From: Beggiatoa alba B18LD
GTDB lineage: Bacteria > Pseudomonadota > Gammaproteobacteria > Beggiatoales > Beggiatoaceae
Direction of reading: 5' to 3'
Length of the DNA stretch: 64,000 nt
Assembly: GCF_000245015.1 (NCBI RefSeq)
Contig: NZ_JH600070.1
Location: 2,543,588-2,607,587 of the forward strand
Made by a program: the position numbers and the translations under genes. The notes under the pieces were generated by a model. It saw only the letters and a program-made list of their open reading frames with translations, was not told the origin of the DNA and searched no databases. Positions 1-64,000 of the stretch are shown here, in pieces. The first letter of the stretch is position 1. The number at the start of each line of letters is the position of its first letter.

Positions 1-1
1 T

Positions 2-691
2 TTAGCACAATTAAAACAAGAAATGTCAGTTTATGCAGACCCTGATTGCACGCCGAAACGCGATAAAAACGGCACAAGCTTTAAAAGTCGCGCCATAGAT
101 TACTGCAATCAGATAAAAAACTTAGAAGCGGAAATGCAACCCTATCTTGCACAACTGGCGAACTATGAACAATATCAGGGATTAATGAGCCATCGGGAAA
201 AATTATTAAATCAACTCGCAACGGTTCAACAAGGAGAAAGCACGGTTATAGAAACGATAAACCCAACATTCACCGCGATAGGAAAACAAATCAATATGGC
301 AGGGGATGCGGTAAAACGGGCCATTCTCACCTTTACCGCAATAGCGACGGAAGTATTAGGCACATTTGCCGCGTTAGTGGTCGCGATTCTCTCGATAAAT
401 CAAGGAGAGAAAAACGAGAAGAAAAAGGGATTTTACCGTGTCAAAGTCAATGAAGCGGAAGAAAATCAGCCAAGATTAGGACGTTATGATACAGGGACGG
501 CGGAAGGGATGAACAGTCGTTTTAAGGATGTGACAGAAGCGATATTGAGCGGGGAATGTGCGCCGAATTTATCGCAATTACAAAAGCGGTTCAACATGGG
601 GTCTGTGGTAGCAAAGGATTATTTATCGACGCTTGCCGAGCAGGGGTATTTAGTGAAAAAAGACAATGGTCAGTATAAGTTAGCCGATTAA
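2..691 (+). CDS. Membrane-associated coiled-coil protein with C-terminal winged-helix-like domain (5' partial)
   Basis: The frame is open to the left edge, so the true start probably lies outside; the first in-frame ATG is at 23 and has no clear ribosome site. From that ATG there are 222 residues: a charged, helix-forming N-terminal part with an E-rich coiled-coil stretch (about residues 30-75), a hydrophobic segment at about 100-125 that could cross the membrane, a basic linker, and a C-terminal region (about 165-220, with QLQKRFNMGSVVAKDYL) that resembles the FtsK-gamma type of winged helix. Similar proteins occur on integrative elements and plasmids. The specific role is unknown. It is followed by a good rho-independent terminator. 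Confidence 0.6.
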   Translation, partial: LAQLKQEMSVYADPDCTPKRDKNGTSFKSRAIDYCNQIKNLEAEMQPYLAQLANYEQYQGLMSHREKLLNQLATVQQGESTVIETINPTFTAIGKQINMAGDAVKRAILTFTAIATEVLGTFAALVVAILSINQGEKNEKKKGFYRVKVNEAEENQPRLGRYDTGTAEGMNSRFKDVTEAILSGECAPNLSQLQKRFNMGSVVAKDYLSTLAEQGYLVKKDNGQYKLAD

Positions 692-707
692 TTCGTTTAG
701 CCCGTTT

Positions 708-749
708 GCACCTTCTTTCTTTTGGAGTTTGGGGGAAGGTGCTTTTTTT
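708..749 (+). terminator. Rho-independent terminator of the first gene
   Basis: The stem GCACCTTC (708-715) pairs with GAAGGTGC (735-742) and is followed by seven Ts. It lies 17 bases after the stop codon at 691. Confidence 0.85.
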
Positions 750-777
750 ATGGATGAGTTGAATATTGAGGCTATAT

Positions 778-969
778 TAACCTGTGTTCGGAGAGTTTCT
801 TTTAAAAAGACAACAGTTTGTCTGAATCAGAATTTTCAGAATTAAAAAGACAAGAAAATTAAAAGAATAAAAAAATTATGTTTTTAATTGTTTTTAATTC
901 TGCTAATTCTGAAAATTCTGATTCAGACAAAAAAAGACCTGCGAGGTTTTGAAAACTTAGCAGGTTATT
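778..969. repeat. Inverted-repeat element, copy 1
   Basis: Left end AACCTGTGTTCGGAGAG resembles the family's terminal repeat. It is followed by the arm GTCTGAATCAGAATTTTCAG, an AT-rich centre, the complementary arm ending ATTCAGAC, and a degenerate form of the family 33-bp palindrome (about 935-966). The right terminal repeat is missing. Read on the minus strand, the palindrome is followed by TTTTTTTG and directly follows the stop of the esterase at 971, so it can act as that gene's terminator. Confidence 0.8.
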
Positions 970-970
970 T

Positions 971-1633
971 TTAACGTTTTTCAATGGCATTAGCTTTGAT
1001 TAAGAGTGTTTCAATGGCTTCAGCCATTTGTTGATAGCCTTGTGCGTTTGGGTGGATGGTGTCGCTTTTGAGTGAGTTATCGGACAGAATTTCGCTGATA
1101 ATGTCGCCTTCATAAGGGATATTAAACTCTTTGGCTAAATCGCTATAAAAATCAGCAGCAGAGAGAAAAACACTAGGTTCTGGAACACCGAGCAAGACAA
1201 CTTCGATATGTTGTTCTTTTGCGATTTGTATCATTTTGCGCAGGTTATCGTGGGTAACGCGAGTGCTCATTCTGCGAAGCATATCGTTACCACCGAGGCA
1301 TAATATCATTAGTTGTGGTTGATATTCTTTGAGAACTTGGGGAAGGCGTTCTAAACCGCCTGAGGTTGTTTCACCAGAAATGCCTGCGTTAATCACTTGG
1401 CGATTAATCCGTTGTGCAAGGATAACAGGGTAGCTTTCTGTCTCACTTTTCGCGCCTGTTCCAAAGGTTAGGCTGTCACCAAAAGCGAGAATAATTGCAT
1501 CTTCTTTTAATTTTGATAAGGGGGGAACACTTTCGCTACTACAAGCTTGTAATCCTAATAGAATTAGTCCTGTAAATAAGATAAAAATAAAATGTTTTAT
1601 AGGTAGGTTATTGGGTCGTGAAATAAACATCAT
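971..1633 (-). CDS. SGNH/GDSL-family esterase lipoprotein (TesA-like arylesterase)
   Basis: 220 residues. A hydrophobic signal ends in the lipobox LGLQAC with Cys31, so it is probably lipid-anchored in the envelope. SGNH hydrolase blocks are present: FGDSLTFG with catalytic Ser54 (block I), the Gly in SGETTSGG (block II), LGGNDM with the Asn of block III, and DTIHPN with Asp191 and His194 (block V). Length and motifs match the TesA/arylesterase group, which hydrolyses acyl esters or thioesters; TesA of E. coli is periplasmic but not normally a lipoprotein. The gene stands alone between an HD-GYP gene on the same strand and repeat element 1. The substrate cannot be told from sequence. Confidence 0.88.
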   Translation of the reverse strand: MMFISRPNNLPIKHFIFILFTGLILLGLQACSSESVPPLSKLKEDAIILAFGDSLTFGTGAKSETESYPVILAQRINRQVINAGISGETTSGGLERLPQVLKEYQPQLMILCLGGNDMLRRMSTRVTHDNLRKMIQIAKEQHIEVVLLGVPEPSVFLSAADFYSDLAKEFNIPYEGDIISEILSDNSLKSDTIHPNAQGYQQMAEAIETLLIKANAIEKR

Positions 1634-1675
1634 TTGTTCTCTTATGGTTTCTTAATAAATTTATTTTATTGTATT

Positions 1676-2905
1676 TTATCGGTCGTAACAGCGGGCAGCA
1701 TACCAACATTCTTCTAAATTTTCGGCAACGAGATTCACTAGATTTCCATCTAATCGCCCTTCTTTTGCAAATTCGCGCAATATTTTTAAAATATCTTGTA
1801 TCGACAGTGGTTCACGATAGGGGCGTTTTTGTGCAAGTGCTTGGAAAACATCAGCAACACCAATAATTCGCGCTTCTAAACAGAGTTCTTTATCACGTAA
1901 TTGAAAAGGGTAGCCATGTCCGCCTGGTGTTTCATGGTGAAACCCTGCCCATTCGGCAATTTCTTCGAGTCCTGTAATCTTTTTTAGAATTTGATAGGTT
2001 TCAAAACTGTGGCGACTGATAACGGTGCGCTCTTCAGGGGTTAATTTTCCCGGTTTTTCTAAAATTGCATCAGGCACTTGTAGTTTACCCAAATCGTGCA
2101 GTAAGCCTGCAACTTCTACTTTTTCACAGACGGCAAACGGTAGATGGCATTTGTAGGCAAGTAGGCGGGCAAGTTGGGCAACGCCTAAGGAGTGTTCATG
2201 GGTGTAGCTACTTTTTGCATCAACGATATTGGCAAAAATCCCCGCGATTTGTTTTAGCTCTTGAAAGTCTATGGTAATAGTATCTTGTGTAACTTCCTTT
2301 TCTCTTAAATAGCGATACAAGTGGCGAGTTTCTAGGGTTATCCAAAAAGCTTCTTTTGCGGAGACACTCATAAATAGGTCAATAAGTTCAGGCGCAAAGA
2401 GTGTACCTTTGTATTTACAGATAATATTTTGTATGGTGTCTTTTTTTGCAAGAATGTCTTTGCCGTAGTGTGCAACGGCAATGGCATCAACTCTGTCCAT
2501 TAAAAAAATAAGGTTGCTGAGTTGGGCGGTGTTAGCGGTGATATAGTGGGTTTGTTGTAGTCTGTCCCAGTGGGTGTGATGGTGACGGATAACAGGGGTT
2601 AAATGGCTAAGCGGTTCAACTCCTTGTAAAAGTTCGCTTCCGCGTCGACAGTGTTCATCTACATTTTTCCAATCAATATCTTGTATAAGATGTTGTAGTG
2701 AGTTGCTGGAGGATACGCCACAGTCGTGGAGTAAAGCGGCATGAAACAGGGTATCTAGTTCACCTTGTTCTAACCCAATTTGTTTTGCGCATTCAACTGC
2801 CATATAGCCCACACGTTTTCCATGTTCCACTTCATCAATGCCAACAAGGTCTAAAGCGTCTGCAAGCGCGTAAATTACTTCTCTTAATTTAATTTTAATT
2901 GTCAT
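1676..2905 (-). CDS. HD-GYP domain protein with a second, N-terminal HD-like domain (c-di-GMP phosphodiesterase candidate)
   Basis: 409 residues from the ATG at 2905, chosen because GGAG lies 7 bases upstream; a longer frame opens 15 bases earlier without a better site. The C-terminal half (about 220-395) is a full HD-GYP domain: GLLHDLGKLQVPD, then HHETPGGHGYP, which keeps the GYP signature, then GVADVFQALAQKRPYR. HD-GYP proteins hydrolyse cyclic di-GMP. The N-terminal half (about 15-170) contains another HD-like pattern, HGKRVGYMA then LLHDCGVS and RHHHTHWD, so it is a tandem HD protein without a receiver or membrane sensor. The stop lies 42 bases upstream of the esterase start, so the two may be co-transcribed. 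Confidence 0.88.
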   Translation of the reverse strand: MTIKIKLREVIYALADALDLVGIDEVEHGKRVGYMAVECAKQIGLEQGELDTLFHAALLHDCGVSSSNSLQHLIQDIDWKNVDEHCRRGSELLQGVEPLSHLTPVIRHHHTHWDRLQQTHYITANTAQLSNLIFLMDRVDAIAVAHYGKDILAKKDTIQNIICKYKGTLFAPELIDLFMSVSAKEAFWITLETRHLYRYLREKEVTQDTITIDFQELKQIAGIFANIVDAKSSYTHEHSLGVAQLARLLAYKCHLPFAVCEKVEVAGLLHDLGKLQVPDAILEKPGKLTPEERTVISRHSFETYQILKKITGLEEIAEWAGFHHETPGGHGYPFQLRDKELCLEARIIGVADVFQALAQKRPYREPLSIQDILKILREFAKEGRLDGNLVNLVAENLEECWYAARCYDR

Positions 2906-3189
2906 TTTTTTCTCCAGCATCTCATTGGAGAGTTATGTATTTTACTTATTGCTAATTCTAGCAAGATTAGCATTGTTATTAACTGTATAGCGTTAGCAGA
3001 TGAGTATTTATTATAAATAATTTCATATATTTAACTATTATTTGTAAGAATTGAATCTCTGTCGTTTAAGGAAAGAATCATCAGTGAAATTATATGTATT
3101 GATACTGAATAGGCATTACTTATGAATTCACGTAAAATACGCTACTTTTTAGTATATTACGCAACCTATGCTATTGCTGAAGTGCACAT

Positions 3190-4773
3190 ATGCAATTGAT
3201 TAAAATAATATTAGTGTCATTTTTAATGACTTTTTCTACAGGTGGATTTGCAGAGAATTTTTTACAAACTTATCGCTTACCGCCTTTATTGCGTGTTCCT
3301 CCTCATGATCCGATACAAAAAATCTTAAGAACGGCAAAAGTATTGCAGCGTGCCGAGGCAGTTTCGATTCCCTTTGCAATGGTTGAGTCGCCTGTGATGT
3401 ATGAACAAGCATTGCGTCGAGATTTCACCGCGAAAGCAATTCATTGGGCAGAAGAAATACCGACAGTTTATTTTGCAGAAATAAGGACAAGCCGTTTAAA
3501 TTCTTTATTGGCGAAGTTGAAAGGGGCGCATAAAGTTATTTTCACTGCGCCATTCATTACGGTAGATGAACCGTTACAAGTGCCATCGGAAACTTGGATT
3601 ATTGGAAATAACGCGCTATTAAAAGCCATAGACCCCACTTTACAAAGTAGTATCGTTTTAAATGGGGTTAAGCAGGTGCAATTAAGCCAGTTACGAATTG
3701 TCGGCGGTCACGTCGCTATTCAGCTTAAACAGGCGCAACAAGTGCAGTTAGATAATATTGTGATTGATACGCCAACACGCGCCATTGTTATACAAGAGAG
3801 TGCATGGCTGACATTGACCCAGTTGCAGATTAAACAGGCTCAAGTTGGTGGGATTTTATTACAGGGTGATACACATCATGTATTGTTATCGCACAGCGAG
3901 ATTCGCGACGGGCAAAATCCTGATAATACGGGAGCGGCTGTGTTATTAACCGATGTTCAAGCCTTATCAGCCAGTTTAGGGTTAACGTTGCATGAATTAG
4001 CAGAGCCAATTTATCCCCCTGTCTCTGCACCACATGCAATTATTATTGAATATAATCAAATTATTGGAAATAGAGCGCAAGGTATTTATAGTGATGGTGG
4101 ATATGGGAATATTATTCAGCATAACTATATAAAAAATAATGATAAAGAGGGATTATGTTTAGATTTTGGCAGTGTCAATAATATTATTCAGGAAAATACG
4201 TTAGTCCGAAATGGTTTTCGGTCACGTCAGACAGATGACAGTTTAAAACAAGACTTTGTCTGGTCATTTGGAAAATTAGCGGATGGTTCTTCTGTATCGA
4301 AGTTACCTGCTATTTCATTAGACAATGCCGCGCAAAATTTAGTGATATGGAATAATATTCGGGAAAGCGCAGGAGATGGCATTAAAATAGTGCGGACAGG
4401 CATACGTAATTTAATTCTATTCAATACCTTGATGAATAATAATCAGGGGCAAAATAGTCGTTTTCACTTTTTTGGTATCTTACTTGGCAATGCCAGTGCA
4501 GAACCTGAAATTGCTAAACAAGCCATTGCAAATCCCGTCTTAGATTTTATACCTGCCATTGAAAATATTGTGGCTGGGAATGTGATTGATGGCAATCATT
4601 ATTCAGGCATTTTGTTAGACAGTGCCAGCGCATTTAATGATATTTATGACAATATGATTCGCCATTATCAAAACCAACCCTTAGAAAATGCCAGCACAGC
4701 GACGAATAGTATTGTCGGCAATAGTTGGCAAGTTGAAAATGCGCCTACGGGTTGGCGTGCGTGGTTTCATTAG
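3190..4773 (+). CDS. Secreted right-handed parallel beta-helix protein
   Basis: 527 residues. A signal peptide is visible at residues 1-21 (hydrophobic run, then TGGFA before ENFLQ). The body is made of PbH1-type turns: repeated N-I-I-x-x-N motifs such as YNQIIGNRAQGIYSDGG, GNIIQHNYIKNN, NNIIQENTLVRNG and ENIVAGNVIDGNHYSGI, the ladder-forming pattern of pectate-lyase-like and NosD/AlgG-like folds. Such proteins bind or modify polysaccharides (lyases, mannuronan epimerases) or act as surface structures. No catalytic motif could be assigned. It sits between divergent neighbours with about 285 bases upstream that hold no gene. Confidence 0.8.
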   Translation: MQLIKIILVSFLMTFSTGGFAENFLQTYRLPPLLRVPPHDPIQKILRTAKVLQRAEAVSIPFAMVESPVMYEQALRRDFTAKAIHWAEEIPTVYFAEIRTSRLNSLLAKLKGAHKVIFTAPFITVDEPLQVPSETWIIGNNALLKAIDPTLQSSIVLNGVKQVQLSQLRIVGGHVAIQLKQAQQVQLDNIVIDTPTRAIVIQESAWLTLTQLQIKQAQVGGILLQGDTHHVLLSHSEIRDGQNPDNTGAAVLLTDVQALSASLGLTLHELAEPIYPPVSAPHAIIIEYNQIIGNRAQGIYSDGGYGNIIQHNYIKNNDKEGLCLDFGSVNNIIQENTLVRNGFRSRQTDDSLKQDFVWSFGKLADGSSVSKLPAISLDNAAQNLVIWNNIRESAGDGIKIVRTGIRNLILFNTLMNNNQGQNSRFHFFGILLGNASAEPEIAKQAIANPVLDFIPAIENIVAGNVIDGNHYSGILLDSASAFNDIYDNMIRHYQNQPLENASTATNSIVGNSWQVENAPTGWRAWFH

Positions 4774-4905
4774 TGAAAAGTTGGGATTGTGTTATGATGT
4801 TAAGTAAAATAAATAGATTTACTGAAATCATTAACTTATATTTTATAGTAAGTAACGACCATATTGAAGTAAGACCATCATTCTCATGAAAGGGGATTCG
4901 TGGAT

Positions 4906-5481
4906 ATGAGGCAAATCTTTGGGAATTTTATAGAAAACCAAAGCAGTGAAGAGTATTTGATTCTTGGATTTTCACCAAGTTCAATACCATTAAAACAGCG
5001 TTGGCGAAATAATGGGTTATCTGCGGATTTTTTAGCAGATTATTTAACAACATTTTTTCCTATTAGTGATGAAGATCCAACGACATTAGAGCGACAAACT
5101 GATATTCGTGGGGCGGTTGGTTACATTGCTAACGAGTTATTAGAAAATGCTATGAAGTTTAATAATGACAGTACCAATCATCCGATTAGTATTAAATTAC
5201 AACTACATAGTGAGCGTATTCTGTTTTATGTAACGAATAGTATTCACCCTGAAGCACAAGAAGCTTTTCAACGTTATATTCAAGAAATGCTGACTACTGA
5301 CCCTCAAGAGTTGTATATCTCTCGCTTAGAGAAAAATGCAGAAAGCGATACAGATGCATCAGGATTAGGTTTATTAACCATGATGAATGATTATGGGGCG
5401 ACCTTAGGCTGGAAATTTGAGACAACTGATGATAAGCCAAAAATTGTTACGGTAACAACGATGGCTGAGTTGGTGGTCTGA
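4906..5481 (+). CDS. HATPase-like regulator (slr1658/SiaB-like ATP-binding protein)
   Basis: 191 residues from ATG 4906; a GTG at 4900 is also possible, and the ribosome site AAAGGGGA at 4889-4896 serves 4906 with better spacing. The N box of GHKL ATPases is seen in IANELLENAMKFNND and a G-box-like SGLGLLTMMNDYGA near the C terminus. There is no dimerisation/phosphoacceptor domain, as in SpoIIAB/RsbW-like and SiaB-like proteins. It is the first gene of a signalling cluster with a STAS-like protein 29 bases downstream, then a hybrid kinase and a receiver. It matches my memory of the cyanobacterial slr1658/slr1659 pair. It probably phosphorylates or sequesters the neighbouring protein; that is inference. 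Confidence 0.75.
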   Translation: MRQIFGNFIENQSSEEYLILGFSPSSIPLKQRWRNNGLSADFLADYLTTFFPISDEDPTTLERQTDIRGAVGYIANELLENAMKFNNDSTNHPISIKLQLHSERILFYVTNSIHPEAQEAFQRYIQEMLTTDPQELYISRLEKNAESDTDASGLGLLTMMNDYGATLGWKFETTDDKPKIVTVTTMAELVV

Positions 5482-5510
5482 ACAACGTGTTTGAGGAGTT
5501 TACAGAATTT

Positions 5511-5855
5511 ATGGATATTAAAACTGGCGATTATAGCGTTGAGTATGACAGTGCTAATTCAACAATTACCTGTCAGGGTTCTTTCCGCTTGAGTGGGATG
5601 GAAGAATACGCACCTGTTGTACAGTTATTAGATGCAGTCGCAGAACAGAATCCGCCTAGCATTACCTTAAATTTAAGACATTTAGAGTTTTTAAATAGCT
5701 CAGGTATTAATGTCTTGTCTAAATTTATGATTAAAATGCGCCAAAAACCAGAAATACAGGTCATTTTATTAGGATCGAAAAAAATTCCATGGCAGGGTAA
5801 ATCATTAAAAAATTTACAACGCTTAATGCCTAGCCTGTTGATGGAATGGGAATAA
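5511..5855 (+). CDS. STAS-like regulatory protein (slr1659/SiaC-like)
   Basis: 114 residues from ATG 5511, which has GAGGAG 12 bases upstream; a GTG at 5487 would add eight residues. The protein has the shape of a STAS domain: alternating strands and helices with LNLRHLEFLNSSGINVLSKF in the middle, where the SSG motif occupies the position of the phospho-serine of anti-sigma-factor antagonists. The C-terminal stretch IPWQGKSLKNLQRLMPSL is characteristic of the slr1659-type family. It lies just after the HATPase gene, so the two likely form a kinase and substrate pair in a partner-switch. No sigma factor is nearby. Confidence 0.75.
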   Translation: MDIKTGDYSVEYDSANSTITCQGSFRLSGMEEYAPVVQLLDAVAEQNPPSITLNLRHLEFLNSSGINVLSKFMIKMRQKPEIQVILLGSKKIPWQGKSLKNLQRLMPSLLMEWE

Positions 5856-5926
5856 TGCAACATATCAATCGCGTCATATGTGCTTTATCGTGATTCACCA
5901 ATTTGACATCGGGTGAGTTGATAGAT

Positions 5927-7714
5927 ATGTCAACAACAATAGACGAATGGACCAGAGAAGACTTGTTAGCAGAAGTACAGCGTTTGCGTGATAGCATTGC
6001 TGATTTGCTGATGCAAAAAGTCGATTTAGAAATTCTATTAGAAACCACGACTGAACATGCTGATGCTATCGAAAATGAGTTATTAGCAGCACGGGAAGTT
6101 GCGGAAGAAGCCACGCGGGCAAAATCTGAATTTCTTGCCAATATGAGCCATGAAATTCGTACGCCTTTAAATGCCGTGATTGGCATGGCGGCGATTTTAC
6201 AAGATACGCCGCTGAGTGCCGAACAATTAGACTATCTCAGTACCATTCGTACCAGTGGCGAAACGCTCCTTACTCTTATCAACGATATTTTAGATTTTTC
6301 TAAAATTGAAGCGGGACGCTTAGAACTGGAATATCGTTCTTTAGATTTGCGCCTTTGTGTAGAAAATACCTTAGGGTTAGTCACCAGTGTTGCCGTTGCG
6401 AAAAATTTAAATCTTGTTTACGAGATGAGTGATGATGTCCATCCTGTTGTGATTGGTGATGTGACTCGGATTCGGCAAATATTGCTGAATATGGTCAGTA
6501 ATGCGGTTAAATTTACTGAAAAAGGCGAGGTAAAAGTCATTGTGGATAAAACGCCTCCGAGCTTTCCCCCTTACTTTCCACACACAACTATCGTCAGCAA
6601 AATTACTGATGAAAGTCTATCTCCACCTGAAACGATTCACTTTGCCATTAAAGATTCTGGTATTGGTATTCCTGAATCGCGCTTACATCGTTTATTTCAA
6701 CCGTTTACCCAAATCGATAGTTCTACAACCCGCAAGCATGGCGGTACAGGATTAGGATTAACTATTAGTAAAAGTTTAAGCCTACTAATGGGGGGAAATG
6801 TATGGGTAGAGAGTCAGGAAAATGTGGGTTCTACATTTCATTTTACCTTGCAAGTCCAACCTGCACGTGAAAATCCCTACCCCTATTTAACGACGACTCA
6901 ACCTGCTTTAATGGGAAAAACCTTAGTTATTTGCAGTCAATATCCTAGCAATTGTTCAGTCATTCGTAAGCAAGCCCATGCATGGGGCATGGAAACCATT
7001 GAAATTACTGAAAGTAAACAATTTAATGAGTTGTTGAAAAATAAGACGGAATGGCACGCGGTTGTCTTAGATGTTCATCTCCCAAATGAAGATGAAATTT
7101 CACGGTTATTAAAACTCAGCCATATTTATCAACGCTCTGCTTTCCCCATTATCGTATTAGCAACGGCTTATTTACCCAGTAAAGAAGGTCAAAGCTATAG
7201 CACATTAACCAAGCCATTAAAGCCCGCACGTTTATACTCGCTACTGTTACAAGCCTTGTTGCCTAAAGAAGACAATACCGTTATTACCATCCATCAGTCG
7301 ACTAAAACAGTACCAATACCGCAAGTTGTTCAATCATTTTCGCATTTACGCACATTGTTAGCAGAAGATAATATTACCAATCAAAAAGTAGCGACATTAA
7401 TGTTGAAAAAATTGGGATGTGAGGTCGATATTGCCAATAATGGCATAGAAGTGCTGACTTATTTGAAAAAACAACATTATGATGTCGTCTTTATGGATGT
7501 GCAAATGCCTGAAATGGATGGATTAACCGCAACTAAGCATATTGTGAGTACCTTTTCAGAAGCTGAACGTCCTTGGATTATCGCCATGACAGCAAACGCA
7601 ATGCAAGGCGACCGTGAAATGTGTATTGCTGTGGGGATGAATGACTATATCAGTAAGCCCATTCGTAAAGAAACCCTAGAAGCTGTTTTACAGAACGTTC
7701 CCAAACGGAAATAG
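5927..7714 (+). CDS. Soluble hybrid histidine kinase (HisKA-HATPase-degenerate REC-REC)
   Basis: 595 residues from ATG 5927; a TTG at 5903 would extend it by eight. No membrane segments: a short coiled coil leads into HisKA ([16 protein letters not shown], phospho-His), then HATPase with N box [10 protein letters not shown]1 DSGIGIP and G2 [11 protein letters not shown] first receiver-like domain (about 330-450) has lost the acidic pocket but keeps VLDVHLP and LTKPLKP; the second (about 480-595) is intact with [21 protein letters not shown] and SKPIRKE. Sensory input must come through another protein, perhaps the HATPase/STAS pair upstream. The separate receiver just downstream is closely related to its last domain. 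Confidence 0.92.
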
Positions 7715-7748
7715 TATTCTAAATTCTTATGCAACGAGCAATTTCAGA

Positions 7749-8162
7749 ATGAACGACTCAACAGCAAAAAATGCTACTGCTTTACGTATCTTATTGGTGG
7801 AAGATAATCCAACCAATCAAAAAGTAGCTTTATTATTGTTGAAAAAACTCGGATACGATGCGGACGTTGTCAATAATGGACTAGAAGCATTAGAAACCTT
7901 ACGCCACCACTTTTATAATGTGGTTTTAATGGATATTCAAATGCCCGAAATGGATGGATTAACTGCAACTCGCCATATTCGCATGGAGTTTTCTCCACCC
8001 CACTCACCGTGGATTATTGCCATGACTGCAAACGCAATGAAGGGCGATAAAGAAGCCTGTTTAAATGCAGGAATGGACGATTATATTGCAAAACCTGTTC
8101 GTAAAGAGTTATTAGTTCAAGCCTTAGAACTGGCAATACAACGTTGTCCTCGTTCTGAATAA
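7749..8162 (+). CDS. Single-domain response regulator
   Basis: 137 residues, one receiver domain: acidic pocket LLVEDN, phospho-acceptor in MDIQMPEMDG, AMTAN and the conserved Lys in AKPVRKE. It has no output domain, so it probably works as a phospho-relay or diffusible CheY-like partner. It is closely similar to the terminal receiver of the hybrid kinase 35 bases upstream (shared NQKVA, LLKKLG, NNG, MDGLTAT, GMNDY/GMDDY patterns), which suggests a local duplication. It ends the signalling cluster; the next genes converge from the other strand with 12 bases between stops. Confidence 0.92.
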   Translation: MNDSTAKNATALRILLVEDNPTNQKVALLLLKKLGYDADVVNNGLEALETLRHHFYNVVLMDIQMPEMDGLTATRHIRMEFSPPHSPWIIAMTANAMKGDKEACLNAGMDDYIAKPVRKELLVQALELAIQRCPRSE

Positions 8163-8174
8163 ATACTTTGTGAA

Positions 8175-8846
8175 CTATGGTGTAACCGTTGCTCGCCCAC
8201 TCATCACCCAGCGACTTGCAAGCACATTATTAGAAATCCAAATTAATCGATCATCAAACCCAGCCTCAGGGTTTTGTTCATCTTGGGTATAATGCGCGTT
8301 TGTGCCACCAACGACATTAGTCTTATCTGCGATACCATTTTTACCCACAGAAAAAACAACCGCAACAATCGTATTATTATCGCCTGCTATCTTATTATTC
8401 ACCACATTATAAATGGTTAAGTTACTAGAACCGATAAAGTTTTGACTCACAATCGTAGTTTCATCCGTGGTAAAAACTTTATCCACGCGATACCGCAAGG
8501 TATTCCCCCAGCCATCATAACGCCCAACGCCTAAATCAGACCAAGGGATAAATCCCTCTTGTGTCTCACTCGCACTACACAAACTCGCATCTGCAATACC
8601 ATTTTCATCATTAGCAGGGCAAGGGAAATGTCCATTTAAAACAGCGTAACCTAATAAGCCCTCTTTCGCTTCTTCTAAAACGGCTTGTGTATTCTGCAAA
8701 TATTGCTGATTCATGCGCTGACCTAAAGGGACTAAAACCCCCCCCGTTAAAAGTGCGACGATAAATAAGACGATTGCTAATTCTAATAGGGTGAATCCTG
8801 AATGATTACATCTAGTTATTTGTATATATTTTTGCTTGGGTAACAT
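8175..8846 (-). CDS. Type IV pilin-like / type II secretion pseudopilin
   Basis: 223 residues from ATG 8846; the open frame continues further upstream but that would overlap the neighbour by 80 bases. The prepilin peptidase site SGFTLLELAIV is followed by a hydrophobic helix, the class III signal of pseudopilins. The mature part has the motif LLGYAVLNGHFPCPA and paired cysteines, and GRYDGWGNTLRYRV, reminiscent of the GspG-like head. It overlaps the upstream pseudopilin gene by 35 bases and shares its domain plan, so they are tandem paralogues in one transcript. Likely a minor tip pseudopilin or a pilus-associated adhesin; which machine it serves is not shown. Confidence 0.78.
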   Translation of the reverse strand: MLPKQKYIQITRCNHSGFTLLELAIVLFIVALLTGGVLVPLGQRMNQQYLQNTQAVLEEAKEGLLGYAVLNGHFPCPANDENGIADASLCSASETQEGFIPWSDLGVGRYDGWGNTLRYRVDKVFTTDETTIVSQNFIGSSNLTIYNVVNNKIAGDNNTIVAVVFSVGKNGIADKTNVVGGTNAHYTQDEQNPEAGFDDRLIWISNNVLASRWVMSGRATVTP

Positions 8847-9531
8847 GATATGCCAATGTATTTTTAGAAATCCAAACCACGATATCGTCAAATGTTTCTG
8901 TCATTGCATCCGCAACATAGTCATTATTGCTTCCACCATTACGACAGACGCTATCGCTATTCGTTATCCCATCAGAATCATTAGATTGTGGTAAAACGAT
9001 AGTAGAAGTTGGGTCAGGTCTGCCATTGCGTCCGCAAGAAAAAATCAAGGCTAAAACATCTGTATCTGTGGTATTTGTCACTTGTTGCCCGCTGACTGTT
9101 CGAATCACAATATCGCTTGCAGAACCCCAGTTCATTCCTGTTGTTTGTACATAAGGATTGCGTGTGCGAAAACGAAAAGGACGACCCCACGCATCTTTAT
9201 CAACCGTTCCTAATTGTGCATAAGGTAAATAGCCTTCTAACGCAACACAATTGCCACTGACTTGGCGATTTTCGACCCCATCAGGCGGATAATCTGAGTC
9301 TGAACAGGGAAAATAACCATTTAGTAATACATAACCGATTAATGCTAATTGAATTTGCTCTAACTGCGTGCGTGTTTCATTTCGATATTGCTGTTCTACT
9401 TGCATGGCTAAGGGCATCAAAATACTTGATAACAATAACGCTAACGCTAACACAAAAATGGCGAGTTCCAATAAAGTAAAACCGCGTATTTTTTGTTTTA
9501 GTGTATGCAAGGTTAAGATACGATTTATCAT
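8812..9531 (-). CDS. Type IV pilin-like / type II secretion pseudopilin
   Basis: 239 residues. Prepilin cleavage motif RGFTLLELAIF at about residues 16-26, then a hydrophobic helix. It shares LIGYVLLNGYFPC, GYLPYAQLG, DAWGRPFRFR and FDDIVVWISKNTLA with the gene downstream, so the pair arose by duplication. The C-terminal part carries cysteines that could form disulfides in the periplasm. It is the first gene of the two-gene unit; upstream lies about 170 bases with only a hairpin before galU. Confidence 0.78.
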   Translation of the reverse strand: MINRILTLHTLKQKIRGFTLLELAIFVLALALLLSSILMPLAMQVEQQYRNETRTQLEQIQLALIGYVLLNGYFPCSDSDYPPDGVENRQVSGNCVALEGYLPYAQLGTVDKDAWGRPFRFRTRNPYVQTTGMNWGSASDIVIRTVSGQQVTNTTDTDVLALIFSCGRNGRPDPTSTIVLPQSNDSDGITNSDSVCRNGGSNNDYVADAMTETFDDIVVWISKNTLAYHVTQAKIYTNN

Positions 9532-9622
9532 AGTGCGTATAATCCGTTAGCTTTTTAATTAAGCATAGCCAGCATTCGCACGAATGGGATAAAAAGCAGG
9601 ATAGCTTTTTGATTTTAAGACA

Positions 9623-9646
9623 AGAGACGCAAAACAGCGCGTCTCT
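9623..9646. terminator. Hairpin downstream of galU
   Basis: AGAGACGC (9623-9630) pairs with GCGTCTCT (9639-9646) across an 8-base loop. It lies between the galU stop and the next minus-strand gene. The flanks are only weakly T-rich, so termination is uncertain. Confidence 0.45.
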
Positions 9647-9698
9647 TTAAAGTGTTGTGTGAGATGAAACAGTGACATCTTCACAATAAATGATGTGC

Positions 9699-10595
9699 TT
9701 ACCCTAAATGGGTGCGAGCAATATTGGTTAAATAAGTTCTAAAGGCTTCATGTAAATTCGGATGTTTTAACGCATATTCAACGGTTGCCATTAAATAGCC
9801 TAATTTACTACCACAGTCATAACGAGTGCCTTGGAATTGATAAGCAAGGGCTTTTTCTTCATTTAATAACGCGGCAATTCCATCGGTTAATTGAATTTCT
9901 CCGCCCGCGCCCCGTTTGGTGTTTTCTAAATGATGGAAAATGCGCGGATTTAAAATATAACGTCCGACGACGGCTAGATTAGAAGGGGCTTTTTCGGGGG
10001 AAGGCTTTTCTACAATGCTCACAATCCGTGATAAACCTTCATACAACGCTTCTGGGGAAATAATCCCGTATTTATTGGTTTCAGAACGGGCGACTTCTTC
10101 AACCGCAATCACGCTGCATTGCTGTTTCTCATAAATATCAACCATTTGAGATAAGCAGGGGATTTCTTTACCATCAATTAAATCGTCTGCCAAAATAACG
10201 GCAAAGGGTTCATCACCCACGACAGGTTTTGCACATAAGACGGCATGACCTAAGCCTAATGCTTCAGGTTGACGGACGTAAATACATGAAACACCAGAGG
10301 GAACAACATTTTTTGTTAAGGCTAATAAATCATATTTTCCTAAATGTTCTAACTGGTCTTCTAATTCAGAATTTTTATCGAAATGGTCTTCGATAGCCCG
10401 TTTACTGCCGCTGGTCACAAAAATTAACTGCTCAATCCCTGCCGCTACCGCTTCTTCTGCTGCATATTGAATCAAGGGTTTATCCACAATAGGCAACATT
10501 TCTTTTGGACTGGCTTTGGTCGCAGGTAAAAAGCGTGTTCCTAAACCCGCAACAGGAAATACCGCTTTACGAACAGTTTTTTTGAGTTTTGACAT
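9699..10595 (-). CDS. galU: UTP--glucose-1-phosphate uridylyltransferase
   Basis: 298 residues, the usual length. GalU makes UDP-glucose from UTP and glucose-1-phosphate in the cytoplasm, feeding LPS, exopolysaccharide and osmoprotectant synthesis. Seen: nucleotide-binding start [38 protein letters not shown] with the metal-binding Asp pair, [20 protein letters not shown] and GEIQLTDGI. Ribosome site AAGGA lies 6-7 bases before the ATG. It stands near hldE and hldD, so this stretch supplies activated sugars for the outer membrane. Confidence 0.97.
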
Positions 10596-10645
10596 AAAAA
10601 ATCCTTGTAGTACCTAAAAAAGGGGATAAAAAGCAGATGAACGCA

Positions 10646-11392
10646 CTAAGGAAGGCGTTGCAAAAGCCACTGACCGATATCCGTGATTTCTTCCATACAG
10701 AGGCTATGCTCCATATTATACGTATGCCATTCAACCTTATAGTTAAGGTTTTTTAATTGGTTATAGCTAGACTCAGCCTGTTTAATGGTAATCACGCCAT
10801 CAAACTGTCCGTGTCCATAAAAAATCGATGTGGTGTTATTACTCGCCTGTCTTTCTTCTTCTAATGTATGGGCTAAGGGAATATAGGTGGATAACGCCAT
10901 AATGCCCGCTAATTTTTGCGGATAACGTAGCCCTGTATGCAACGCTATCGCGCCACCTTGAGAAAACCCTGCAATAACAATGCGTTCAACGGCAATACCT
11001 TGTTTGATTTGTTCTGCAATATATGTTTGTAACAACCGTTCAGAATCGCGCACCCCTTCCTCATCCTGATTAAAGGTTAAATCCATGGCGATGATGTCAT
11101 ACCATGCAGGCATTACCATGCCCATATTGATGGTAATTTCACGATTGGGAGCTTGTGGGAAGATAAACCGAGCATGTTTTAATAGGCTTTTGGGTAAATA
11201 TGGGATGACAGGCTCAAAATCTTGGGAACTTGCCCCTAAACCATGTAGCCAAATAACGCTAGCCGTCGCTTTTTCAGCAGGTTCAATAATAATATCTCTG
11301 GGATTCATCGTCGTTTGGGAAAAGGTAATGGCGGGATAGCAAATTATACAGAGTAGGTAGAAAAAACAATAAGGGTAATTATGGGGCATCAT
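10646..11392 (-). CDS. Alpha/beta-hydrolase, phospholipase/carboxylesterase family
   Basis: 248 residues. A hydrophobic N terminus (FFYLLCIICYPAITFS) could be a signal peptide; without it the family-typical domain begins near residue 29 (MNPRD, an alternative ATG at 11308). Catalytic triad motifs: GFSQGG with the nucleophile Ser, GQFDGVI with Asp, and MEHSLC with His. The oxyanion region is WLHGLGASSQDF. This is the acyl-protein thioesterase/carboxylesterase fold, which hydrolyses ester or thioester bonds. Neither possible start has a strong ribosome site, so whether it is exported is unresolved. It is 50 bases upstream of galU on the same strand. Confidence 0.88.
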   Translation of the reverse strand: MMPHNYPYCFFYLLCIICYPAITFSQTTMNPRDIIIEPAEKATASVIWLHGLGASSQDFEPVIPYLPKSLLKHARFIFPQAPNREITINMGMVMPAWYDIIAMDLTFNQDEEGVRDSERLLQTYIAEQIKQGIAVERIVIAGFSQGGAIALHTGLRYPQKLAGIMALSTYIPLAHTLEEERQASNNTTSIFYGHGQFDGVITIKQAESSYNQLKNLNYKVEWHTYNMEHSLCMEEITDIGQWLLQRLP

Positions 11393-11534
11393 AATGATTT
11401 TTTATTTATCAAATGGGCAGATTGGCTTTACAGTCAGGCGTATTTGTCAACTTGGCGCACCTGTTTCAAAAGCAGAACTTTGTTAGAATAATAAGCCTTT
11501 TCTCCGATTCTTCGACTATTTCTCTAAAAAACCC

Positions 11535-12947
11535 ATGATTGTTCCTATTCCTGATTTTTCCCGCGCACGTGTCTTAGTGGTTGGCGATGTGATGCTAGAC
11601 CGTTATTGGCATGGTTCAACCTCTCGTATTTCGCCTGAAGCCCCTGTGCCTGTTGTGCATGTTAAACAAGTGACTGAGCAAGCAGGTGGTGCGGGAAATG
11701 TCGCTTTAAATATTAGTGCATTAGGAGCAGAGGCGACGCTTATCGGCATGACGGGCGACGATGTGGCAGCGGATACCGTCGCGCAGTTGTTGCAACAGGC
11801 TAAAGTGATTTGTCATTTACATCGTTTAGCCCATGTGCCAACCATTACTAAGTTACGGGTTTTAAGCCGTCATCAACAATTAATCCGTTTAGATTTTGAA
11901 GAACCGTTTGAAACTGCTTCAGCGGTTTTACCACAACAGGTACAAACTGATTTAGCGCGTATTGATGTCCTTGTTTTATCTGATTATGGTAAAGGGGTTT
12001 TAACTGACCCACAAATTTTAATCCAACTCGCTCGCCAAGCAGGGAAAGCCGTTTTAGTTGACCCTAAAGGTAATGATTTTGATAAATATCGTAATGCAAC
12101 GTTGATTACGCCGAATTTATCCGAATTTGAAACCATTGTCGGACATTGTCGGGATGAACAAACGTTAGTCGAGCGAGGGGAAAATTTACGCGCAGACTTG
12201 GGCTTAGAAGCGTTATTAATCACACGCAGTGAAAAAGGCATGACCTTATTACAAGCGCATGAACCTGCCTTACATTTACCTGCACAAGCCCGTGATGTGT
12301 ATGATGTAACAGGGGCAGGCGATACTGTGATTGGCGTATTATCCGCTGGTTTAGCGGCTGGCTTGGCATTAACACAAGCAACCGCATTGGCAAACCATGC
12401 GGCGGGCTTAGTGGTGAGTAAATTAGGCGCGGCAACGGTGAGCGTTGCAGAATTAGAAAACGCCTTGCATTTAACACATGGTCATGCCATTCAAGATTTG
12501 CAAGGGTTAGAAAAGATTGTCAAAATTGCTCGCGCTCAAGGGGAGCGTATTGTCATGACTAATGGGTGTTTTGATATTTTGCACGCAGGGCATGTGCAAT
12601 ATTTGGCTCAAGCGCGTCAATTAGGCGACCGTTTAATTGTCGCTGTTAATGATGATGCATCCGTAAAACGCTTAAAAGGGGCGAGCCGTCCCATTAATAG
12701 CTTGGAAAAACGGTTAGCGGTTTTAAGCGCGTTAAAATGCGTAGATTGGGTTATTCCTTTTAGTGAAGACACACCAGAAACACTTATTTGTCAGCTTTTG
12801 CCCGATGTATTAGTTAAAGGTGGCGATTATACTGTTGCACAAATTGCAGGGAGTCGTTGTGTATTAGAACAGGGTGGAGAGGTTAAGATTCTCAGTTTTT
12901 TAGAAGGTTGCTCGACAACCGCAACGTTACAAGCCCTGCAACAATAG
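11535..12947 (+). CDS. hldE: Bifunctional heptose-7-phosphate kinase / heptose-1-phosphate adenylyltransferase
   Basis: 470 residues, close to the E. coli enzyme. The N-terminal PfkB/ribokinase domain (about 1-315: [30 protein letters not shown]) phosphorylates D-glycero-beta-D-manno-heptose-7-phosphate. The C-terminal nucleotidyltransferase domain (about 340-470: [13 protein letters not shown] with the HxGH-type motif, [12 protein letters not shown]) adds AMP. The product goes to HldD, encoded just downstream, to give ADP-L-glycero-D-manno-heptose for LPS inner core. It begins 142 bases from the divergent esterase gene. Confidence 0.97.
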
Positions 12948-12969
12948 GCATAAAACAGGCATAAAACAG
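12948..12969 (+). repeat. Short tandem duplication after hldE
   Basis: GCATAAAACAG occurs twice in a row (12948-12958 and 12959-12969) directly after the hldE stop, followed by a third decayed unit. Its effect on hldE-hldD spacing is probably the only consequence. Confidence 0.6.
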
Positions 12970-13012
12970 GAATAAAATTCAGTAATCATCACGCATGAGG
13001 ATGAAGAATAAT

Positions 13013-13960
13013 ATGATTATCGTCACAGGTGGCGCGGGCTTTATCGGCAGTAATTTGATTAATACCCTGAATCAACGCGGTTATCAAGAAATTCTCGTTG
13101 TTGATAATTTAAAAAACGGGGAAAAATTTAAAAATTTAGTTGACTGTCAAGTCTCTGATTTTTGCGATAAAAAAAGTTTTTTAGAGCGGGTACAAAATAA
13201 CGTTCATTTAGGCAATCACATCGAGGCAGTGTTTCATCTTGGCGCGTGTTCCAGTACAACGGAATGGGACGGCGAATATATGATGCAGAATAATTTCACT
13301 TATTCTAAAACCTTATTGCATTTCTGCCTTGCACAACAAATTCCTTTTATTTATGCCTCCAGTGCTTCCGTGTATGGTGGTGGCACAGTGTTTAAAGAAG
13401 AGCCTAGCTATGAGTCGCCCTTAAATGTTTACGGGTACTCTAAGTTTCTGTTTGACCACTATGTCCGCGCACGTATTAAAAATAGCCCTTCACAAATTGT
13501 AGGACTGCGTTTTTTTAATGTGTATGGTCCTAAAGAACAACATAAAGCGAGCATGGCAAGCGTTGCTTATCATTTAAACAATCAACTGCTTTCTACAGGG
13601 CGGGTTTGTCTGTTTGAAGGGTGTGATGGGTATGGCAATGGCGAGCAACAACGCGATTTTGTCTATGTTGGTGATGTGGCGGATGTTTGCGCATGGTTCT
13701 TAGAAAATCAAGATAAATCAGGTATTTTCAATGTAGGGACAGGACGGAGTCAAAGTTTTAACGCTGTTGCTCAAGCTGTTTTAGCATGGCATGGACGCGG
13801 GCAACTTGAATACATTCCTTTCCCTCAACATTTACGCGGGCGTTATCAAAGCTTTACACAAGCAGATATCAGTCTGTTACGTAACGCAGGCTATAACCAT
13901 CCATTTAAAACGGTAGAAGAAGGCATGCGTTTATATTTAGATTGGCTTAACCGACAATAA
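13013..13960 (+). CDS. hldD: ADP-L-glycero-D-manno-heptose-6-epimerase
   Basis: 315 residues from ATG 13013. Two upstream ATGs (12995, 13001) are in frame, but starting at 13013 gives the family N terminus [14 protein letters not shown] with GAAG-type ribosome bases 6 before it. Seen: Rossmann motif [16 protein letters not shown] and catalytic YGYSKF (YxxxK), FFNVYGP, and the [10 protein letters not shown] and FNVGTG signatures of extended SDRs. It converts ADP-D-glycero- to ADP-L-glycero-D-manno-heptose, the last step of the precursor pathway begun by HldE 65 bases upstream. Confidence 0.96.
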
Positions 13961-13970
13961 ATAACGGGTA

Positions 13971-14016
13971 ATGTCTGTTTGATGAAACAAATTTTTCTAA
14001 ATTAATCAGGCAGACA
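13971..14016. terminator. Hairpin after hldD, possibly shared with the convergent small gene
   Basis: ATGTCTGTTTGAT (13971-13983) pairs, with G-U wobbles, with ATCAGGCAGACAT (14004-14016). It lies 10 bases after the hldD stop and 27 bases after the stop of the small minus-strand ORF. The T-tract is poor on both strands. Confidence 0.45.
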
Positions 14017-14042
14017 TAAAACATTAATCCTCTTTAAAGGGG

Positions 14043-14192
14043 TTAACTGCCTGCATTCTTAGCAGGTAATTTATCAACGGACTGTATTATCGCAGGCGTA
14101 TTGCTTGGGGGAATTTGCTCTTCATACCAACTGATAATTGCGAAGAATATCAGTAAGGTAATAACAGGTATTAGTAATTTTCCAACGTTCAT
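14043..14192 (-). CDS. 49-residue single-pass membrane protein (hypothetical)
   Basis: This ORF fills an otherwise empty 390-base gap. Reading the minus strand from ATG 14192 gives 49 residues: MNVGKL, a hydrophobic stretch LIPVITLLIFFAIIS that can span the membrane, then a polar tail beginning WYEEQIPPSNTPA, ending in a TAA at 14043. A purine-rich GAGGAAA lies about 10-13 bases before the start, somewhat far. Codon choice resembles neighbouring genes. I do not recognise the family. It could be a small envelope or stress peptide. Confidence 0.5.
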   Translation of the reverse strand: MNVGKLLIPVITLLIFFAIISWYEEQIPPSNTPAIIQSVDKLPAKNAGS

Positions 14193-14349
14193 AATAAAAG
14201 ATTTCCTCTACACGGCGTTATCCCATTCCCTACCAGTTCAAAATATTGTTTTCAGGACATATTGTTAGTCTGATTCTGTAGGTCTTGGTTTTTTCATACA
14301 GAGGAAACAACGGATTGTTAGTTTCATATTGGTACAGTGAGCATTAAGT

Positions 14350-14913
14350 ATGCCATGTTACTTTTTTCATACCCAACGAGTCCCTAAAACTCAATATGTT
14401 AAGTGTAAAACTTCAAGTCAATTATCGGGTTTTACCTTAATAGAATTACTGGTGTCTTTGGTCATTATTGGCGTGATTTTAAGCGTAGCGAGTTTGACCT
14501 TTAACCGAGGCGGTTTAGAGGACGAATTGCAAACAGAGGCAGAAAGGTTGGTAGCATTATTGACCTTAACCAGTCAAGAAGCGGTATTGCAATCCGCAGA
14601 GCAGGGCTTATATGTGGATGACGAAGGATATCGTTTTTATCAATTAGATGAGCAAAATCAATGGCAAATATTAGTCCAAGATGATTTATTACGCCCCCGC
14701 CGTTTTGCCTCTGCCTTAGAGGTTGAATTACAAATCGACGGCGAAACAATAAAATACGATGAAAAACTAACAGACCCGCAAATTATCATCTTTAGCAGTG
14801 GTGAAATAACGCCCTTTACCTTACAACTGCGTAGCCCATTAAATTCGCGTTTAACGTATCGTATTCAAGGGGATAACTTTGCACATTTCATCATCAGTCA
14901 TGAAACTTGGTAA
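14350..14913 (+). CDS. gspH: GspH-like minor pseudopilin
   Basis: 187 residues. A polar leader precedes the prepilin cleavage site LSGFTLIELLVSLVIIG, then an alpha-helical stretch (LQTEAERLVALLTLTSQEAVLQ) and a beta-rich head, the GspH/type II secretion minor pseudopilin plan. GspH caps or primes the periplasmic pseudopilus. It overlaps the gspI-like gene by 14 bases, the order found in T2SS operons. No gspC-G, J or K genes are next to it, so this is a detached part of the system. Confidence 0.8.
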   Translation: MPCYFFHTQRVPKTQYVKCKTSSQLSGFTLIELLVSLVIIGVILSVASLTFNRGGLEDELQTEAERLVALLTLTSQEAVLQSAEQGLYVDDEGYRFYQLDEQNQWQILVQDDLLRPRRFASALEVELQIDGETIKYDEKLTDPQIIIFSSGEITPFTLQLRSPLNSRLTYRIQGDNFAHFIISHETW

Positions 14914-15388
14914 TTCATTTCACCATCAACAGCGAGGATTCACCTTATTAGAGGTCATCGTCGCGCTGGCAATTGTTGCAATTGCATTGGCTGCTATTAT
15001 TAAAGTTTCTGGCGATAATGCCAGTCATGCTAGCTATTTACGTGACCAAACCCTTGCCCATTGGGTAGCAATGAATGTGATTGCCGAAATTGACTTAAGC
15101 GACGATTTTCCCGCGACAGGGCAACGGGAAGGCAGTGATATGATGGGAGATTATGAATGGTTTTGGACTGTTGCCATTTCTAACACCATTGAGCGCGATT
15201 TAAGACGTTTAGATGTACAAGTAAAACGGCATAAATCAGATACAGAAGCCATCGCCCTCTTAACAGGCTTTGTCGGTAAAAAAACACCTGTCACCCAAAC
15301 AACCCGTTCAAATATCACACCGTCAACACCAGCAAAAACGCCCGCGACTTCCTCAACGACACCAAACACAGAGAAACAGGATGACTGA
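14900..15388 (+). CDS. gspI: GspI-like minor pseudopilin
   Basis: 162 residues from ATG 14900, inside the end of gspH; a TTG at 14879 is less likely. Cleavage site QRGFTLLEVIVALAIVAIAL followed by a short head with MNVIAEIDL and GDYEWFWTVAIS, as in GspI, the tip-complex partner of GspJ and GspK. The C-terminal 35 residues are a Thr/Pro/Ser-rich tail not usual for GspI. The end overlaps the next gene by 8 bases, so gspH-gspI-pqiA-pqiB are translationally coupled. Confidence 0.8.
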   Translation: MKLGNSFHHQQRGFTLLEVIVALAIVAIALAAIIKVSGDNASHASYLRDQTLAHWVAMNVIAEIDLSDDFPATGQREGSDMMGDYEWFWTVAISNTIERDLRRLDVQVKRHKSDTEAIALLTGFVGKKTPVTQTTRSNITPSTPAKTPATSSTTPNTEKQDD

Positions 15389-15992
15389 AACCACTGCGCC
15401 GTTAGTCAGTTGTCATTGCTGTGGCTTGATACAACAGCTTCCCATACACACCGTGACAGAAAAACCCATTTGCGCCCGTTGTACCACACCATTACCCCTT
15501 GCACATCATTCCCCCGTCCGTCATCAATGGACACAAAGCCTTGCCCTAACAGCCCTGATTTTTTATATCCCTGCGCTAACCTTGCCATTACTACGCATTG
15601 AACGGCTAGGGCATAGACATGAGGACAGTTTATTCACAGGCTTAATTGCTTTATTTGAACAAGGATACTGGTTTATTGGCTTGATTATTCTGTTTTTTTC
15701 TGTCCTACTGCCCCCGTTTAAACTCTTGGCATTACTCACCTTGTCCAGCACAAATTTAATTCGCCAAGCCCATCATCGCGCCCTCACTTATCGCGCCGTA
15801 GAATTATTAGGGCGGTGGGGCATGTTAGATGTGATGCTGGTGGCAATCCTCGTGGCGTTTGTCAAACTGGGCGGATTAGTCAGTATTCAAGCGGGGTCGG
15901 GATTAATAGCCTTTGCTTTACTGGTGTTATTCAGCCTTTTTGCCAGTGTTAGCTTTAACCCCCATGCTTTATGGAGCACTGCTGATGAATGA
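15381..15992 (+). CDS. PqiA-like integral membrane protein (single repeat)
   Basis: 203 residues from ATG 15381, preceded by GAGAAACAGG. The N-terminal zinc-ribbon pattern CHCCG...CARC (about residues 11-34) precedes four predicted membrane helices; ALIFYIPALTLPLLRI is typical of paraquat-inducible protein A, and the last part has VELLGRWGMLDVMLVAILVA. E. coli PqiA has two such units, this has one. PqiA partners with the MCE protein PqiB in lipid transport between membranes, and the next gene is a PqiB-like protein overlapping by 8 bases. No PqiC lipoprotein follows. Confidence 0.88.
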   Translation: MTETTAPLVSCHCCGLIQQLPIHTVTEKPICARCTTPLPLAHHSPVRHQWTQSLALTALIFYIPALTLPLLRIERLGHRHEDSLFTGLIALFEQGYWFIGLIILFFSVLLPPFKLLALLTLSSTNLIRQAHHRALTYRAVELLGRWGMLDVMLVAILVAFVKLGGLVSIQAGSGLIAFALLVLFSLFASVSFNPHALWSTADE

Positions 15993-17436
15993 AACTGCCT
16001 CATCATTACCAATAGCCCGCTTAAAACCCCGTTTCACATTATCTTGGCTCTTATGGTTATTACCCCTTCTTGCCCTATTTATCGTCAGTATCTTACTTTA
16101 TCAGGCTCAACAACAACGTGGCATTCCATTAACTATTGAATTTCAACAAGGATATGGCATTAAGACGGGTGACACACTGCGTTATCGAGGCATAGAAATC
16201 GGTCAAGTCTATCGCGTGCGTTTAAGTGACGATTTACAAAAAGTCTTGGTTGACATCTATCTGGCAAAAAATGCCGCCTCAATCGCTCGTCAAGGAAGCC
16301 GTTTCTGGATTGTACGCCCACAACTGGATATTACGGGCGCGAGCGGACTAGAAACCGTCGTGGGGGCAAACTACATCAGCGTCTTGCCCAATAAAGAAGC
16401 CTCCCAGCCCCAAACCCATTTTGTCGGCTTAGACATGCCCTTATCGATAACCGATTTAGACGCGGGCGGGGTAGAAATCCTCTTGCAGACGAGCGGAAAA
16501 GGCATGTTAAAGCGCGGTGCACCCGTGTTATATCGACAAGTTGCAATTGGAACAATTCTAAATGTAGATTTAGACACAGATAGCAGTGCGGTTGTTGTCC
16601 ATGCCTATATTAAGCCTGAATATACACACTTTATCCGTGAAAATGCCCGTTTTTGGAAAATCAGTGGGATGCGTGTTAGTGCAGGCTGGACAGGAGTCGA
16701 TTTTCAAATGGATTCACTCTATAGCGTCATTGCAGGCGGAATCGGGCTGGCAATACCTAGCGATTACGGCGCACTCGCGTCAACTGAAAAGCGTTTCCCT
16801 TTATACGATGAACCACAAGAAGACTGGTTACAGTGGACTGCGTACATTGCGCCTGATAGCCAACATCTAACGAATTTAGCCAACTATCCTAAACCCCTGT
16901 GGGCAACGCTCAGTTGGCAAAATAAACGCTTGGCATTTTGGCGAGAAACACAACAACAAGCATGGGTATTACCCGTACAAGATGGTTTTTTAGCCCCTAA
17001 AAGCGTGTTAATTCCGCCCGATGGTGTAGAAAATCCCGTGTTAGCGATTGGTGATTTAACTATCAATTTACAAACCATCACCCCCATTATTTACAATGGC
17101 GACCTCGCAATTTTGCCCTATACACACAATTTCAGTGCGGTAAGCCTGCCACTTTCGCCCATTATCAACACATATCCTGAACCCATAAATAGCCTTGTCA
17201 TTGCTGACGCTACAACCTCTCCCCATCCTATCAAAGCAGAGCGTTATCAAAAATATGATGATGTATGGTTACTACAAGATAAACAAGCCTTTTCCCCATC
17301 ATGGCTGGGTGCACCTGTTATTGCAACGGAAACGGGTGAATTATTAGGTATTTTAATCGTGACTGATAATTTAGTCGGTGTATCCTTGCTGATTGGGAAT
17401 CCATTGATAGAAAAAGATAAAACGACGGCAAAATAA
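15985..17436 (+). CDS. PqiB-like MCE-domain protein with an unusual C-terminal domain
   Basis: 483 residues from ATG 15985. One membrane helix near the N terminus (LLWLLPLLALFIVSILLY), then two MCE domains: about 40-140 (GYGIKTGDTLRYRGIEIGQV, GASGLETVVGANYISVLP) and about 155-260 (GMLKRGAPVLYRQVAIGTI, ending YSVIAGGIGLAIP). MCE proteins form hexameric rings that shuttle lipids across the periplasm. The remaining 200 residues are not MCE-like; the end, SWLGAPVIATETGELLGILI, resembles the GxPV...G.v.Gi pattern of trypsin-fold proteins but without the catalytic Ser. It ends the gspH-gspI-pqiA unit. Confidence 0.85.
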   Translation: MNETASSLPIARLKPRFTLSWLLWLLPLLALFIVSILLYQAQQQRGIPLTIEFQQGYGIKTGDTLRYRGIEIGQVYRVRLSDDLQKVLVDIYLAKNAASIARQGSRFWIVRPQLDITGASGLETVVGANYISVLPNKEASQPQTHFVGLDMPLSITDLDAGGVEILLQTSGKGMLKRGAPVLYRQVAIGTILNVDLDTDSSAVVVHAYIKPEYTHFIRENARFWKISGMRVSAGWTGVDFQMDSLYSVIAGGIGLAIPSDYGALASTEKRFPLYDEPQEDWLQWTAYIAPDSQHLTNLANYPKPLWATLSWQNKRLAFWRETQQQAWVLPVQDGFLAPKSVLIPPDGVENPVLAIGDLTINLQTITPIIYNGDLAILPYTHNFSAVSLPLSPIINTYPEPINSLVIADATTSPHPIKAERYQKYDDVWLLQDKQAFSPSWLGAPVIATETGELLGILIVTDNLVGVSLLIGNPLIEKDKTTAK

Positions 17437-17439
17437 ATA

Positions 17440-17735
17440 ATCTGAGTTCTGCGAGTTTCTTTTAAAAAGACAAGCGTTTGTCTGAATCAGAATTCACAGA
17501 ATTTTCAGAATTAGCAGAATTAAAAAGCGTTATTCACCTTAAATTTTTGGTTTTAGGGTTTTAAATTCTGTTAATTCTGTTAATTCTGAAAATCCTGATT
17601 CAGACAATCTTTTAATCTTCTCTGGTGAATTCTTTTCGCACGTTCCGACAGACCTGCTAGGTTTTAAAAACCTAGCAGGTCTCTGTTTTGTTTTATAAAA
17701 CTCGCCGAACTCAAGTTAATACGAATCACGCTTTT
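17440..17735. repeat. Inverted-repeat element, copy 2
   Basis: Begins within a few bases of the stop at 17436 with ATCTGAGTTCTGCGAG and ends at CTCGCCGAACTCAAGTTAA (terminal inverted repeats). Inside are the arm GTCTGAATCAGAATTCACAG, its complement ending ATTCAGACA, the CGCACGTTCCGACAG module also found in copies 4 and 8, and a perfect 33-bp palindrome at about 17651-17682 (ACCTGCTAGG with CCTAGCAGGT). Confidence 0.85.
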
Positions 17736-17820
17736 TAATTCTGCTAATTCTGAAAATTCTGTGAATTCTGATTCAGACAAAAAAAGACCTGCTAGGTTTT
17801 GAAAGCCTAGCAGGTCTCTG
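17736..17820. repeat. Inverted-repeat element, half copy abutting copy 2
   Basis: Right half of the element only: the arm AATTCTGTGAATTCTGATTC, ATTCAGACAAAAAAAG, then the palindrome at 17785-17817. On the minus strand the palindrome is followed by a run of seven Ts, so it can terminate minus-strand transcription from the tRNA. Confidence 0.8.
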
Positions 17821-17851
17821 TCTTTCTCATCGCAGGCAATAATCAGCGGGC

Positions 17852-17889
17852 AAAAAAAAACCAAACTTTTTTTAAAGTTTGGTTTTTTT
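17852..17889 (-). terminator. Terminator of tRNA-Lys (usable in both directions)
   Basis: CCAAACTTT (17861-17869) pairs with AAAGTTTGG (17874-17882); on the minus strand the stem is followed by nine Ts. It begins 12 bases downstream of the tRNA 3' end. Confidence 0.85.
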
Positions 17890-17900
17890 AAATTCGGTTA

Positions 17901-17973
17901 TGGGTCGTCCGCGACTCGAACGCGGGACCAACGGATTAAAAGTCCGCTGCTCTACCGACTGAGCTAACGACCC
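17901..17973 (-). tRNA. tRNA-Lys (anticodon TTT)
   Basis: 73 bases on the minus strand. The acceptor stem GGGTCGT pairs with ACGACCC followed by discriminator A; the D arm contains GCTCAGTCGGTAGAGC, the anticodon arm GCGGACTTTTAATCCGT with anticodon TTT, and the T loop GTTCGAGTC. CCA is not encoded. It has a clear promoter upstream and terminator downstream. Confidence 0.97.
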
Positions 17974-17985
17974 GAGAAGCTGTAT

Positions 17986-18013
17986 ATTATAGGCGATTTT
18001 CTCCAAAGCGCAA
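17986..18013 (-). promoter_or_regulatory. Promoter of tRNA-Lys
   Basis: On the minus strand -35 TTGCGC (18008-18013) and a consensus -10 TATAAT (17986-17991) are separated by 16 bases; the tRNA begins 12 bases past the -10 box. Confidence 0.8.
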
Positions 18014-18080
18014 GCATTTTTTTAGTTTTTTATTACGAGTCTTACAACTTCTTGTCTTTTTTTAAAAGAAACTCGTCACT

Positions 18081-18536
18081 TTATTCCGCAGGCGTATTTT
18101 TTTCTACCCAGCGCATTGTGTTATCGTTTAAAGTTTCATGCTTCCAAAACGGGGCTTGTGTTTTTAACGATTCAATCAATAAGCGACAGCCCGCGAATGC
18201 TGCCGCGCGATGTGCTGACCATGCAGCCGTTAATACAATTGTATCATTGGGTAGAATTTCACCAACCCGATGAATAATAAGCGTATCTAATAACGAAAAT
18301 TCATTAAGGGCTTGCAGACTGATTTTTTGCAAGTATTTTTCTGTCATTTGCGGATAATGCTCTAAAAACATAGCTTTCACGCCATCGCCTTCGTTAAAAT
18401 CGCGCATTGTCCCCACAAAAACGGCTGCCGCACCACATTGTCCATGCAAGGCTTGCAAACTCTGTTCATAAGCCTGCAATTCTGCCCAAGGGTTAAAAGC
18501 CTGTTCTGTAATCAGTATTTTTAGCTGGGCATTCAT
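18081..18536 (-). CDS. moaE: Molybdopterin synthase catalytic subunit
   Basis: 151 residues. MoaE takes sulfur from the thiocarboxylate of MoaD and turns cyclic pyranopterin monophosphate into molybdopterin. Seen: GAAAVFVGTMRDFNEGD, LEHYPQMTEKYL, IIHRVGEILPNDTIVLTA, SAHRAAAFAGCRLLIESLKTQ and FWKHE, which include the conserved Arg/Lys residues of the active site. It lies 2 bases after moaD, a two-gene operon. The 3' flank (about 18049-18076) holds a decayed fragment of the repeat element's right end, TTTTAAAAGAAACTCG. Confidence 0.96.
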   Translation of the reverse strand: MNAQLKILITEQAFNPWAELQAYEQSLQALHGQCGAAAVFVGTMRDFNEGDGVKAMFLEHYPQMTEKYLQKISLQALNEFSLLDTLIIHRVGEILPNDTIVLTAAWSAHRAAAFAGCRLLIESLKTQAPFWKHETLNDNTMRWVEKNTPAE

Positions 18537-18538
18537 GA

Positions 18539-18769
18539 TTATCCCCCTGTGACAGGCGGAAAGAATGCGATTTCATCACCCGCTTGTACTAATGTTTCAG
18601 CGTTGACATATTCTAAATTGATTGCCATTAAGGCATGGTCTGGCAATGGTTGTGCGCAAACTTGTGTCCAGACTTCGCGCACACTAATAGGCTGTGTGAG
18701 GGTTAATTGCATTTCTTTTTTGCCAACAAGCTGGCGTAAACTGGCAAAAAACTTAATTGTAATCATCAT
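18539..18769 (-). CDS. moaD: Molybdopterin synthase sulfur carrier subunit
   Basis: 76 residues, ubiquitin-like fold. The C terminus ends in FFPPVTGG; the terminal Gly-Gly is the site where sulfur is carried as a thiocarboxylate. Other family features are IKFFASLRQLVGK at the start and AGDEIAFFPP. It is transcribed just ahead of moaE. AGGA lies 9 bases before the first of two adjacent ATGs. Confidence 0.95.
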   Translation of the reverse strand: MMITIKFFASLRQLVGKKEMQLTLTQPISVREVWTQVCAQPLPDHALMAINLEYVNAETLVQAGDEIAFFPPVTGG

Positions 18770-18806
18770 TATTAAAAATCCTATGTCATGACTTATCTAT
18801 AATTGA

Positions 18807-19349
18807 CTACCAACGACCATATTTTTCACGCAAGCGGTCAATTCGATATTGCTCACGCTTTGCTCTGTCTGCATCATCCCATGCTTTTAATTGTTTTTCC
18901 CATGTTTCGCGGGCTTCCATCTCCGCTTCACGGCGGATTTTATCCGCTTCCTGACGGGTTTGGCGTGCATTATTCCATTGCTCATAAAGCAGGGTTGGCG
19001 TTTCTGGGGTTTCTATGGGTTGTTGATGTAATGACAAATAGCGTTGTTTTGCCTGCATTGCACCCCATAAAGAATTCTCTTCAGGGTTTGCAGGTTGTTG
19101 TGTGACTGCGGGCGGTTTTTGCCCTTGTGTATGTTCATTTAACCACTGTTGATCAGCATGTTGTTCAGCAAGACGAGCTTGCTCATAGGCTTGATTACGC
19201 AACTGAATTTGTGTAAACCAGTTAAGCGTTGCCTCATCAGTCGCTGGTTGTACCGATAAACGGGGGTTTGGTAAAAGCACATTATTGGTGCAACCTAAAC
19301 ACAGTAACAAGCAGAAGCCGAGTATATAATAATATGTGTAATTTAACAT
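18807..19349 (-). CDS. Putative lipoprotein with charged helical C terminus
   Basis: 180 residues. Signal with lipobox LCLGC (Cys about residue 20), so probably an envelope lipoprotein. The rest is dominated by Gln, Glu, Arg and Lys, with a long predicted helix or coiled coil at the end (QTRQEADKIRREAEMEARETWEKQLKAW is the core of it in two parts: QTRQEADKIRREAE and ARETWEKQLKAW). No known domain recognised. It lies 38 bases upstream of moaD on the same strand but is not an obvious functional partner. Confidence 0.7.
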   Translation of the reverse strand: MLNYTYYYILGFCLLLCLGCTNNVLLPNPRLSVQPATDEATLNWFTQIQLRNQAYEQARLAEQHADQQWLNEHTQGQKPPAVTQQPANPEENSLWGAMQAKQRYLSLHQQPIETPETPTLLYEQWNNARQTRQEADKIRREAEMEARETWEKQLKAWDDADRAKREQYRIDRLREKYGRW

Positions 19350-19604
19350 TTTGTTCTACCTGAAAATTTTAGATAATCAACGCTTAATTATTGTTTATGT
19401 TTACACACAGCTTGTATTAACACTGATAGAAACGATAAAGACAACGCTATCGCCTATCAGAATACTAAATGCGATAATTTAAAGATTCTCTATGGATAGT
19501 CGGTTATATTAGTAAATGGCTTGTAACTTGCTAACACAATAAAACAAATCAACGCTATAGCTGAAATTATAGGAAATCATTCATAGCGGGGGAGAAGAAT
19601 AATA

Positions 19605-22600
19605 ATGCTTACACTGCCGGGTTACCGGATTGACGATCAAATTTATGAGGGTACACAGTCCATTGCTTACCGTGCGACGCGGGTTAGTGATGCACTGCCT
19701 GTCGTGTTGAAACTCTTAAAATCGGATTATCCTAGCCCGTTAGAATTAGCACAGTATCAACGTGAATATGACATTTTACGTCGTTTACATAGTGCAAATC
19801 TGACAAATCAAGAAAGTAATATTATTCAAGTCTATGCCTTAGAAAAATATAAAAATACCTTAGTGATGGTATTAGAAGATATTGCGGGCGTATCTTTAAA
19901 GGAATGGTTGCATAATCGCGAATTAAACCTGATTACCTTTCTTTTTCTGGCGATTAAAATCACGCAAGCGGTTGGTGAGATTCATGCCGAACATATTATT
20001 CATAAAGATATAAATCCCAGTAATATCGTTTATAACGCTGAAACAGGACAGTTAAAATTAATCGATTTTGGCATTGCTAGCGTACTACCACGCGAAAATC
20101 CTGCGCTTAAAAATATTGAGAAATTAGAAGGAACTTTACATTATTTATCGCCAGAGCAAACAGGGCGGGTTAATCGTCCGCTTGACTATCGCACCGATTT
20201 CTATTCATTAGGCGTTACGTTATATGAAATGCTGGTTGGGCAGTTACCTTTTAATACAGGAGATCTGCTGGAGTTAATCCACGCGCATATCGCCAAACAA
20301 CCTGCGTTACCACATACCATCCGCACAGATGTTCCGCTTGTTTTATCAAATGTTATCCTGTGTTTGTTAGAGAAAAATGCCGAGTTGCGTTATCAAAGTG
20401 CTTACGGCTTACAAATGGATTTAACCCGCTGTTTTGAATACTGTAACCGTCAAGAGGCATTAGCAACATTTGAATTACGTCAAGACGATATTACGACTGT
20501 TTTACAAATTCCTGAAAAATTATATGGCAATAGCCGAGCGGTGATAGAGCTACTAGACGCATTCGAACGTGTGAGTCAAGGCTGTACTGAAATGGTCTTA
20601 GTCTCAGGTGATGAGGGTGTTGGCAAAACAACGGTTGTCAATGAATTATATAAACCTGTTTTACAGCAACAAGGGCATTTTATTTCGGGGAAATTCGGGC
20701 AATTTCAAAGTACGACACCTTATACTGCGATTTTAGACGTATTCGGCGAATTAGTCCGTCAAGTTTTAACGGAAAGCGAAGCGCAATTAGCAAAGTGGAA
20801 AAAACGCATTCTGCAAGCCTTAGGCAAAAACGGACAATTAATTGTCGATGTGATTCCCGAAGTTGCCCTAATTATCGGTGAACAGCCAGCAACTGAGCAA
20901 AATGTTGGTTTTTTAGAAGCTCAAAACCGCTTTAACCGCGTTTTTTTAAGCTTTATGAAAGTTTTTTGCCAACCGTCTCACCCTTTAGCCATTGTATTAG
21001 ACGATTTACAATGGGCAGATACCGCCTCTTTAAAACTGCTGTCTATGCTGTTACGCGATGAAGAAACCCGCTATTTATTGGTCATTGGGGTTTATCGCCA
21101 GCATGAAGTGGATGAATTGCACCCGTTACGTCTGACATTGGATGAATTGCGCCAATCGATGACGATTACCTTACAAATTACCTTACAACCCTTAGATTTA
21201 GAAGCAATTACACAATTGCTCATGGATACATTACACGCTGACCGCCAGCGCGTGCATCCCTTAGCTGAAATCGTTCTAAACAAAACAGATGGTAATCCTC
21301 TATTTATTCAACAATTTGTCAAAACCTTGCATGATGAGGGTTTGCTCAGTTTAAACTTTCAATCATCAGAAAATGGTCAACGCCAACCCATATGGCAATG
21401 GCATTTAGAAGCGATAGAAGAAGCCAGCATTACTGATAACGTTGCTGATTTATTAGTACAAAAATTACAAAAACTGCCCGAAGAAACACAGCATTTGCTC
21501 TCGTTAGCCGCCTGTTTGGGAAATCCCTTTGATGTTTCCATCATTGCGATGTTAGCAGGTGATGAAGTCCTTACGACCACACAACGCTTGCTTCCCGCCT
21601 TAGAAGCCAATTTAATTGCACCGTTAAACGGTTCTCATCCAAATTTATTCCGCTTTTTACACAATCGAGTACAAGAGACCGCGTATAACTTACTCAGTAA
21701 TATTGCTAAACAAAAAAATCACGTACTCATTGGGCATTTACTCTGTAAGGAATTAGGCGCGGAGAAAACCATCGAAGAACTTTTTGAAATTACCAATCAT
21801 TTCAATTTAGGACTGCCTCTGATTACCAATACAGAAGATAAAGTCCTTGTCGCGGAATTAAATCTGCTGGCTGCAAAACGCGCAAAAACCGCCGCCGCCT
21901 ATGATTCTGCATTTCGCTATCTCAGTGCGGCATTAGAACTGTTTACCCCACACGCATGGCAAACCCACTATTCACTGATTTTAGAAATTACGGTTGAAGG
22001 GACAGAAGTCGCTTATTACATCGGCGATATAGACGAGATGGAACGCCTTGCCCTGCGCGTTCTACGCTATGCCCGCACACTGCTGGATAAAATCCGTGTG
22101 TATGAAGTACGGATTCAAGCCGCACGTTCACAAGGGCGATTTCGTGACGCGCTCAATATTGCCCGTCATGTCTTGCGCAAACTCGATATTAAATTACCCG
22201 ACAATCCAAACAAATGGCGAATTTGGTGGGCAGAGTTACGCATGAAATTAACGCTCACCGCAGGTGATAGACCGAATTTATTAGAACTGCCGTTAATGCA
22301 TCAACCTGAAAAATTAGCGGCAATGCGGATACTTAATCATGCGACTTCTGCCGCCTATGCCGCACAACCAAATTTAATGCCCTTGATTATCTTCCGTTTA
22401 ATTCAACTCTCCGTTGATTTTGGCAATACAACAGTCTCTGCCTACGCTTATGCGACTTATGGGCAACGTTTATGCGGAACGGGCTTTATTGACAGTGGTT
22501 ATCAATTTGGTGAATTAGCGATACAACTCAGCGAACGCTTAAATAAGCGCGAGTTTCGGACAAAAACCTTTTTTATCGTCAACGCCTTTATTCGTCATTG

Positions 22601-25600
22601 GCGCACGCCTGTGCGTGACATATTAAATCCATTACGTGATGTCTGGCAATTAGGGCTAGAAATGGGCGAATTTGATTTCGCCAGCCTAAGCATGTTTGCC
22701 CGTCTTGCCTACGCGGCATTAATCGGCGAGTCTTTAGAAACCTTAGAAAAGGAAATGAGCGCGTATAGCCAAGAGATTCGCCAACTGCGCCAAGTGGTCG
22801 CGGCAAATCTGATTGATATTTATCATCAAAGCATTTTGAACTTACGCGGGCAGTTGCTCGAAAATCCAAGCCAATTAATCGGTTTGGTGTATAACGAAAC
22901 CGAACAAGTTGCTTTTTACGAAAAGCATAACAATCGAACAGCGTTGTATCATAACTATTTTAACAAGGCGATATTAGCGTATTACTTTCAAGAACCTTAT
23001 AAAGCACAGGATTACATCCAACAAGCAGGTAAATATTTAAATGGGACAATAGGCTCTGTGCCGTTTGCTTTCTTCCATTTTTACGAATCACTGATTTTAT
23101 TAAGTATTTATCCACAAGTAACACCCCGCGAACAAAAAAGTATTTTACACACGGTTGATAGTAATCAGAAAAAAATCCAAACATGGGCAAGTTTTTCTCC
23201 TGCCAATCAACAGCATAAATATTACCTTGTTGCTGCCGAGCGTGAACGGGCATTAAAACATGATAAAGAAGCGCGAGAATATTATGACTTAGCCATTCAT
23301 CTTGCTCATGAACAAGGTTATCTAAATGAGGAAGCCCTTGCCTGTGAATTAGCGGGCGAGTTTTATCTACAACGGGGTTTAGTGAAATATGCTTATGCCT
23401 GTTTACGTGATGCCCACTATACCTATATCCGCTGGGGTGCGTTAGCAAAGGCGAAAGAACTAGAAGCGCGTCACAGTAATTTATTCACACAACGCAATAG
23501 CAACAATAATACCACGACAATTACAACATTTATCACCCAACAAGGCTCGCCCAATATGCTAGATTTTTCTAGCATTTTAAAAGCCTCACAAGCTAGCGCG
23601 AGCGAGTTAGATTTAAGCAAATTATTAAAAAAGCTCATGCAAATTGTGCTAGAAAATGCAGGGGCAGAGCGTAGCTTATTAGTGTTAGAACAAAATGGGC
23701 ATTGGGTGATAGAAGCGGAAGGCTCATTAAATACGGAACATGTGGAAATCTTGCAAGATTTACCCTTAGAAAATGCCGCTTTATCGATACCAATTACCCT
23801 CGTTAATTACGTGATTCGCGTGCAAGATTGTGTCGTTTTAAATGATGCGTGCAATCTCGGTAAATTTACCCGCGACCCGTATATTGCCAGCCAACAGATA
23901 AAATCAATTCTCTGTATGCCTATGCTGAATAAGGGCGCGCTCAGTGGCATTCTGTATTTAGAAAATAATCTCTCAACGGGTGTTTTTACCCCTGAACGGG
24001 TGGAAATTCTCAGTTTATTATCAAATCAAATGGCAATTTCTTTAGATAACGCCCGTTTATATAAGACATTAGGCGAAAATGAAGAACGCTTGCGCATTAT
24101 TACCGATACCACGCCAATTGCGTTATCAATCAGCCGACCTGAAGACGGGTTAATTCTCTATGCAAATCCGCGCATAGAATCCGTATTCGGGTTGCCCCCA
24201 AATACCTTGATTAATCAATATCGCACAGTCGATTTTTACCGCAATTCGCAAGACCGCGAAAAAGTGATGGGGGCTTTTCGGCGGTTTGGCTCAGTGAGCA
24301 ATTACGAAGTTGAGTTTCGCAATGTTTACAATCAAACGGTTTGGGTCGCACTGTTTGTGCATCCGATTCGTTTTAGCAATCAAAATGTCTTATTAAGTGC
24401 TTATTACGACATCACTGATATTAAAAATGCTGAAGAAGAACGCTTGCGTTTTACCCGTGCATTACAAGAAAGTGAAGAACGTTTCCGCGTCATTGCAGAA
24501 ACAATGCCCGTACCTATTTTTATTATCCAACCAGAATCTGGTGTCATTCTTTACGCAAATCAACAAAGCAGCCAAACATTTGGCTATGATATTCCAGAAT
24601 TAGTCGAACACTCTATTTTAGAACTCTATCGCACACCAAACGACCAACGAAACTACATTTCTTTATATAAACAAAATAAAGGCAAAGTTAAAGATTACGA
24701 AGTCGAATTTCTCCGCGCCGATAACACCACCGTCTGGGTTGCGATTTCTACCCAACAAGCCACTTATGCGGGGGAAAGAGTCATTTTAGCCGCACTGCAT
24801 GACATCACCGACCGTAAACGCGCTGAACAAGAACATATCCGTTTAATTGAAATCCTCAGACATAACGAACAATTAGCGTCAGAAAATGCACGTATGGGGG
24901 CAGAATTATCCGTGTCACGCCAATTACAACGGATGCTTTTACCCACAGACATAGAGCTAACCCAGCTAGATTATTTAGACATTGCGGCTTTTATGGAACC
25001 TGCAGAAGAAGTGGGCGGTGATTATTACGATATTCTGCAATACGGCGAACATACCTTAATTGGTATTGGGGATGTGACAGGACACGGGCTAGAAAGTGGC
25101 GTGATTATGCTCATGATACAAATGGCTGTCCGTACCTTATTAGAAACCCAACTCACCAGCCCTGAAGCCTTTCTCCCCATTATTAACCGTGCGGTTTACG
25201 GCAATATTCAACGCATGGGCTCAGATAAAAGCCTTACGCTCAGTCTCGTGGATTGTTATCCCTCTCCGCTAGATAGCTCACTGACTATTGTTCGAATGAC
25301 AGGACAACATGAAGAAGTTTTGCTGGTGCGTCAAACTGGGCAAATAGAACGGATTAATACAACAACACTCGGTTTTCCAATTGGCTTAGAAGAAAATATT
25401 CAAGATTTAGTGGGGTATCAAGAAGTTATCTTAGAGATTGGCGACGGTTTAGTGCTGTACACGGATGGCGTTACAGAAGCATTGAATGCGGAAAAACATC
25501 AATATGGGATTAAACGCTTGTGTGATGTGATTAGCCAACATTGGCAAAAGTCTGTTGAACAAATCAGTAAAACCGTTATAGCCGATGTCCGTGATTATTT

Positions 25601-25658
25601 AGAAGGCGATAAGCTAAAAGATGATATTACTTTGTTGGTTATCAAAAAATGTAAATAA
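19605..25658 (+). CDS. Giant signalling protein: Ser/Thr kinase - AAA ATPase - helical repeat - GAF - PAS - PAS - SpoIIE phosphatase
   Basis: 2017 residues. Order: protein kinase (about 1-275) with VVLKLLK Lys, IIHKDINPSN catalytic loop and IDFGIAS; AAA-type ATPase (about 305-640) with Walker A GDEGVGKTT and Walker B AIVLDDLQWAD; a long TPR-like helical region (about 700-1300); GAF (about 1330-1485); two PAS domains (about 1492-1610 and 1622-1740); a short coiled coil; and a PP2C/SpoIIE phosphatase (about 1782-2017) with EEVGGDYYDIL, GIGDVTGHGLESG and LYTDGVTEA. The kinase to GAF plan is that of multisensor kinases such as HstK-like proteins; here the usual histidine kinase end is replaced by a phosphatase. 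No membrane segment. Probably phosphorylates and dephosphorylates partner proteins in response to ligands. It begins after GGGGGAG. Confidence 0.93.
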   Translation: MLTLPGYRIDDQIYEGTQSIAYRATRVSDALPVVLKLLKSDYPSPLELAQYQREYDILRRLHSANLTNQESNIIQVYALEKYKNTLVMVLEDIAGVSLKEWLHNRELNLITFLFLAIKITQAVGEIHAEHIIHKDINPSNIVYNAETGQLKLIDFGIASVLPRENPALKNIEKLEGTLHYLSPEQTGRVNRPLDYRTDFYSLGVTLYEMLVGQLPFNTGDLLELIHAHIAKQPALPHTIRTDVPLVLSNVILCLLEKNAELRYQSAYGLQMDLTRCFEYCNRQEALATFELRQDDITTVLQIPEKLYGNSRAVIELLDAFERVSQGCTEMVLVSGDEGVGKTTVVNELYKPVLQQQGHFISGKFGQFQSTTPYTAILDVFGELVRQVLTESEAQLAKWKKRILQALGKNGQLIVDVIPEVALIIGEQPATEQNVGFLEAQNRFNRVFLSFMKVFCQPSHPLAIVLDDLQWADTASLKLLSMLLRDEETRYLLVIGVYRQHEVDELHPLRLTLDELRQSMTITLQITLQPLDLEAITQLLMDTLHADRQRVHPLAEIVLNKTDGNPLFIQQFVKTLHDEGLLSLNFQSSENGQRQPIWQWHLEAIEEASITDNVADLLVQKLQKLPEETQHLLSLAACLGNPFDVSIIAMLAGDEVLTTTQRLLPALEANLIAPLNGSHPNLFRFLHNRVQETAYNLLSNIAKQKNHVLIGHLLCKELGAEKTIEELFEITNHFNLGLPLITNTEDKVLVAELNLLAAKRAKTAAAYDSAFRYLSAALELFTPHAWQTHYSLILEITVEGTEVAYYIGDIDEMERLALRVLRYARTLLDKIRVYEVRIQAARSQGRFRDALNIARHVLRKLDIKLPDNPNKWRIWWAELRMKLTLTAGDRPNLLELPLMHQPEKLAAMRILNHATSAAYAAQPNLMPLIIFRLIQLSVDFGNTTVSAYAYATYGQRLCGTGFIDSGYQFGELAIQLSERLNKREFRTKTFFIVNAFIRHWRTPVRDILNPLRDVWQLGLEMGEFDFASLSMFARLAYAALIGESLETLEKEMSAYSQEIRQLRQVVAANLIDIYHQSILNLRGQLLENPSQLIGLVYNETEQVAFYEKHNNRTALYHNYFNKAILAYYFQEPYKAQDYIQQAGKYLNGTIGSVPFAFFHFYESLILLSIYPQVTPREQKSILHTVDSNQKKIQTWASFSPANQQHKYYLVAAERERALKHDKEAREYYDLAIHLAHEQGYLNEEALACELAGEFYLQRGLVKYAYACLRDAHYTYIRWGALAKAKELEARHSNLFTQRNSNNNTTTITTFITQQGSPNMLDFSSILKASQASASELDLSKLLKKLMQIVLENAGAERSLLVLEQNGHWVIEAEGSLNTEHVEILQDLPLENAALSIPITLVNYVIRVQDCVVLNDACNLGKFTRDPYIASQQIKSILCMPMLNKGALSGILYLENNLSTGVFTPERVEILSLLSNQMAISLDNARLYKTLGENEERLRIITDTTPIALSISRPEDGLILYANPRIESVFGLPPNTLINQYRTVDFYRNSQDREKVMGAFRRFGSVSNYEVEFRNVYNQTVWVALFVHPIRFSNQNVLLSAYYDITDIKNAEEERLRFTRALQESEERFRVIAETMPVPIFIIQPESGVILYANQQSSQTFGYDIPELVEHSILELYRTPNDQRNYISLYKQNKGKVKDYEVEFLRADNTTVWVAISTQQATYAGERVILAALHDITDRKRAEQEHIRLIEILRHNEQLASENARMGAELSVSRQLQRMLLPTDIELTQLDYLDIAAFMEPAEEVGGDYYDILQYGEHTLIGIGDVTGHGLESGVIMLMIQMAVRTLLETQLTSPEAFLPIINRAVYGNIQRMGSDKSLTLSLVDCYPSPLDSSLTIVRMTGQHEEVLLVRQTGQIERINTTTLGFPIGLEENIQDLVGYQEVILEIGDGLVLYTDGVTEALNAEKHQYGIKRLCDVISQHWQKSVEQISKTVIADVRDYLEGDKLKDDITLLVIKKCK

Positions 25659-25913
25659 GGTGAGTTTGGCGAGTTTTTTAAAAAGACAATCGCTTGTCTG
25701 AATCAGGATTCACAGGATTTTCAGGATTAGCACGACTGAAAAGCGTTATTCACATTAATTTTTTGGTTTTGCTCGTTACCAAGTTTCACTTGGTAATGCC
25801 TACTCGCCAAGCTCTGCTTGGCTTGTACTTGAACGCTTCAATCTTAAGTTTGCTTGTATTCGGCAAGCGGAGCTTGCAAGGCAGGCATTACCAAGCAGAG
25901 CTTGGTAACGAGC
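25659..25913. repeat. Inverted-repeat element, copy 3, interrupted by a 143-bp module
   Basis: Starts directly after the TAA of the giant gene (GGTGAGTTTGGCGAG) and holds the left arm GTCTGAATCAGGATTCACAG and the centre; then the 143-bp module takes over at 25771 and the right half of the element is absent. Confidence 0.8.
25771..25913 (+). repeat. 143-bp palindromic module, copy A
   Basis: Bounded by GCTCGTTACC and GGTAACGAGC, with inner hairpins (CCAAGCTCTGCTTGG, GCAAGCGGAGCTTGC). The reverse complement of this whole module occurs at 43764-43906 with only one base changed. Confidence 0.88.
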
Positions 25914-26142
25914 AAAAAAACCCCTCGAATTCGAGGGGTTTAAAATTGGGATTATTGAGCTTTTCCCAGATGCCAAGATATTCTATTGTGTTACGATTTC
26001 TCATCCAATTACCAATAACAGCACTTGTATCTTCGGTCTTATATTTAGCAATATCAGTAAGTAATATGTAATCAGTATTGTTTATTTTAACGACAACAAC
26101 ATCTGTATTATTGACATTTATTTTTGTCATTTCATTACTCAT
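25888..26142 (-). pseudogene. Truncated KilA-N domain protein
   Basis: The frame encodes 84 residues. The first 70 or so are the start of a KilA-N DNA-binding domain (YILLTDIAKYKTEDTSAVIG, NWMRNRNTIEYLGIWEKLN, PNFKPLEFEGF), a domain of large DNA viruses, phages and bacterial mobile-element proteins that normally continues for another 60-100 residues. Here the frame runs into the 143-bp module and stops after CSLPSSAW, residues coded by the module's end. At the junction the coding sequence contains a perfect palindrome CCCCTCGAATTCGAGGGG followed by seven Ts, a terminator on the coding strand. It is a remnant or a short functional derivative; truncation is more likely. Confidence 0.72.
25922..25939. 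terminator. Palindromic terminator inside the KilA-N remnant
   Basis: CCCCTCGAATTCGAGGGG is a perfect 18-base palindrome, followed by TTT on the plus strand and TTTTTTT on the minus strand. On the minus strand it stops transcripts just before the truncated frame ends. Confidence 0.6.
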
Positions 26143-26203
26143 TCATTCATTAGTTTAAGTGTTTTTACTTAGCACGCCTTTCAGATACTCTCTGATATTT
26201 AAT

Positions 26204-26518
26204 TTAACCTGAGTTCGGCGAGTTTTATAAAATAAAACAGAGACCTGCTAGGTTTTAAAAACCTAGCAGGTCTGTCGGAACGTGCGAAAAGAGTTGAAGG
26301 ACTGGCAGAGATTATTCTCTTGTTTTTCATCTGGATTCACCAGACAAGATTAAAACATTGTCTGAATCAGGATTTTCAGGATTAACAGAATTAAAAAGCA
26401 TGATTCACCTTAATTTTTTGGTTTAAGGGTTTTAAATTCTGCTAATTCTGAAAATTCTGTGAATTCTGATTCAGACAAACGCTTGTCTTTTTAAAAGAAT
26501 CTCGCCGAACTCAGGTTA
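26204..26518. repeat. Inverted-repeat element, copy 4 (best-preserved ends)
   Basis: TTAACCTGAGTTCGGCGAG at 26204-26222 matches CTCGCCGAACTCAGGTTA at 26501-26518 as terminal inverted repeats. Inside: the 33-bp palindrome (26241-26273), the CTGTCGGAACGTGCGAAAAG module, GGACTGGCAGAGATTATTC (shared with copy 6), the arm GTCTGAATCAGGATTTTCAG and the facing arm ending ATTCAGACA. Both flanks carry TATTTAA, a possible target-site duplication, though the flanks are AT-rich. Confidence 0.85.
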
Positions 26519-26610
26519 TATTTAAGGTTTATAACATAAAAGTATAAGAAACTCTCTTTCTTCTTTCGTTATACTTTACCTTTCACACCCATCAGTAAGA
26601 AAAGACTCAA

Positions 26611-27051
26611 ATGACAGAGATTGTACGTTCAATTACCCCAAAAGACGCATGGCAATTGCTGGAGGATAATCCAAAAGCGATATTAATCGACGTGCGTTCA
26701 GAAATGGAATATTTATGGATAGGACATCCTAAAGGGGCTATTCATATTCCTTGGATTGATGAGCCTGATTGGATAGTCAATCCCCATTTTGCCGCAGAAG
26801 TACGTAAATTATTGTTAGGTGGCATTATCACTGACCATGAAGACAGTGCACATCCAATAGACAGCGTACCGTTGTTACTCATTTGTCGCAGTGGTAATCG
26901 TTCTTTAGAAGCGGGTAAAGAATTGGTTAAACATGGTTTTACAAACGTCTATAACGTCGTTGAAGGCTTTGAAGGCGCGTTAGACCATGAACACCACCGT
27001 GGCACGTTGGGCGGTTGGCGGTTTCATGGTTTACCGTGGGAACAGACTTAA
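26611..27051 (+). CDS. Rhodanese-domain sulfurtransferase
   Basis: 146 residues, one rhodanese domain: ILIDVRSEMEY near the N terminus and the active-site loop ICRSGNRS with Cys92, which would carry a persulfide. The AWQLLEDNP start and a C-terminal GGWRFHGLPW are typical of single-domain cytoplasmic rhodaneses in sulfur bacteria. The stop overlaps that of rlmKL by 4 bases (convergent genes share TTAA). Physiological sulfur donor unknown. Confidence 0.9.
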   Translation: MTEIVRSITPKDAWQLLEDNPKAILIDVRSEMEYLWIGHPKGAIHIPWIDEPDWIVNPHFAAEVRKLLLGGIITDHEDSAHPIDSVPLLLICRSGNRSLEAGKELVKHGFTNVYNVVEGFEGALDHEHHRGTLGGWRFHGLPWEQT

Positions 27052-29282
27052 AAACGAATTTTCCAACATTGGTGAATTTTCGGATTGCGGGCGTAATCAA
27101 ACGGCAGGCTTGCAGTAGATACGTCCTCAATCTGTAAATCGGCTAAAGCATCCATGTCTAGCTTAAATTTTTGATAATTCGTGGAAAAAATCAGCAATCC
27201 TTGACGGGTTAAACAGTGCATTGCTGCACGGATTAAGGCGACGTGGTCGCGTTGCACATCTAAGGTATTTTCCATGCGTTTGGAATTGGAAAACGTCGGT
27301 GGGTCTAAAAAAATCAAATCATAACGGGGTAAGCGATAAGGGGAGCTGACAAGGCGTTGTGCTTCTTCCTCTAGCCATGTGAAACAATCCGCTTGTACAA
27401 AATGGTGGCGATGGTCACTGAAGCCATTGCGTGCCAGATTGCGCTTTGCCCAGTTTAAATAAACGTGTGACATGTCAACCGTTGTCGTTGTACTTGCGCC
27501 ACCTAGCGCGGCATGTACAGTGGCTGAACCTGTGTAAGCAAACAGGTTTAAAAAGCGTTTGCCTTGTGCCATTTCATACAACCATTGCCGTGTCGTGCGA
27601 TGGTCTAAAAATAAGCCTGTGTCTAAATAGTCGGTAAAATTGACTAATAACACGGCTTTGCCTTCGTGAACTTCGTAAAATTTTCCCGCTTCGTCGAATT
27701 TTTCATATTGCGCCCGCCCTTTTTGTTGGCGACGGACTTTAACAAATAAGTCAGCAAGGGGAATTTGTAACACCGCGCTACAGGCTTGTAAGGCTTCTTG
27801 AAAACGCGCTTCGGCTTTTTGTGGGTCTATGCTTTTCGGCGGAGCGTATTCTTGGATATGTATCCATTGCTCGTATTTATCGACGGCAATGGCGTATTCA
27901 GGCATATCCGCGTCATATAAGCGGTAACAATGAATATTTTCACGTTTTGCCCATGGGCTTAATTGCTTGATATTCTTCTGTAAGCGATTAGCAAACATAC
28001 GGGCGTTATCAGATAAATCTTCTAAAGCAGTAAATTGTTTTGCAGGGCGAGCAGGGCTGGCATGTGTCCATGCATTGGATGCGGGTGCGGAAGCGTCTGC
28101 GGTTTGGGTGTAGCGCATAAACCAGTCGGGCGTGACTTGAAAGCGGAGGAATTTACATTCTATCGCGCCGTTATACAGGGTATAAATTTTTTCCGCACGG
28201 ATACCGATTTGCTTTCCAAGTTCCGCATTGCCTGACAAAACGCCCGCGTGCCAGCCAACGAAATGATTGCGTAAGGTACTGCCTAAAAAGCTAAACAATT
28301 GACGAATTGATTCAAGTTCGCCCAAGCGTTCGCCATATGGCGGGTTAACGATGAATAAGCCTGTCGTTTGTTGCGGGTCGGTGGTTTGTGCGAGGGCACG
28401 CCGTTCAACATGAATTTTTCCATGCAAGCCTGCTTTTTCAATATTGCGAATGGCGACACGAATTGCAGTTGCATCGGCATCATAACCGACAATTGGCGGG
28501 AGTTTTTGTAATCCCATTTGTTTGCGTTCTTCTGCTTCGGCGGTTAAGTCTTTCCATACTTTTGGCACATGTTGCAACCAGCGGGAAAAGCCAAAGTAGT
28601 TGCGTAACAGTGCGGGGGCAATATCGCCCGCAATCCACGCGCCTTCTATTAAGAGCGTACCAGAGCCACACATTGGGTCGAGTAGCATACCGCCTGCTTG
28701 GGCGATGTCTTGCCATTTACTCCGCGCTAATAAGGCAGCGGCAAGATTTTCTTTTAACGGTGCAGTCACGCCTGTTTCTCGATAACCGCGTCGATGGAGG
28801 CTATCGCCTGATAAATCTAAGCTAATCGTGGCAGTGTCTTGATGCAGATAGGCGTTAATGCGTAAATCGGGCTGGTCTAGGGCGACATTGGGGCGGGTGT
28901 TATAGCGGTTGCGAAATTGGTCGACAATGGCATCTTTGACCCGTAACGCGCCGAAATGGGTATGGGTAATGGCTGAGTGTAAACTGGTGAAGTCGACCGC
29001 AATACTGCCAGCGGGGTCTAAATGTTCTGTCCAATCAATATCGAGCACGCCTTCATACAGCGCGTCAGCATCAGGGGCGGGAAAGGTGGCAAGCGGTAAT
29101 AGGACACGGTTGGCAATGCGTGACCAGAGACAGACTTGATAGGCTTGGCGGAGTGTGCCTTGAAAGCTGACCCCCGCGCGGGTTGGTTTGACTTCTGAGA
29201 GCCCTAGCGCGTTGAGTTCATCGGCAAGTAAGGGTTCCATGCCTTTGGGAGAGGTGGCAAACAGGGAGAGTAAATCGGACAT
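27048..29282 (-). CDS. rlmKL: Bifunctional 23S rRNA methyltransferase RlmKL
   Basis: 744 residues, the length of the fused enzyme. The N-terminal part has a THUMP domain (about 50-160), then the RlmL N2-guanine methyltransferase with LLDPMCGSGTLLIEGAW and FIVNPPYGERLG (makes m2G2445). The C-terminal half is the RlmK N7-guanine methyltransferase (m7G2069) with FLNLFAYTGSATVHAA and LIFLDPPTFSNSKRM. It acts on the ribosome's large-subunit RNA in the cytoplasm. Convergent 4-base overlap with the rhodanese gene; 49 bases downstream of a pseudopilin gene on the same strand. Confidence 0.97.
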   Translation of the reverse strand: MSDLLSLFATSPKGMEPLLADELNALGLSEVKPTRAGVSFQGTLRQAYQVCLWSRIANRVLLPLATFPAPDADALYEGVLDIDWTEHLDPAGSIAVDFTSLHSAITHTHFGALRVKDAIVDQFRNRYNTRPNVALDQPDLRINAYLHQDTATISLDLSGDSLHRRGYRETGVTAPLKENLAAALLARSKWQDIAQAGGMLLDPMCGSGTLLIEGAWIAGDIAPALLRNYFGFSRWLQHVPKVWKDLTAEAEERKQMGLQKLPPIVGYDADATAIRVAIRNIEKAGLHGKIHVERRALAQTTDPQQTTGLFIVNPPYGERLGELESIRQLFSFLGSTLRNHFVGWHAGVLSGNAELGKQIGIRAEKIYTLYNGAIECKFLRFQVTPDWFMRYTQTADASAPASNAWTHASPARPAKQFTALEDLSDNARMFANRLQKNIKQLSPWAKRENIHCYRLYDADMPEYAIAVDKYEQWIHIQEYAPPKSIDPQKAEARFQEALQACSAVLQIPLADLFVKVRRQQKGRAQYEKFDEAGKFYEVHEGKAVLLVNFTDYLDTGLFLDHRTTRQWLYEMAQGKRFLNLFAYTGSATVHAALGGASTTTTVDMSHVYLNWAKRNLARNGFSDHRHHFVQADCFTWLEEEAQRLVSSPYRLPRYDLIFLDPPTFSNSKRMENTLDVQRDHVALIRAAMHCLTRQGLLIFSTNYQKFKLDMDALADLQIEDVSTASLPFDYARNPKIHQCWKIRF

Positions 29283-29331
29283 TATGGTTACGTATCTTTA
29301 GTAAAACAGCAGAGCAGGAGATTGGCGACTT

Positions 29332-29955
29332 TTAGCGCAAGTCTTCTTCTAACAATCGATAATCAATTGGGGTTTGGTCTCTCGCTAGGATGGGCACGAC
29401 CCAGTAAAGCAATTGTTGGCGACGATAACCTGAAAATGAGATTGCGCGGGGTAGTTGTGGGCTTTCCAAGCCTAAGGTTGTCGGTGGCCATTGGTTAAAC
29501 CATTGACCTTTGCGGTCAAGATACCGAAACCCGTCTGCTTGCCCTTGCCAGATAGCAACTTGCCAAGCAGGCTCATTCGGTTTATCTAATGCTTGATAGT
29601 ATAACCCATATTGTTCATCGGTTTTGATGATTGTCCATGCAAATGGAGTCGGTACGCCTGCCTCGTTGTCTAAGCCTGCGATGGTTAGCCCCGAAAAACG
29701 TTCGCTATTCCCCTGAAAAACATAATTATTCTCTACATCTTTATAATCAGCTAACACATTGGTGACGGTGCTACGAAACCAATATTCTTGCAACGCACCG
29801 ATGTGTAAATCGTCCAATTGTTCGACAAAACGTCCTTGTAATTGGGCTAAAAAACTTAAACCTTGCATCAATAAGACGCTGATAAAACTGCTGATTACTA
29901 AAACAACAAGCATTTCTAGTAGGGTAAATCCACGTAGTTTTAGGTGATGACCCAT
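29332..29955 (-). CDS. GspJ-like pseudopilin
   Basis: 207 residues from ATG 29955; a longer frame upstream would run deeper into the hyfB-like gene. Prepilin site KLRGFTLLEMLVVLVISSF, then a helical stretch (LMQGLSFLAQLQGRFVEQLD) and a beta-rich head with FSGYRRQQLLYWVVPIL. The size and the EM after the cleavage site suggest a GspJ-type minor pseudopilin, the missing partner of gspH/gspI at 14.4-15.4 kb. It overlaps the stop of the antiporter gene by 16 bases. Confidence 0.75.
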   Translation of the reverse strand: MGHHLKLRGFTLLEMLVVLVISSFISVLLMQGLSFLAQLQGRFVEQLDDLHIGALQEYWFRSTVTNVLADYKDVENNYVFQGNSERFSGLTIAGLDNEAGVPTPFAWTIIKTDEQYGLYYQALDKPNEPAWQVAIWQGQADGFRYLDRKGQWFNQWPPTTLGLESPQLPRAISFSGYRRQQLLYWVVPILARDQTPIDYRLLEEDLR

Positions 29956-31949
29956 AGCAAGATAATCAGGGTAAAAAAGGAATAGGTCAGATAAACCCGT
30001 ATATTGCCCGTTTGTAAGCGACTGACTAAACGAGCAATCCATAACACCGCCCGTCCTATCGGTTCATAAAGGACGTACCATGAATGGTCGGTTAAAGCGA
30101 GTTGGTAACGAATCGCTGTACTTTGTAATGTACTATTTTTTGTATCTTCTACACTTTCATCAATTCGCCATAAGGGTTTAAAAATTCGTCGCATGGGCAT
30201 AGCAAAGGCGGTCGATGTGTATTGCATCCGTGCGCTGGGTTCGCTAAAACCACAATCCCAAGGATGGGTATAACGAGTTTGTTTGCGACCCCGTAAAAAG
30301 AGGTAAACCAAACCCCAAACGCCCATAATGGACAGCACGACTAAGGGCGCGGAGTAAGAGGCGACATGCGAGGCAATCGGCGTGAGCCACAGCCACCCCT
30401 CAGCAGAGGCACTGGGTAAACCAACTCCCAGTAAAGTTTGCGGAATGGTGTCGAGAAAATTAATCATGTTCGTGGGAAATATGCCTAATAGCAAACATAA
30501 CACGGCTAAAAATCCTTGTCCGACCTTCATACCCCAACTGGTTTCGCGGGCGTGTTTAACATGGCGAGTACGTGGCTGTCCCAAAAAGGCTATGCCGTAG
30601 AGTTTGACAAAACAAGCGACTGATAACGCACTGGTTAGTGCCAACAGCGCAGCACTGAGCGGGATTAATGCCCGTAATACGCCACTTTCTAAACTCGGTG
30701 CTTGTAGTGCGGCTTGAAATAACAGCCATTCGGAGACAAAGCCGTTAAACGGTGGCAAGGCTGAAATGGATAAAACGCCAATCAGAAAGAAGAAACCTGT
30801 ATAAGGTAAGCGTTTTAATAAACCGCCCATCCGTTCTAAATCCTTCTCATGGGTTGTGTGTAAAATCGCGCCCGCGCCCAAGAAGAGTAAACTTTTAAAA
30901 ACGGCATGATTTAACGCATGATATAAGGCAGCAAGCAACGCCAGTGAACCAATCAGCGGGCGACCGACCGCAGTAAATAACAGGCTTAAGCCTAAAGCAA
31001 TGCAAATAATGCCTATGTTTTCAATAGATGAATAAGCAAGCAGGCGTTTTACATCGTTTTGCATCAAGGCGTATAAAATCCCTAATACGGCTGAAATTGC
31101 ACCAATGCTGAGTAAAACCACGCCCCAAGTCCAGTGCGGTTTATCAATTAAATCCACGCTAACACGGATTAAACCGTAAATGGCTACTTTTAACATCACC
31201 CCACTCATTAACGCGGAAATATGTGATGGCGCGACAGGATGCGCTTCAGGCAGCCAAGCATGTAACGGCACTAACCCCGCTTTCATCCCAAAGCCAATAA
31301 GAGCTAGGAAAAATAGCACACTGCCCCATGTGGTCGACAAACTAACCGCCCGCATTGCGTCAAAACTGGCATTACCACCTAAATAAGCAAATAAACTCAA
31401 TGCGATGAGGATAAATAATGCACCGATATGCGCCATGAGCAAATAGAGAAAAGCTGCGCGACGATTGGCAGATTGTAAATGTTGATAGGCAACCAGAAAA
31501 TAACTAGCGACGGACATAATTTCCCATGCAATCATGAAGAAAAATGCATCGTCTGCAATTAAAACTAATAACATGCCCGCAATGAATAAACCCGTGAATA
31601 AACCTAATACCGCTAAAGAATATTGCCCGTGTAAAAATTCACGCACATAACCCGGTGCATATAAGCTAATACTGGCGGTAATGATGCCGATAATCATGCA
31701 GAAAAAACCCGATAGCGGGTCTAGGCGCACATGCCATGCCAGCCAAGGCAAACCAAGAGGTAATTGCGTGGTTAAGGTGAGATTTTCCGCAACGACAATA
31801 CCCCCACTCAGGGTAGCACTAACCCCCGCACACCCAAGCAGAGAAAACGAGACATAACGTAATAATACGGGGTAACGGTCAGCCAATAGAGAAACACCAC
31901 TCGCCATTAAGGCACAGGCAATGGCTAAACCAATAAAGAATAATGCCAA
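29940..31949 (-). CDS. hyfB: HyfB/HycC-like proton-translocating membrane subunit (complex I antiporter family)
   Basis: 669 residues from a TTG at 31949, chosen because AGGGGGG lies 6 bases upstream; an earlier TTG at 31985 lacks a ribosome site. About 15 membrane helices. Signatures of the HyfB/HycC group: MIAWEIMSVASYFLV, PLHAWLPEAHPVAPSHISAL, KRLLAYSSIENIGII, HALNHAVFKSLLFLGAG, and the C-terminal HPWDCGFSEPSARMQYTSTA. In hydrogenase-4 and formate hydrogenlyase complexes this subunit moves protons. No other hyf or hyc gene is present around it; a receiver-kinase gene lies just upstream. It may serve a larger complex encoded elsewhere. Confidence 0.85.
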   Translation of the reverse strand: MALFFIGLAIACALMASGVSLLADRYPVLLRYVSFSLLGCAGVSATLSGGIVVAENLTLTTQLPLGLPWLAWHVRLDPLSGFFCMIIGIITASISLYAPGYVREFLHGQYSLAVLGLFTGLFIAGMLLVLIADDAFFFMIAWEIMSVASYFLVAYQHLQSANRRAAFLYLLMAHIGALFILIALSLFAYLGGNASFDAMRAVSLSTTWGSVLFFLALIGFGMKAGLVPLHAWLPEAHPVAPSHISALMSGVMLKVAIYGLIRVSVDLIDKPHWTWGVVLLSIGAISAVLGILYALMQNDVKRLLAYSSIENIGIICIALGLSLLFTAVGRPLIGSLALLAALYHALNHAVFKSLLFLGAGAILHTTHEKDLERMGGLLKRLPYTGFFFLIGVLSISALPPFNGFVSEWLLFQAALQAPSLESGVLRALIPLSAALLALTSALSVACFVKLYGIAFLGQPRTRHVKHARETSWGMKVGQGFLAVLCLLLGIFPTNMINFLDTIPQTLLGVGLPSASAEGWLWLTPIASHVASYSAPLVVLSIMGVWGLVYLFLRGRKQTRYTHPWDCGFSEPSARMQYTSTAFAMPMRRIFKPLWRIDESVEDTKNSTLQSTAIRYQLALTDHSWYVLYEPIGRAVLWIARLVSRLQTGNIRVYLTYSFFTLIILLWVIT

Positions 31950-31972
31950 AATAATCCCCCCTGAAATTAGAC

Positions 31973-33082
31973 TTATACTTGACAAGCGGGTAAGGTGAAG
32001 TAAAACAAACTACCTTTACCTTTTTCGCTTTCTACACCCGCACTTTCCCCTAGCTTTTCAATAATTTGCTTCACAATTGATAAGCCAATCCCATGTCCAT
32101 CAACGCGACTGGTTTGCAAGCGAGTAAACGGGGTAAATAAGCGGCTTTGCTCTGTAGCCGTTAAGCCTTCCCCACAATCACGCACCCAAAACCGTACCAT
32201 TTGATTCGGCAACAAATCTGAACCTAAGGTTAAACGGGGCGGACTACCGCCATATTTTAAGCCGTTGCTCAAGTAATTAACCCATATTTCCTCTACCCAT
32301 GGACTATAACCCCGCGCAACATGCCACGTTTTAGGGAGAATAATTTCACCATTAAATTGCTTGAGTAATTGCGATAAACGCCCTTGTATCATCGGCTGAA
32401 CAATCTGTTGCATGTCTAACGGCGACAGCTCGACCTGTTTTTGATTAGAAACGCCCGCTAACAATAACAACGCATTAATGATATTCAACATCTTATCGCC
32501 AGCGCGTTCTATCACGCCTAAACGCTCTTGCACTTTCCCATCAACCACCGTTCCCGATGGCAACGCCTCATGTAATAAGCGCGTAATCATGATGATCCCA
32601 TTTAAAGGATTTTTTAAATCATGCGCCACCATATGTGCAAAGGCATCTAACTCTTTATTCCGAATTTGCAACTCATGATTCTGCTCTTGAATCCGCTGTT
32701 GCTGCTGACACAAGCGCACATGCGCATTAATCCGTGCTAACACTTCCTCATGATGAATCGGCTTAGTAATATAATCCGCTGCACCGAGCTTAAATCCTTT
32801 TACTTTATCAACTGTATCCGTTAAGGCAGTCATAAAAATAATAGGAATTTCGCGAGTATCTTCACGGCTTTTTAACGTTTGACAAACCATGAAGCCATCC
32901 ATACCAGGCATCATAACATCTAACAAAATCAAATCAGGATGAGCATGTTCTAATACTTGAATTGCCGCTTCGCCATCCTGTGCGACAAGCACCGTAAATC
33001 CTGCATTGCGCAAAAAAGCAAAGAGGACCGCGACGTTATCAGGCATGTCATCCACAATTAAAATGGTCACTGAATTAGTCAT
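31973..33082 (-). CDS. Receiver-histidine kinase (REC-HisKA-HATPase)
   Basis: 369 residues from ATG 33082, with AAGGGA 8 bases upstream; a TTG 18 bases earlier is in frame but covers the ribosome site. Receiver at about 5-125 (LIVDDMPDN, LLDVMMPGMDG, TALTD, TKPIHHEE), a coiled coil (QQQQRIQEQNHELQIRNKEL), HisKA with HDLKNPLNGI, and HATPase with NYLSNGLKYG, RDCGEGL and GHGIGLSIVKQ. The receiver is N-terminal, so this kinase is itself controlled by phosphorylation. No output protein is adjacent; the hyfB-like gene follows after 23 bases. Confidence 0.93.
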   Translation of the reverse strand: MTNSVTILIVDDMPDNVAVLFAFLRNAGFTVLVAQDGEAAIQVLEHAHPDLILLDVMMPGMDGFMVCQTLKSREDTREIPIIFMTALTDTVDKVKGFKLGAADYITKPIHHEEVLARINAHVRLCQQQQRIQEQNHELQIRNKELDAFAHMVAHDLKNPLNGIIMITRLLHEALPSGTVVDGKVQERLGVIERAGDKMLNIINALLLLAGVSNQKQVELSPLDMQQIVQPMIQGRLSQLLKQFNGEIILPKTWHVARGYSPWVEEIWVNYLSNGLKYGGSPPRLTLGSDLLPNQMVRFWVRDCGEGLTATEQSRLFTPFTRLQTSRVDGHGIGLSIVKQIIEKLGESAGVESEKGKGSLFYFTLPACQV

Positions 33083-33100
33083 GCCATGTCCCTTAATCAA

Positions 33101-33409
33101 TTGATGTTAAAATTTGTTCACACATAACAACTATTTTTTATGTTAAATCAGACACGCAGTGCATGACAAAAACAATCCTATTAAGCAGCACTTGCATGAC
33201 AAAGCCATGTATTGAATAATGCACTTAATTCAAATTCTTACCAATTTAATTTAAAGTAACTTACTGCTTTTAATGCATTAAAAACGGATAAAATACAACT
33301 TAATGGCACATCATACCCTTAAAAATAGGGTAAAGATTTCAATGATTAAACCCGATGCGTTGATACTGACCTCAACCCCACAAACAACCGTATTTTTCCA
33401 TATTTCACT
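33101..33409. other. Divergent intergenic region, no gene seen
   Basis: An AT-rich stretch between two divergent genes. It must hold both promoters, but no clear -35/-10 pair or palindrome stood out. Confidence 0.4.
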
Positions 33410-35326
33410 ATGAAAATTATTAAAATTATCGGTATTGCGAGTTTATTACTCACCCTAACACTCGTGCTTGCTATCCAACTGATAGACCCAAATGATTATA
33501 AAAGCACTATTATTACCCAAGTAAAACAAGCAACAGGTCGCACCCTACATATTGATGGTGACATCACCTTATCACTTTTTCCCCGCATTCGCCTGACACT
33601 TGGCAAAACATGGCTAGAAAATACCGAAGGCTTTACCCAAACTATTTTTATCCAAGTCGCACAAGCAGAAGCCCAGATACAAATTTTACCACTGTTCATC
33701 AAACAAGTGGTTTTAGAAAAGATTCAATTAGTCGATGTCCTTTTAAACTTAGAACGCAATGCCCAAGGGCAAGGAAATTGGGAAAATTTATTAATCACAC
33801 ACACGCAGACTGAAACAAATACCAACACAAACAGCAGTTTCAGTGTGACGCTACAAGATACCCGCTTACAACAAGCACAAATCCACTGGCAAGACGCACA
33901 AAATCAACAACAATACGATTTAACACAATTACAAATTGCTATTGGTACGTTTGACTACCCCCTTATCCAACAAACAACCCCCATACAAATTAGTACCACA
34001 CTCCACGCACTCAATGTACAAACCCAACTAACACTAGAGACACAAGCACAACTCTACCCTCAACAACAACAATATCGTTTACAACCTGTTAATCTCAATC
34101 TCACCGCAACAGGTGATGCCATTCCAAATCATCAACAAAACTTACAACTTAGCACAGAACTTTTTATCGACCTTGCCCAAGAACAACTTAATATTGACAC
34201 TTTACAGATTAAACTATTAGATAACATTACTTTACAACTGCAACTACAAACACAACAGCTTTTTAAACAACCCCAAATTAAAGGCAAAATTACCCTACAA
34301 CCATTTTATTTAAAACCCGTTTTTCAACAACTGGGGCTGACAATTACCAGTGATAACCCCATTTTTACGCAAAACATTCAAGCCAGCGCGGAATTAGAAG
34401 CCATTCCCAACCAATTTATTCGTATTCAACAACTCCAATTTGCACTAGATACACAAAAACTTAATATTCCAAAAATTCAACTAGATACACAAAAACAACA
34501 ACTCCAAATTCCAGAGATAACACTCCAACTATTCAATCTCGCCGCAACGGCAAATTTAGCAATTCAAGATTTACTCACACAACCCATTATCCACAGCGAA
34601 TTAACGATTAAACCCTTTGAACTCAAAAAACTCTTACAAAGCCTAAACATCACACCGCCTGAATTGCCCTATTTACCGCTAAAAAACACCGCTTTCCATC
34701 TTACTGCACAAGGAGCTTTACAACAGCTTACCATCAATGCACAAAGCATTTTAGACGATAATAATCTAGCTATTCAAAATCTTAAGTTAAACCTTGATGA
34801 CAACAGCGCGACACTAGAACAAGCTGTGGTTAATGCTTTAGGCTTACGACTGACGGCACAAGCACAAATAAAACAACTGAAGACCAACCCCAGTTTCACC
34901 AGCAATTTACAACTTGCCAACTTTAGCCCACGCGACCTATTAAAACGGCTAACGATTCCCCTTTACAACACCACCGATGCAACCGTGTTTAACAACGCAG
35001 ATTTCAGCACACAAATACAAGGCGATTTGCAACAACTCCACGTAAACAATTTAAACGCACGTATCGACCAAAGCCGTTTACAAGGCACAATAGATATTCA
35101 AGCATGGCAACCCATCACAGGCGCATTTAATCTACAAATTGATAAATTGAATGTTGACCGTTATCTGAGCAAACCCAACACGGAAAAAACCAGCACCACG
35201 ACAAGCACATTGCCAGAATTACCCTTAGACTTGATTCAATCCTTAGCCCTAAAAGGCATCATCAACATCGGTGAACTGACACAAGAAAATCTTACCCTAA
35301 AAAATACCAGTTTAAGCATTGAATAA
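33410..35326 (+). CDS. AsmA-family protein, apparently lacking the C-terminal part
   Basis: 638 residues. An N-terminal membrane helix (IIGIASLLLTLTLVLAIQLI) followed by the AsmA start: DPNDYKSTIITQVKQATGR, LHIDGDITLSLFPRIRLTLG. The remainder is Gln/Thr-rich beta-strand repeats, as in AsmA/bridge-like lipid transfer proteins at the inner membrane facing the periplasm. The last residues (LALKGIINIGELTQENLTLKNTSLSIE region, ending LKNTSLSIE) match the point where other AsmA proteins go on into a further conserved domain, which is absent here. No frame after the stop continues it. High CAA (Gln) codon use gives it a distinctive composition. Confidence 0.82.
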   Translation: MKIIKIIGIASLLLTLTLVLAIQLIDPNDYKSTIITQVKQATGRTLHIDGDITLSLFPRIRLTLGKTWLENTEGFTQTIFIQVAQAEAQIQILPLFIKQVVLEKIQLVDVLLNLERNAQGQGNWENLLITHTQTETNTNTNSSFSVTLQDTRLQQAQIHWQDAQNQQQYDLTQLQIAIGTFDYPLIQQTTPIQISTTLHALNVQTQLTLETQAQLYPQQQQYRLQPVNLNLTATGDAIPNHQQNLQLSTELFIDLAQEQLNIDTLQIKLLDNITLQLQLQTQQLFKQPQIKGKITLQPFYLKPVFQQLGLTITSDNPIFTQNIQASAELEAIPNQFIRIQQLQFALDTQKLNIPKIQLDTQKQQLQIPEITLQLFNLAATANLAIQDLLTQPIIHSELTIKPFELKKLLQSLNITPPELPYLPLKNTAFHLTAQGALQQLTINAQSILDDNNLAIQNLKLNLDDNSATLEQAVVNALGLRLTAQAQIKQLKTNPSFTSNLQLANFSPRDLLKRLTIPLYNTTDATVFNNADFSTQIQGDLQQLHVNNLNARIDQSRLQGTIDIQAWQPITGAFNLQIDKLNVDRYLSKPNTEKTSTTTSTLPELPLDLIQSLALKGIINIGELTQENLTLKNTSLSIE

Positions 35327-35395
35327 AGTCTATCAACGCGAAGCATTAACCACGAATTCCCCCTAAAATCGTTTTAAAGACGATAACGATAAAGC

Positions 35396-36259
35396 ATGGA
35401 CATAGAAGAGACAGCCAAAACCAGCACACCTGACACATTGCCAGAAATGCCACTCGCAACGATTGCAGGCGCGCCTTTTATTGAACTGCCTGATGATTTA
35501 TACATTCCGCCCGACGCGCTAAAAGTCTTTTTAGAACAATTTGAAGGCCCTTTAGATTTATTACTCTATTTAATTCAACATCAAAATATCAATATATTAG
35601 ATATTCCCATCGCTGAAATTACGCGACAATATCTACAATTCATTGACTTAATGAAAGAATTTCAACTAGATTTAGCGGCTGAATACTTAGTGATGGCAGC
35701 GGTTTTAATGGAGATTAAATCACGCCTGCTTTTACCAGAACATCAAAACACCGCAGATGATGACCCTGCAAACGACCCACGCACAAAATTAGTCCAGCAA
35801 CTTCAAGAGTATGCACGCTTTAAAAAAGCGGCTGAAACATTTGCGCGTATGCCACAAGTTGGACGTGATTTATTTCCTGTCAGCGTTGATACACCTGAAA
35901 TTCCCTATGAAATTGTTATTCCTAATGTGCCTTGGTCAGCGTTATTACTGGCGATGAAAGATTTAATGGCGCGTGCGGCACTGTTTCGCTCACATCAAGT
36001 GATGCTCGAGCCACTCTCGGTGCGGGAACGAATGGGGGCAATACTTGCACGTTTAGAACAACAACAAATTGTTGCATTTATGACGCTTTTTACAGTGGAA
36101 GAAGGACGTGCAGGGGTTGTTGTCACCCTATTAGCCGTTTTAGAGCTGGCTAAAGAATCAATGATTTGTATCACGCAAAAGGATTTATTCAGTCCGATTC
36201 AAGTCGAGAAAAATCATGAAGGCGGGGAAGTTCGTTTTGATAATGTTGCAGATTATTAA
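35396..36259 (+). CDS. scpA: Segregation and condensation protein A
   Basis: 287 residues. ScpA is the kleisin that links SMC heads and binds ScpB to organise the chromosome. Seen: FEGPLDLLLYLIQHQNINILDIPIAEI, the hallmark N-terminal SMC-contacting region, YLVMAAVLMEIKSRLLLPE, and the C-terminal winged helix (FLTLF-type VAFMTLFTVEEGR, FLAVLELAKE-like TLLAVLELAKESMI). ScpB usually follows directly; here a repeat island begins right after the stop. Confidence 0.95.
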   Translation: MDIEETAKTSTPDTLPEMPLATIAGAPFIELPDDLYIPPDALKVFLEQFEGPLDLLLYLIQHQNINILDIPIAEITRQYLQFIDLMKEFQLDLAAEYLVMAAVLMEIKSRLLLPEHQNTADDDPANDPRTKLVQQLQEYARFKKAAETFARMPQVGRDLFPVSVDTPEIPYEIVIPNVPWSALLLAMKDLMARAALFRSHQVMLEPLSVRERMGAILARLEQQQIVAFMTLFTVEEGRAGVVVTLLAVLELAKESMICITQKDLFSPIQVEKNHEGGEVRFDNVADY

Positions 36260-36267
36260 ATAAACAG

Positions 36268-36309
36268 AGACCTGCTAGGTTTTAAAAACCTAGCAGGTCT
36301 TTTTTTGTC
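36268..36309 (+). terminator. Palindrome acting as scpA terminator
   Basis: AGACCTGCTAGG (36268-36279) pairs with CCTAGCAGGTCT (36289-36300) in a 33-bp palindrome, followed by TTTTTTTG on the plus strand, 8 bases after the scpA stop. Confidence 0.8.
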
Positions 36310-36424
36310 TGAATCAGAATTCACAGAATTTTCAGAATTATAGTAAACGTACCACAAAGTGATTTAAATTTAACGCTAGTTCGGCGAGTGGCGAAAACCG
36401 TTTAGAATTTTTCAACTAAAAAAT

Positions 36425-36529
36425 GTAGGGTGGAATAGCGTAGCGTATTCCACCATACGATTTATAATCTTTTTTTGCTCAGTTTTTGCAGAATTTCAAG
36501 GTGGAATACGCTACGCTATTCCACCCTAC
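36425..36529. repeat. Perfect 30-bp inverted repeat of the GTAGGGTGGAATA type
   Basis: 36425-36454 and 36500-36529 are exact reverse complements (GTAGGGTGGAATAGCG... and ...CGCTATTCCACCCTAC), with 45 bases between. Each arm is itself near-palindromic (GGTGGAATA/TATTCCACC). A related single unit is at 63780-63812. Confidence 0.88.
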
Positions 36530-36575
36530 AACATTCAAGCTCTTGTCTTTTTAAAAGAATCTTGCCGTACTCGCG

Positions 36576-39500
36576 TTAATTAGACTCAATATGCTGTATT
36601 TCCTCAGGCGTTAATTGATACAACAAATACACTTTTTCATTTACAACTTGTTCGGTCTGCACTATCTCTGTTTTTAAAGCCAGCATATCCGCATGTAATT
36701 GTTTTAACATTTTAAAAATAGCTAAATCGGCTAAAACAACCTTTTTCTTTTCCAATTCAAGCGTTAATTGTTCAAAACTCAATTTCTCAGGATTTTGCAA
36801 AGCTTTTGAAAGCGACGACACTTTTAAAACAACAGTTACATAATCAGAAAAATCCGTTTTTAATTGGGTTAAACGCTGATTATCGTTTAAAAGTTTGCTG
36901 ACTTTCTCAATAAAAAATGCTTCTGTGACAGAATCCGCACAATCAGGTAATGGGAAAGGTTCTATATATTTCGTGTTAAATCTAAAATACCCCCCCCGCA
37001 ATTCTGTCCCTGTATTTTTAAGAAAAAACCATAAAAGCGATGAGTTTAAAATCCCTAAATAAAAAAGCTGATGGCTTTTATAGTCATCACTGATAACTAA
37101 ACCATAACCGCCATTTTTAACGCAATATCCTGTGTTATCTACAGTAATTTGAATACCTAGCGTAATATCGGGTACAACTAATTTTGTCTTATCTATTAAA
37201 TTTAGATTTTTAGGATAAATATATAAAAACCAGCCTTCTTTATCCATTTTGCCATTTTCACGACTTCTTAACGTGGTTTCATTTTCTTTCAAATAAACAT
37301 AACCTTTAGGAAAATGCGTTTTAATATATTCCTCCGTCATCGCAGTTGCTTCATTGCCCGCTAATAAATAAGGAAAAATTACAAAATAACGATTTTGTAG
37401 ATAACCGTAACGGCTAATGTCCTCACCTTTTAGTAAAGGTTTCAATAAAGCGCGTTCAATTGTCACTGTTTTATCTAAGGCTTTAGAAAAACCTGTAACA
37501 AAATCTCCTTGTTGCGCACCTTGAATTAAATAAATGTCGTCTGCACTGGTTGCAATTCCTTGAAATATTTTTGCAAAAACAGTTTTAACCGTTAAAGGTT
37601 GTTGTTTTAACTTATTGAGAATTTGCGCGGTTAAATCAGAGGTTAAATGCCATTTATCTTTAGATAAGGCTGAATAAGGCACTTTTTCAAATACTTCCGC
37701 TTGCAAATTTAAATAACTAATCGCTTGCGGTTTAAGATGTTTAAAAGCCAGTGAATCGTTATGATGCGATAAAGTAACAATACAAGTGTAAGTGCTTGCC
37801 TCTTCAAAAACAATTTCAGAACCAAAATGCAATAATTGTTCGACAGCTTGATATTTCACTAAAAAATCACGAATTCCTTCACCAAATTCAGAAATTAAAA
37901 ATTTATGCGGTAGAATAAAACTTAATCGCCCTGTTGATTTTAATAAGCTAAAAGCCTTTTCCATAAACAACACATAAATATCATAATTTGCAGTTGCTGA
38001 TTGATAGTTACTGACATAATAATGAGTTTCTTGCTCATAATTGGCTTTTAACCCTTGTAAACGCACATACGGCGGATTCCCAATAATGATATCGAATCCC
38101 CCTTTTGCGAAAACTTGCGGAAAAGCCGCTTGCCAATTAAAGGCTAATTCACCTGCAACCGCTTGAGAATCAATCAAAGAATTACCACAGCGAATATTAT
38201 TATTTAACGCGGTTAATTTACGCTGAGGCTTTGCGGTTCTTAACCATAAAGAAAGTTTTGCAATTTCAACGCTTTCCTCGTTAATATCCACACCAAATAA
38301 ATTATTTTCTAAAATAGAATTTTCTAAATCAAACACTATTGTAGAGCCTGTTAATTTCGCTTCTAACGAATTAAGCCATTGATGCTCATTGATTAAAAAA
38401 CGTAATGCTTCATTTAAAAATGCGCCACTACCACACGCGGGGTCGAGAATGGTTAATGCAAATAACCATTGTTGATATTGATGCAGTTTATCTAATAAAT
38501 CCTTAATTTCTGCATTATTTGCTTTATTCGCTTTTCTAAAAAAATAATCACTTTCTTCTAAATTTAATAAAAGTTTCTGTTCTCGACATAAAACGCCTAA
38601 GGTTTGATTCACAATGTATTGCGTAATATAGGGCGGTGTATAAAAAATACCGTCTTTTTTGCGTTTACTACTTTTCTTCGTTTTCTGCGCCAGAATATCG
38701 TTATCAAGTTGTTGTAACGATAATTCTTCAAGTTCTTTTAAACTGTGTTCAAAGATATGCCCTAAGATATTGACATCAATATCGCTTTCATAGTCGTACT
38801 GCAATAAAGCCTGACAGCCTTGAAATAAAACAGCATCATCAATTTGTAGCGTGTCTAATAACGCATCGGTTGCAAATAAACCGCCGTTATAGGCGAAAAT
38901 CGGAAATTTCTCATTATTTAAGCCAATATCTAAATAATAAAAATATTTCTTAAAATAATCATACAAAGGCAATTTATCGACAAAAATATTCTTTTTATCC
39001 GCTTGCCATTGATTTAAAAGGCTTAAAACGGTATTCGCGGGAATTAGTAATTTATCTTCGGCAAACAGTAGAAATAGAAAACGGTCTAGGAGTTTTTGCG
39101 TTTTCTTAAATAGCAGGAGTTTATCTACAGTGGGATTGCAAGCAGTGAGACTTTGAAAAAGTTCTTTTCTAAAATTTGCATATTGTTGATAAAAAATCTT
39201 ACTAATTTCTTCTTCTTGGATTAAAGATTCTGCTTTTAAATTTGCAGGCATATCCGTAAACAAATTTTCTTGCTGGAGCAATAGCCACAACAATTTAAAA
39301 TCGGTTTCTGAAAGGGTGAATAAATCCCATTCGATAAATGTTAGTGCTGTATCAATATATAAACGGAGTTTTTCAAAATTAGAAATAATGACATAACGGC
39401 ATTGTGTTTGATTATTTTTGTATTGAAAGGCTTGCGCTTCAATTTTATTTAAATCTTGTTGTTTTGTGCCTTTTAGTTCAATCACGGCAATCACGTGTTG

Positions 39501-39776
39501 ATTTTTTAAAATCGCGCCGTCGGCTTTTTTGGTATTTTTTTGATTTTTAAATTCAGTTGTGAGTGTGTAATGAGGTTCAGGATTTAAGCGATAACCTAAA
39601 ATTTGCACAAATAAGGCATTTAAGAAACCTTCTTGAAACTGTTCTTCTTTTGCCAAACGAATATTATTTTGCCGTTCTTTATCGTGAAAGTAGGCAGTAA
39701 ATTGTTGATAGGCTTTTGTAATTCTTGTTGTATCTAATTGGTTTAGATAACGATTTAAAATGCTTTTTTGGAACAT
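36576..39776 (-). CDS. Type IIG restriction-modification enzyme (nuclease and N6-adenine methyltransferase)
   Basis: 1066 residues. The N-terminal PD-(D/E)xK nuclease is visible: KKADGAI with Asp86 and VIELKG with Glu100 and Lys102. A helical connector follows, then the methyltransferase with motif I DPACGSGAF (about residue 442), FGVDINEESVEIAKLSLW, and motif IV GNPPYVRL (about 567), the NPPY of N6-adenine enzymes. The C-terminal 350 residues would be the target recognition domain (GYFRFNTKYIEPFPLP). Single-chain cut-and-methylate enzymes need no partner. Flanked on both sides by repeat elements; composition is more AT-rich than neighbouring housekeeping genes, which fits transfer. Confidence 0.9.
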   Translation of the reverse strand: MFQKSILNRYLNQLDTTRITKAYQQFTAYFHDKERQNNIRLAKEEQFQEGFLNALFVQILGYRLNPEPHYTLTTEFKNQKNTKKADGAILKNQHVIAVIELKGTKQQDLNKIEAQAFQYKNNQTQCRYVIISNFEKLRLYIDTALTFIEWDLFTLSETDFKLLWLLLQQENLFTDMPANLKAESLIQEEEISKIFYQQYANFRKELFQSLTACNPTVDKLLLFKKTQKLLDRFLFLLFAEDKLLIPANTVLSLLNQWQADKKNIFVDKLPLYDYFKKYFYYLDIGLNNEKFPIFAYNGGLFATDALLDTLQIDDAVLFQGCQALLQYDYESDIDVNILGHIFEHSLKELEELSLQQLDNDILAQKTKKSSKRKKDGIFYTPPYITQYIVNQTLGVLCREQKLLLNLEESDYFFRKANKANNAEIKDLLDKLHQYQQWLFALTILDPACGSGAFLNEALRFLINEHQWLNSLEAKLTGSTIVFDLENSILENNLFGVDINEESVEIAKLSLWLRTAKPQRKLTALNNNIRCGNSLIDSQAVAGELAFNWQAAFPQVFAKGGFDIIIGNPPYVRLQGLKANYEQETHYYVSNYQSATANYDIYVLFMEKAFSLLKSTGRLSFILPHKFLISEFGEGIRDFLVKYQAVEQLLHFGSEIVFEEASTYTCIVTLSHHNDSLAFKHLKPQAISYLNLQAEVFEKVPYSALSKDKWHLTSDLTAQILNKLKQQPLTVKTVFAKIFQGIATSADDIYLIQGAQQGDFVTGFSKALDKTVTIERALLKPLLKGEDISRYGYLQNRYFVIFPYLLAGNEATAMTEEYIKTHFPKGYVYLKENETTLRSRENGKMDKEGWFLYIYPKNLNLIDKTKLVVPDITLGIQITVDNTGYCVKNGGYGLVISDDYKSHQLFYLGILNSSLLWFFLKNTGTELRGGYFRFNTKYIEPFPLPDCADSVTEAFFIEKVSKLLNDNQRLTQLKTDFSDYVTVVLKVSSLSKALQNPEKLSFEQLTLELEKKKVVLADLAIFKMLKQLHADMLALKTEIVQTEQVVNEKVYLLYQLTPEEIQHIESN

Positions 39777-39836
39777 GTTGAAAACTTAATGGGTTAAGGG
39801 TGGTATGGTATATTAATCTCAATTCTGAGAGATTCA

Positions 39837-40040
39837 AAACTTAGCAGGTCTTTTTTTGTCTGAATCAGAATTCACAGAATTTTCAGAATTAACAGAATTA
39901 AAAAGCGTGATTCGCATTAATTTCTTGGTTTAAGGGGTTTAAATTCTGTTAATTCTGAAAATTCTGATTCAGACAATGTTTTAATTTTGTCTGGTGAATC
40001 CTGATGAAAAAAAAGAGAATAATCTCTGCCAGTCCTGAAA
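39837..40040. repeat. Inverted-repeat element, copy 6
   Basis: Starts with half of the palindrome (ACTTAGCAGGTCTTTTTTTG), then the arm GTCTGAATCAGAATTCACAG, a centre and the facing arm ATTCTGATTCAGACA, then GTCTGGTGAATCCTGATG and AAGAGAATAATCTCTGCC, the complement of a block in copy 4. The outer terminal repeats are missing. Confidence 0.78.
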
Positions 40041-40048
40041 TTAACTGA

Positions 40049-42436
40049 TTACAACCAGTTCCCAATCAATAAAAATGCGGCCCAATAATAAGGGTGGCGA
40101 TAATCTCTATATTGCTCATCGCTTAATAAGCGTTTTTGCGCCATTTGTAAGGCTTTGGCTTTAGACAATTTAGCTTGTTGCAATTGGGCGTAAAATTCTA
40201 ATAACACTAAAGGGGTTGCTTCATCATCTACTTTCCACAATGTCGCTACCGCACTTTTTACCCCCGCTTTTAAAGCAACCCCCGCCAATCCTAACGCCGC
40301 ACGGTCATCACTCAGTCCTGTTTCACAAGCACTGAGGGTTAATAGCTCTAATGGATTATCTTTGACACGGGCTAAAATCATTAACTCACTCAAACGATTT
40401 AAATTTAATTTCTCTTCGTAACTCAAGACAAAGGTTTTATGTACGTTACTACTGAATTGTCCATGCGAGGCAATATGCACAATGGAGAAATCGCCCAAAT
40501 TAAGAATTTGACTTAATTTAGGATAAATAAAGTCTTTATTTAATAATAAAGTTGCATCAGGATAAGTTTGCTTTAAAGTTTCTACTTCATAGCGTGCACA
40601 GGGTAACGCAGAAAAGTTTTGCACAGATTCAGATAAACCGCTGAGTAACATTTTATAGTTCTTATGCGGTGGCGTTGAGGCATTCAAGCATAGACTGGGG
40701 GTTATTGCGAGCGCGAAACGTTCAATTAAATAATGCTGACCATCATGTAGCGCGGCAAAAGGCACTGTCCGCAACAATCCTTCTGGGATAATCACTAATG
40801 TTTCAATATCTTGTAATTGCGGTAAAAAAGGGTTAATCAGCCAATCATAAAGCTGTTGTGCGTGCGTAAAAAAATTCTGGTTAGGCAATAAAATAGGTGT
40901 ATCTGGGTGAGTGTGGCGTAATGGATTGCATTGCACGGTTTCTAGGTCTGGCTGAGTCGCACGGGTGCGACGCTCTGCACTGGGCTGGTCACGCAGTGGA
41001 CTAGAGAAGCCTAAAATACTATTTTTCAATGTTTTTTCATCAACCGCAATGGTTGCTTGATGAATGCCTGTTGCAGTAGTGAGTAAGAGTTCTAAACGTT
41101 CTGGCAAAGGGATTAAGTACAAAATGGCAGTATGTGCATCAATCAATTGGTCAGCCGAGGTACATTCAGCATGTTGCGTAATACAATTGTCTTGATAATA
41201 ATCTTGTAACTCAAAATTTTTATAAGTTTCTACGGCTTGGCGTGCTTCGCTTAAATAATATTGTTGTTGCTGTCCTGTGCTTTGTTTGGCTTGCTGTAAC
41301 AATAAATCAGCCAATTCAAAGTAAACCGTTGCGACTTGGGCGCGAATATTTTCCGTAATTGCACAATAGCCTTTAGTAGCAATTTGTTGTTGAATCGGTG
41401 TAAAGGTATTAATGGCTTGACGATAAACGGCAATGGCTTCAGGTAAATTATTTTGTTGGCGGAGCAGTTGCCCTAATCGCCACAACCATTTATAAATTAA
41501 AGTTTTTTCCTGTGTTGTTTGCGCATGAAAAACCGCTTGCCGTATCAATTGCGTTGCATCTTCATATTGTCCAACGGCTTGATAAAGTTCGCCTAAACTG
41601 CCTTGTGCATAAGATTGTGCTTGTGCATTCAATGGGTTAGACATTTGTTGTGCTTGATAAAGCAGTTGATAGGCTTGTTGATAAAGGCGCGGACGTTGCG
41701 GGGCGGTTGTTGGTAAAGTTTCAAACAGAGATTGTGCTAATTTACCTAACGTAATCTTTGCAAAGACTTCGCTATAAATATCTGTCCAATCATGTACATT
41801 TGGGAGAGCTTGTTCTAAGGCTTGTATGCTACTTGCAAATTGCGTTTCTTTAAGTTCATCACTGATTACATTGTCTTTATCGAGTAAAAACTGTCGCTGT
41901 GCTTGATTGATTAGAATTTTTGCTTTGATTTCATTCGTTAATGGATTATTAGGATACTGATTTAATACCGCCACTGCTTCTGCATAGGTTTTTAATGCAG
42001 TTTCATAATCTAAATTCATACTGGCAATATTCGCCGTTTGATTTAACACTTCTGCTAATAACAGCGAATCCGTATATTGACGAGCAAGTTCTAAGGCTTG
42101 TTCATTGTAAAGTTCCGCTTTGCCAATCGCTTCTTTATCTTTTGCAGAATATAGCTTACTAAATTCATTATAAAATTTTATTTTTAGTGGAATATCATCT
42201 AATTCACTCAGCGGGGTAATTGTATTATCTAGTAAGTTAGTTGCTTGCTGATATCCGCCTAATTGACGATAGGCTTTTGCAATTTGCAGGGTTATTTCGA
42301 TAAATTCGTGTTTATTTGTGGTGGTTAAAGCGAGTTGCCATTGTCGAATCGCGGTTTCATAGTCTCCTTGTTGGTAAGCCTGTTGTCCTGCATTTAAAGG
42401 GCTGAATGTAATTGTGAAAAGAAGTAAGAAGGTAAA
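40049..42436 (-). CDS. TPR-CHAT protease-like protein with signal peptide
   Basis: 795 residues from ATG 42436; the frame opens 33 bases earlier at a TTG. An N-terminal signal-like stretch (FTFLLLFTITFSPLNAG) is followed by TPR repeats (QQAYQQGDYETAIRQWQLAL and about six more, to about residue 400) and a C-terminal CHAT domain (about 530-795). The CHAT caspase-like dyad is present: IASHGQF with His658 and TLSACETGLSD with Cys704, then ALGLAGVALKAGVKSAVATLW. CHAT proteins are peptidases used in programmed cell death, separase-like roles or defence. Export suggests a periplasmic form. It sits between a restriction enzyme and a toxin-antitoxin pair. Confidence 0.9.
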   Translation of the reverse strand, partial: FTFLLLFTITFSPLNAGQQAYQQGDYETAIRQWQLALTTTNKHEFIEITLQIAKAYRQLGGYQQATNLLDNTITPLSELDDIPLKIKFYNEFSKLYSAKDKEAIGKAELYNEQALELARQYTDSLLLAEVLNQTANIASMNLDYETALKTYAEAVAVLNQYPNNPLTNEIKAKILINQAQRQFLLDKDNVISDELKETQFASSIQALEQALPNVHDWTDIYSEVFAKITLGKLAQSLFETLPTTAPQRPRLYQQAYQLLYQAQQMSNPLNAQAQSYAQGSLGELYQAVGQYEDATQLIRQAVFHAQTTQEKTLIYKWLWRLGQLLRQQNNLPEAIAVYRQAINTFTPIQQQIATKGYCAITENIRAQVATVYFELADLLLQQAKQSTGQQQQYYLSEARQAVETYKNFELQDYYQDNCITQHAECTSADQLIDAHTAILYLIPLPERLELLLTTATGIHQATIAVDEKTLKNSILGFSSPLRDQPSAERRTRATQPDLETVQCNPLRHTHPDTPILLPNQNFFTHAQQLYDWLINPFLPQLQDIETLVIIPEGLLRTVPFAALHDGQHYLIERFALAITPSLCLNASTPPHKNYKMLLSGLSESVQNFSALPCARYEVETLKQTYPDATLLLNKDFIYPKLSQILNLGDFSIVHIASHGQFSSNVHKTFVLSYEEKLNLNRLSELMILARVKDNPLELLTLSACETGLSDDRAALGLAGVALKAGVKSAVATLWKVDDEATPLVLLEFYAQLQQAKLSKAKALQMAQKRLLSDEQYRDYRHPYYWAAFLLIGNWL

Positions 42437-42476
42437 CATAGGCAATGACTCATCGGTAATTGATGGCAATCTAAAT

Positions 42477-42514
42477 TTTACTCGTTACCAAGCTCTGCTT
42501 CGTAACGAGCAATC
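42477..42514. repeat. Solo end of the 143-bp module
   Basis: TTTACTCGTTACCAAGCTC then TGCTTCGTAACGAGCAA: the outer hairpin of the 143-bp module found at 25.8 and 43.8 kb, without its interior. It lies just upstream of the CHAT gene start. Confidence 0.7.
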
Positions 42515-42624
42515 AACTGTTTTATTTATGAAATATCGCCGAGATCAGGTTAAATTTAAATCGTTTTATAGTGCGTTTACTATATATCAAAATTTTCACC
42601 TAGAAAAATGAAACGACTTGTATA

Positions 42625-42692
42625 TTGATATGATACAGTGTACTTTTATATAAAATTTTATATAAATATGAGCGATGACAATGCTCATATTT
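42625..42692 (+). promoter_or_regulatory. Promoter and nested operators of the antitoxin-like gene
   Basis: A -35 TTGATA (42625-42630) and -10 TATATA (42647-42652) are 16 bases apart. The -10 sits in a perfect 22-base palindrome (42645-42666; half-site TTTATATAAAA). A second inverted repeat, AAATATGAGC (42664-42673) with GCTCATATTT (42683-42692), follows at once. The layout fits autoregulation by the Xre-type protein encoded at 42730. Confidence 0.55.
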
Positions 42693-42729
42693 AACTTATA
42701 TATAGTTAGTTACAGAGAAAGTAATTATC

Positions 42730-43053
42730 ATGGCACTAATATTTTACGATAGCCCATTTCATGTCACGCATGATGAAGAAACCGCGAACAAAATGGTCAT
42801 AAAAATGGACTTGTCCATCATGCTCATGGACTTAATTGAAAAGCAAAAGTGGACACAAGCCGAAGCGGCTGAAAAATTGGGCGTGAAGCAATCTCGCATA
42901 TCAGATTTAATGAACTCAAAAATTGAAAAGTTCACTATCGATGCAATGTTCGATATGTTGGATAAGTTGGGTTTTAAAGTTAGTTGGTCTATGCCATCGC
43001 AACAGAAGGCTACGATGGTCATCAAAAAAGCGAAACAGCCTGCTAAGATTTAA
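42730..43053 (+). CDS. Xre-family antitoxin-like protein (Ata/HigA type)
   Basis: 107 residues. A helix-turn-helix of the COG5606/HTH_37 type: SIMLMDLIEKQKWTQAEAA, EKLGVKQSRISDLMNSKIEK and FTIDAMFDMLDKLGFKVSW. Such proteins neutralise Gp49-like (DUF891) toxins and repress their own promoter. Its presumed toxin gene lies next to it but on the opposite strand: the two genes converge and overlap by 4 bases. The start is ATG 42730 with a weak GAGAAAG ahead. Confidence 0.88.
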   Translation: MALIFYDSPFHVTHDEETANKMVIKMDLSIMLMDLIEKQKWTQAEAAEKLGVKQSRISDLMNSKIEKFTIDAMFDMLDKLGFKVSWSMPSQQKATMVIKKAKQPAKI

Positions 43054-43388
43054 TTTCCTCTTAATTCTGCCAATAAGTCTTTTAAGCATTGTTCTGCAAC
43101 TTTCATAGCCTGCCTATCAACACCATTGGTGGTTTTGGTGAAGGCATGTAACACGATGACCGAATCCAAATATTTTGTTACATAAACGCAGCGATAAGCA
43201 GGACGACCATTCTTTTTTAATTCAATCACGCCCTGCCCCACGCTGTCTAGGTATTTGATAGGCAGTACAGGTGCTTGACCAAATTGAATTTTTCTTAAAT
43301 CCTTGCCGAATTCATCTTGAATTTCTGCGGGCAAATCTTTGTATTCTTTTTCAGCCGCATCACTGACAAATGCAAATTTTTTGCTCAT
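43050..43388 (-). CDS. Gp49-like (DUF891) RelE/HigB-superfamily toxin
   Basis: 112 residues. Family features: FAFVSDAAEKEYKDLPAEIQ, the phage-related Gp49 pattern VGQGVIELKKNGRPAYRCVYV and VIVLHAFTKTTNGVD, which place it with RelE-fold mRNA-cleaving toxins (COG4679). AAGG lies 6 bases before the ATG. Toxin and antitoxin in this family are normally co-directional, toxin first; here they are convergent and share the TTAA that holds both stop codons. The upstream region is within 50 bases of the end of repeat element 8. Confidence 0.88.
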   Translation of the reverse strand: MSKKFAFVSDAAEKEYKDLPAEIQDEFGKDLRKIQFGQAPVLPIKYLDSVGQGVIELKKNGRPAYRCVYVTKYLDSVIVLHAFTKTTNGVDRQAMKVAEQCLKDLLAELRGN

Positions 43389-43439
43389 TTTAAACCTTCT
43401 CGACGAGAGAGTTGTTTTCTCTTAACTTTATGTAAAACA

Positions 43440-43944
43440 ACCTGAGTTCTGCGAGTTTCTGTTAAAAAGACAAGCGTTTGTCTGAATCAAGATTAGCAGG
43501 ATTTAAAAGAGTCATTCACGTTAGTTTTTTTGTTTGAGGGATTTAAATCCTATCAATCTATCTTGACTCAAACAATGTTTTAATCTTGTTTGGTCAACCC
43601 TTTTTGCGTGTTCCGACAGACCTGCTAGGTTTTGAAAACCTAGCAGGTCTTTTTTTGTCTGAATCAGAATTCACAGAATTTTCAGAATTAGCAGAATTAA
43701 AAACAATTAAAAACATAATTTTTTTATTCTTTTAATTTTCCTGTTTTTTTAATTCTGAAAATTGCTCGTTACAAAGCTCTGCTTGGTAATGCCTGCCTTG
43801 CAAGCTCCGCTTGCCGAATACAAGCAAACTTAAGATTGAAGCGTTCAAGTACAAGCCAAGCAGAGCTTGGCGAGTAGGCATTACCAAGTGAAACTTGGTA
43901 ACGAGCAAATGCTTATTTTTTAAACAATCTCGCCGAACTCAGGT
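43440..43944. repeat. Inverted-repeat element, copy 8 (largest), with nested 143-bp module
   Basis: Terminal repeats ACCTGAGTTCTGCGAG at 43440 and CTCGCCGAACTCAGGTTA at 43930-43947. Inside: the arm TTTGTCTGAATCAAG, TGCGTGTTCCGACAG, the 33-bp palindrome at 43618-43650 followed by TTTTTTTG, a second arm GTCTGAATCAGAATTCACAG, and the 143-bp module. It contains two merged copies of the element. Confidence 0.85.
43764..43906 (-). repeat. 143-bp palindromic module, copy B
   Basis: Reverse complement of the module at 25771-25913, identical over 143 bases but for one position (ACAAAGC here against ACCAAGC). It splits the right arm of repeat element 8. Confidence 0.88.
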
Positions 43945-43961
43945 TATGACGCTAAAACGAT

Positions 43962-44489
43962 TTATAACCCACTCAAATATGGCGCGTCCGCATCTTTTGC
44001 GGATAAAGTTGGTTTACTGATAGGCCATAGAATGCCAATTTCAGGGTCATCCCAGCGTAAACTGCCTTCATCTTCGGGATGGTAGTAGTCCGTGCATTTG
44101 TAGTGAAAATCAGCAGTGTCGGAAAGGACGCAAAAGCCGTGCGCAAAGCCTGCGGGGACGTAAAATTGATGGTGATTGTCAGCGGTTAAAATCGCGCCTA
44201 CCCATTTTTTATAGGTGGGAGAGTCTTTGCGAATATCGACAGCGACATCAAAAACAATGCCTTTGGTGACGTAAACGAGTTTACCTTGTGGGTGTTTGCG
44301 TTGAAAATGTAGCCCACGTAAGACGTTTTTAGCTGAATGGGAGTGATTATCTTGGACAAAACGCACGTTTAAACCTGCGTCGATGTAGCGTTGTTCGTTG
44401 TAACTTTCTAAAAAAAAGCCGCGTTCATCGCCAAAAACACGCGGTTCTATCAGTAACACTTCTGGGATAGCGGTCGGAGTGACTTTCAT
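43962..44489 (-). CDS. rmlC: dTDP-4-dehydrorhamnose 3,5-epimerase
   Basis: 175 residues, the usual size of a cupin-fold RmlC. It converts dTDP-4-keto-6-deoxy-glucose to the L-lyxo form on the way to dTDP-L-rhamnose. Seen: VLLIEPRVFGDERGFFLESYN, FVQDNHSHSAKNVLRGLHFQ with the catalytic His, GKLVYVTKGIVFDVAVDIR, and FYVPAGFAHGFCVLSD. Third gene of the order rmlB-rmlA-rmlC on the minus strand; the start is 2 bases after the rmlA stop. Confidence 0.97.
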   Translation of the reverse strand: MKVTPTAIPEVLLIEPRVFGDERGFFLESYNEQRYIDAGLNVRFVQDNHSHSAKNVLRGLHFQRKHPQGKLVYVTKGIVFDVAVDIRKDSPTYKKWVGAILTADNHHQFYVPAGFAHGFCVLSDTADFHYKCTDYYHPEDEGSLRWDDPEIGILWPISKPTLSAKDADAPYLSGL

Positions 44490-44491
44490 AA

Positions 44492-45370
44492 TTAGGCAAT
44501 TTCGTGTTGTAGGATGAAATTTAAATATTGTCCGTAACTGCTCTTACTCAGGGGTTTTGCGAGTTCGGCGAGTTGTTCCGCACTGATATAGCCTTTACGC
44601 CATGCGATTTCTTCAGGACAGGCGATTTTTAAGCCTTGACGTTTTTCTAGGGTTTGTACGAAGGTTGCTGCTTCTAGCAGTGATTCGTGTGTGCCTGTAT
44701 CTAGCCATGCCATGCCCCGTCCGAAACGTTCCACTTTTAGGCATTTCCGTTGTAAATAGAGGTTGTTGACATCGGTAATTTCTAATTCTCCACGTGGGGA
44801 GGGCTTGAGATTTTTAGCGATGTCGACAACTTGGTTGTCGTAAAAATATAGACCTGTGACGGCATAGCGGGATTTAGGTTGTTTGGGCTTTTCTTCTAGG
44901 CTGATGGCGTTGCCTTGTTTGTCAAATTCAACCACGCCGTAGCGTTCGGGGTCGTGGACGGGGTAGGCAAACACGGTCGCACCTTGGTTATTGGTCGCGG
45001 CATTGGCAATTTGTTTTTGAAAATCGTGTCCGTAAAAAATGTTATCGCCTAATACGAGCGCACAGCTATCTTGTCCAATAAAGTCTTTGCCGATAATAAA
45101 GGCTTGTGCAAGCCCATCGGGTGAGGGTTGCACGGCGTAACGGATTTGAATCCCCCATTGTGTGCCATCGCTTAGTAGTTGTTCAAAGCGGGGTGTGTCT
45201 TGGGGGGTGGATATCAGTAGTATGTCACGGATGCCCGCTAGCATGAGGGTGGTTAGCGGGTAATAAACCATCGGTTTGTCGTAAATGGGGAGGAGCTGTT
45301 TAGAGACAGCTTGGGTAATGGGGTGTAAGCGTGTACCAGACCCGCCCGCGAGAATAATACCTTTCATCAT
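44492..45370 (-). CDS. rmlA: Glucose-1-phosphate thymidylyltransferase
   Basis: 292 residues from the first of two ATGs at 45370; the frame stays open upstream but the family begins at [16 protein letters not shown]. It joins dTTP and glucose-1-phosphate to dTDP-glucose. Seen: [48 protein letters not shown] and [15 protein letters not shown]. Middle gene of rmlBAC. Confidence 0.97.
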
Positions 45371-45419
45371 CTTTGTTATGTCTTCTGTTGCGGTATGAAA
45401 TACGCGCATTTTAGCAGAT

Positions 45420-46472
45420 TTAACCAAGTCCTAGGCGTTCACCACGATAGCTTCCGTCGCGGACTCGTTGCCACCAATTAGGATTGTCTAAGTACCATTG
45501 CACGGTTTTGCGTAGTCCTGTTTCAAAGGTTTCTTCAGGTATCCAGCCCAGTTCGTTTTTAATTTTGTTGGCATCAATGGCGTAGCGCAGGTCGTGACCT
45601 GGTCTGTCGGTAACGTATTTAATCAGTTGTTTATGGGGTTTATGCGGGGAATTGGGGCGTAATTCGTCTAGTAAGTCGCAAATCATGTGAACAACGTCGA
45701 TATTTTTTTGTTCGTTATGTCCGCCAATGTTGTAGGTTTCGCCGATTTTGCCCTCGGTAAGGACGAGGCAGAGGGCGCGTGCGTGGTCGTCAACATAGAG
45801 CCAGTCGCGGATGTTTTCGCCTTTGCCGTAAACGGGTAGGGCTTTGCCTTCTAGGGCATTGAGTATCATTAAGGGGATGAGTTTTTCAGGGAATTGATAC
45901 GCGCCGTAGTTGTTGGAGCAGTTGGTTGTCACGACGGGCAAGCCGTAGGTGTGATGCCATGCTCGCACGAGCATATCGGAGGAGGCTTTGCTGGCGGAAT
46001 AGGGGGAATTGGGTTGATAGGCGGTGGTTTCGGTAAATAAACCGTCTGTGCCTAAACTGCCATAAACTTCGTCGGTGGAAACGTGGTGAAAGCGAAAATG
46101 GGCTTTTTTCTCGCTGTCTAGGCTTAACCAGTATTGGCGGGTGGCTTCTAGTAGGCTGTAAGTGCCAACAATATTGGTTTGAATAAAATCAGCAGGACCA
46201 TCAATCGAGCGGTCAACATGGGATTCTGCGGCAAGGTGCATAATGGCATCGGGTTGATAGTCCATTAGCAGGGTTTGTACGCTGGTTTTATCGCCAATGT
46301 CTAGTTGTGCAAAGCGATAGCGGGGATTATTTGCAACGCTGGTGAGTGACTCTAAATTGCCTGCGTAGGTGAGTTTATCAAGGTTTAAAACAGCGTGTTG
46401 GGTGTTTTGAATCAGATGACGAATAACCGCAGAGCCGATGAAGCCTGCACCGCCTGTTATGATGAGTTTCAT
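45420..46472 (-). CDS. rmlB: dTDP-glucose 4,6-dehydratase
   Basis: 350 residues from ATG 46472 with AAGG about 7 bases before; an upstream ATG at 46529 adds a 19-residue leader not found in the family. Extended [38 protein letters not shown], and YSASKASSD with the catalytic Tyr and Lys. It makes dTDP-4-keto-6-deoxyglucose, the first committed step to dTDP-rhamnose. First gene of the rml unit; RmlD, needed for the last step, is not in this window. Confidence 0.97.
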
Positions 46473-46550
46473 GTATTTGCCTTGTGATTGGGGCGCAACC
46501 AGCCAGCCATCAACCCTTAAAAAAGCCATCTAGTTGCGGTGTGCTATCAA

Positions 46551-46586
46551 TAAAAAATGCGATGCCCTCTGATGAGAACATCGCAT
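46551..46586 (-). terminator. Terminator of the OmpA-like gene
   Basis: ATGCGATG (46557-46564) pairs with CATCGCAT (46579-46586); on the minus strand the stem is followed by six Ts. It is about 40 bases after the stop of the OmpA-like gene. Confidence 0.85.
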
Positions 46587-46624
46587 AGTACCAGCTATTA
46601 CTGGTAAGACATTATCAGCCTAGC

Positions 46625-47551
46625 TTATTTTGCGTGTGTGGTTCTGATTTCGATTTCCACACGACGGTTTTTAGCACGACCTTCTGCTGTCTTGTTGTCA
46701 GCGATAGGTTTGAGTTCGCCTTCACCTTTCATGATGACTTTATTAGCAGGTACGCCTTTGCTAATTAAGTAATCAGCCGCAGATTTCGCACGGCGTTCAG
46801 ATAAGGTTTGGTTGTATTTTTCAGAGCCAACGCTGTCAGTGTGACCCGTGACATGTACGTCATAGACGTAGTCAATGTCTTTAATGATGTTAGCAGCAAT
46901 CTTATCTAAAGTGGCTTTACCTTGTGCGGTTAAGTCAGCTTTATTGAAGGCGAATGTGACATCACCGCCTAAGATTTCAACAGTCTTACCAGAGACGGCT
47001 GGGCATCCATCTGCGTCAACAGAAGTACCACGGGGAGTACCTGGGCATTTGTCGCGGTAATCTGGCACACCATCATGGTCACTGTCGATAGGACAACCAA
47101 TTTTATCCCCTTGTTCTTGAGGAGGATTTTTGGCATCGCCCCAAACCCCTGCGGAAATTTCGGCGGAGGTATTGGTAGGACATAAGTCCATGAAATCAGG
47201 TACAGTATCGCGGTCTGTATCTAAAGGACATCCTTTTTCATCAACCCCTTTGGATTTTTGTTCAGGGGTCAGATTTTCTACCACTAATGTGGCTGTACCA
47301 GGATAGATGTACAGGTGCGGACATTGGGTGGATTGCAGTTTGTCACCGCATTCTTTCGCATTGAGGTTAGGTATATTGGGTGATTGGGGCGTAATAACGC
47401 AATCCCCAGTCCCTGACATAACAGGTGTACCTTGACCACTCATTAAGCGATAGGTTCTTTCATCTTCAGCGGCTTGTGTGGAAAAAGCGGAGGACAATAA
47501 CGCCCCTGCTACCATTCCGACTAAGACTTTACGAGCAGAGATATCTACCAT
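46625..47551 (-). CDS. OmpA-family outer-membrane protein with thrombospondin type 3 repeats
   Basis: 308 residues. Signal peptide (about 1-28, ending FSTQA-AED), a cysteine-containing N-terminal region, then aspartate-rich TSP3 repeats of the calcium-binding kind (DTDRDTVPDFMDLCP, DSDHDGVPDYRDKCP) and a C-terminal OmpA domain (about 190-305: VTGHTDSVGSEKYNQTLSE, RAKSAADYLISKGV, NRRVEIEI) that binds peptidoglycan. No beta-barrel is visible, so it likely links the outer envelope to the cell wall. AAGGGA 8-9 bases before the ATG and a strong terminator suggest high expression. Confidence 0.92.
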   Translation of the reverse strand: MVDISARKVLVGMVAGALLSSAFSTQAAEDERTYRLMSGQGTPVMSGTGDCVITPQSPNIPNLNAKECGDKLQSTQCPHLYIYPGTATLVVENLTPEQKSKGVDEKGCPLDTDRDTVPDFMDLCPTNTSAEISAGVWGDAKNPPQEQGDKIGCPIDSDHDGVPDYRDKCPGTPRGTSVDADGCPAVSGKTVEILGGDVTFAFNKADLTAQGKATLDKIAANIIKDIDYVYDVHVTGHTDSVGSEKYNQTLSERRAKSAADYLISKGVPANKVIMKGEGELKPIADNKTAEGRAKNRRVEIEIRTTHAK

Positions 47552-48021
47552 GGATAATTTCCCTTACTGTTACGAGATAACAAAAAATATAAAAAAACAT
47601 TGAGCAACCAAACACCACCAGACTATTTCATTGAATCAGCCAGTATTTCTCACTGTGATGCGAAGTCAGCCTACTCAAGATAGCAACTTTACAAGACAGT
47701 TTGTTGTAGCAATTAAACAACACAACCAGACGGCGCGCCCGTGATTTTGTGTGTCATGCTTTCTACAATTGATTCAGCCATTGCTAAAAACAACTGCTTA
47801 GGCAAAGGGTTGTTGTAATTTTGCGCACTTTAGTATGACTTTCTCGCTACACTAACAGTAGATATTACAACATGTGGAATTCTAACAACAAGCTAGTATA
47901 GAGTCTAGCATTAACAAAAGCTATTATTCTCACCATGATAAGACACAGGGTAAGAAATAAATAGAAATAGTTGCGTTATTGAGCGTGAAAAGTTGGGTAA
48001 CGGTAGGTGTGTAATCGTGTT
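47552..48021. other. 470-base region without a gene
   Basis: Lies upstream of the OmpA-like gene and downstream of grxC. It has short inverted repeats (GCTAG...CTAGC near 47893-47910) but no convincing ORF, RNA or promoter. It is likely the regulatory region of the OmpA-like gene. Confidence 0.4.
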
Positions 48022-48279
48022 TTAATCGACACTCAATAGTGTGTCTAATTTACCATCGACATCTAATTCGACCAAATCATCATAACCACCAACGTGATAA
48101 TCCCCAATAAATATTTGTGGGACTGTACGCCGTCCTGTGAGCTCTATCATTTTTTGCATTTGCTCACGGTCATGGTCAATAAGAACCTTTTCAACTTGCA
48201 CCCCTTTTTGATTTAACAAACGCTCTGCCATCACACAGTAAGGACAAATGCGGGTGCTATACATGCGAACAGCGGGCAT
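48022..48279 (-). CDS. grxC: Glutaredoxin 3
   Basis: 85 residues from ATG 48279, with GGAG 10 bases before; an earlier start adds five residues. Dithiol active site CPYC (Cys12, Cys15), then the glutathione-binding TVPQIFIGDYHVGGYDDL. It reduces protein and glutathione disulfides with glutathione in the cytoplasm. It stands alone. Confidence 0.96.
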   Translation of the reverse strand: MPAVRMYSTRICPYCVMAERLLNQKGVQVEKVLIDHDREQMQKMIELTGRRTVPQIFIGDYHVGGYDDLVELDVDGKLDTLLSVD

Positions 48280-48530
48280 TTTTTGTCGCTCCACAATAAA
48301 TCATAAAATCATAAATACTAATAGAAAATTGCTTGTTAATAAAATCGTTACATGTTGTATGGTAAGGTGGTTTTGCGTTCAAGGTTAGACATCTCTGTAG
48401 CAGATTGCAAGCGTTTTTATGGGATTTTAGCGGATTAGCGTTAATCAAGCGTCAATGGTGAGTTGCATAATTATCATCCGATACATTAATAATATTCATC
48501 ATTTATTTGATAAGTATTTACGCTTATAAA

Positions 48531-48560
48531 TGTTGCACTGCAACAAAAATTCGCTATACT
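48531..48560 (+). promoter_or_regulatory. Promoter with overlapping operator-like palindrome
   Basis: TGTTGCACTGCAACA (48531-48545) is a perfect palindrome around a single C. It contains the -35 TTGCAC (48533-48538); the -10 TATACT is at 48555-48560, 16 bases away. A regulator on the palindrome would block the -35. The downstream gene may bind it. Confidence 0.65.
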
Positions 48561-48600
48561 ATTTCTTAAGCGTTTTTATTGATCCGTTGTGGAGGTTCGT

Positions 48601-48834
48601 ATGATGCAAACTAAACGCAACAAGCCTTTGTTAAGCTTATCTGAGTTAGCTCAAAAAGTAGGCAAGCCGCATTTGACGATGCGAGCCGTGTTAAAAGTGG
48701 AAGGTTTATTGAGCAATTGCCGAGATGAGTCAGGCAAATTACAGGAAATCGTTACCGATAAAGGGCGCGAATTTGGAATGCGCGTCAATGGCGAAGTTTT
48801 TTGGATACCTCAAGTTATTGAATATTTACATTAA
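48601..48834 (+). CDS. Small putative DNA-binding protein (winged-helix-like)
   Basis: 77 residues from ATG 48601, with GGAGG 5-6 bases upstream; the open frame begins at a GTG 12 bases earlier. The pattern LSLSELAQKVGKPHLTMRAV, then KLQEIVTDKGREFGMRV and FWIPQVIEYL resembles the compact winged helix found in phage antirepressor-like proteins (a helical N-terminal recognition unit, then T-D-K-G and a beta wing). I cannot name a family. It has its own promoter with a palindrome and its own terminator, the arrangement of a self-regulated small regulator. Confidence 0.65.
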   Translation: MMQTKRNKPLLSLSELAQKVGKPHLTMRAVLKVEGLLSNCRDESGKLQEIVTDKGREFGMRVNGEVFWIPQVIEYLH

Positions 48835-48867
48835 TTGTAAAATTTTTCAATTCTTCTCTTTCATGAG

Positions 48868-48902
48868 AAAAAAGGTAGATGCAAATTGTATCTACCTTTT
48901 TT
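48868..48902 (+). terminator. Terminator of the small regulator gene
   Basis: AAAAAAGGTAGAT (48868-48880) pairs with ATCTACCTTTTTT-type bases (about 48889-48902). The last Ts of this terminator run straight into the first bases of repeat element 9. Confidence 0.85.
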
Positions 48903-49155
48903 AACCTGAGTTCGGCGAGTTTCTTTTAAAAAGACAACAGTTTGTCTGAATCAGGATTTTCAGGATTAAAAAGACAAGAAAATTAAAAGGATAAAAAATT
49001 ATGTTTTTAATTGTTTTTAATTCTGAAAATTCTGTGAATTCTGATTCAGACAGTGTTTAATCCTGAAAATCCTGATTCAGACAAAAAAAGACCTGCTAGG
49101 TTTTCAAAACCTAGCAGGTCTCTGTTTTATTTTATAAAACTCGCAAAACTCAGGG
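48901..49155. repeat. Inverted-repeat element, copy 9
   Basis: Left end TTAACCTGAGTTCGGCGAG directly at the terminator T-tract; arm GTCTGAATCAGGATTTTCAG, complementary arm AATTCTGTGAATTCTGATTC, the 33-bp palindrome at 49089-49121, and right end CTCGCAAAACTCAGG. Both ends are recognisable. Confidence 0.85.
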
Positions 49156-49396
49156 TTTTTTATTTTGTATCGTCTAACAAGAAGCGTGTGTTTAAGTGTG
49201 CGTTTTTATTCTACTGCTTTATTTTGTTGAAATAATAGCGAGTTAAAGATAAGCGGCAAGTTTAAACCGATTAAACTCATGAATGACATTTTATGTGGTA
49301 TAACACAGCGTATTGTTCATTCTAAGCGGTGAATATAGGGCAGTGCGTGTAAAGCACTTTTATCTTCTTTTATTTAATTCATCAAGATGGATGCTT

Positions 49397-49837
49397 ATGT
49401 TGTGGATTAAAGCTTTTCATGTTGTTTTTATGGTTTCATGGTTTGCGGGTTTGTTTTACTTGCCTCGTCTTTTTGTGTATCACGCCATGACGCAAGATGA
49501 AATCAGTCACGAACGGTTTAAAGTGATGGAGCGTAAGCTGTTTTACGGCATTATGACACCAGCAGGCATTATCACGATAGCATTAGGTCTTTGGTTATTA
49601 TTTGGGTATGGCTGGTTTGATGCCTTAATGAATAAAGCATCTTATATGGGATGGTTGCACGCTAAATTGTTTTTAGTGCTATTACTGGTTATTTATCACG
49701 GGTTTTGTTGGCACTATTTACAGTTGTTTAAACATAATCATAATCAATATAGTCATGTTTTTTACCGTTGGTTTAATGAAGTGCCTGTCTTATTACTGAT
49801 TGCAATTTGCATTTTAGTGATTGTAAAACCGTTTTAA
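49397..49837 (+). CDS. hemJ: HemJ-type protoporphyrinogen oxidase
   Basis: 146 residues from ATG 49397 (AGATGG 6 bases upstream); the frame starts earlier at 49313. Four to five membrane helices. Family hallmarks: MLWIKAFHVVFMVSWFAGLF with His8, YLPRLFVYH, the ERKLFYGIMTPAGIITIALG block and GWLHAKLFLVLLLVIYHG. HemJ binds heme and oxidises protoporphyrinogen IX to protoporphyrin IX in heme synthesis in many gammaproteobacteria and cyanobacteria. It follows repeat element 9. Confidence 0.92.
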   Translation: MLWIKAFHVVFMVSWFAGLFYLPRLFVYHAMTQDEISHERFKVMERKLFYGIMTPAGIITIALGLWLLFGYGWFDALMNKASYMGWLHAKLFLVLLLVIYHGFCWHYLQLFKHNHNQYSHVFYRWFNEVPVLLLIAICILVIVKPF

Positions 49838-49845
49838 ATTTTTCT

Positions 49846-49876
49846 GAATCAGGGTGTTAAATCCTGATTCAGATTA
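49846..49876. repeat. Small inverted-repeat remnant
   Basis: CTGAATCAGGGTGTTAAATC then CTGATTCAG: a minimal hairpin from the arms of the element, 9 bases after the hemJ stop and next to the stop of the convergent cyclase; a likely shared terminator. Confidence 0.6.
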
Positions 49877-49882
49877 AAGTGT

Positions 49883-52123
49883 TTATTTTGTCGTAAAGGT
49901 ATAAACCCCGTCCCATGTTTCGCTGGGTTGATTGGCTTGGAAATAGGCAATACGGTCTAAATAAATACTATACAGTTTACGTTCTGGATATTGCGTGGCA
50001 AGTTTTGTAAAAGATGCTTGTGCGGTTGCCCATTGTTGTTGTCGATATTCGCTTAATGCTTGTTTATGTAAATCAAGTTCACAAATCAGTGATTCTGAGG
50101 ACTCTGTTTTTAAGCAAATTGGCTCAAAAATAGCGACAGGTTTATCTTTACCTTTGACACGCACATAGTCTAATTCACGATAAAGATATTCGGGTGCGGC
50201 ATGGCATGTATTTTCGCTGACGACAAAACTGACACCGTATTGTTTTGTAATCCCTTCTAAACGTGAGCCTAAATTGACCGTATCCCCCAATACGGTATAT
50301 GCCATACGGAAAGTAGAACCCATGTTACCCACGCTCATCATCCCCGTACTTAAGCCGATACCAATTTTAATGGGTGGCCAGCCACGTTTTTGAAAATCGG
50401 ATTGAATTTCTTCTAGTCGTTGGAGCATTTTTAAGCCTGTGGTGATGGCATGGCTTGCGTGGTGTGGGTCTTCTAAAGGCGCGCCCCAGAATGCCATGAT
50501 GGCATCGCCCATGTATTTATCGATAGTGCCACGATGTTGGTGAATAATTTCGGTCATCGGGCTTAAATACGCATTCATGAGAATAGATAAATCTTTAGGG
50601 GTAAGCCCTTCTGAAATGGTTGTGAATCCGCGCACATCTGAGAATAAAACCGTCATTTCACGGCTTTCACTTTCCATGGAAATATTAAAGCTGGGGTTTT
50701 TGCTCATTTCATCAACAAGCGCCGGTGGAACATATTCACCAAAACGGTGCGCCAGTTGTTTCTTACGCCGTGTTTCCACTAAATAGCCGTAACTCATGTT
50801 AAATAAAAAGAGGGAAAGCATGAGCAGTAATGCTGAAGCGAGTGGGAAAATTAAGTGTAGCTCCTCCAAAATTCTAATATTAAGCCAAAACATAAACATA
50901 ATGACTAATACTGTGCCAAGCATGGCAACCAATGGATTAAAAATCGGTAAAATCAGAATCATGACTAAGCCAATAAATAACAATAAAACGATTTCCATTG
51001 CATCAGCATAAGCAGGGTCTTGCATAATTTTCCCTTCTAAAATGCCTGCCAACAAAGTCGCGTGAATTTCTACCCCTGGATATACATTAGCGACAGGTGT
51101 CGGTCGCAAATCTAATAAACCTTGTGCGGTCGTTCCTAAAAAAACTATTTTGTCTTTTAACAAGGCGGGGTCAGCTTTACCCGTTAATACATCTACCGCT
51201 GAAATATAAGGAAACATGCCTTGTTCGCCGCGAAATGGTACTAAGGTACGTAAGGAGCTATCAACAGGAATTTTTGTTTTGCCTAAACGGATAAATTCAA
51301 CGCTGTGATACCCGCCACTTTCCACGGTGCCAAATTCAACAAATGGCTCTGTTAAGAGAACACGCGCCATAGCAAGGCTTAAAGACTCATATAATTCCCC
51401 TTTATAGGCATTCAACATGGGTACGCGACGCACAATGCCATCACTATCAGGAATCACATTAAAATGCCCCGCAGAAATAACATTGTCTTGAAACAGGGGT
51501 AAATTGGCGACAAATCCGCTTGCTTCTAATAAATGAATCCCAAAATGCTGTTGTGCTTCAGCCGTTGCCTGTTGATTAAACACGGGGGGCGGTAATAAAC
51601 CGACTTGCGTTGTTTCTGCCCGATAATCAAAGCTATATCCTAAAATAACACGGCGAAAATTTAAGCCGTCTGCTAATAATTGGTCATAATCTAAACGGGG
51701 TTTTAGGCTTTCTAATGCCGTTTTAAACGCAGGAATATCTTTTAACTCATTTGTGGCTAATTGTTCCATGACGGGTAAGCCTGAGCTTTCATCGGGTTCA
51801 GCAAAAACGATGTCAACGCCTAATAACTTAATTTCATATTTATCAAATAATTGCTTAATTAATTCTGAAACAATAACCCGCTTCCATGGCCAACGTCCGA
51901 CTTCGCGCAAACTTTTTTCATCAAGATCAACAATGACGATTTCGTCAATTTTTTGATGACTCATTGTCATCCGCAGCCGTGCGTCATAACTCATTAATTC
52001 TAAACCTTCTAACAAATTTAAATGAATAGCACCTGTTGCATGTGCAATGAAAACGCCTAAGATACAAAGACTAAATAGACTTCTTAACGCATGGCGTTTA
52101 AATGCGGAGAACATACGAGACAT
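49883..52123 (-). CDS. CHASE2-domain adenylate/guanylate cyclase
   Basis: 746 residues. N-terminal membrane anchor (about 11-32), an extracytoplasmic CHASE2 sensor (about 38-335: VIVDLDEKSLREVGRWPW, GVDIVFAEPDESS), three membrane helices (about 375-440), then a class III cyclase domain (about 475-665) with FSDVRGFTTISE, DKYMGDAIMAFWGAP and YTVLGDTVNLGSRLEG. It would make cAMP or cGMP from an external signal. A helical C-terminal tail (about 680-746) resembles a TPR. Start at ATG 52123, GAAGG upstream. No effector gene is adjacent. Confidence 0.93.
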   Translation of the reverse strand: MSRMFSAFKRHALRSLFSLCILGVFIAHATGAIHLNLLEGLELMSYDARLRMTMSHQKIDEIVIVDLDEKSLREVGRWPWKRVIVSELIKQLFDKYEIKLLGVDIVFAEPDESSGLPVMEQLATNELKDIPAFKTALESLKPRLDYDQLLADGLNFRRVILGYSFDYRAETTQVGLLPPPVFNQQATAEAQQHFGIHLLEASGFVANLPLFQDNVISAGHFNVIPDSDGIVRRVPMLNAYKGELYESLSLAMARVLLTEPFVEFGTVESGGYHSVEFIRLGKTKIPVDSSLRTLVPFRGEQGMFPYISAVDVLTGKADPALLKDKIVFLGTTAQGLLDLRPTPVANVYPGVEIHATLLAGILEGKIMQDPAYADAMEIVLLLFIGLVMILILPIFNPLVAMLGTVLVIMFMFWLNIRILEELHLIFPLASALLLMLSLFLFNMSYGYLVETRRKKQLAHRFGEYVPPALVDEMSKNPSFNISMESESREMTVLFSDVRGFTTISEGLTPKDLSILMNAYLSPMTEIIHQHRGTIDKYMGDAIMAFWGAPLEDPHHASHAITTGLKMLQRLEEIQSDFQKRGWPPIKIGIGLSTGMMSVGNMGSTFRMAYTVLGDTVNLGSRLEGITKQYGVSFVVSENTCHAAPEYLYRELDYVRVKGKDKPVAIFEPICLKTESSESLICELDLHKQALSEYRQQQWATAQASFTKLATQYPERKLYSIYLDRIAYFQANQPSETWDGVYTFTTK

Positions 52124-52222
52124 GATTTTGATTACCTTCTATTTAGACGTAATAACGTAATATGAGATGCTTCAAAAATTAAATGCTTGCTTGTACTTGT
52201 ATATGAAGCGTAGTTGCCAATA

Positions 52223-52582
52223 TTAGAAAAAAACGGATTTTTGCCAATATCCTTTTAAAATTTTTGGATGATGATGTGCATGTCGATGTAAATAAATCCA
52301 AGCACTCACTGTAATACGTTGCGGGAGTAAGATAACGTTGGTTAATTCACGATAAAATAAATCAGGATGACGCTCTAATTGGTCGATTTTAGATAATAAA
52401 CGATTACTCACACGATACACTTCGCCATAAGTAACGCCTTTTCCGCGACGGGCAAAAGGATATGACTTACCATGATGCAAAACGATATGAGGGGCTTTTG
52501 CAAATTTATTGGGTAAACCTGCTAAAAAAAAATGATTCACTTGCCCGCGTTTTAATGTGCCATACACAAATAAATTGTGCAT
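52223..52582 (-). CDS. Gamma-glutamylcyclotransferase-like (AIG2/GGCT) protein
   Basis: 119 residues from ATG 52582, with AGGA 10 bases before. The longer frame begins at 52624, where its ATG overlaps the divergent gene's ATG, but the domain starts at MHNLFVYGTLKRG, the family's substrate-binding loop. Other features: KGVTYGEVYRV and LSKIDQLERHPDLFYRE with the conserved acidic residue. Family members form 5-oxoproline from gamma-glutamyl amines or amino acids. The specific substrate is unknown. Confidence 0.85.
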   Translation of the reverse strand: MHNLFVYGTLKRGQVNHFFLAGLPNKFAKAPHIVLHHGKSYPFARRGKGVTYGEVYRVSNRLLSKIDQLERHPDLFYRELTNVILLPQRITVSAWIYLHRHAHHHPKILKGYWQKSVFF

Positions 52583-52622
52583 ACTCTTATTATCCTGCTT
52601 TAAATAACGGTTTATTTGATTC

Positions 52623-53960
52623 ATGCGTCGATTTCTCTTTTATAACTTTCGCTTTGTGTACAAGACCGACCGTTGGATACGTCGCCATTTCACACAAGCA
52701 GGACTATTACTCTTAGGAACATTAGTTGCGACCAGTGTTTTTAGTATAGATACTCGTCAAACCCTCGCTTATCAGTTCTTTTCACTACTTGTAGCGTTAT
52801 TATTATTTGCCACTCTTTTCAGTTTCTTTATTCGCTTACGACTCACGTTACAGCGCGACTTGCCCCGCTTTGCAACCGTTGGGGAAACCATACAATATCG
52901 CGTTACCATCACTAATCTGAGTGCAAAAACCTATATCGGATTACAATTATTTGAAAATATCGACGATAAATTGCCCAGTTTTGAAACTTTTTTAACAACG
53001 ACAATTCCCTATCAAGATAAATTAAATTGGTTTGATAACTATATCGGTTATCCACGTTGGACATGGTTGATTGCATTAAATCGCGGTGGGAGTATAGCAC
53101 CCATTACCCTACAAAAATTAATGCCTTACAGTAAAATTCAAACGGAAATCAGTTTATTGCCATTACGTCGCGGATATATTCATTTTGCAGGAGCAAGTTT
53201 TGCCCGTTCTGACCCATTAGGCATTTTTAACAGTATTTATAAAGTGAGTTGTCCAGATAAGCTATTAGTCTTGCCCAAACGTTACCCTATTGGAGAATTA
53301 CAACTATCAGGTTCGAGACGTTATCAACATGGTGGCGTGCATTTAGCCATGTCTGTTGGTGATGCAGAAGAATTTTATGCGTTACGAGAATATCGAGCGG
53401 GCGACCCTTTACGCCATATACATTGGAAAAGTTTAGCGAAATTGAATAAACCCATTGTGAAAGAGTTTCAAGATGAATATTACGTTCGTCATGCCTTGAT
53501 TTTAGACACTTTTACAACAGCCGCACATTCAACCGTGTTTGAAGCAGCGGTCAGTGTTGCCGCCTCTATTGCTTGCGCACCACATAGTCATGAAGTGCTC
53601 TTAGATTTAATGTTTGTTGGACTCAATACCTATTATTTCAGTAGCGGGCGCGGTTTAGCACAAACCAGTGATTTATTAGAAACGTTAGCCTGTGTTGATA
53701 TTTGTACTGATAAAGGGATTAATCACTTATTTCCCTTGATAAAACAACATATCAGCTCACTCAGCGGATGTATTTGTATTCTGTTGCAATGGGATGAAGA
53801 ACGACAAGCATTAGCCCTGTTTTTACAATCGCTCCCCTTATCTGCACTTATTCTCATTGTCAGTCAAACGCCCTTAGAAATTGATAAACAACGTTTTCCA
53901 CAAGTGAAAGTATTATTAATTGCTGAATTAGCAGCAGAACTGGCGGCGTTAGGGGGCTAA
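52623..53960 (+). CDS. DUF58-domain membrane protein
   Basis: 445 residues. Two N-terminal membrane helices (about 22-75), then an Ig-like region and the DUF58 motif (about 245-330: EEFYALREYRAGDPLRHIHW and LAKLNKPIVKEFQDEYY). DUF58 proteins often stand in operons with a MoxR ATPase and a TgpA-like transglutaminase; here the transglutaminase follows after 2 bases, MoxR is absent. Probably a structural partner at the membrane. Paralogous to the gene at 57862. Confidence 0.9.
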   Translation: MRRFLFYNFRFVYKTDRWIRRHFTQAGLLLLGTLVATSVFSIDTRQTLAYQFFSLLVALLLFATLFSFFIRLRLTLQRDLPRFATVGETIQYRVTITNLSAKTYIGLQLFENIDDKLPSFETFLTTTIPYQDKLNWFDNYIGYPRWTWLIALNRGGSIAPITLQKLMPYSKIQTEISLLPLRRGYIHFAGASFARSDPLGIFNSIYKVSCPDKLLVLPKRYPIGELQLSGSRRYQHGGVHLAMSVGDAEEFYALREYRAGDPLRHIHWKSLAKLNKPIVKEFQDEYYVRHALILDTFTTAAHSTVFEAAVSVAASIACAPHSHEVLLDLMFVGLNTYYFSSGRGLAQTSDLLETLACVDICTDKGINHLFPLIKQHISSLSGCICILLQWDEERQALALFLQSLPLSALILIVSQTPLEIDKQRFPQVKVLLIAELAAELAALGG

Positions 53961-53962
53961 AA

Positions 53963-55993
53963 ATGCAAAAGACACTACCGCCTTTTTTACTGGGAATCAG
54001 TATTTTATTTTGGGGCTGGCAAAGCCAACTGCTGTTTTTAGCCATTCCTATGGCAATCCTAATTGAGATGGCACGCTGGGTAGAATGGCGTTGGGATTTA
54101 TCCGATAAAGAATTTAATCGGTTATCCGATTTAACATCTTTTTTATGGGTGGGGTTAGCCATTTATCTTTTTAGTCGTGAATCCATACATGGCTTATTTA
54201 CCCTCCTAAACTGGCTACCGCCACTCTTCTTCCTACTCCTTGCCACACAACAATATAGTACGGTTGGCTCAATTCGCGTCAGTAGCATTCTGGTGTCTAT
54301 GCGTCGCATGGATGATAAAAAGCAACCGCAAGATATTCTGCGTATAAATATCTGTTATCCCTATATTATGCTGTGTTTATTAGCCGCTAGCACGGAACGT
54401 AATAGCGGATTTTTTATCGGCATTTTCTGCTTAATGGGCTGGAGTTTATGGGCAATACGCCCGATACATTATGAGCGCAAACGCTGGTTTGCCGTTCTCT
54501 TTTTAGTTGGTGGTATTGGCTTTCTAGGACAATTAGGGCTGTATCAGTTACAACAAGAAATTGAAAAATTGGTGATTCAATGGTTTGAATACGAACTACT
54601 TGCCGACCGCGACCCCTACCGCCAAACCACTGCAATTGGTGATATTCAAGGGCTAAAACAATCCGAACAAATTTTACTCCGTGTCGACGCGCCCTATCCC
54701 CTACTACTACGCGAAGCCAGTTATAACGTCTATATAGACACCACGTGGCGAGCACAATTTTTAAGTTTCAGCAAATTAGAGCCTAACCCTAACCCCCCTA
54801 AACACACATGGACATTTACACCTGTTGTGGAAAATGTTCCCCGTGCAGAAAAATTACAAGTTGCCCGCTACATGAATTATGGAAAGGGAATGCTTGCCTT
54901 ACCATTAGGCACATTTGCCATTGCGCAACTACCTGCATTATTAGTCGAATACAACCGTTATGGCGCGGTGCGTGTCAGCGATGCCCCAGAATGGGTGAAC
55001 TATCGCGTTAATTTCAATACACAACACTCAACCTTAGACACCCCCCCCACAGATAACGACTTAATTGTTCCAGCCACCGAAGCCCCCTTATTAAAACAAT
55101 TAGTAGCGCAACTACAACTAGAACAACAAACCCCTACAGAAGCAATCAACACCGTTACCCGCTATTTTACCAACCATTATCGTTACACCCTCAAGCGCGA
55201 AGCCAGCCAGCATCCCGAAGTCAGTGCGCTAGGAGATTTTCTACTTTATCAACAACAAGGACACTGTGAATATTTTGCAACCGCAACCGCTTTATTATTA
55301 CGTGCAGCAAACATTCCGACTCGTTATGCAGCGGGATTTGCGGTAGAAGAATACAGTGATTTTGAAAAACGCTATGTTGTCCGTCAACGTCATGCCCATG
55401 CGTGGACACTTGCCTATATCAATGGACAATGGATTGATGTGGACACAACCCCCGCAGATTGGAGCACTTTAGAAGCAGAACAAACGCCTTGGTGGCAAAC
55501 GCTCAACGATGTTGGTTCTTGGATTTGGTTTCAATTTACCGCGTGGCGGTGGCAAGAAAGTAGCGATAATGAACACTGGTTTGTCTGGCTATTAATCCCC
55601 TTATTTATTCTATTAATTTGGCGATTAGCGATAAAAAACCGTGTTAAACGTCAAACAGGCAATGCCCACCTCTTACAACAATTGCCCGCAGTCCATTATC
55701 AAGGAGAAGACTCAGCGTTTTATCAAATTACCGAACACCTACAACAACTTGGCTATGAACGAGCTTGTGGAGAAACCCTACAAACATGGTTAAACCGCTT
55801 ACCCTACCCCGTTTTACAAACGGCCGAATTACAAGCATTATTTCAACTACATCAACGCTATCGTTTTGACCCACAACGATTAAACACAGAAGAAAAACAG
55901 CAATTCACGACAGCCGTTGCGCAATGGCTACAACACTATCAAACCCAGTTGATACCCCTTAGCCCACCGTCAACAAATATTGACGCTCGCTAA
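53963..55993 (+). CDS. TgpA-like transglutaminase-family membrane protein (DUF3488/DUF4129)
   Basis: 676 residues. About six N-terminal membrane helices, then a periplasmic transglutaminase domain (about 370-500): GHCEYFATATALLLRAANIP with Cys about 435, RQRHAHAWT with the His, and WIDVDTTPADW with the Asp, completing the Cys-His-Asp triad. One more membrane helix and a C-terminal DUF4129-like part (EEKQQFTTAVAQWL). Partner of the DUF58 gene upstream. The end overlaps convergent rtcA by 35 bases. Confidence 0.92.
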   Translation: MQKTLPPFLLGISILFWGWQSQLLFLAIPMAILIEMARWVEWRWDLSDKEFNRLSDLTSFLWVGLAIYLFSRESIHGLFTLLNWLPPLFFLLLATQQYSTVGSIRVSSILVSMRRMDDKKQPQDILRINICYPYIMLCLLAASTERNSGFFIGIFCLMGWSLWAIRPIHYERKRWFAVLFLVGGIGFLGQLGLYQLQQEIEKLVIQWFEYELLADRDPYRQTTAIGDIQGLKQSEQILLRVDAPYPLLLREASYNVYIDTTWRAQFLSFSKLEPNPNPPKHTWTFTPVVENVPRAEKLQVARYMNYGKGMLALPLGTFAIAQLPALLVEYNRYGAVRVSDAPEWVNYRVNFNTQHSTLDTPPTDNDLIVPATEAPLLKQLVAQLQLEQQTPTEAINTVTRYFTNHYRYTLKREASQHPEVSALGDFLLYQQQGHCEYFATATALLLRAANIPTRYAAGFAVEEYSDFEKRYVVRQRHAHAWTLAYINGQWIDVDTTPADWSTLEAEQTPWWQTLNDVGSWIWFQFTAWRWQESSDNEHWFVWLLIPLFILLIWRLAIKNRVKRQTGNAHLLQQLPAVHYQGEDSAFYQITEHLQQLGYERACGETLQTWLNRLPYPVLQTAELQALFQLHQRYRFDPQRLNTEEKQQFTTAVAQWLQHYQTQLIPLSPPSTNIDAR

Positions 55994-56996
55994 CCTGTTC
56001 AATAACAATGTGAATCCCTAAAAAGCGTTGAATAATATCGCAATGGGTTAAGGTATGCTGACTGGGCGCGGTGGTTAAAAATTGTCCTTTGCCCGCTAAA
56101 GCAAGCGGTAATAACAACTGGTCGGCTAAATGCTCATCAACGGGAACATCTGCCACATGATAAGTTTGCAAGGCTTCAATGGCATTATTTGCGACTTCTT
56201 CCGCTCTTAAGCCACGCTGTGCTACACAACTGAATAACTCTGTTATCGCGTCATACTGCACTTGTAGCAATAAAATATTGCCGCTACCAAAGCCAGACTG
56301 TAAAGGTACAAATTGCAAACAAGCATCTGCCCACTGCAAGCGTTTTTTAACTTGGGCTAACTCTCGTTCTGCGACATGGGCGGGAATGCCTGTTATTAAG
56401 GCTCGCGCCATTTGTTGCAATAATTTCCCTCTTTTCAACAAAGTCAGTCCCGTTAATTGCGAACTAGGTTGAATCTGAATATTGATTTGTCCGCCACCTT
56501 TTGGATAAAACCCGTAACTGTCTAACTGTGCCTCTATTTGTGCACCCATTTGAGCTAAGAGCGGAAATAATACCGTTGTTAAATACTCAAATGGCGGAGA
56601 TGCCGTAGTATGTGTTCCGCCTGAAATCGTCAAATGAGAAGGGCTATCCGCCAATAACAAAGGATATAACACCGTTTGCAAGACTAAGCAGGTACTGCCC
56701 GCTGTGCCGATATTAAAGCGATAATGTCCCCCTTGTGCGGGATTGGGTGTAAACCAAAGCTCACTAGAGCCTAAATTATCCCCTTCAACATGAGCGCAAC
56801 TCACCTGCTTTGCGGCACGTACCGCCGTTAAATGCTGTGCTTGTAAACCCGCATTTTTCCGATTTGCACGGATATGATGAATATGAAAAGGCTGTTGTGT
56901 ATAAATAGATAAAGCTAAGGAAGAACGCAAAACTTGCCCGCCTCCTTCCCCTTGAGAACCATCAATCGATATATAGTTAGCAGATAATACTGTCAC
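55959..56996 (-). CDS. rtcA: RNA 3'-terminal phosphate cyclase
   Basis: 345 residues, starting at a GTG at 56996 preceded by AAGGGG. Hallmarks: GSQGEGGGQVLRSSLALS, RANRKNAGLQAQHLTAVRAA, FNIGTAGSTCLVLQTVLYP and SGGTHTTASPPFEYL, and the C-terminal HTLTHCDIIQRFLGI with the catalytic His. RtcA makes 2',3'-cyclic phosphate ends by ATP-dependent adenylylation, in RNA repair. Its usual partner RtcB is not in this window. It is placed between two DUF58 genes and overlaps the transglutaminase gene. Confidence 0.96.
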   Translation of the reverse strand: MTVLSANYISIDGSQGEGGGQVLRSSLALSIYTQQPFHIHHIRANRKNAGLQAQHLTAVRAAKQVSCAHVEGDNLGSSELWFTPNPAQGGHYRFNIGTAGSTCLVLQTVLYPLLLADSPSHLTISGGTHTTASPPFEYLTTVLFPLLAQMGAQIEAQLDSYGFYPKGGGQINIQIQPSSQLTGLTLLKRGKLLQQMARALITGIPAHVAERELAQVKKRLQWADACLQFVPLQSGFGSGNILLLQVQYDAITELFSCVAQRGLRAEEVANNAIEALQTYHVADVPVDEHLADQLLLPLALAGKGQFLTTAPSQHTLTHCDIIQRFLGIHIVIEQVSERQYLLTVG

Positions 56997-57144
56997 TGTT
57001 ACCCCTTAAATGATTAGAAAAATACCACGCATTAACCGCATACATAATAAGAAAAATCCACCCTGCCCGTTTTAAATTATCAATGAATCCATTAAAATCA
57101 TCTTCTTACATTGACTTCTAAACAACAAAGGATGTGATTAACCC

Positions 57145-57855
57145 ATGTTAAGACACTTAATGATGACATTACTTATCAGCATAACCGCACCAATTTGGGC
57201 AGCTGATAACCACTTCCCCCCCAATTTCACCGCTAACTACACCGTTTATGCCAAAGGCATTACCGTTGGCGAAGGCACACGGCGATTATCTCGCCTCGCT
57301 GATGGGCGTTACTACTTTGAAGCACAAAGCCACACCGTTGGTGTTGCTGCCTTATTCCGAGACGATACGCTTGAGGAAAAAAGCATTTTTGAACTGATTG
57401 ACAATCAAGCGCGACCCTTAGAATACGTTTATAATCAAAGTAGTTCAAGAAAGCCCAAGTTTGTACATATCAAATTTGACTGGGCAAATCACCTTGCCAA
57501 AAACATCGCGCCCGACAAACCGTGGGAAATTCCCATTGAAAATGGCACAGTGGACATGATGCTATACCAAGTTATTTTAATGCAGGAATTACAAGCGGGT
57601 AAACGTGATTTACAATATCGTATTGTAGATAAAGGAGAAGTAAAAACTTATATTCCCCGCTATTTAGGTGATGAACAGATTGATACAGGGATTGGTAAGT
57701 TACAAACCCTAAAATATGAACGTATTTCCGAAAACGGTAAACGTAAAACCACGATTTGGGCAGCCCCCAAATTACATTATTTACCTGTTCGCGTAGAACA
57801 TGAAGAACGAGGCGATACATTCAGCCTTGTTTTAGACACCGTAGAAGGTCTATAA
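57145..57855 (+). CDS. DUF3108-domain periplasmic protein
   Basis: 236 residues, signal peptide at about 1-19 (MMTLLISITAPIWA). The domain begins with FTANYTVYAKGITVGEGTRR, a known DUF3108 pattern, and continues with beta-rich repeats up to TIWAAPKLHYLPVRVEHEE. The function is not established; homologues are exported proteins of a lipid- or polysaccharide-binding fold. It lies 6 bases before the second DUF58 gene, an operon. Confidence 0.85.
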   Translation: MLRHLMMTLLISITAPIWAADNHFPPNFTANYTVYAKGITVGEGTRRLSRLADGRYYFEAQSHTVGVAALFRDDTLEEKSIFELIDNQARPLEYVYNQSSSRKPKFVHIKFDWANHLAKNIAPDKPWEIPIENGTVDMMLYQVILMQELQAGKRDLQYRIVDKGEVKTYIPRYLGDEQIDTGIGKLQTLKYERISENGKRKTTIWAAPKLHYLPVRVEHEERGDTFSLVLDTVEGL

Positions 57856-57861
57856 ATCCCC

Positions 57862-59169
57862 ATGCGCCCCGCCCCATTATTGCTCTATTTATGCGGTATT
57901 TGGCTACTCCTTGCCATTTTTGCCAGTTTATACCCTGTGCTATCACAACTATGGCAATTAATGGGCGGGGCAATTGTCCTACTTACAGGTTACGACCTCA
58001 TCTATCTCTATCGTCTGCCTTTTCCACAAATAAAACGTTTAACGGCAGGGTCGTTTGCATTAGGTGTTTGGCGCGAAGTCACACTGAGTATAGATAACCA
58101 CAGTCAGCACACACAACAACTAGATATTATTGATGATTACCCACTACAAGCCAGTATTGAAGCCTTACCCCAAACACTCACACTTTTCCCGCGTGAAACG
58201 GTTCAAACCCAATACCGTTTTTGCCCCCAACAACGCGGCAATTTCTGCTTTAGTGGCGTACACCTACTGTTATATTCACCATGGCGATTGTGGAAACGTT
58301 ACCATTATCAAGCCCTACAACACCCTATCAAGGTTTACCCCAACTTTGCGGAAGTCACCAAATACGCCCTATTTGCAGTAGAAAACCGTTTAGGACAACT
58401 CGGTGTTCGAAAACGTCCGCGACGGGGTGAGGGCTTAGAATTTCATCAACTGCGTGAATACCGTGCAGGTGACACACTGAGACAAATCAATTGGAATGCC
58501 ACATCTCGATTAAAAAAATTAATTTCTAAAGACTACCAAGATGAACGCGACCAACAAATTATTTTCCTCATTGACTGTGGACGACGCATGACCGCACAAG
58601 ATGGCACGCTGTCCCACTTTGACCACACCCTCAACGCTATTTTATTACTCTCCTATGTCGCCCTACGCCAAGGTGACGCATTAGGGCTGATGACCTTTAG
58701 CAGTACAACAGAACGCTGGTTAGCCCCACGCAAAGGCTTAAACAGCGTCAATCTAATTTTAAATCAACTGTATGATTTACAACCGACTTTACACACCAGC
58801 GACTATTTACAAGCGGTTAAACAATTCATGCACTATCACCAAAAACGCGCCTTAGTCGTCTTAATTTCTAACCTACGTGATGAAGACAGCGAAGATTTAT
58901 ACCTTGCATTAAATCTACTGAAAACAAAACATCTTGTTTTATTAGCCAGTTTACGTGAAAAAATACTCGATGACGTGCTAGACAGCCCTATTCGTCACTT
59001 TAATGAAGCCTTACGTTATGCTGCCGTGCATGAATACTTAGGACATCGCCACGAATCACAAGAAATGTTTAAACACAAAGGGCTTATTTTCATGGATACC
59101 CAACCTGAAGAATTAGCCATTCAAATCGTCAATCGTTATTTAGACATTAAACGCGGTGGCGTGTTGTAA
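57862..59169 (+). CDS. DUF58-domain membrane protein (second copy)
   Basis: 435 residues. Two membrane helices near the N terminus (ICGIW-type LLLYLCGIWLLLAIFASLY and the next), a beta-rich region, then the DUF58 block EFHQLREYRAGDTLRQINWN with RRGEGLEFH before it, and a vWA-like tail with IIFLIDCGRRMTA, a MIDAS-like motif lacking some residues. It is a diverged paralogue of the gene at 52623, separated from it by the transglutaminase, rtcA and a DUF3108 gene. Confidence 0.9.
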   Translation: MRPAPLLLYLCGIWLLLAIFASLYPVLSQLWQLMGGAIVLLTGYDLIYLYRLPFPQIKRLTAGSFALGVWREVTLSIDNHSQHTQQLDIIDDYPLQASIEALPQTLTLFPRETVQTQYRFCPQQRGNFCFSGVHLLLYSPWRLWKRYHYQALQHPIKVYPNFAEVTKYALFAVENRLGQLGVRKRPRRGEGLEFHQLREYRAGDTLRQINWNATSRLKKLISKDYQDERDQQIIFLIDCGRRMTAQDGTLSHFDHTLNAILLLSYVALRQGDALGLMTFSSTTERWLAPRKGLNSVNLILNQLYDLQPTLHTSDYLQAVKQFMHYHQKRALVVLISNLRDEDSEDLYLALNLLKTKHLVLLASLREKILDDVLDSPIRHFNEALRYAAVHEYLGHRHESQEMFKHKGLIFMDTQPEELAIQIVNRYLDIKRGGVL

Positions 59170-59179
59170 GAAAAAGCCT

Positions 59180-59510
59180 GCCTGTTTGAATTGGGATTAA
59201 AAGATTGTCTGAATTAAGATTTAAACACTGTCTGAATCAGAATTTTCAGAATTAACAGAATTTCCAGAATTAAAAAGATAAGAAAATTAAAAGAATAAAA
59301 AATTATGTTTTTAATCCTGTATTAAACACTGTCTGAACCAGAATTTTCAGAATTAACAGAATTTCCAGAATTAAAAAGATAAGAAAATTAAAAGAATAAA
59401 AAATTATGTTTTTAATTGCTTTTAATTGTTTTTAATTCTGCTAATTCTGGAAATTCTGTGAATTCTGATTCAGACAGTCTTTAATCCTGATTCAGACAAT
59501 CTTTTAATCC
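59180..59510. repeat. Inverted-repeat elements, copies 10-11 in tandem
   Basis: A unit beginning TAAACACTGTCTGAATCAG at 59222 is repeated at 59323 with a period of 101 bases. Each has the arm GAATTTTCAGAATTAACAG and AAAATTAAAAGAATAAAAAA; the second continues into the facing arm ending ATTCTGATTCAGACAGTC. The end lies 2 bases from the stop of the next minus-strand gene. Confidence 0.82.
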
Positions 59511-59511
59511 T

Positions 59512-59874
59512 CTAAGGAAAAATAAGTTTATGTTCTAAACTTTTTGCGCCGAAGTTAATTAATAAGCCTTTATCAAATTGATAGGCAACAACATAATTTT
59601 TAGCTTGGGCTATATGAACATCTTCTAATATTATTAACGCTTTAAGTTCTACAACAATTTTATTTTCTACAATAAAATCCGCTCTTCTTGTGCCAACTTG
59701 CACACCTTCGTAAAAAACATCTTGCTCTACTTCTCTACCGAATAGTAAGCCTTCTTTTTTAAATTCTATTTCTAAACATCGTTGATAAATAACCTCTTGA
59801 AAACCGTTTCCCATTGTTCTGTGTACTTTCATTGCACAACCGATAATTTGATACGTTAAAAGGTCTTTTTTCAT
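59512..59874 (-). CDS. GxxExxY-family protein (PD-(D/E)xK-like)
   Basis: 120 residues. The defining GNGFQEVIYQRCLEIEF motif (GxxExxY) and a nuclease-like core with RRADFIVENKIVVELKAL (Asp, Glu-x-Lys) and a final GLLINFGAKSLEHKLI. The fold resembles PD-(D/E)xK nucleases, but activity has not been shown for the family. It lies between two long direct repeats (59324-59510 and 59903-60099). Confidence 0.93.
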   Translation of the reverse strand: MKKDLLTYQIIGCAMKVHRTMGNGFQEVIYQRCLEIEFKKEGLLFGREVEQDVFYEGVQVGTRRADFIVENKIVVELKALIILEDVHIAQAKNYVVAYQFDKGLLINFGAKSLEHKLIFP

Positions 59875-59902
59875 ATGTTGGCTTCTTGTTGGTTAAAGAT
59901 TA

Positions 59903-60099
59903 AAACACTGTCTGAACCAGAATTTTCAGAATTAACAGAATTTCCAGAATTAAAAAGATAAGAAAATTAAAAGAATAAAAAATTATGTTTTTAATTGCTT
60001 TTAATTGCTTTTAATTGTTTTTAATTCTGCTAATTCTGGAAATTCTGTGAATTCTGATTCAGACAGTCTTTAATCCTGATTCAGACAGCGTTTAATCCC
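59903..60099. repeat. Inverted-repeat element, copy 12
   Basis: Direct repeat of 59324-59510, nearly identical apart from one extra TTTTAATTGC unit and a few bases at the end. Arms GAATTTTCAGAATTAACAG and AATTCTGTGAATTCTGATTC. The end overlaps the last codons and stop of the methylase gene at 60092. Confidence 0.85.
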
Positions 60100-63000
60100 T
60101 AAATTTCTCCAGCACGCCCCGTTTCACTTCCTCCGCGACTAACGGGAAAGTGTTTAAAATATGGGTTAATTCTTCGTCAGTTAAACCATAAAGATGAGCG
60201 ATTAAGGCATCGAGTTCGGCGCGGAGTTGGGCGCGTTGGGTGGGGTCGGTTTGTCCTTGCAGGTCTTTAAACCCTGTCGCGTTTAGTTCGGCGCGTAAGT
60301 CGTCGTAGTCGGGTGTGGTGCAGATAAGTTGCGCGGTTCGGCGGACGATTTCGTTAAATATTGGGTCGGTTGCGGGGAGTCTGGGAATAGGCAAATTATA
60401 AACAAAGAAAAATGAAACATGTGTCGTTATTCTCTGTCTTATCAAATAGTCACTGATAAAACTGTTAAATATAGCAACTATAAATAATCTCGTTTTTTCA
60501 TCTAATAATGATGTACAAACATTTTCTAAACTCATGGTATGAGGGCAAAAAATATGCTTAGGCAAAACAGTTGCAATCATTGTTCTTTCATTCGTACTAC
60601 TCGCAACATCACGAAATCCTATCCGAAACCCCTGATAATCCAGTTTTTGCCCTGTATCTGTTTCTTTTCCCAGTAAAACCTTTCTAGCTTCTTGTTCATC
60701 AACCCAATAACGCGGTTCACCCCACAAATGCGTAAATTGATGAATCATTTTCCCTTCATACAAGGGCAACCGTCCCGCCCCTGCTTCGGTTTTAAACAGG
60801 TGACTGTCTGTTGTCATGTTAAATTCAGACGTTAATTTTAAATTCCATGTATTTTCCAGTTGTTCGCCTAATAAAGGAAATTGCAACATTTTTTCTGCAA
60901 TTTGTAAGTCTAAATTGTTTTTAAACTCCATCACTGAACGCGAATCGGGCGAGAGTTTTTTAATTAAATCAACAGAGAGCCATAACGCGCCTTGTGTGGG
61001 AAAGGTTTCTAATTCTTGCAGGTCATGACGCATAAACGCGGTTGGGAATTGTTCCGTTGTTTGTCCTTTTTCAAAACTCAGGACGACAAATTTAAAACGA
61101 CTGTCCACGCCTTCAAAAATTGCTTTGCGGTTTTCAAAGCAAAAAAGTCCTGTGATTTCCGTCTGATTAAACAACAAATCGCGCAATCCCGTCGCGCCTA
61201 AATCGGTATAAATGCCACTGGGAATCACAATGCCACAGAGTCCTTTATCTTGAAGTAGGTTGTAACTTTGTTCGGTAAAATAACTGTATAAGTTGATTTT
61301 AGAACCAACATTTTTACCGTTTACGATAGTGATTTGATGTTTAAATTGAGGGGCGTTTTTAAAGAATTTAGATACAAAAGAAAATTGGCTAACGTAATTA
61401 AGCCATTTTTCTCTAATTTCTTCATCTTGCATGAACGTTGTAAATTGCTTTTTCCAGTTTTCAATACGAATTTTTTTCTTTTGAATTTCTGGCGCGTATT
61501 CTTGAAAAAACTCTTTCTCGTCGGTTTGAAAAACATCCCAAGGCGGATTAGCAATAATCGCAGAAAATCCCCCCTGAGCAAGCACTTGGTCAAATTCATA
61601 GCCCCAGTGAAAAGGGTGTAAGCGTTCTATATCGCTCAGGGTTAAAGAACGTTTTTTCGGCTTACCCTCTTTATTTTTCGCCTCGTCCCAAGTCGCTTGT
61701 TCATATTGAATTTTTAGCTGATGAAACTCTTCAAGCAATAATTGATTAAGAACCTGTTGCGCTTGTTGACGGGCTTGTTCGATGTTTTCGCGCAATCCGC
61801 GCAGGTCTTTGCTGTAGCTGGTCGCGTCGCGGTAATTGGCTATCATGCGATTTTTTTCTGCTAACAGCGTGTGATAACGTTGGCTTTTATCAGTTTTGAA
61901 CAGGTCGAATTGCTCGAATTTTTCAGCATCGACTTTCAGCAAGCCGATTAATGAATTCCCCGCCATGATATTGAAATCGATATTCGGCAAGGGTTCTAAA
62001 TCTTCTCCTTTATCAACCGCCGCGACGAGGGCGAGAAAAAGACGAAGTTTAGCGATTTCAGTTGCCTCCTCCATGATGTCCACACCAAAAAGATTATGGG
62101 TGATAATTTTCTTTTTGATTTCGTAAAGACTGTGGGAGTCACTATGGGCAGTGATAGCGCGATAAATATCGACGAGGGTTTTCATTGCCGCGACGAGAAA
62201 CGCGCCTGACCCACAAGCGGGGTCTAACAATTTTAGACTGGGCAATATTTCATTAAGCAACTGATGCACTAAAGATTTATCGAGCTTGCCTAACAACTCA
62301 TCCAGCGTTTCAAAGTGTCGGGCTTCACAAACGTTGGGAATAGCGGGCTGTTGAACTTTATCGAGGATTAAGCGGTGAATAGTGCGTTCACACAAATACT
62401 CAGTAATTTCCTTGCGCGTGTAATACGCACCGAAGGCTTTTTGATTGATATATTTCTCAAAGATATAGCCTAAAACATCGGGATTAATCTCGTTATCATC
62501 ACCTGTGGGCGAATCATCCAAACTCCATGAATAACCTTGAAAAAGCTCAAACAATCGACTAAAAGCGACATCAGCAATTTGAATTTGATAGGTTTCCTCC
62601 AAATGATGCGGAAGAAATAAACCACCGTTTAAATAAGGAATTTTGCCTAAAATTTCGGCATTTTCGCGCTCATGTTCAGGTTTAGCGAAACCTTCAAAAA
62701 ACAGACGTTGGAGAAAACCTTGATAAAAATTATCGGTTTTTTGTTTTTGGCTGTCTGCGAGTTTATCGAGTAAATACTCTCGATTACCGTTGTCTAAAAA
62801 GCCTTTTTTCTGCAAAAACCAGATAAACATCAACCGATTAAGCAACACCGAAGCATACCAACGACGCGCCCGCTCGTCATTAATCCCTTCAATATCAATA
62901 ACAAAGTTTTCTAAAAAACTCGCAAATTCGGCATAAAACTTTTTCGTCACAGGCTCGATATCGAGAGCTTTTCTCAACCGCTCGAGAACTTCGACGAGCG

Positions 63001-63421
63001 GTAAATTACCCGAATCATCCAACTCAGAAAAATCGACCATCAGCGGAACGAGCTTATTCACCAGCGCGTCGCCTGACTGTCCGCGAAAATAAGCATGTTC
63101 ACGCGGTAACAATCTATTTTTTTCACGTTTAGCCCAGAAAAAAATCGCTTGTGTTTCCTTATCGGTAAAAATCAACACATGCTCGACGCTATAATTCTCC
63201 GTGATTTCCTGCGCGATAGCTTGACGTTGTTTCGCGGATGGTAAGGCTTGCACGGTATAAACGGTGACTTTCCCCAAATAAGCGATGGCTTGGCAGGGAT
63301 AAATTTGCGTTTCAATCTCCAACTCAAAAACTTTCCGTGCCCGATTCCAGCCGAGTTCCTCAAACAGCGCATTAAAATTGAATTGTTGAATAGCTTGGCG
63401 TAGCGGGGGAATATTGAGCAT
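60092..63421 (-). CDS. Large Eco57I-type N6-adenine methyltransferase (restriction-modification, type IIG-like)
   Basis: 1109 residues. An N-terminal domain of about 120 residues (TVYTVQALPSAKQRQAIAQE, VEHVLIFTDKE, IFFWAKRE) seen in large RM proteins but without an evident PD-(D/E)xK pair; a connector with ERARRWYASVLLNRLMFIWF; YTRKEITEYLC; the methyltransferase with LLDPACGSGAFLVAAM (about 400), FGVDIMEEATEIAKLRL and motif IV ANPPWDVF (about 624, NPPW). The C terminus carries a target-recognition-like part (VFFFVYNLPIPRL). No separate nuclease or specificity gene; so cutting ability is uncertain. Bracketed by repeat elements. Confidence 0.88.
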   Translation of the reverse strand: MLNIPPLRQAIQQFNFNALFEELGWNRARKVFELEIETQIYPCQAIAYLGKVTVYTVQALPSAKQRQAIAQEITENYSVEHVLIFTDKETQAIFFWAKREKNRLLPREHAYFRGQSGDALVNKLVPLMVDFSELDDSGNLPLVEVLERLRKALDIEPVTKKFYAEFASFLENFVIDIEGINDERARRWYASVLLNRLMFIWFLQKKGFLDNGNREYLLDKLADSQKQKTDNFYQGFLQRLFFEGFAKPEHERENAEILGKIPYLNGGLFLPHHLEETYQIQIADVAFSRLFELFQGYSWSLDDSPTGDDNEINPDVLGYIFEKYINQKAFGAYYTRKEITEYLCERTIHRLILDKVQQPAIPNVCEARHFETLDELLGKLDKSLVHQLLNEILPSLKLLDPACGSGAFLVAAMKTLVDIYRAITAHSDSHSLYEIKKKIITHNLFGVDIMEEATEIAKLRLFLALVAAVDKGEDLEPLPNIDFNIMAGNSLIGLLKVDAEKFEQFDLFKTDKSQRYHTLLAEKNRMIANYRDATSYSKDLRGLRENIEQARQQAQQVLNQLLLEEFHQLKIQYEQATWDEAKNKEGKPKKRSLTLSDIERLHPFHWGYEFDQVLAQGGFSAIIANPPWDVFQTDEKEFFQEYAPEIQKKKIRIENWKKQFTTFMQDEEIREKWLNYVSQFSFVSKFFKNAPQFKHQITIVNGKNVGSKINLYSYFTEQSYNLLQDKGLCGIVIPSGIYTDLGATGLRDLLFNQTEITGLFCFENRKAIFEGVDSRFKFVVLSFEKGQTTEQFPTAFMRHDLQELETFPTQGALWLSVDLIKKLSPDSRSVMEFKNNLDLQIAEKMLQFPLLGEQLENTWNLKLTSEFNMTTDSHLFKTEAGAGRLPLYEGKMIHQFTHLWGEPRYWVDEQEARKVLLGKETDTGQKLDYQGFRIGFRDVASSTNERTMIATVLPKHIFCPHTMSLENVCTSLLDEKTRLFIVAIFNSFISDYLIRQRITTHVSFFFVYNLPIPRLPATDPIFNEIVRRTAQLICTTPDYDDLRAELNATGFKDLQGQTDPTQRAQLRAELDALIAHLYGLTDEELTHILNTFPLVAEEVKRGVLEKFRD

Positions 63422-63465
63422 GATAGACTTCTGTAGGTTATGGATTTAAGGGGATTTTAACCTAA

Positions 63466-63749
63466 TTAAAAGATTGTCTGAATCAGAATTTTCAGGATTA
63501 AAAGATTGTCTGAATCAGAATTTTCAGAATTAACAGAATTTTCAGAATTAAAAAGACAAGAAAATTAAAAGAATAAAAAATTATGTTTTTAATTGTTTTT
63601 AATTCTGCTAATTCTGAAAATTCTGTGAATTCTGATTCAGACAGTGTTTAATTCTGTTAATTCTGATTCAGACAAAAAAAGACCTGCTAGATTTTGAAAA
63701 CCTAGCAGATCTCTGTTTTGTTTTATAAAACTCGCCGAACTCAAGTTAA
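63466..63749. repeat. Inverted-repeat element, copy 13
   Basis: A partial tandem start (ATTGTCTGAATCAGAATTTT twice, at about 63473 and 63505), arm and complementary arm, the 33-bp palindrome with two changed bases at 63680-63712, and the right end CTCGCCGAACTCAAGTTAA at 63731-63749. It lies upstream of the methylase gene and of the SDR gene. Confidence 0.83.
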
Positions 63750-63779
63750 CCCATTTTTACGGGGTTTCATGATGGAAAC

Positions 63780-63812
63780 GGTGGAATACGGCTTGCGCCT
63801 ATTCCACCCTAC
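63780..63812. repeat. GTAGGGTGGAATA-type repeat, single unit
   Basis: GGTGGAATACGGCTTGCGCC then TATTCCACCCTAC: related to the arms at 36425-36529. It lies about 30 bases before the SDR gene. Confidence 0.75.
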
Positions 63813-63843
63813 GATAATAATTTTATTCACCAAAGGATTTATT

Positions 63844-64000
63844 ATGCAAATTCAAGGTAATATTGCTCTTGTTACAGGCGCAGGTTCTGGAATGGGTGCA
63901 GCAACGGCGCGTTATTTAGCAAACGCAGGGGCAAAAGTCGCTCTGTTTGATATCAATTTATCCGCAGCCCAACAAGTTGCTGAGGAAATCGGCGGGTTGG
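63844..64000 (+). CDS. Short-chain dehydrogenase/reductase (3' partial)
   Basis: The window holds the first 52 residues. The Rossmann start IALVTGAGSGMGAATARYLA (TGxxxGxG) and ALFDINLSAAQQVAEEIGG are clear; the sequence is closest in my view to the HSD10-like 3-hydroxyacyl-CoA dehydrogenases of fatty-acid metabolism, but the substrate cannot be decided from this part. Start ATG 63844. The gene continues past the right edge. Confidence 0.88.
   Translation, partial: MQIQGNIALVTGAGSGMGAATARYLANAGAKVALFDINLSAAQQVAEEIGGL

Follow-up and report, generated by a model that had tools for sequence, protein, structure and literature searches.

A REP-like hairpin dimer in Beggiatoa alba and its association with miniature IS630 elements in a sister species

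The stretch of Beggiatoa alba B18LD analysed here – 64,000 nucleotides, referred to below as the window – is part of contig C2 of a 4.27-Mb genome, and contains two copies of a 143-bp module in opposite orientations. Copy A (25771-25913, plus strand) consists of two inverted double-hairpin arms and a central spacer, and differs from the reverse complement of 43764-43906 (copy B, minus strand) at one of 143 bases, module position 134, which is G in A and T in B. In a self-BLAST of the window 25768-25915 aligns to 43909-43762 on the opposite strand at 99.3%, which together with the direct comparison bears out the single-base difference reported in the first-pass annotation. Both copies start with GCTCGTTACC and finish with GTAACGAGC, and are flanked by T-rich DNA on the left and by A-rich DNA on the right; the GCTCGTTACC ends and inner hairpins described earlier are both present. 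A repeat also lies where a solo end pair had been placed, at 42477-42514, but it is a single 31-bp outer hairpin at 42480-42510 (strand undefined), probably a derivative of the module without the inner part. Further solo hairpins are found at other places of the window genome.

The two copies had been described as nested in host elements, a repeat within a repeat, and this is right for B and half right for A. Copy B lies within a miniature element (43439-43945, minus strand) with host ends on both sides, inverted and located at 43439-43468 and 43916-43945. At copy A host sequence is present on the left only, as a one-sided repeat fragment (25656-25769, plus strand) with the end TAAGGTGAGTTTGGCGAG that stops at the module; paralogous host copies run on past this stop. 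To the right is a truncated KilA-N gene (25888-26142, minus strand) whose frame runs into the module and which matches only positions 2-58 of 107 of PF04383. Because the host fragment ends at the module on one side and the KilA-N gene is cut at it on the other, copy A lies at a junction and not inside an intact host. The host arms are, as claimed, much less conserved than the module, with the flanks of A and B matching only in scattered 20-75 bp pieces at 80-97%. The nesting is nonetheless the most informative part of the original observation, because the module recurs inside IS630-derived elements in a sister genome (see below).

A host end (TAACCTGATCTCGGCGAT..; 42511-42552, minus strand) also abuts the solo hairpin, and is like the one beside L096 and L098. 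The window genome contains 217 exact matches to the host end motif CCTGAGTTCNGCGAG, and none to the reversed pattern; an apparent strand bias among the sites listed was dropped, as a minus-strand site exists at 43931-43945. Host elements of the window have inverted ends, and host-end matches are found near some IS630 genes of the same genome, with the IS630 assignment itself covering the sister-genome carriers only. The intergenic mosaics of the region also contain a recurrent perfect palindrome, AGACCTGCTAGGTTTT-N-AAAACCTAGCAGGTCT (e.g. 26241-26273 and 43618-43650). Near module B are adjacent, convergent HTH_37 and Gp49-like genes (42730-43053 and 43050-43388), which we take to be a toxin-antitoxin-like pair.

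The structure of the module was analysed in an alignment of 27 modules from eight genomes (G000, G001, G003, G016, G021, G022, G024 and G027). Local pairing covaries across these modules in all four hairpins, which in copy A are the outer hairpins H1 (25776-25796) and H4 (25888-25908) and the inner hairpins H2 (25806-25822) and H3 (25863-25877), all given on the plus strand. When the four hairpins are scored with a closing helix, 95.5% of 913 cells are paired and 13 pairs are changed on both sides; the local covariation score is 0.282 against a shuffled mean of 0.103 (0 of 500 shuffles reach it), and a shift in register of 1-3 columns reduces the paired cells to 26-45%. Pairing between the arms scores 0.084 against 0.104 for shuffled alignments (495 of 500 shuffles reach it), which rules out a single long cross-arm hairpin as the conserved structure. 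Since local pairing covaries and between-arm pairing does not, what is conserved is a set of individual hairpins, placed in two inverted arms in the manner of REP dimers, and not a long palindrome. This upkeep of hairpins by local compensatory change is that expected generally of REP-like hairpin dimers.

In copy A the H1 and H4 stems are TTACCAAG..CTTGGTAA, and the H1 stem is immediately preceded by CTCG in 25 of the 27 aligned modules and by CTCT in the other two. Arms occur singly as well (L114 and L120), and one family member has five direct tandem copies of a 59-bp arm (L118:2089-2370). A second arm family (CTCGTTCCCAA.., with a TTCGG(A/G)AAA tail) was seen in the window genome and a family member (L104:227-2020 and L117:2133-2334), and forms a two-arm element of about 200 bp in L117 and apparently also at the first L104 site. 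An autonomous element between the arms in L104 was considered and rejected, the open reading frames there looking, when read by eye, like unrelated genes.

A count of genomic copies – the check proposed with the first-pass annotation – gave nine of at least 104 bp in the window genome, plus shorter hairpin pieces. Their lengths are 143, 143, 143, 142, 141, 116, 132, 106 and 104 bp, with identities, in the same order, of 100, 99, 99, 96, 93, 94, 85, 92 and 88%. The third near-identical copy is located at C2:199552-199694, 2.37 Mb from A on the contig. Relative to A, G134T is the only change in copy B and G51A the only one in the third copy, the fourth has six and the fifth has ten, and at both private-change sites A carries the base common to the other young copies. 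Copies A and B are therefore two of the three youngest in this genome, and because these three differ by private changes only, recent spread accounts for the identity of A and B. It had been proposed that the module either moved recently or is kept by conversion, and of these the recent movement is supported, so that no conversion between A and B has to be invoked. The copy series, judged from its sequences, looks like a recent burst in which the A-B pair is not special, and the more diverged copies, down to 85%, contradict the special standing given to the pair earlier. Mutual gene conversion as the cause of the near-identity of A and B is extremely unlikely, for despite their one difference in 143 bases between more diverged flanks, a copy 2.37 Mb off is equally close and differs by private changes only. 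An assembly artefact is also unlikely, the module copies having different flanks. The opposed copies might drive inversion of the 18 kb between them, as had been suggested; a 19.9-kb query spanning the A-B region matched at scattered places in the sister genome.

Searches with the module at E 0.01 or better gave matches in 23 of 95 genomes, including 23 of 42 in its own family and 0 of 53 in other families of the class; many of the matches in these 23 genomes are single arms. A stricter arm pattern was present in 13 of 369 genomes of the class, and its reversed control was never found. No match to the module was found in a plasmid collection. No paper in the open-licence literature contained the exact strings of the hairpin, and none described such a repeat among the RAYT, REPIN, hairpin and Beggiatoa matches listed (titles and abstract starts). 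In genome G014 arms are embedded in repeated miniature elements with another terminal repeat, GAGGTTCTTTTACAGCC (L121:1830-2430).

REP-like hairpin dimers, the kind to which the module belongs, are already known. In the scheme of Di Nocera et al. (2013, PMC3733652), as far as the sections drawn on here go, the module looks most like the CGTC-tagged REPs, the tag apart, a group that includes Neisseria dRS3 and Rickettsia RPE-4/6. These sections describe, as in the module, short hairpins whose stems start with A-T pairs and whose loop is about 5 nt, mostly arranged as head-to-head dimers, without a dedicated transposase, and with spacers in which two more stem-loops can occur; some of the dimers are also located inside other palindromes. 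H1 and H4 of the module have the 8-9 bp stem, two initial A-T pairs and loop of 4-5 nt of this group, with some relatives having another first pair, and the module forms head-to-head dimers with no associated transposase, an association evaluated for Y1 transposases only. It lacks the unpaired CGTC, TGTC or CCTC beside the stem, having CTCG instead, its tail is TGCC rather than CCA, and each of its arms has a second hairpin, unlike the CGTC REPs in those sections. Carriage in IS630 MITEs and long duplications, both described below for the module, do not appear in the sections of PMC3733652 concerned with CGTC REPs that are cited here.

The module also shares with REPINs, in the relevant parts of PMC3116915 and PMC2817692, the replication of two inverted hairpin units with singlets as derivatives, and differs from them in lacking a GTAG-type tag, in that no RAYT association was found in the loci searched, and in having long duplications in the sister genome. 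Its REPIN-like architecture, with two inverted REP-like arms plus solo units, would suit mobilisation by a RAYT (Y1 REP transposase), as REPINs are moved, but this was tested and is unsupported, and we regard it as very unlikely. No cognate RAYT flanked by the same repeat was found, with 0 arms in 30 PF01797 loci (30 of 76 matches; 89,115 bases), while all 28 loci known to hold a module gave an arm with the same pattern. The window genome has a single PF01797 gene, surrounded by a different repeat, TAGGGTGGAATA.., with no arm nearby, and although PF01797 is present in 15 of 20 other module-bearing family genomes, it is absent from five (the drafts G006, G021, G024, G031 and G036). Moreover, known IS200/IS605 members make no larger target duplications, as stated in the part of PMC2817692 used here. 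The TAGGGTGGAATA.. hairpins around the PF01797 gene (L027) themselves resemble a conventional GTAG-type REP system.

Another reading is that the module is kept for a role in RNA, as an mRNA stabiliser or terminator, and that its spread is secondary. Compensatory changes that conserve hairpins are also expected of RNA, but the stem is followed by A-rich, not T-rich, DNA on both strands in nearly all copies listed, so the module is not a simple intrinsic terminator. With flanks that vary from copy to copy, and no Rfam family matching the module at the curated cut-off, we consider such a role very improbable.

The genome of a sister species in the same genus (G001) has the module at 25 places and additionally at L203 and L226, giving 27. 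An IS630 end is located beside the module at 22 of these 27 places, and is absent at five (L089, L185, L190 and two in L087). The full-length element in this genome is 880 bp, with matches to HTH_Tnp_IS630 (6.1e-19) and DDE_3 (1e-33) and a score of 102 bits with the NCBIfam IS630 profile, for which the cut-off is 100. In the miniature carriers the module replaces approximately bases 69-815 of the 880-bp element, and three kinds of unit are present: the module enclosed by both IS630 ends, the module next to one end, and the bare module. Eleven units have both terminal repeats in a genome with a transposase of the family, and the module in the sister genome is thus carried in IS630 MITEs. The IS630 ends start and finish with TATA, so that TA repeats at these carriers abut by construction, and the carriers do not use the module arms as their own ends. 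The units with both ends are like IS630/Tc1-type MITEs in general, including the lack of a long duplication, but their cargo is a repeat in its own right, found elsewhere by itself or next to a single IS630 end, and then in insertions with long duplications. In all eight units with a left end and the module the IS630 left end is whole. The bare modules L089 and L190 are bounded by module ends alone, and lack the TA duplication and terminal repeats of an IS630 MITE.

Direct duplications of about 20-81 bp are present at the unit ends in 10 of the 14 sister-genome units with at least one exposed module end. Their lengths by script or BLAST are 42-52 bp at L088, 44 at L089, 81 at L092, 35-38 at L183, 42-44 at L186, 25-29 at L187, 21 at L190, 33 at L192, 19-21 at L194 and 34 at L226. 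Nine were found by script, and the tenth, at L192, is a 33-bp repeat interrupted by another nested miniature element; no duplication was found at L181, L185 or either copy in L087 (4 of 14). The script tolerated gaps of up to 8 bases at units and controls, and of up to 3 at random positions, and the gaps found were 0-5, seven of nine being 0-1 and those at L088 and L226 being 5; at a gap of 3 or less the count is 7 of 14. Inspection of L226 by eye places seven bases between module and repeat. Four cases are outside these counts: L184 (the same places as L087), L189 (ends not definable), the second module in L188 (both IS630 ends), and L225 (a left end and a solo hairpin, with only a 15-bp match 276 bp away).

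Duplications were absent from the controls in the same genome, with 0 of 11 units bounded by both IS630 ends having a flank duplication (a match at L188 being a tandem right end) and 0 of 10 full IS630 copies having abutting ones; at random positions the count was 6 of 3000 with a gap of 3 or less. None of the nine module copies in the window genome has an abutting long duplication, and a 47-bp repeat at L096 (89%) is 28-41 bp from the module and within repeated DNA. Nor was a duplication found at 25 modules with definable ends in 37 loci of other family genomes; the abutting duplications are known from one genome. No empty site was found, the single unit tested (L186) having non-syntenic flanks. 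Unusually long target duplications are also a feature of IS1202-type insertion sequences, at 16-28 bp in the portion of PMC10132070 considered; these encode a transposase, whereas the module has no gene and a duplication that is variable, at about 20-81 bp.

Units with a left end and the module have the order flank, repeat, whole IS630 left end, module, repeat, flank. L092 is the sole unit of its kind with a right end, and has the 81-bp duplication. Where the boundary is readable the duplicated sequence starts with A at the right module end and finishes with T at the left, which is a weak clue, boundary placement being free. One of the ten full IS630 copies, which contains no module (L124:727-1800), occupies the first copy of a tandemly duplicated flank segment of about 92 bp; the 19 bp to the left of the element recur 71 bp past its right end, followed by the same 71 bp and more. 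Long local duplications thus arise also without the module.

The family, its structure, the IS630 association and the long duplications of the sister genome are shown by the data, and are consistent with a REP-like dimer, with no RAYT partner found, that spreads mainly as IS630 cargo in the sister species and whose own ends are usable as an insertion terminus, a reading that we judge to be evenly balanced between right and wrong. The module consists of two REP-like double hairpins joined head to head, and can be classed as a palindromic repeat of REPIN-like form with a CTCG tag; in the sister species it would spread mainly as cargo of miniature IS630 elements, in place of the transposase interior. 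It may also use its hairpin-bounded ends for insertion, either by itself or paired with one IS630 end, and insertion at a new site would leave a direct duplication of variable length, about 20-81 bp. The duplications would be target-site duplications made at module insertion, with a transposase, perhaps that of IS630, joining the module end. The module end would join the opposite strand at a distance of about 20-50 bp (81 bp in L092) from the site joined by the IS630 end. Copies A and B, whose carriers have inverted ends, may behave as the sister-genome units do.

The strongest alternative has no transposase acting on the module end. A three-part element would insert normally, and a template switch during repair or replication would follow, in which the growing strand leaves the template at the hairpin's base, the hairpin being very stable, and continues on an empty sister chromosome some 20-81 bp back, so that one IS630 end is replaced by a copy of the flank. 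This gives the same product, with the surviving IS630 end whole, and L124 has the expected pattern without a module, with a switch 71 bp beyond the element end. The hairpin should also be stable, as the 143-nt strand of the module is predicted to fold at about -79 kcal/mol (RNA parameters). At L226 the short sequence that separates the module from the duplication starts like the right end of IS630, and the seven bases in between suit repair synthesis. Against it are the bare modules L089 and L190, which carry their duplications of 44 and 21 bp with no IS630 end, so that no such end is required, and the absence of duplications from all 11 units with both ends, although switching at the second end might be infrequent. 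We regard the template switch as possible, if somewhat short of an even chance.

On account of the bare modules and the clean both-ended control we lean instead, by a narrow margin, towards use of the module end as an insertion terminus. The fully specified form of this proposal – that hairpin ends substitute for a transposon end, the IS630 transposase or another host enzyme joining one or no IS630 end plus a module end to sites about 20-81 bp apart on opposite strands – is put forward with reserve, as it is rather doubtful as a whole.

What is new here is the possible swap of a transposon end for a hairpin end, with long and variable duplications. The movement of REPs that have no RAYT partner is stated as an open question in the abstract of PMC3733652, and end substitution, if true, would be a route by which such REPs spread. 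The sister genome provides a natural experiment, in which the module with both IS630 ends (0 of 11 with long duplications) can be compared with the module that has one or none (10 of 14), and the question of end substitution is testable with one transposase gene and a reporter plasmid. The composite units suggest how non-autonomous elements may gain new ends.
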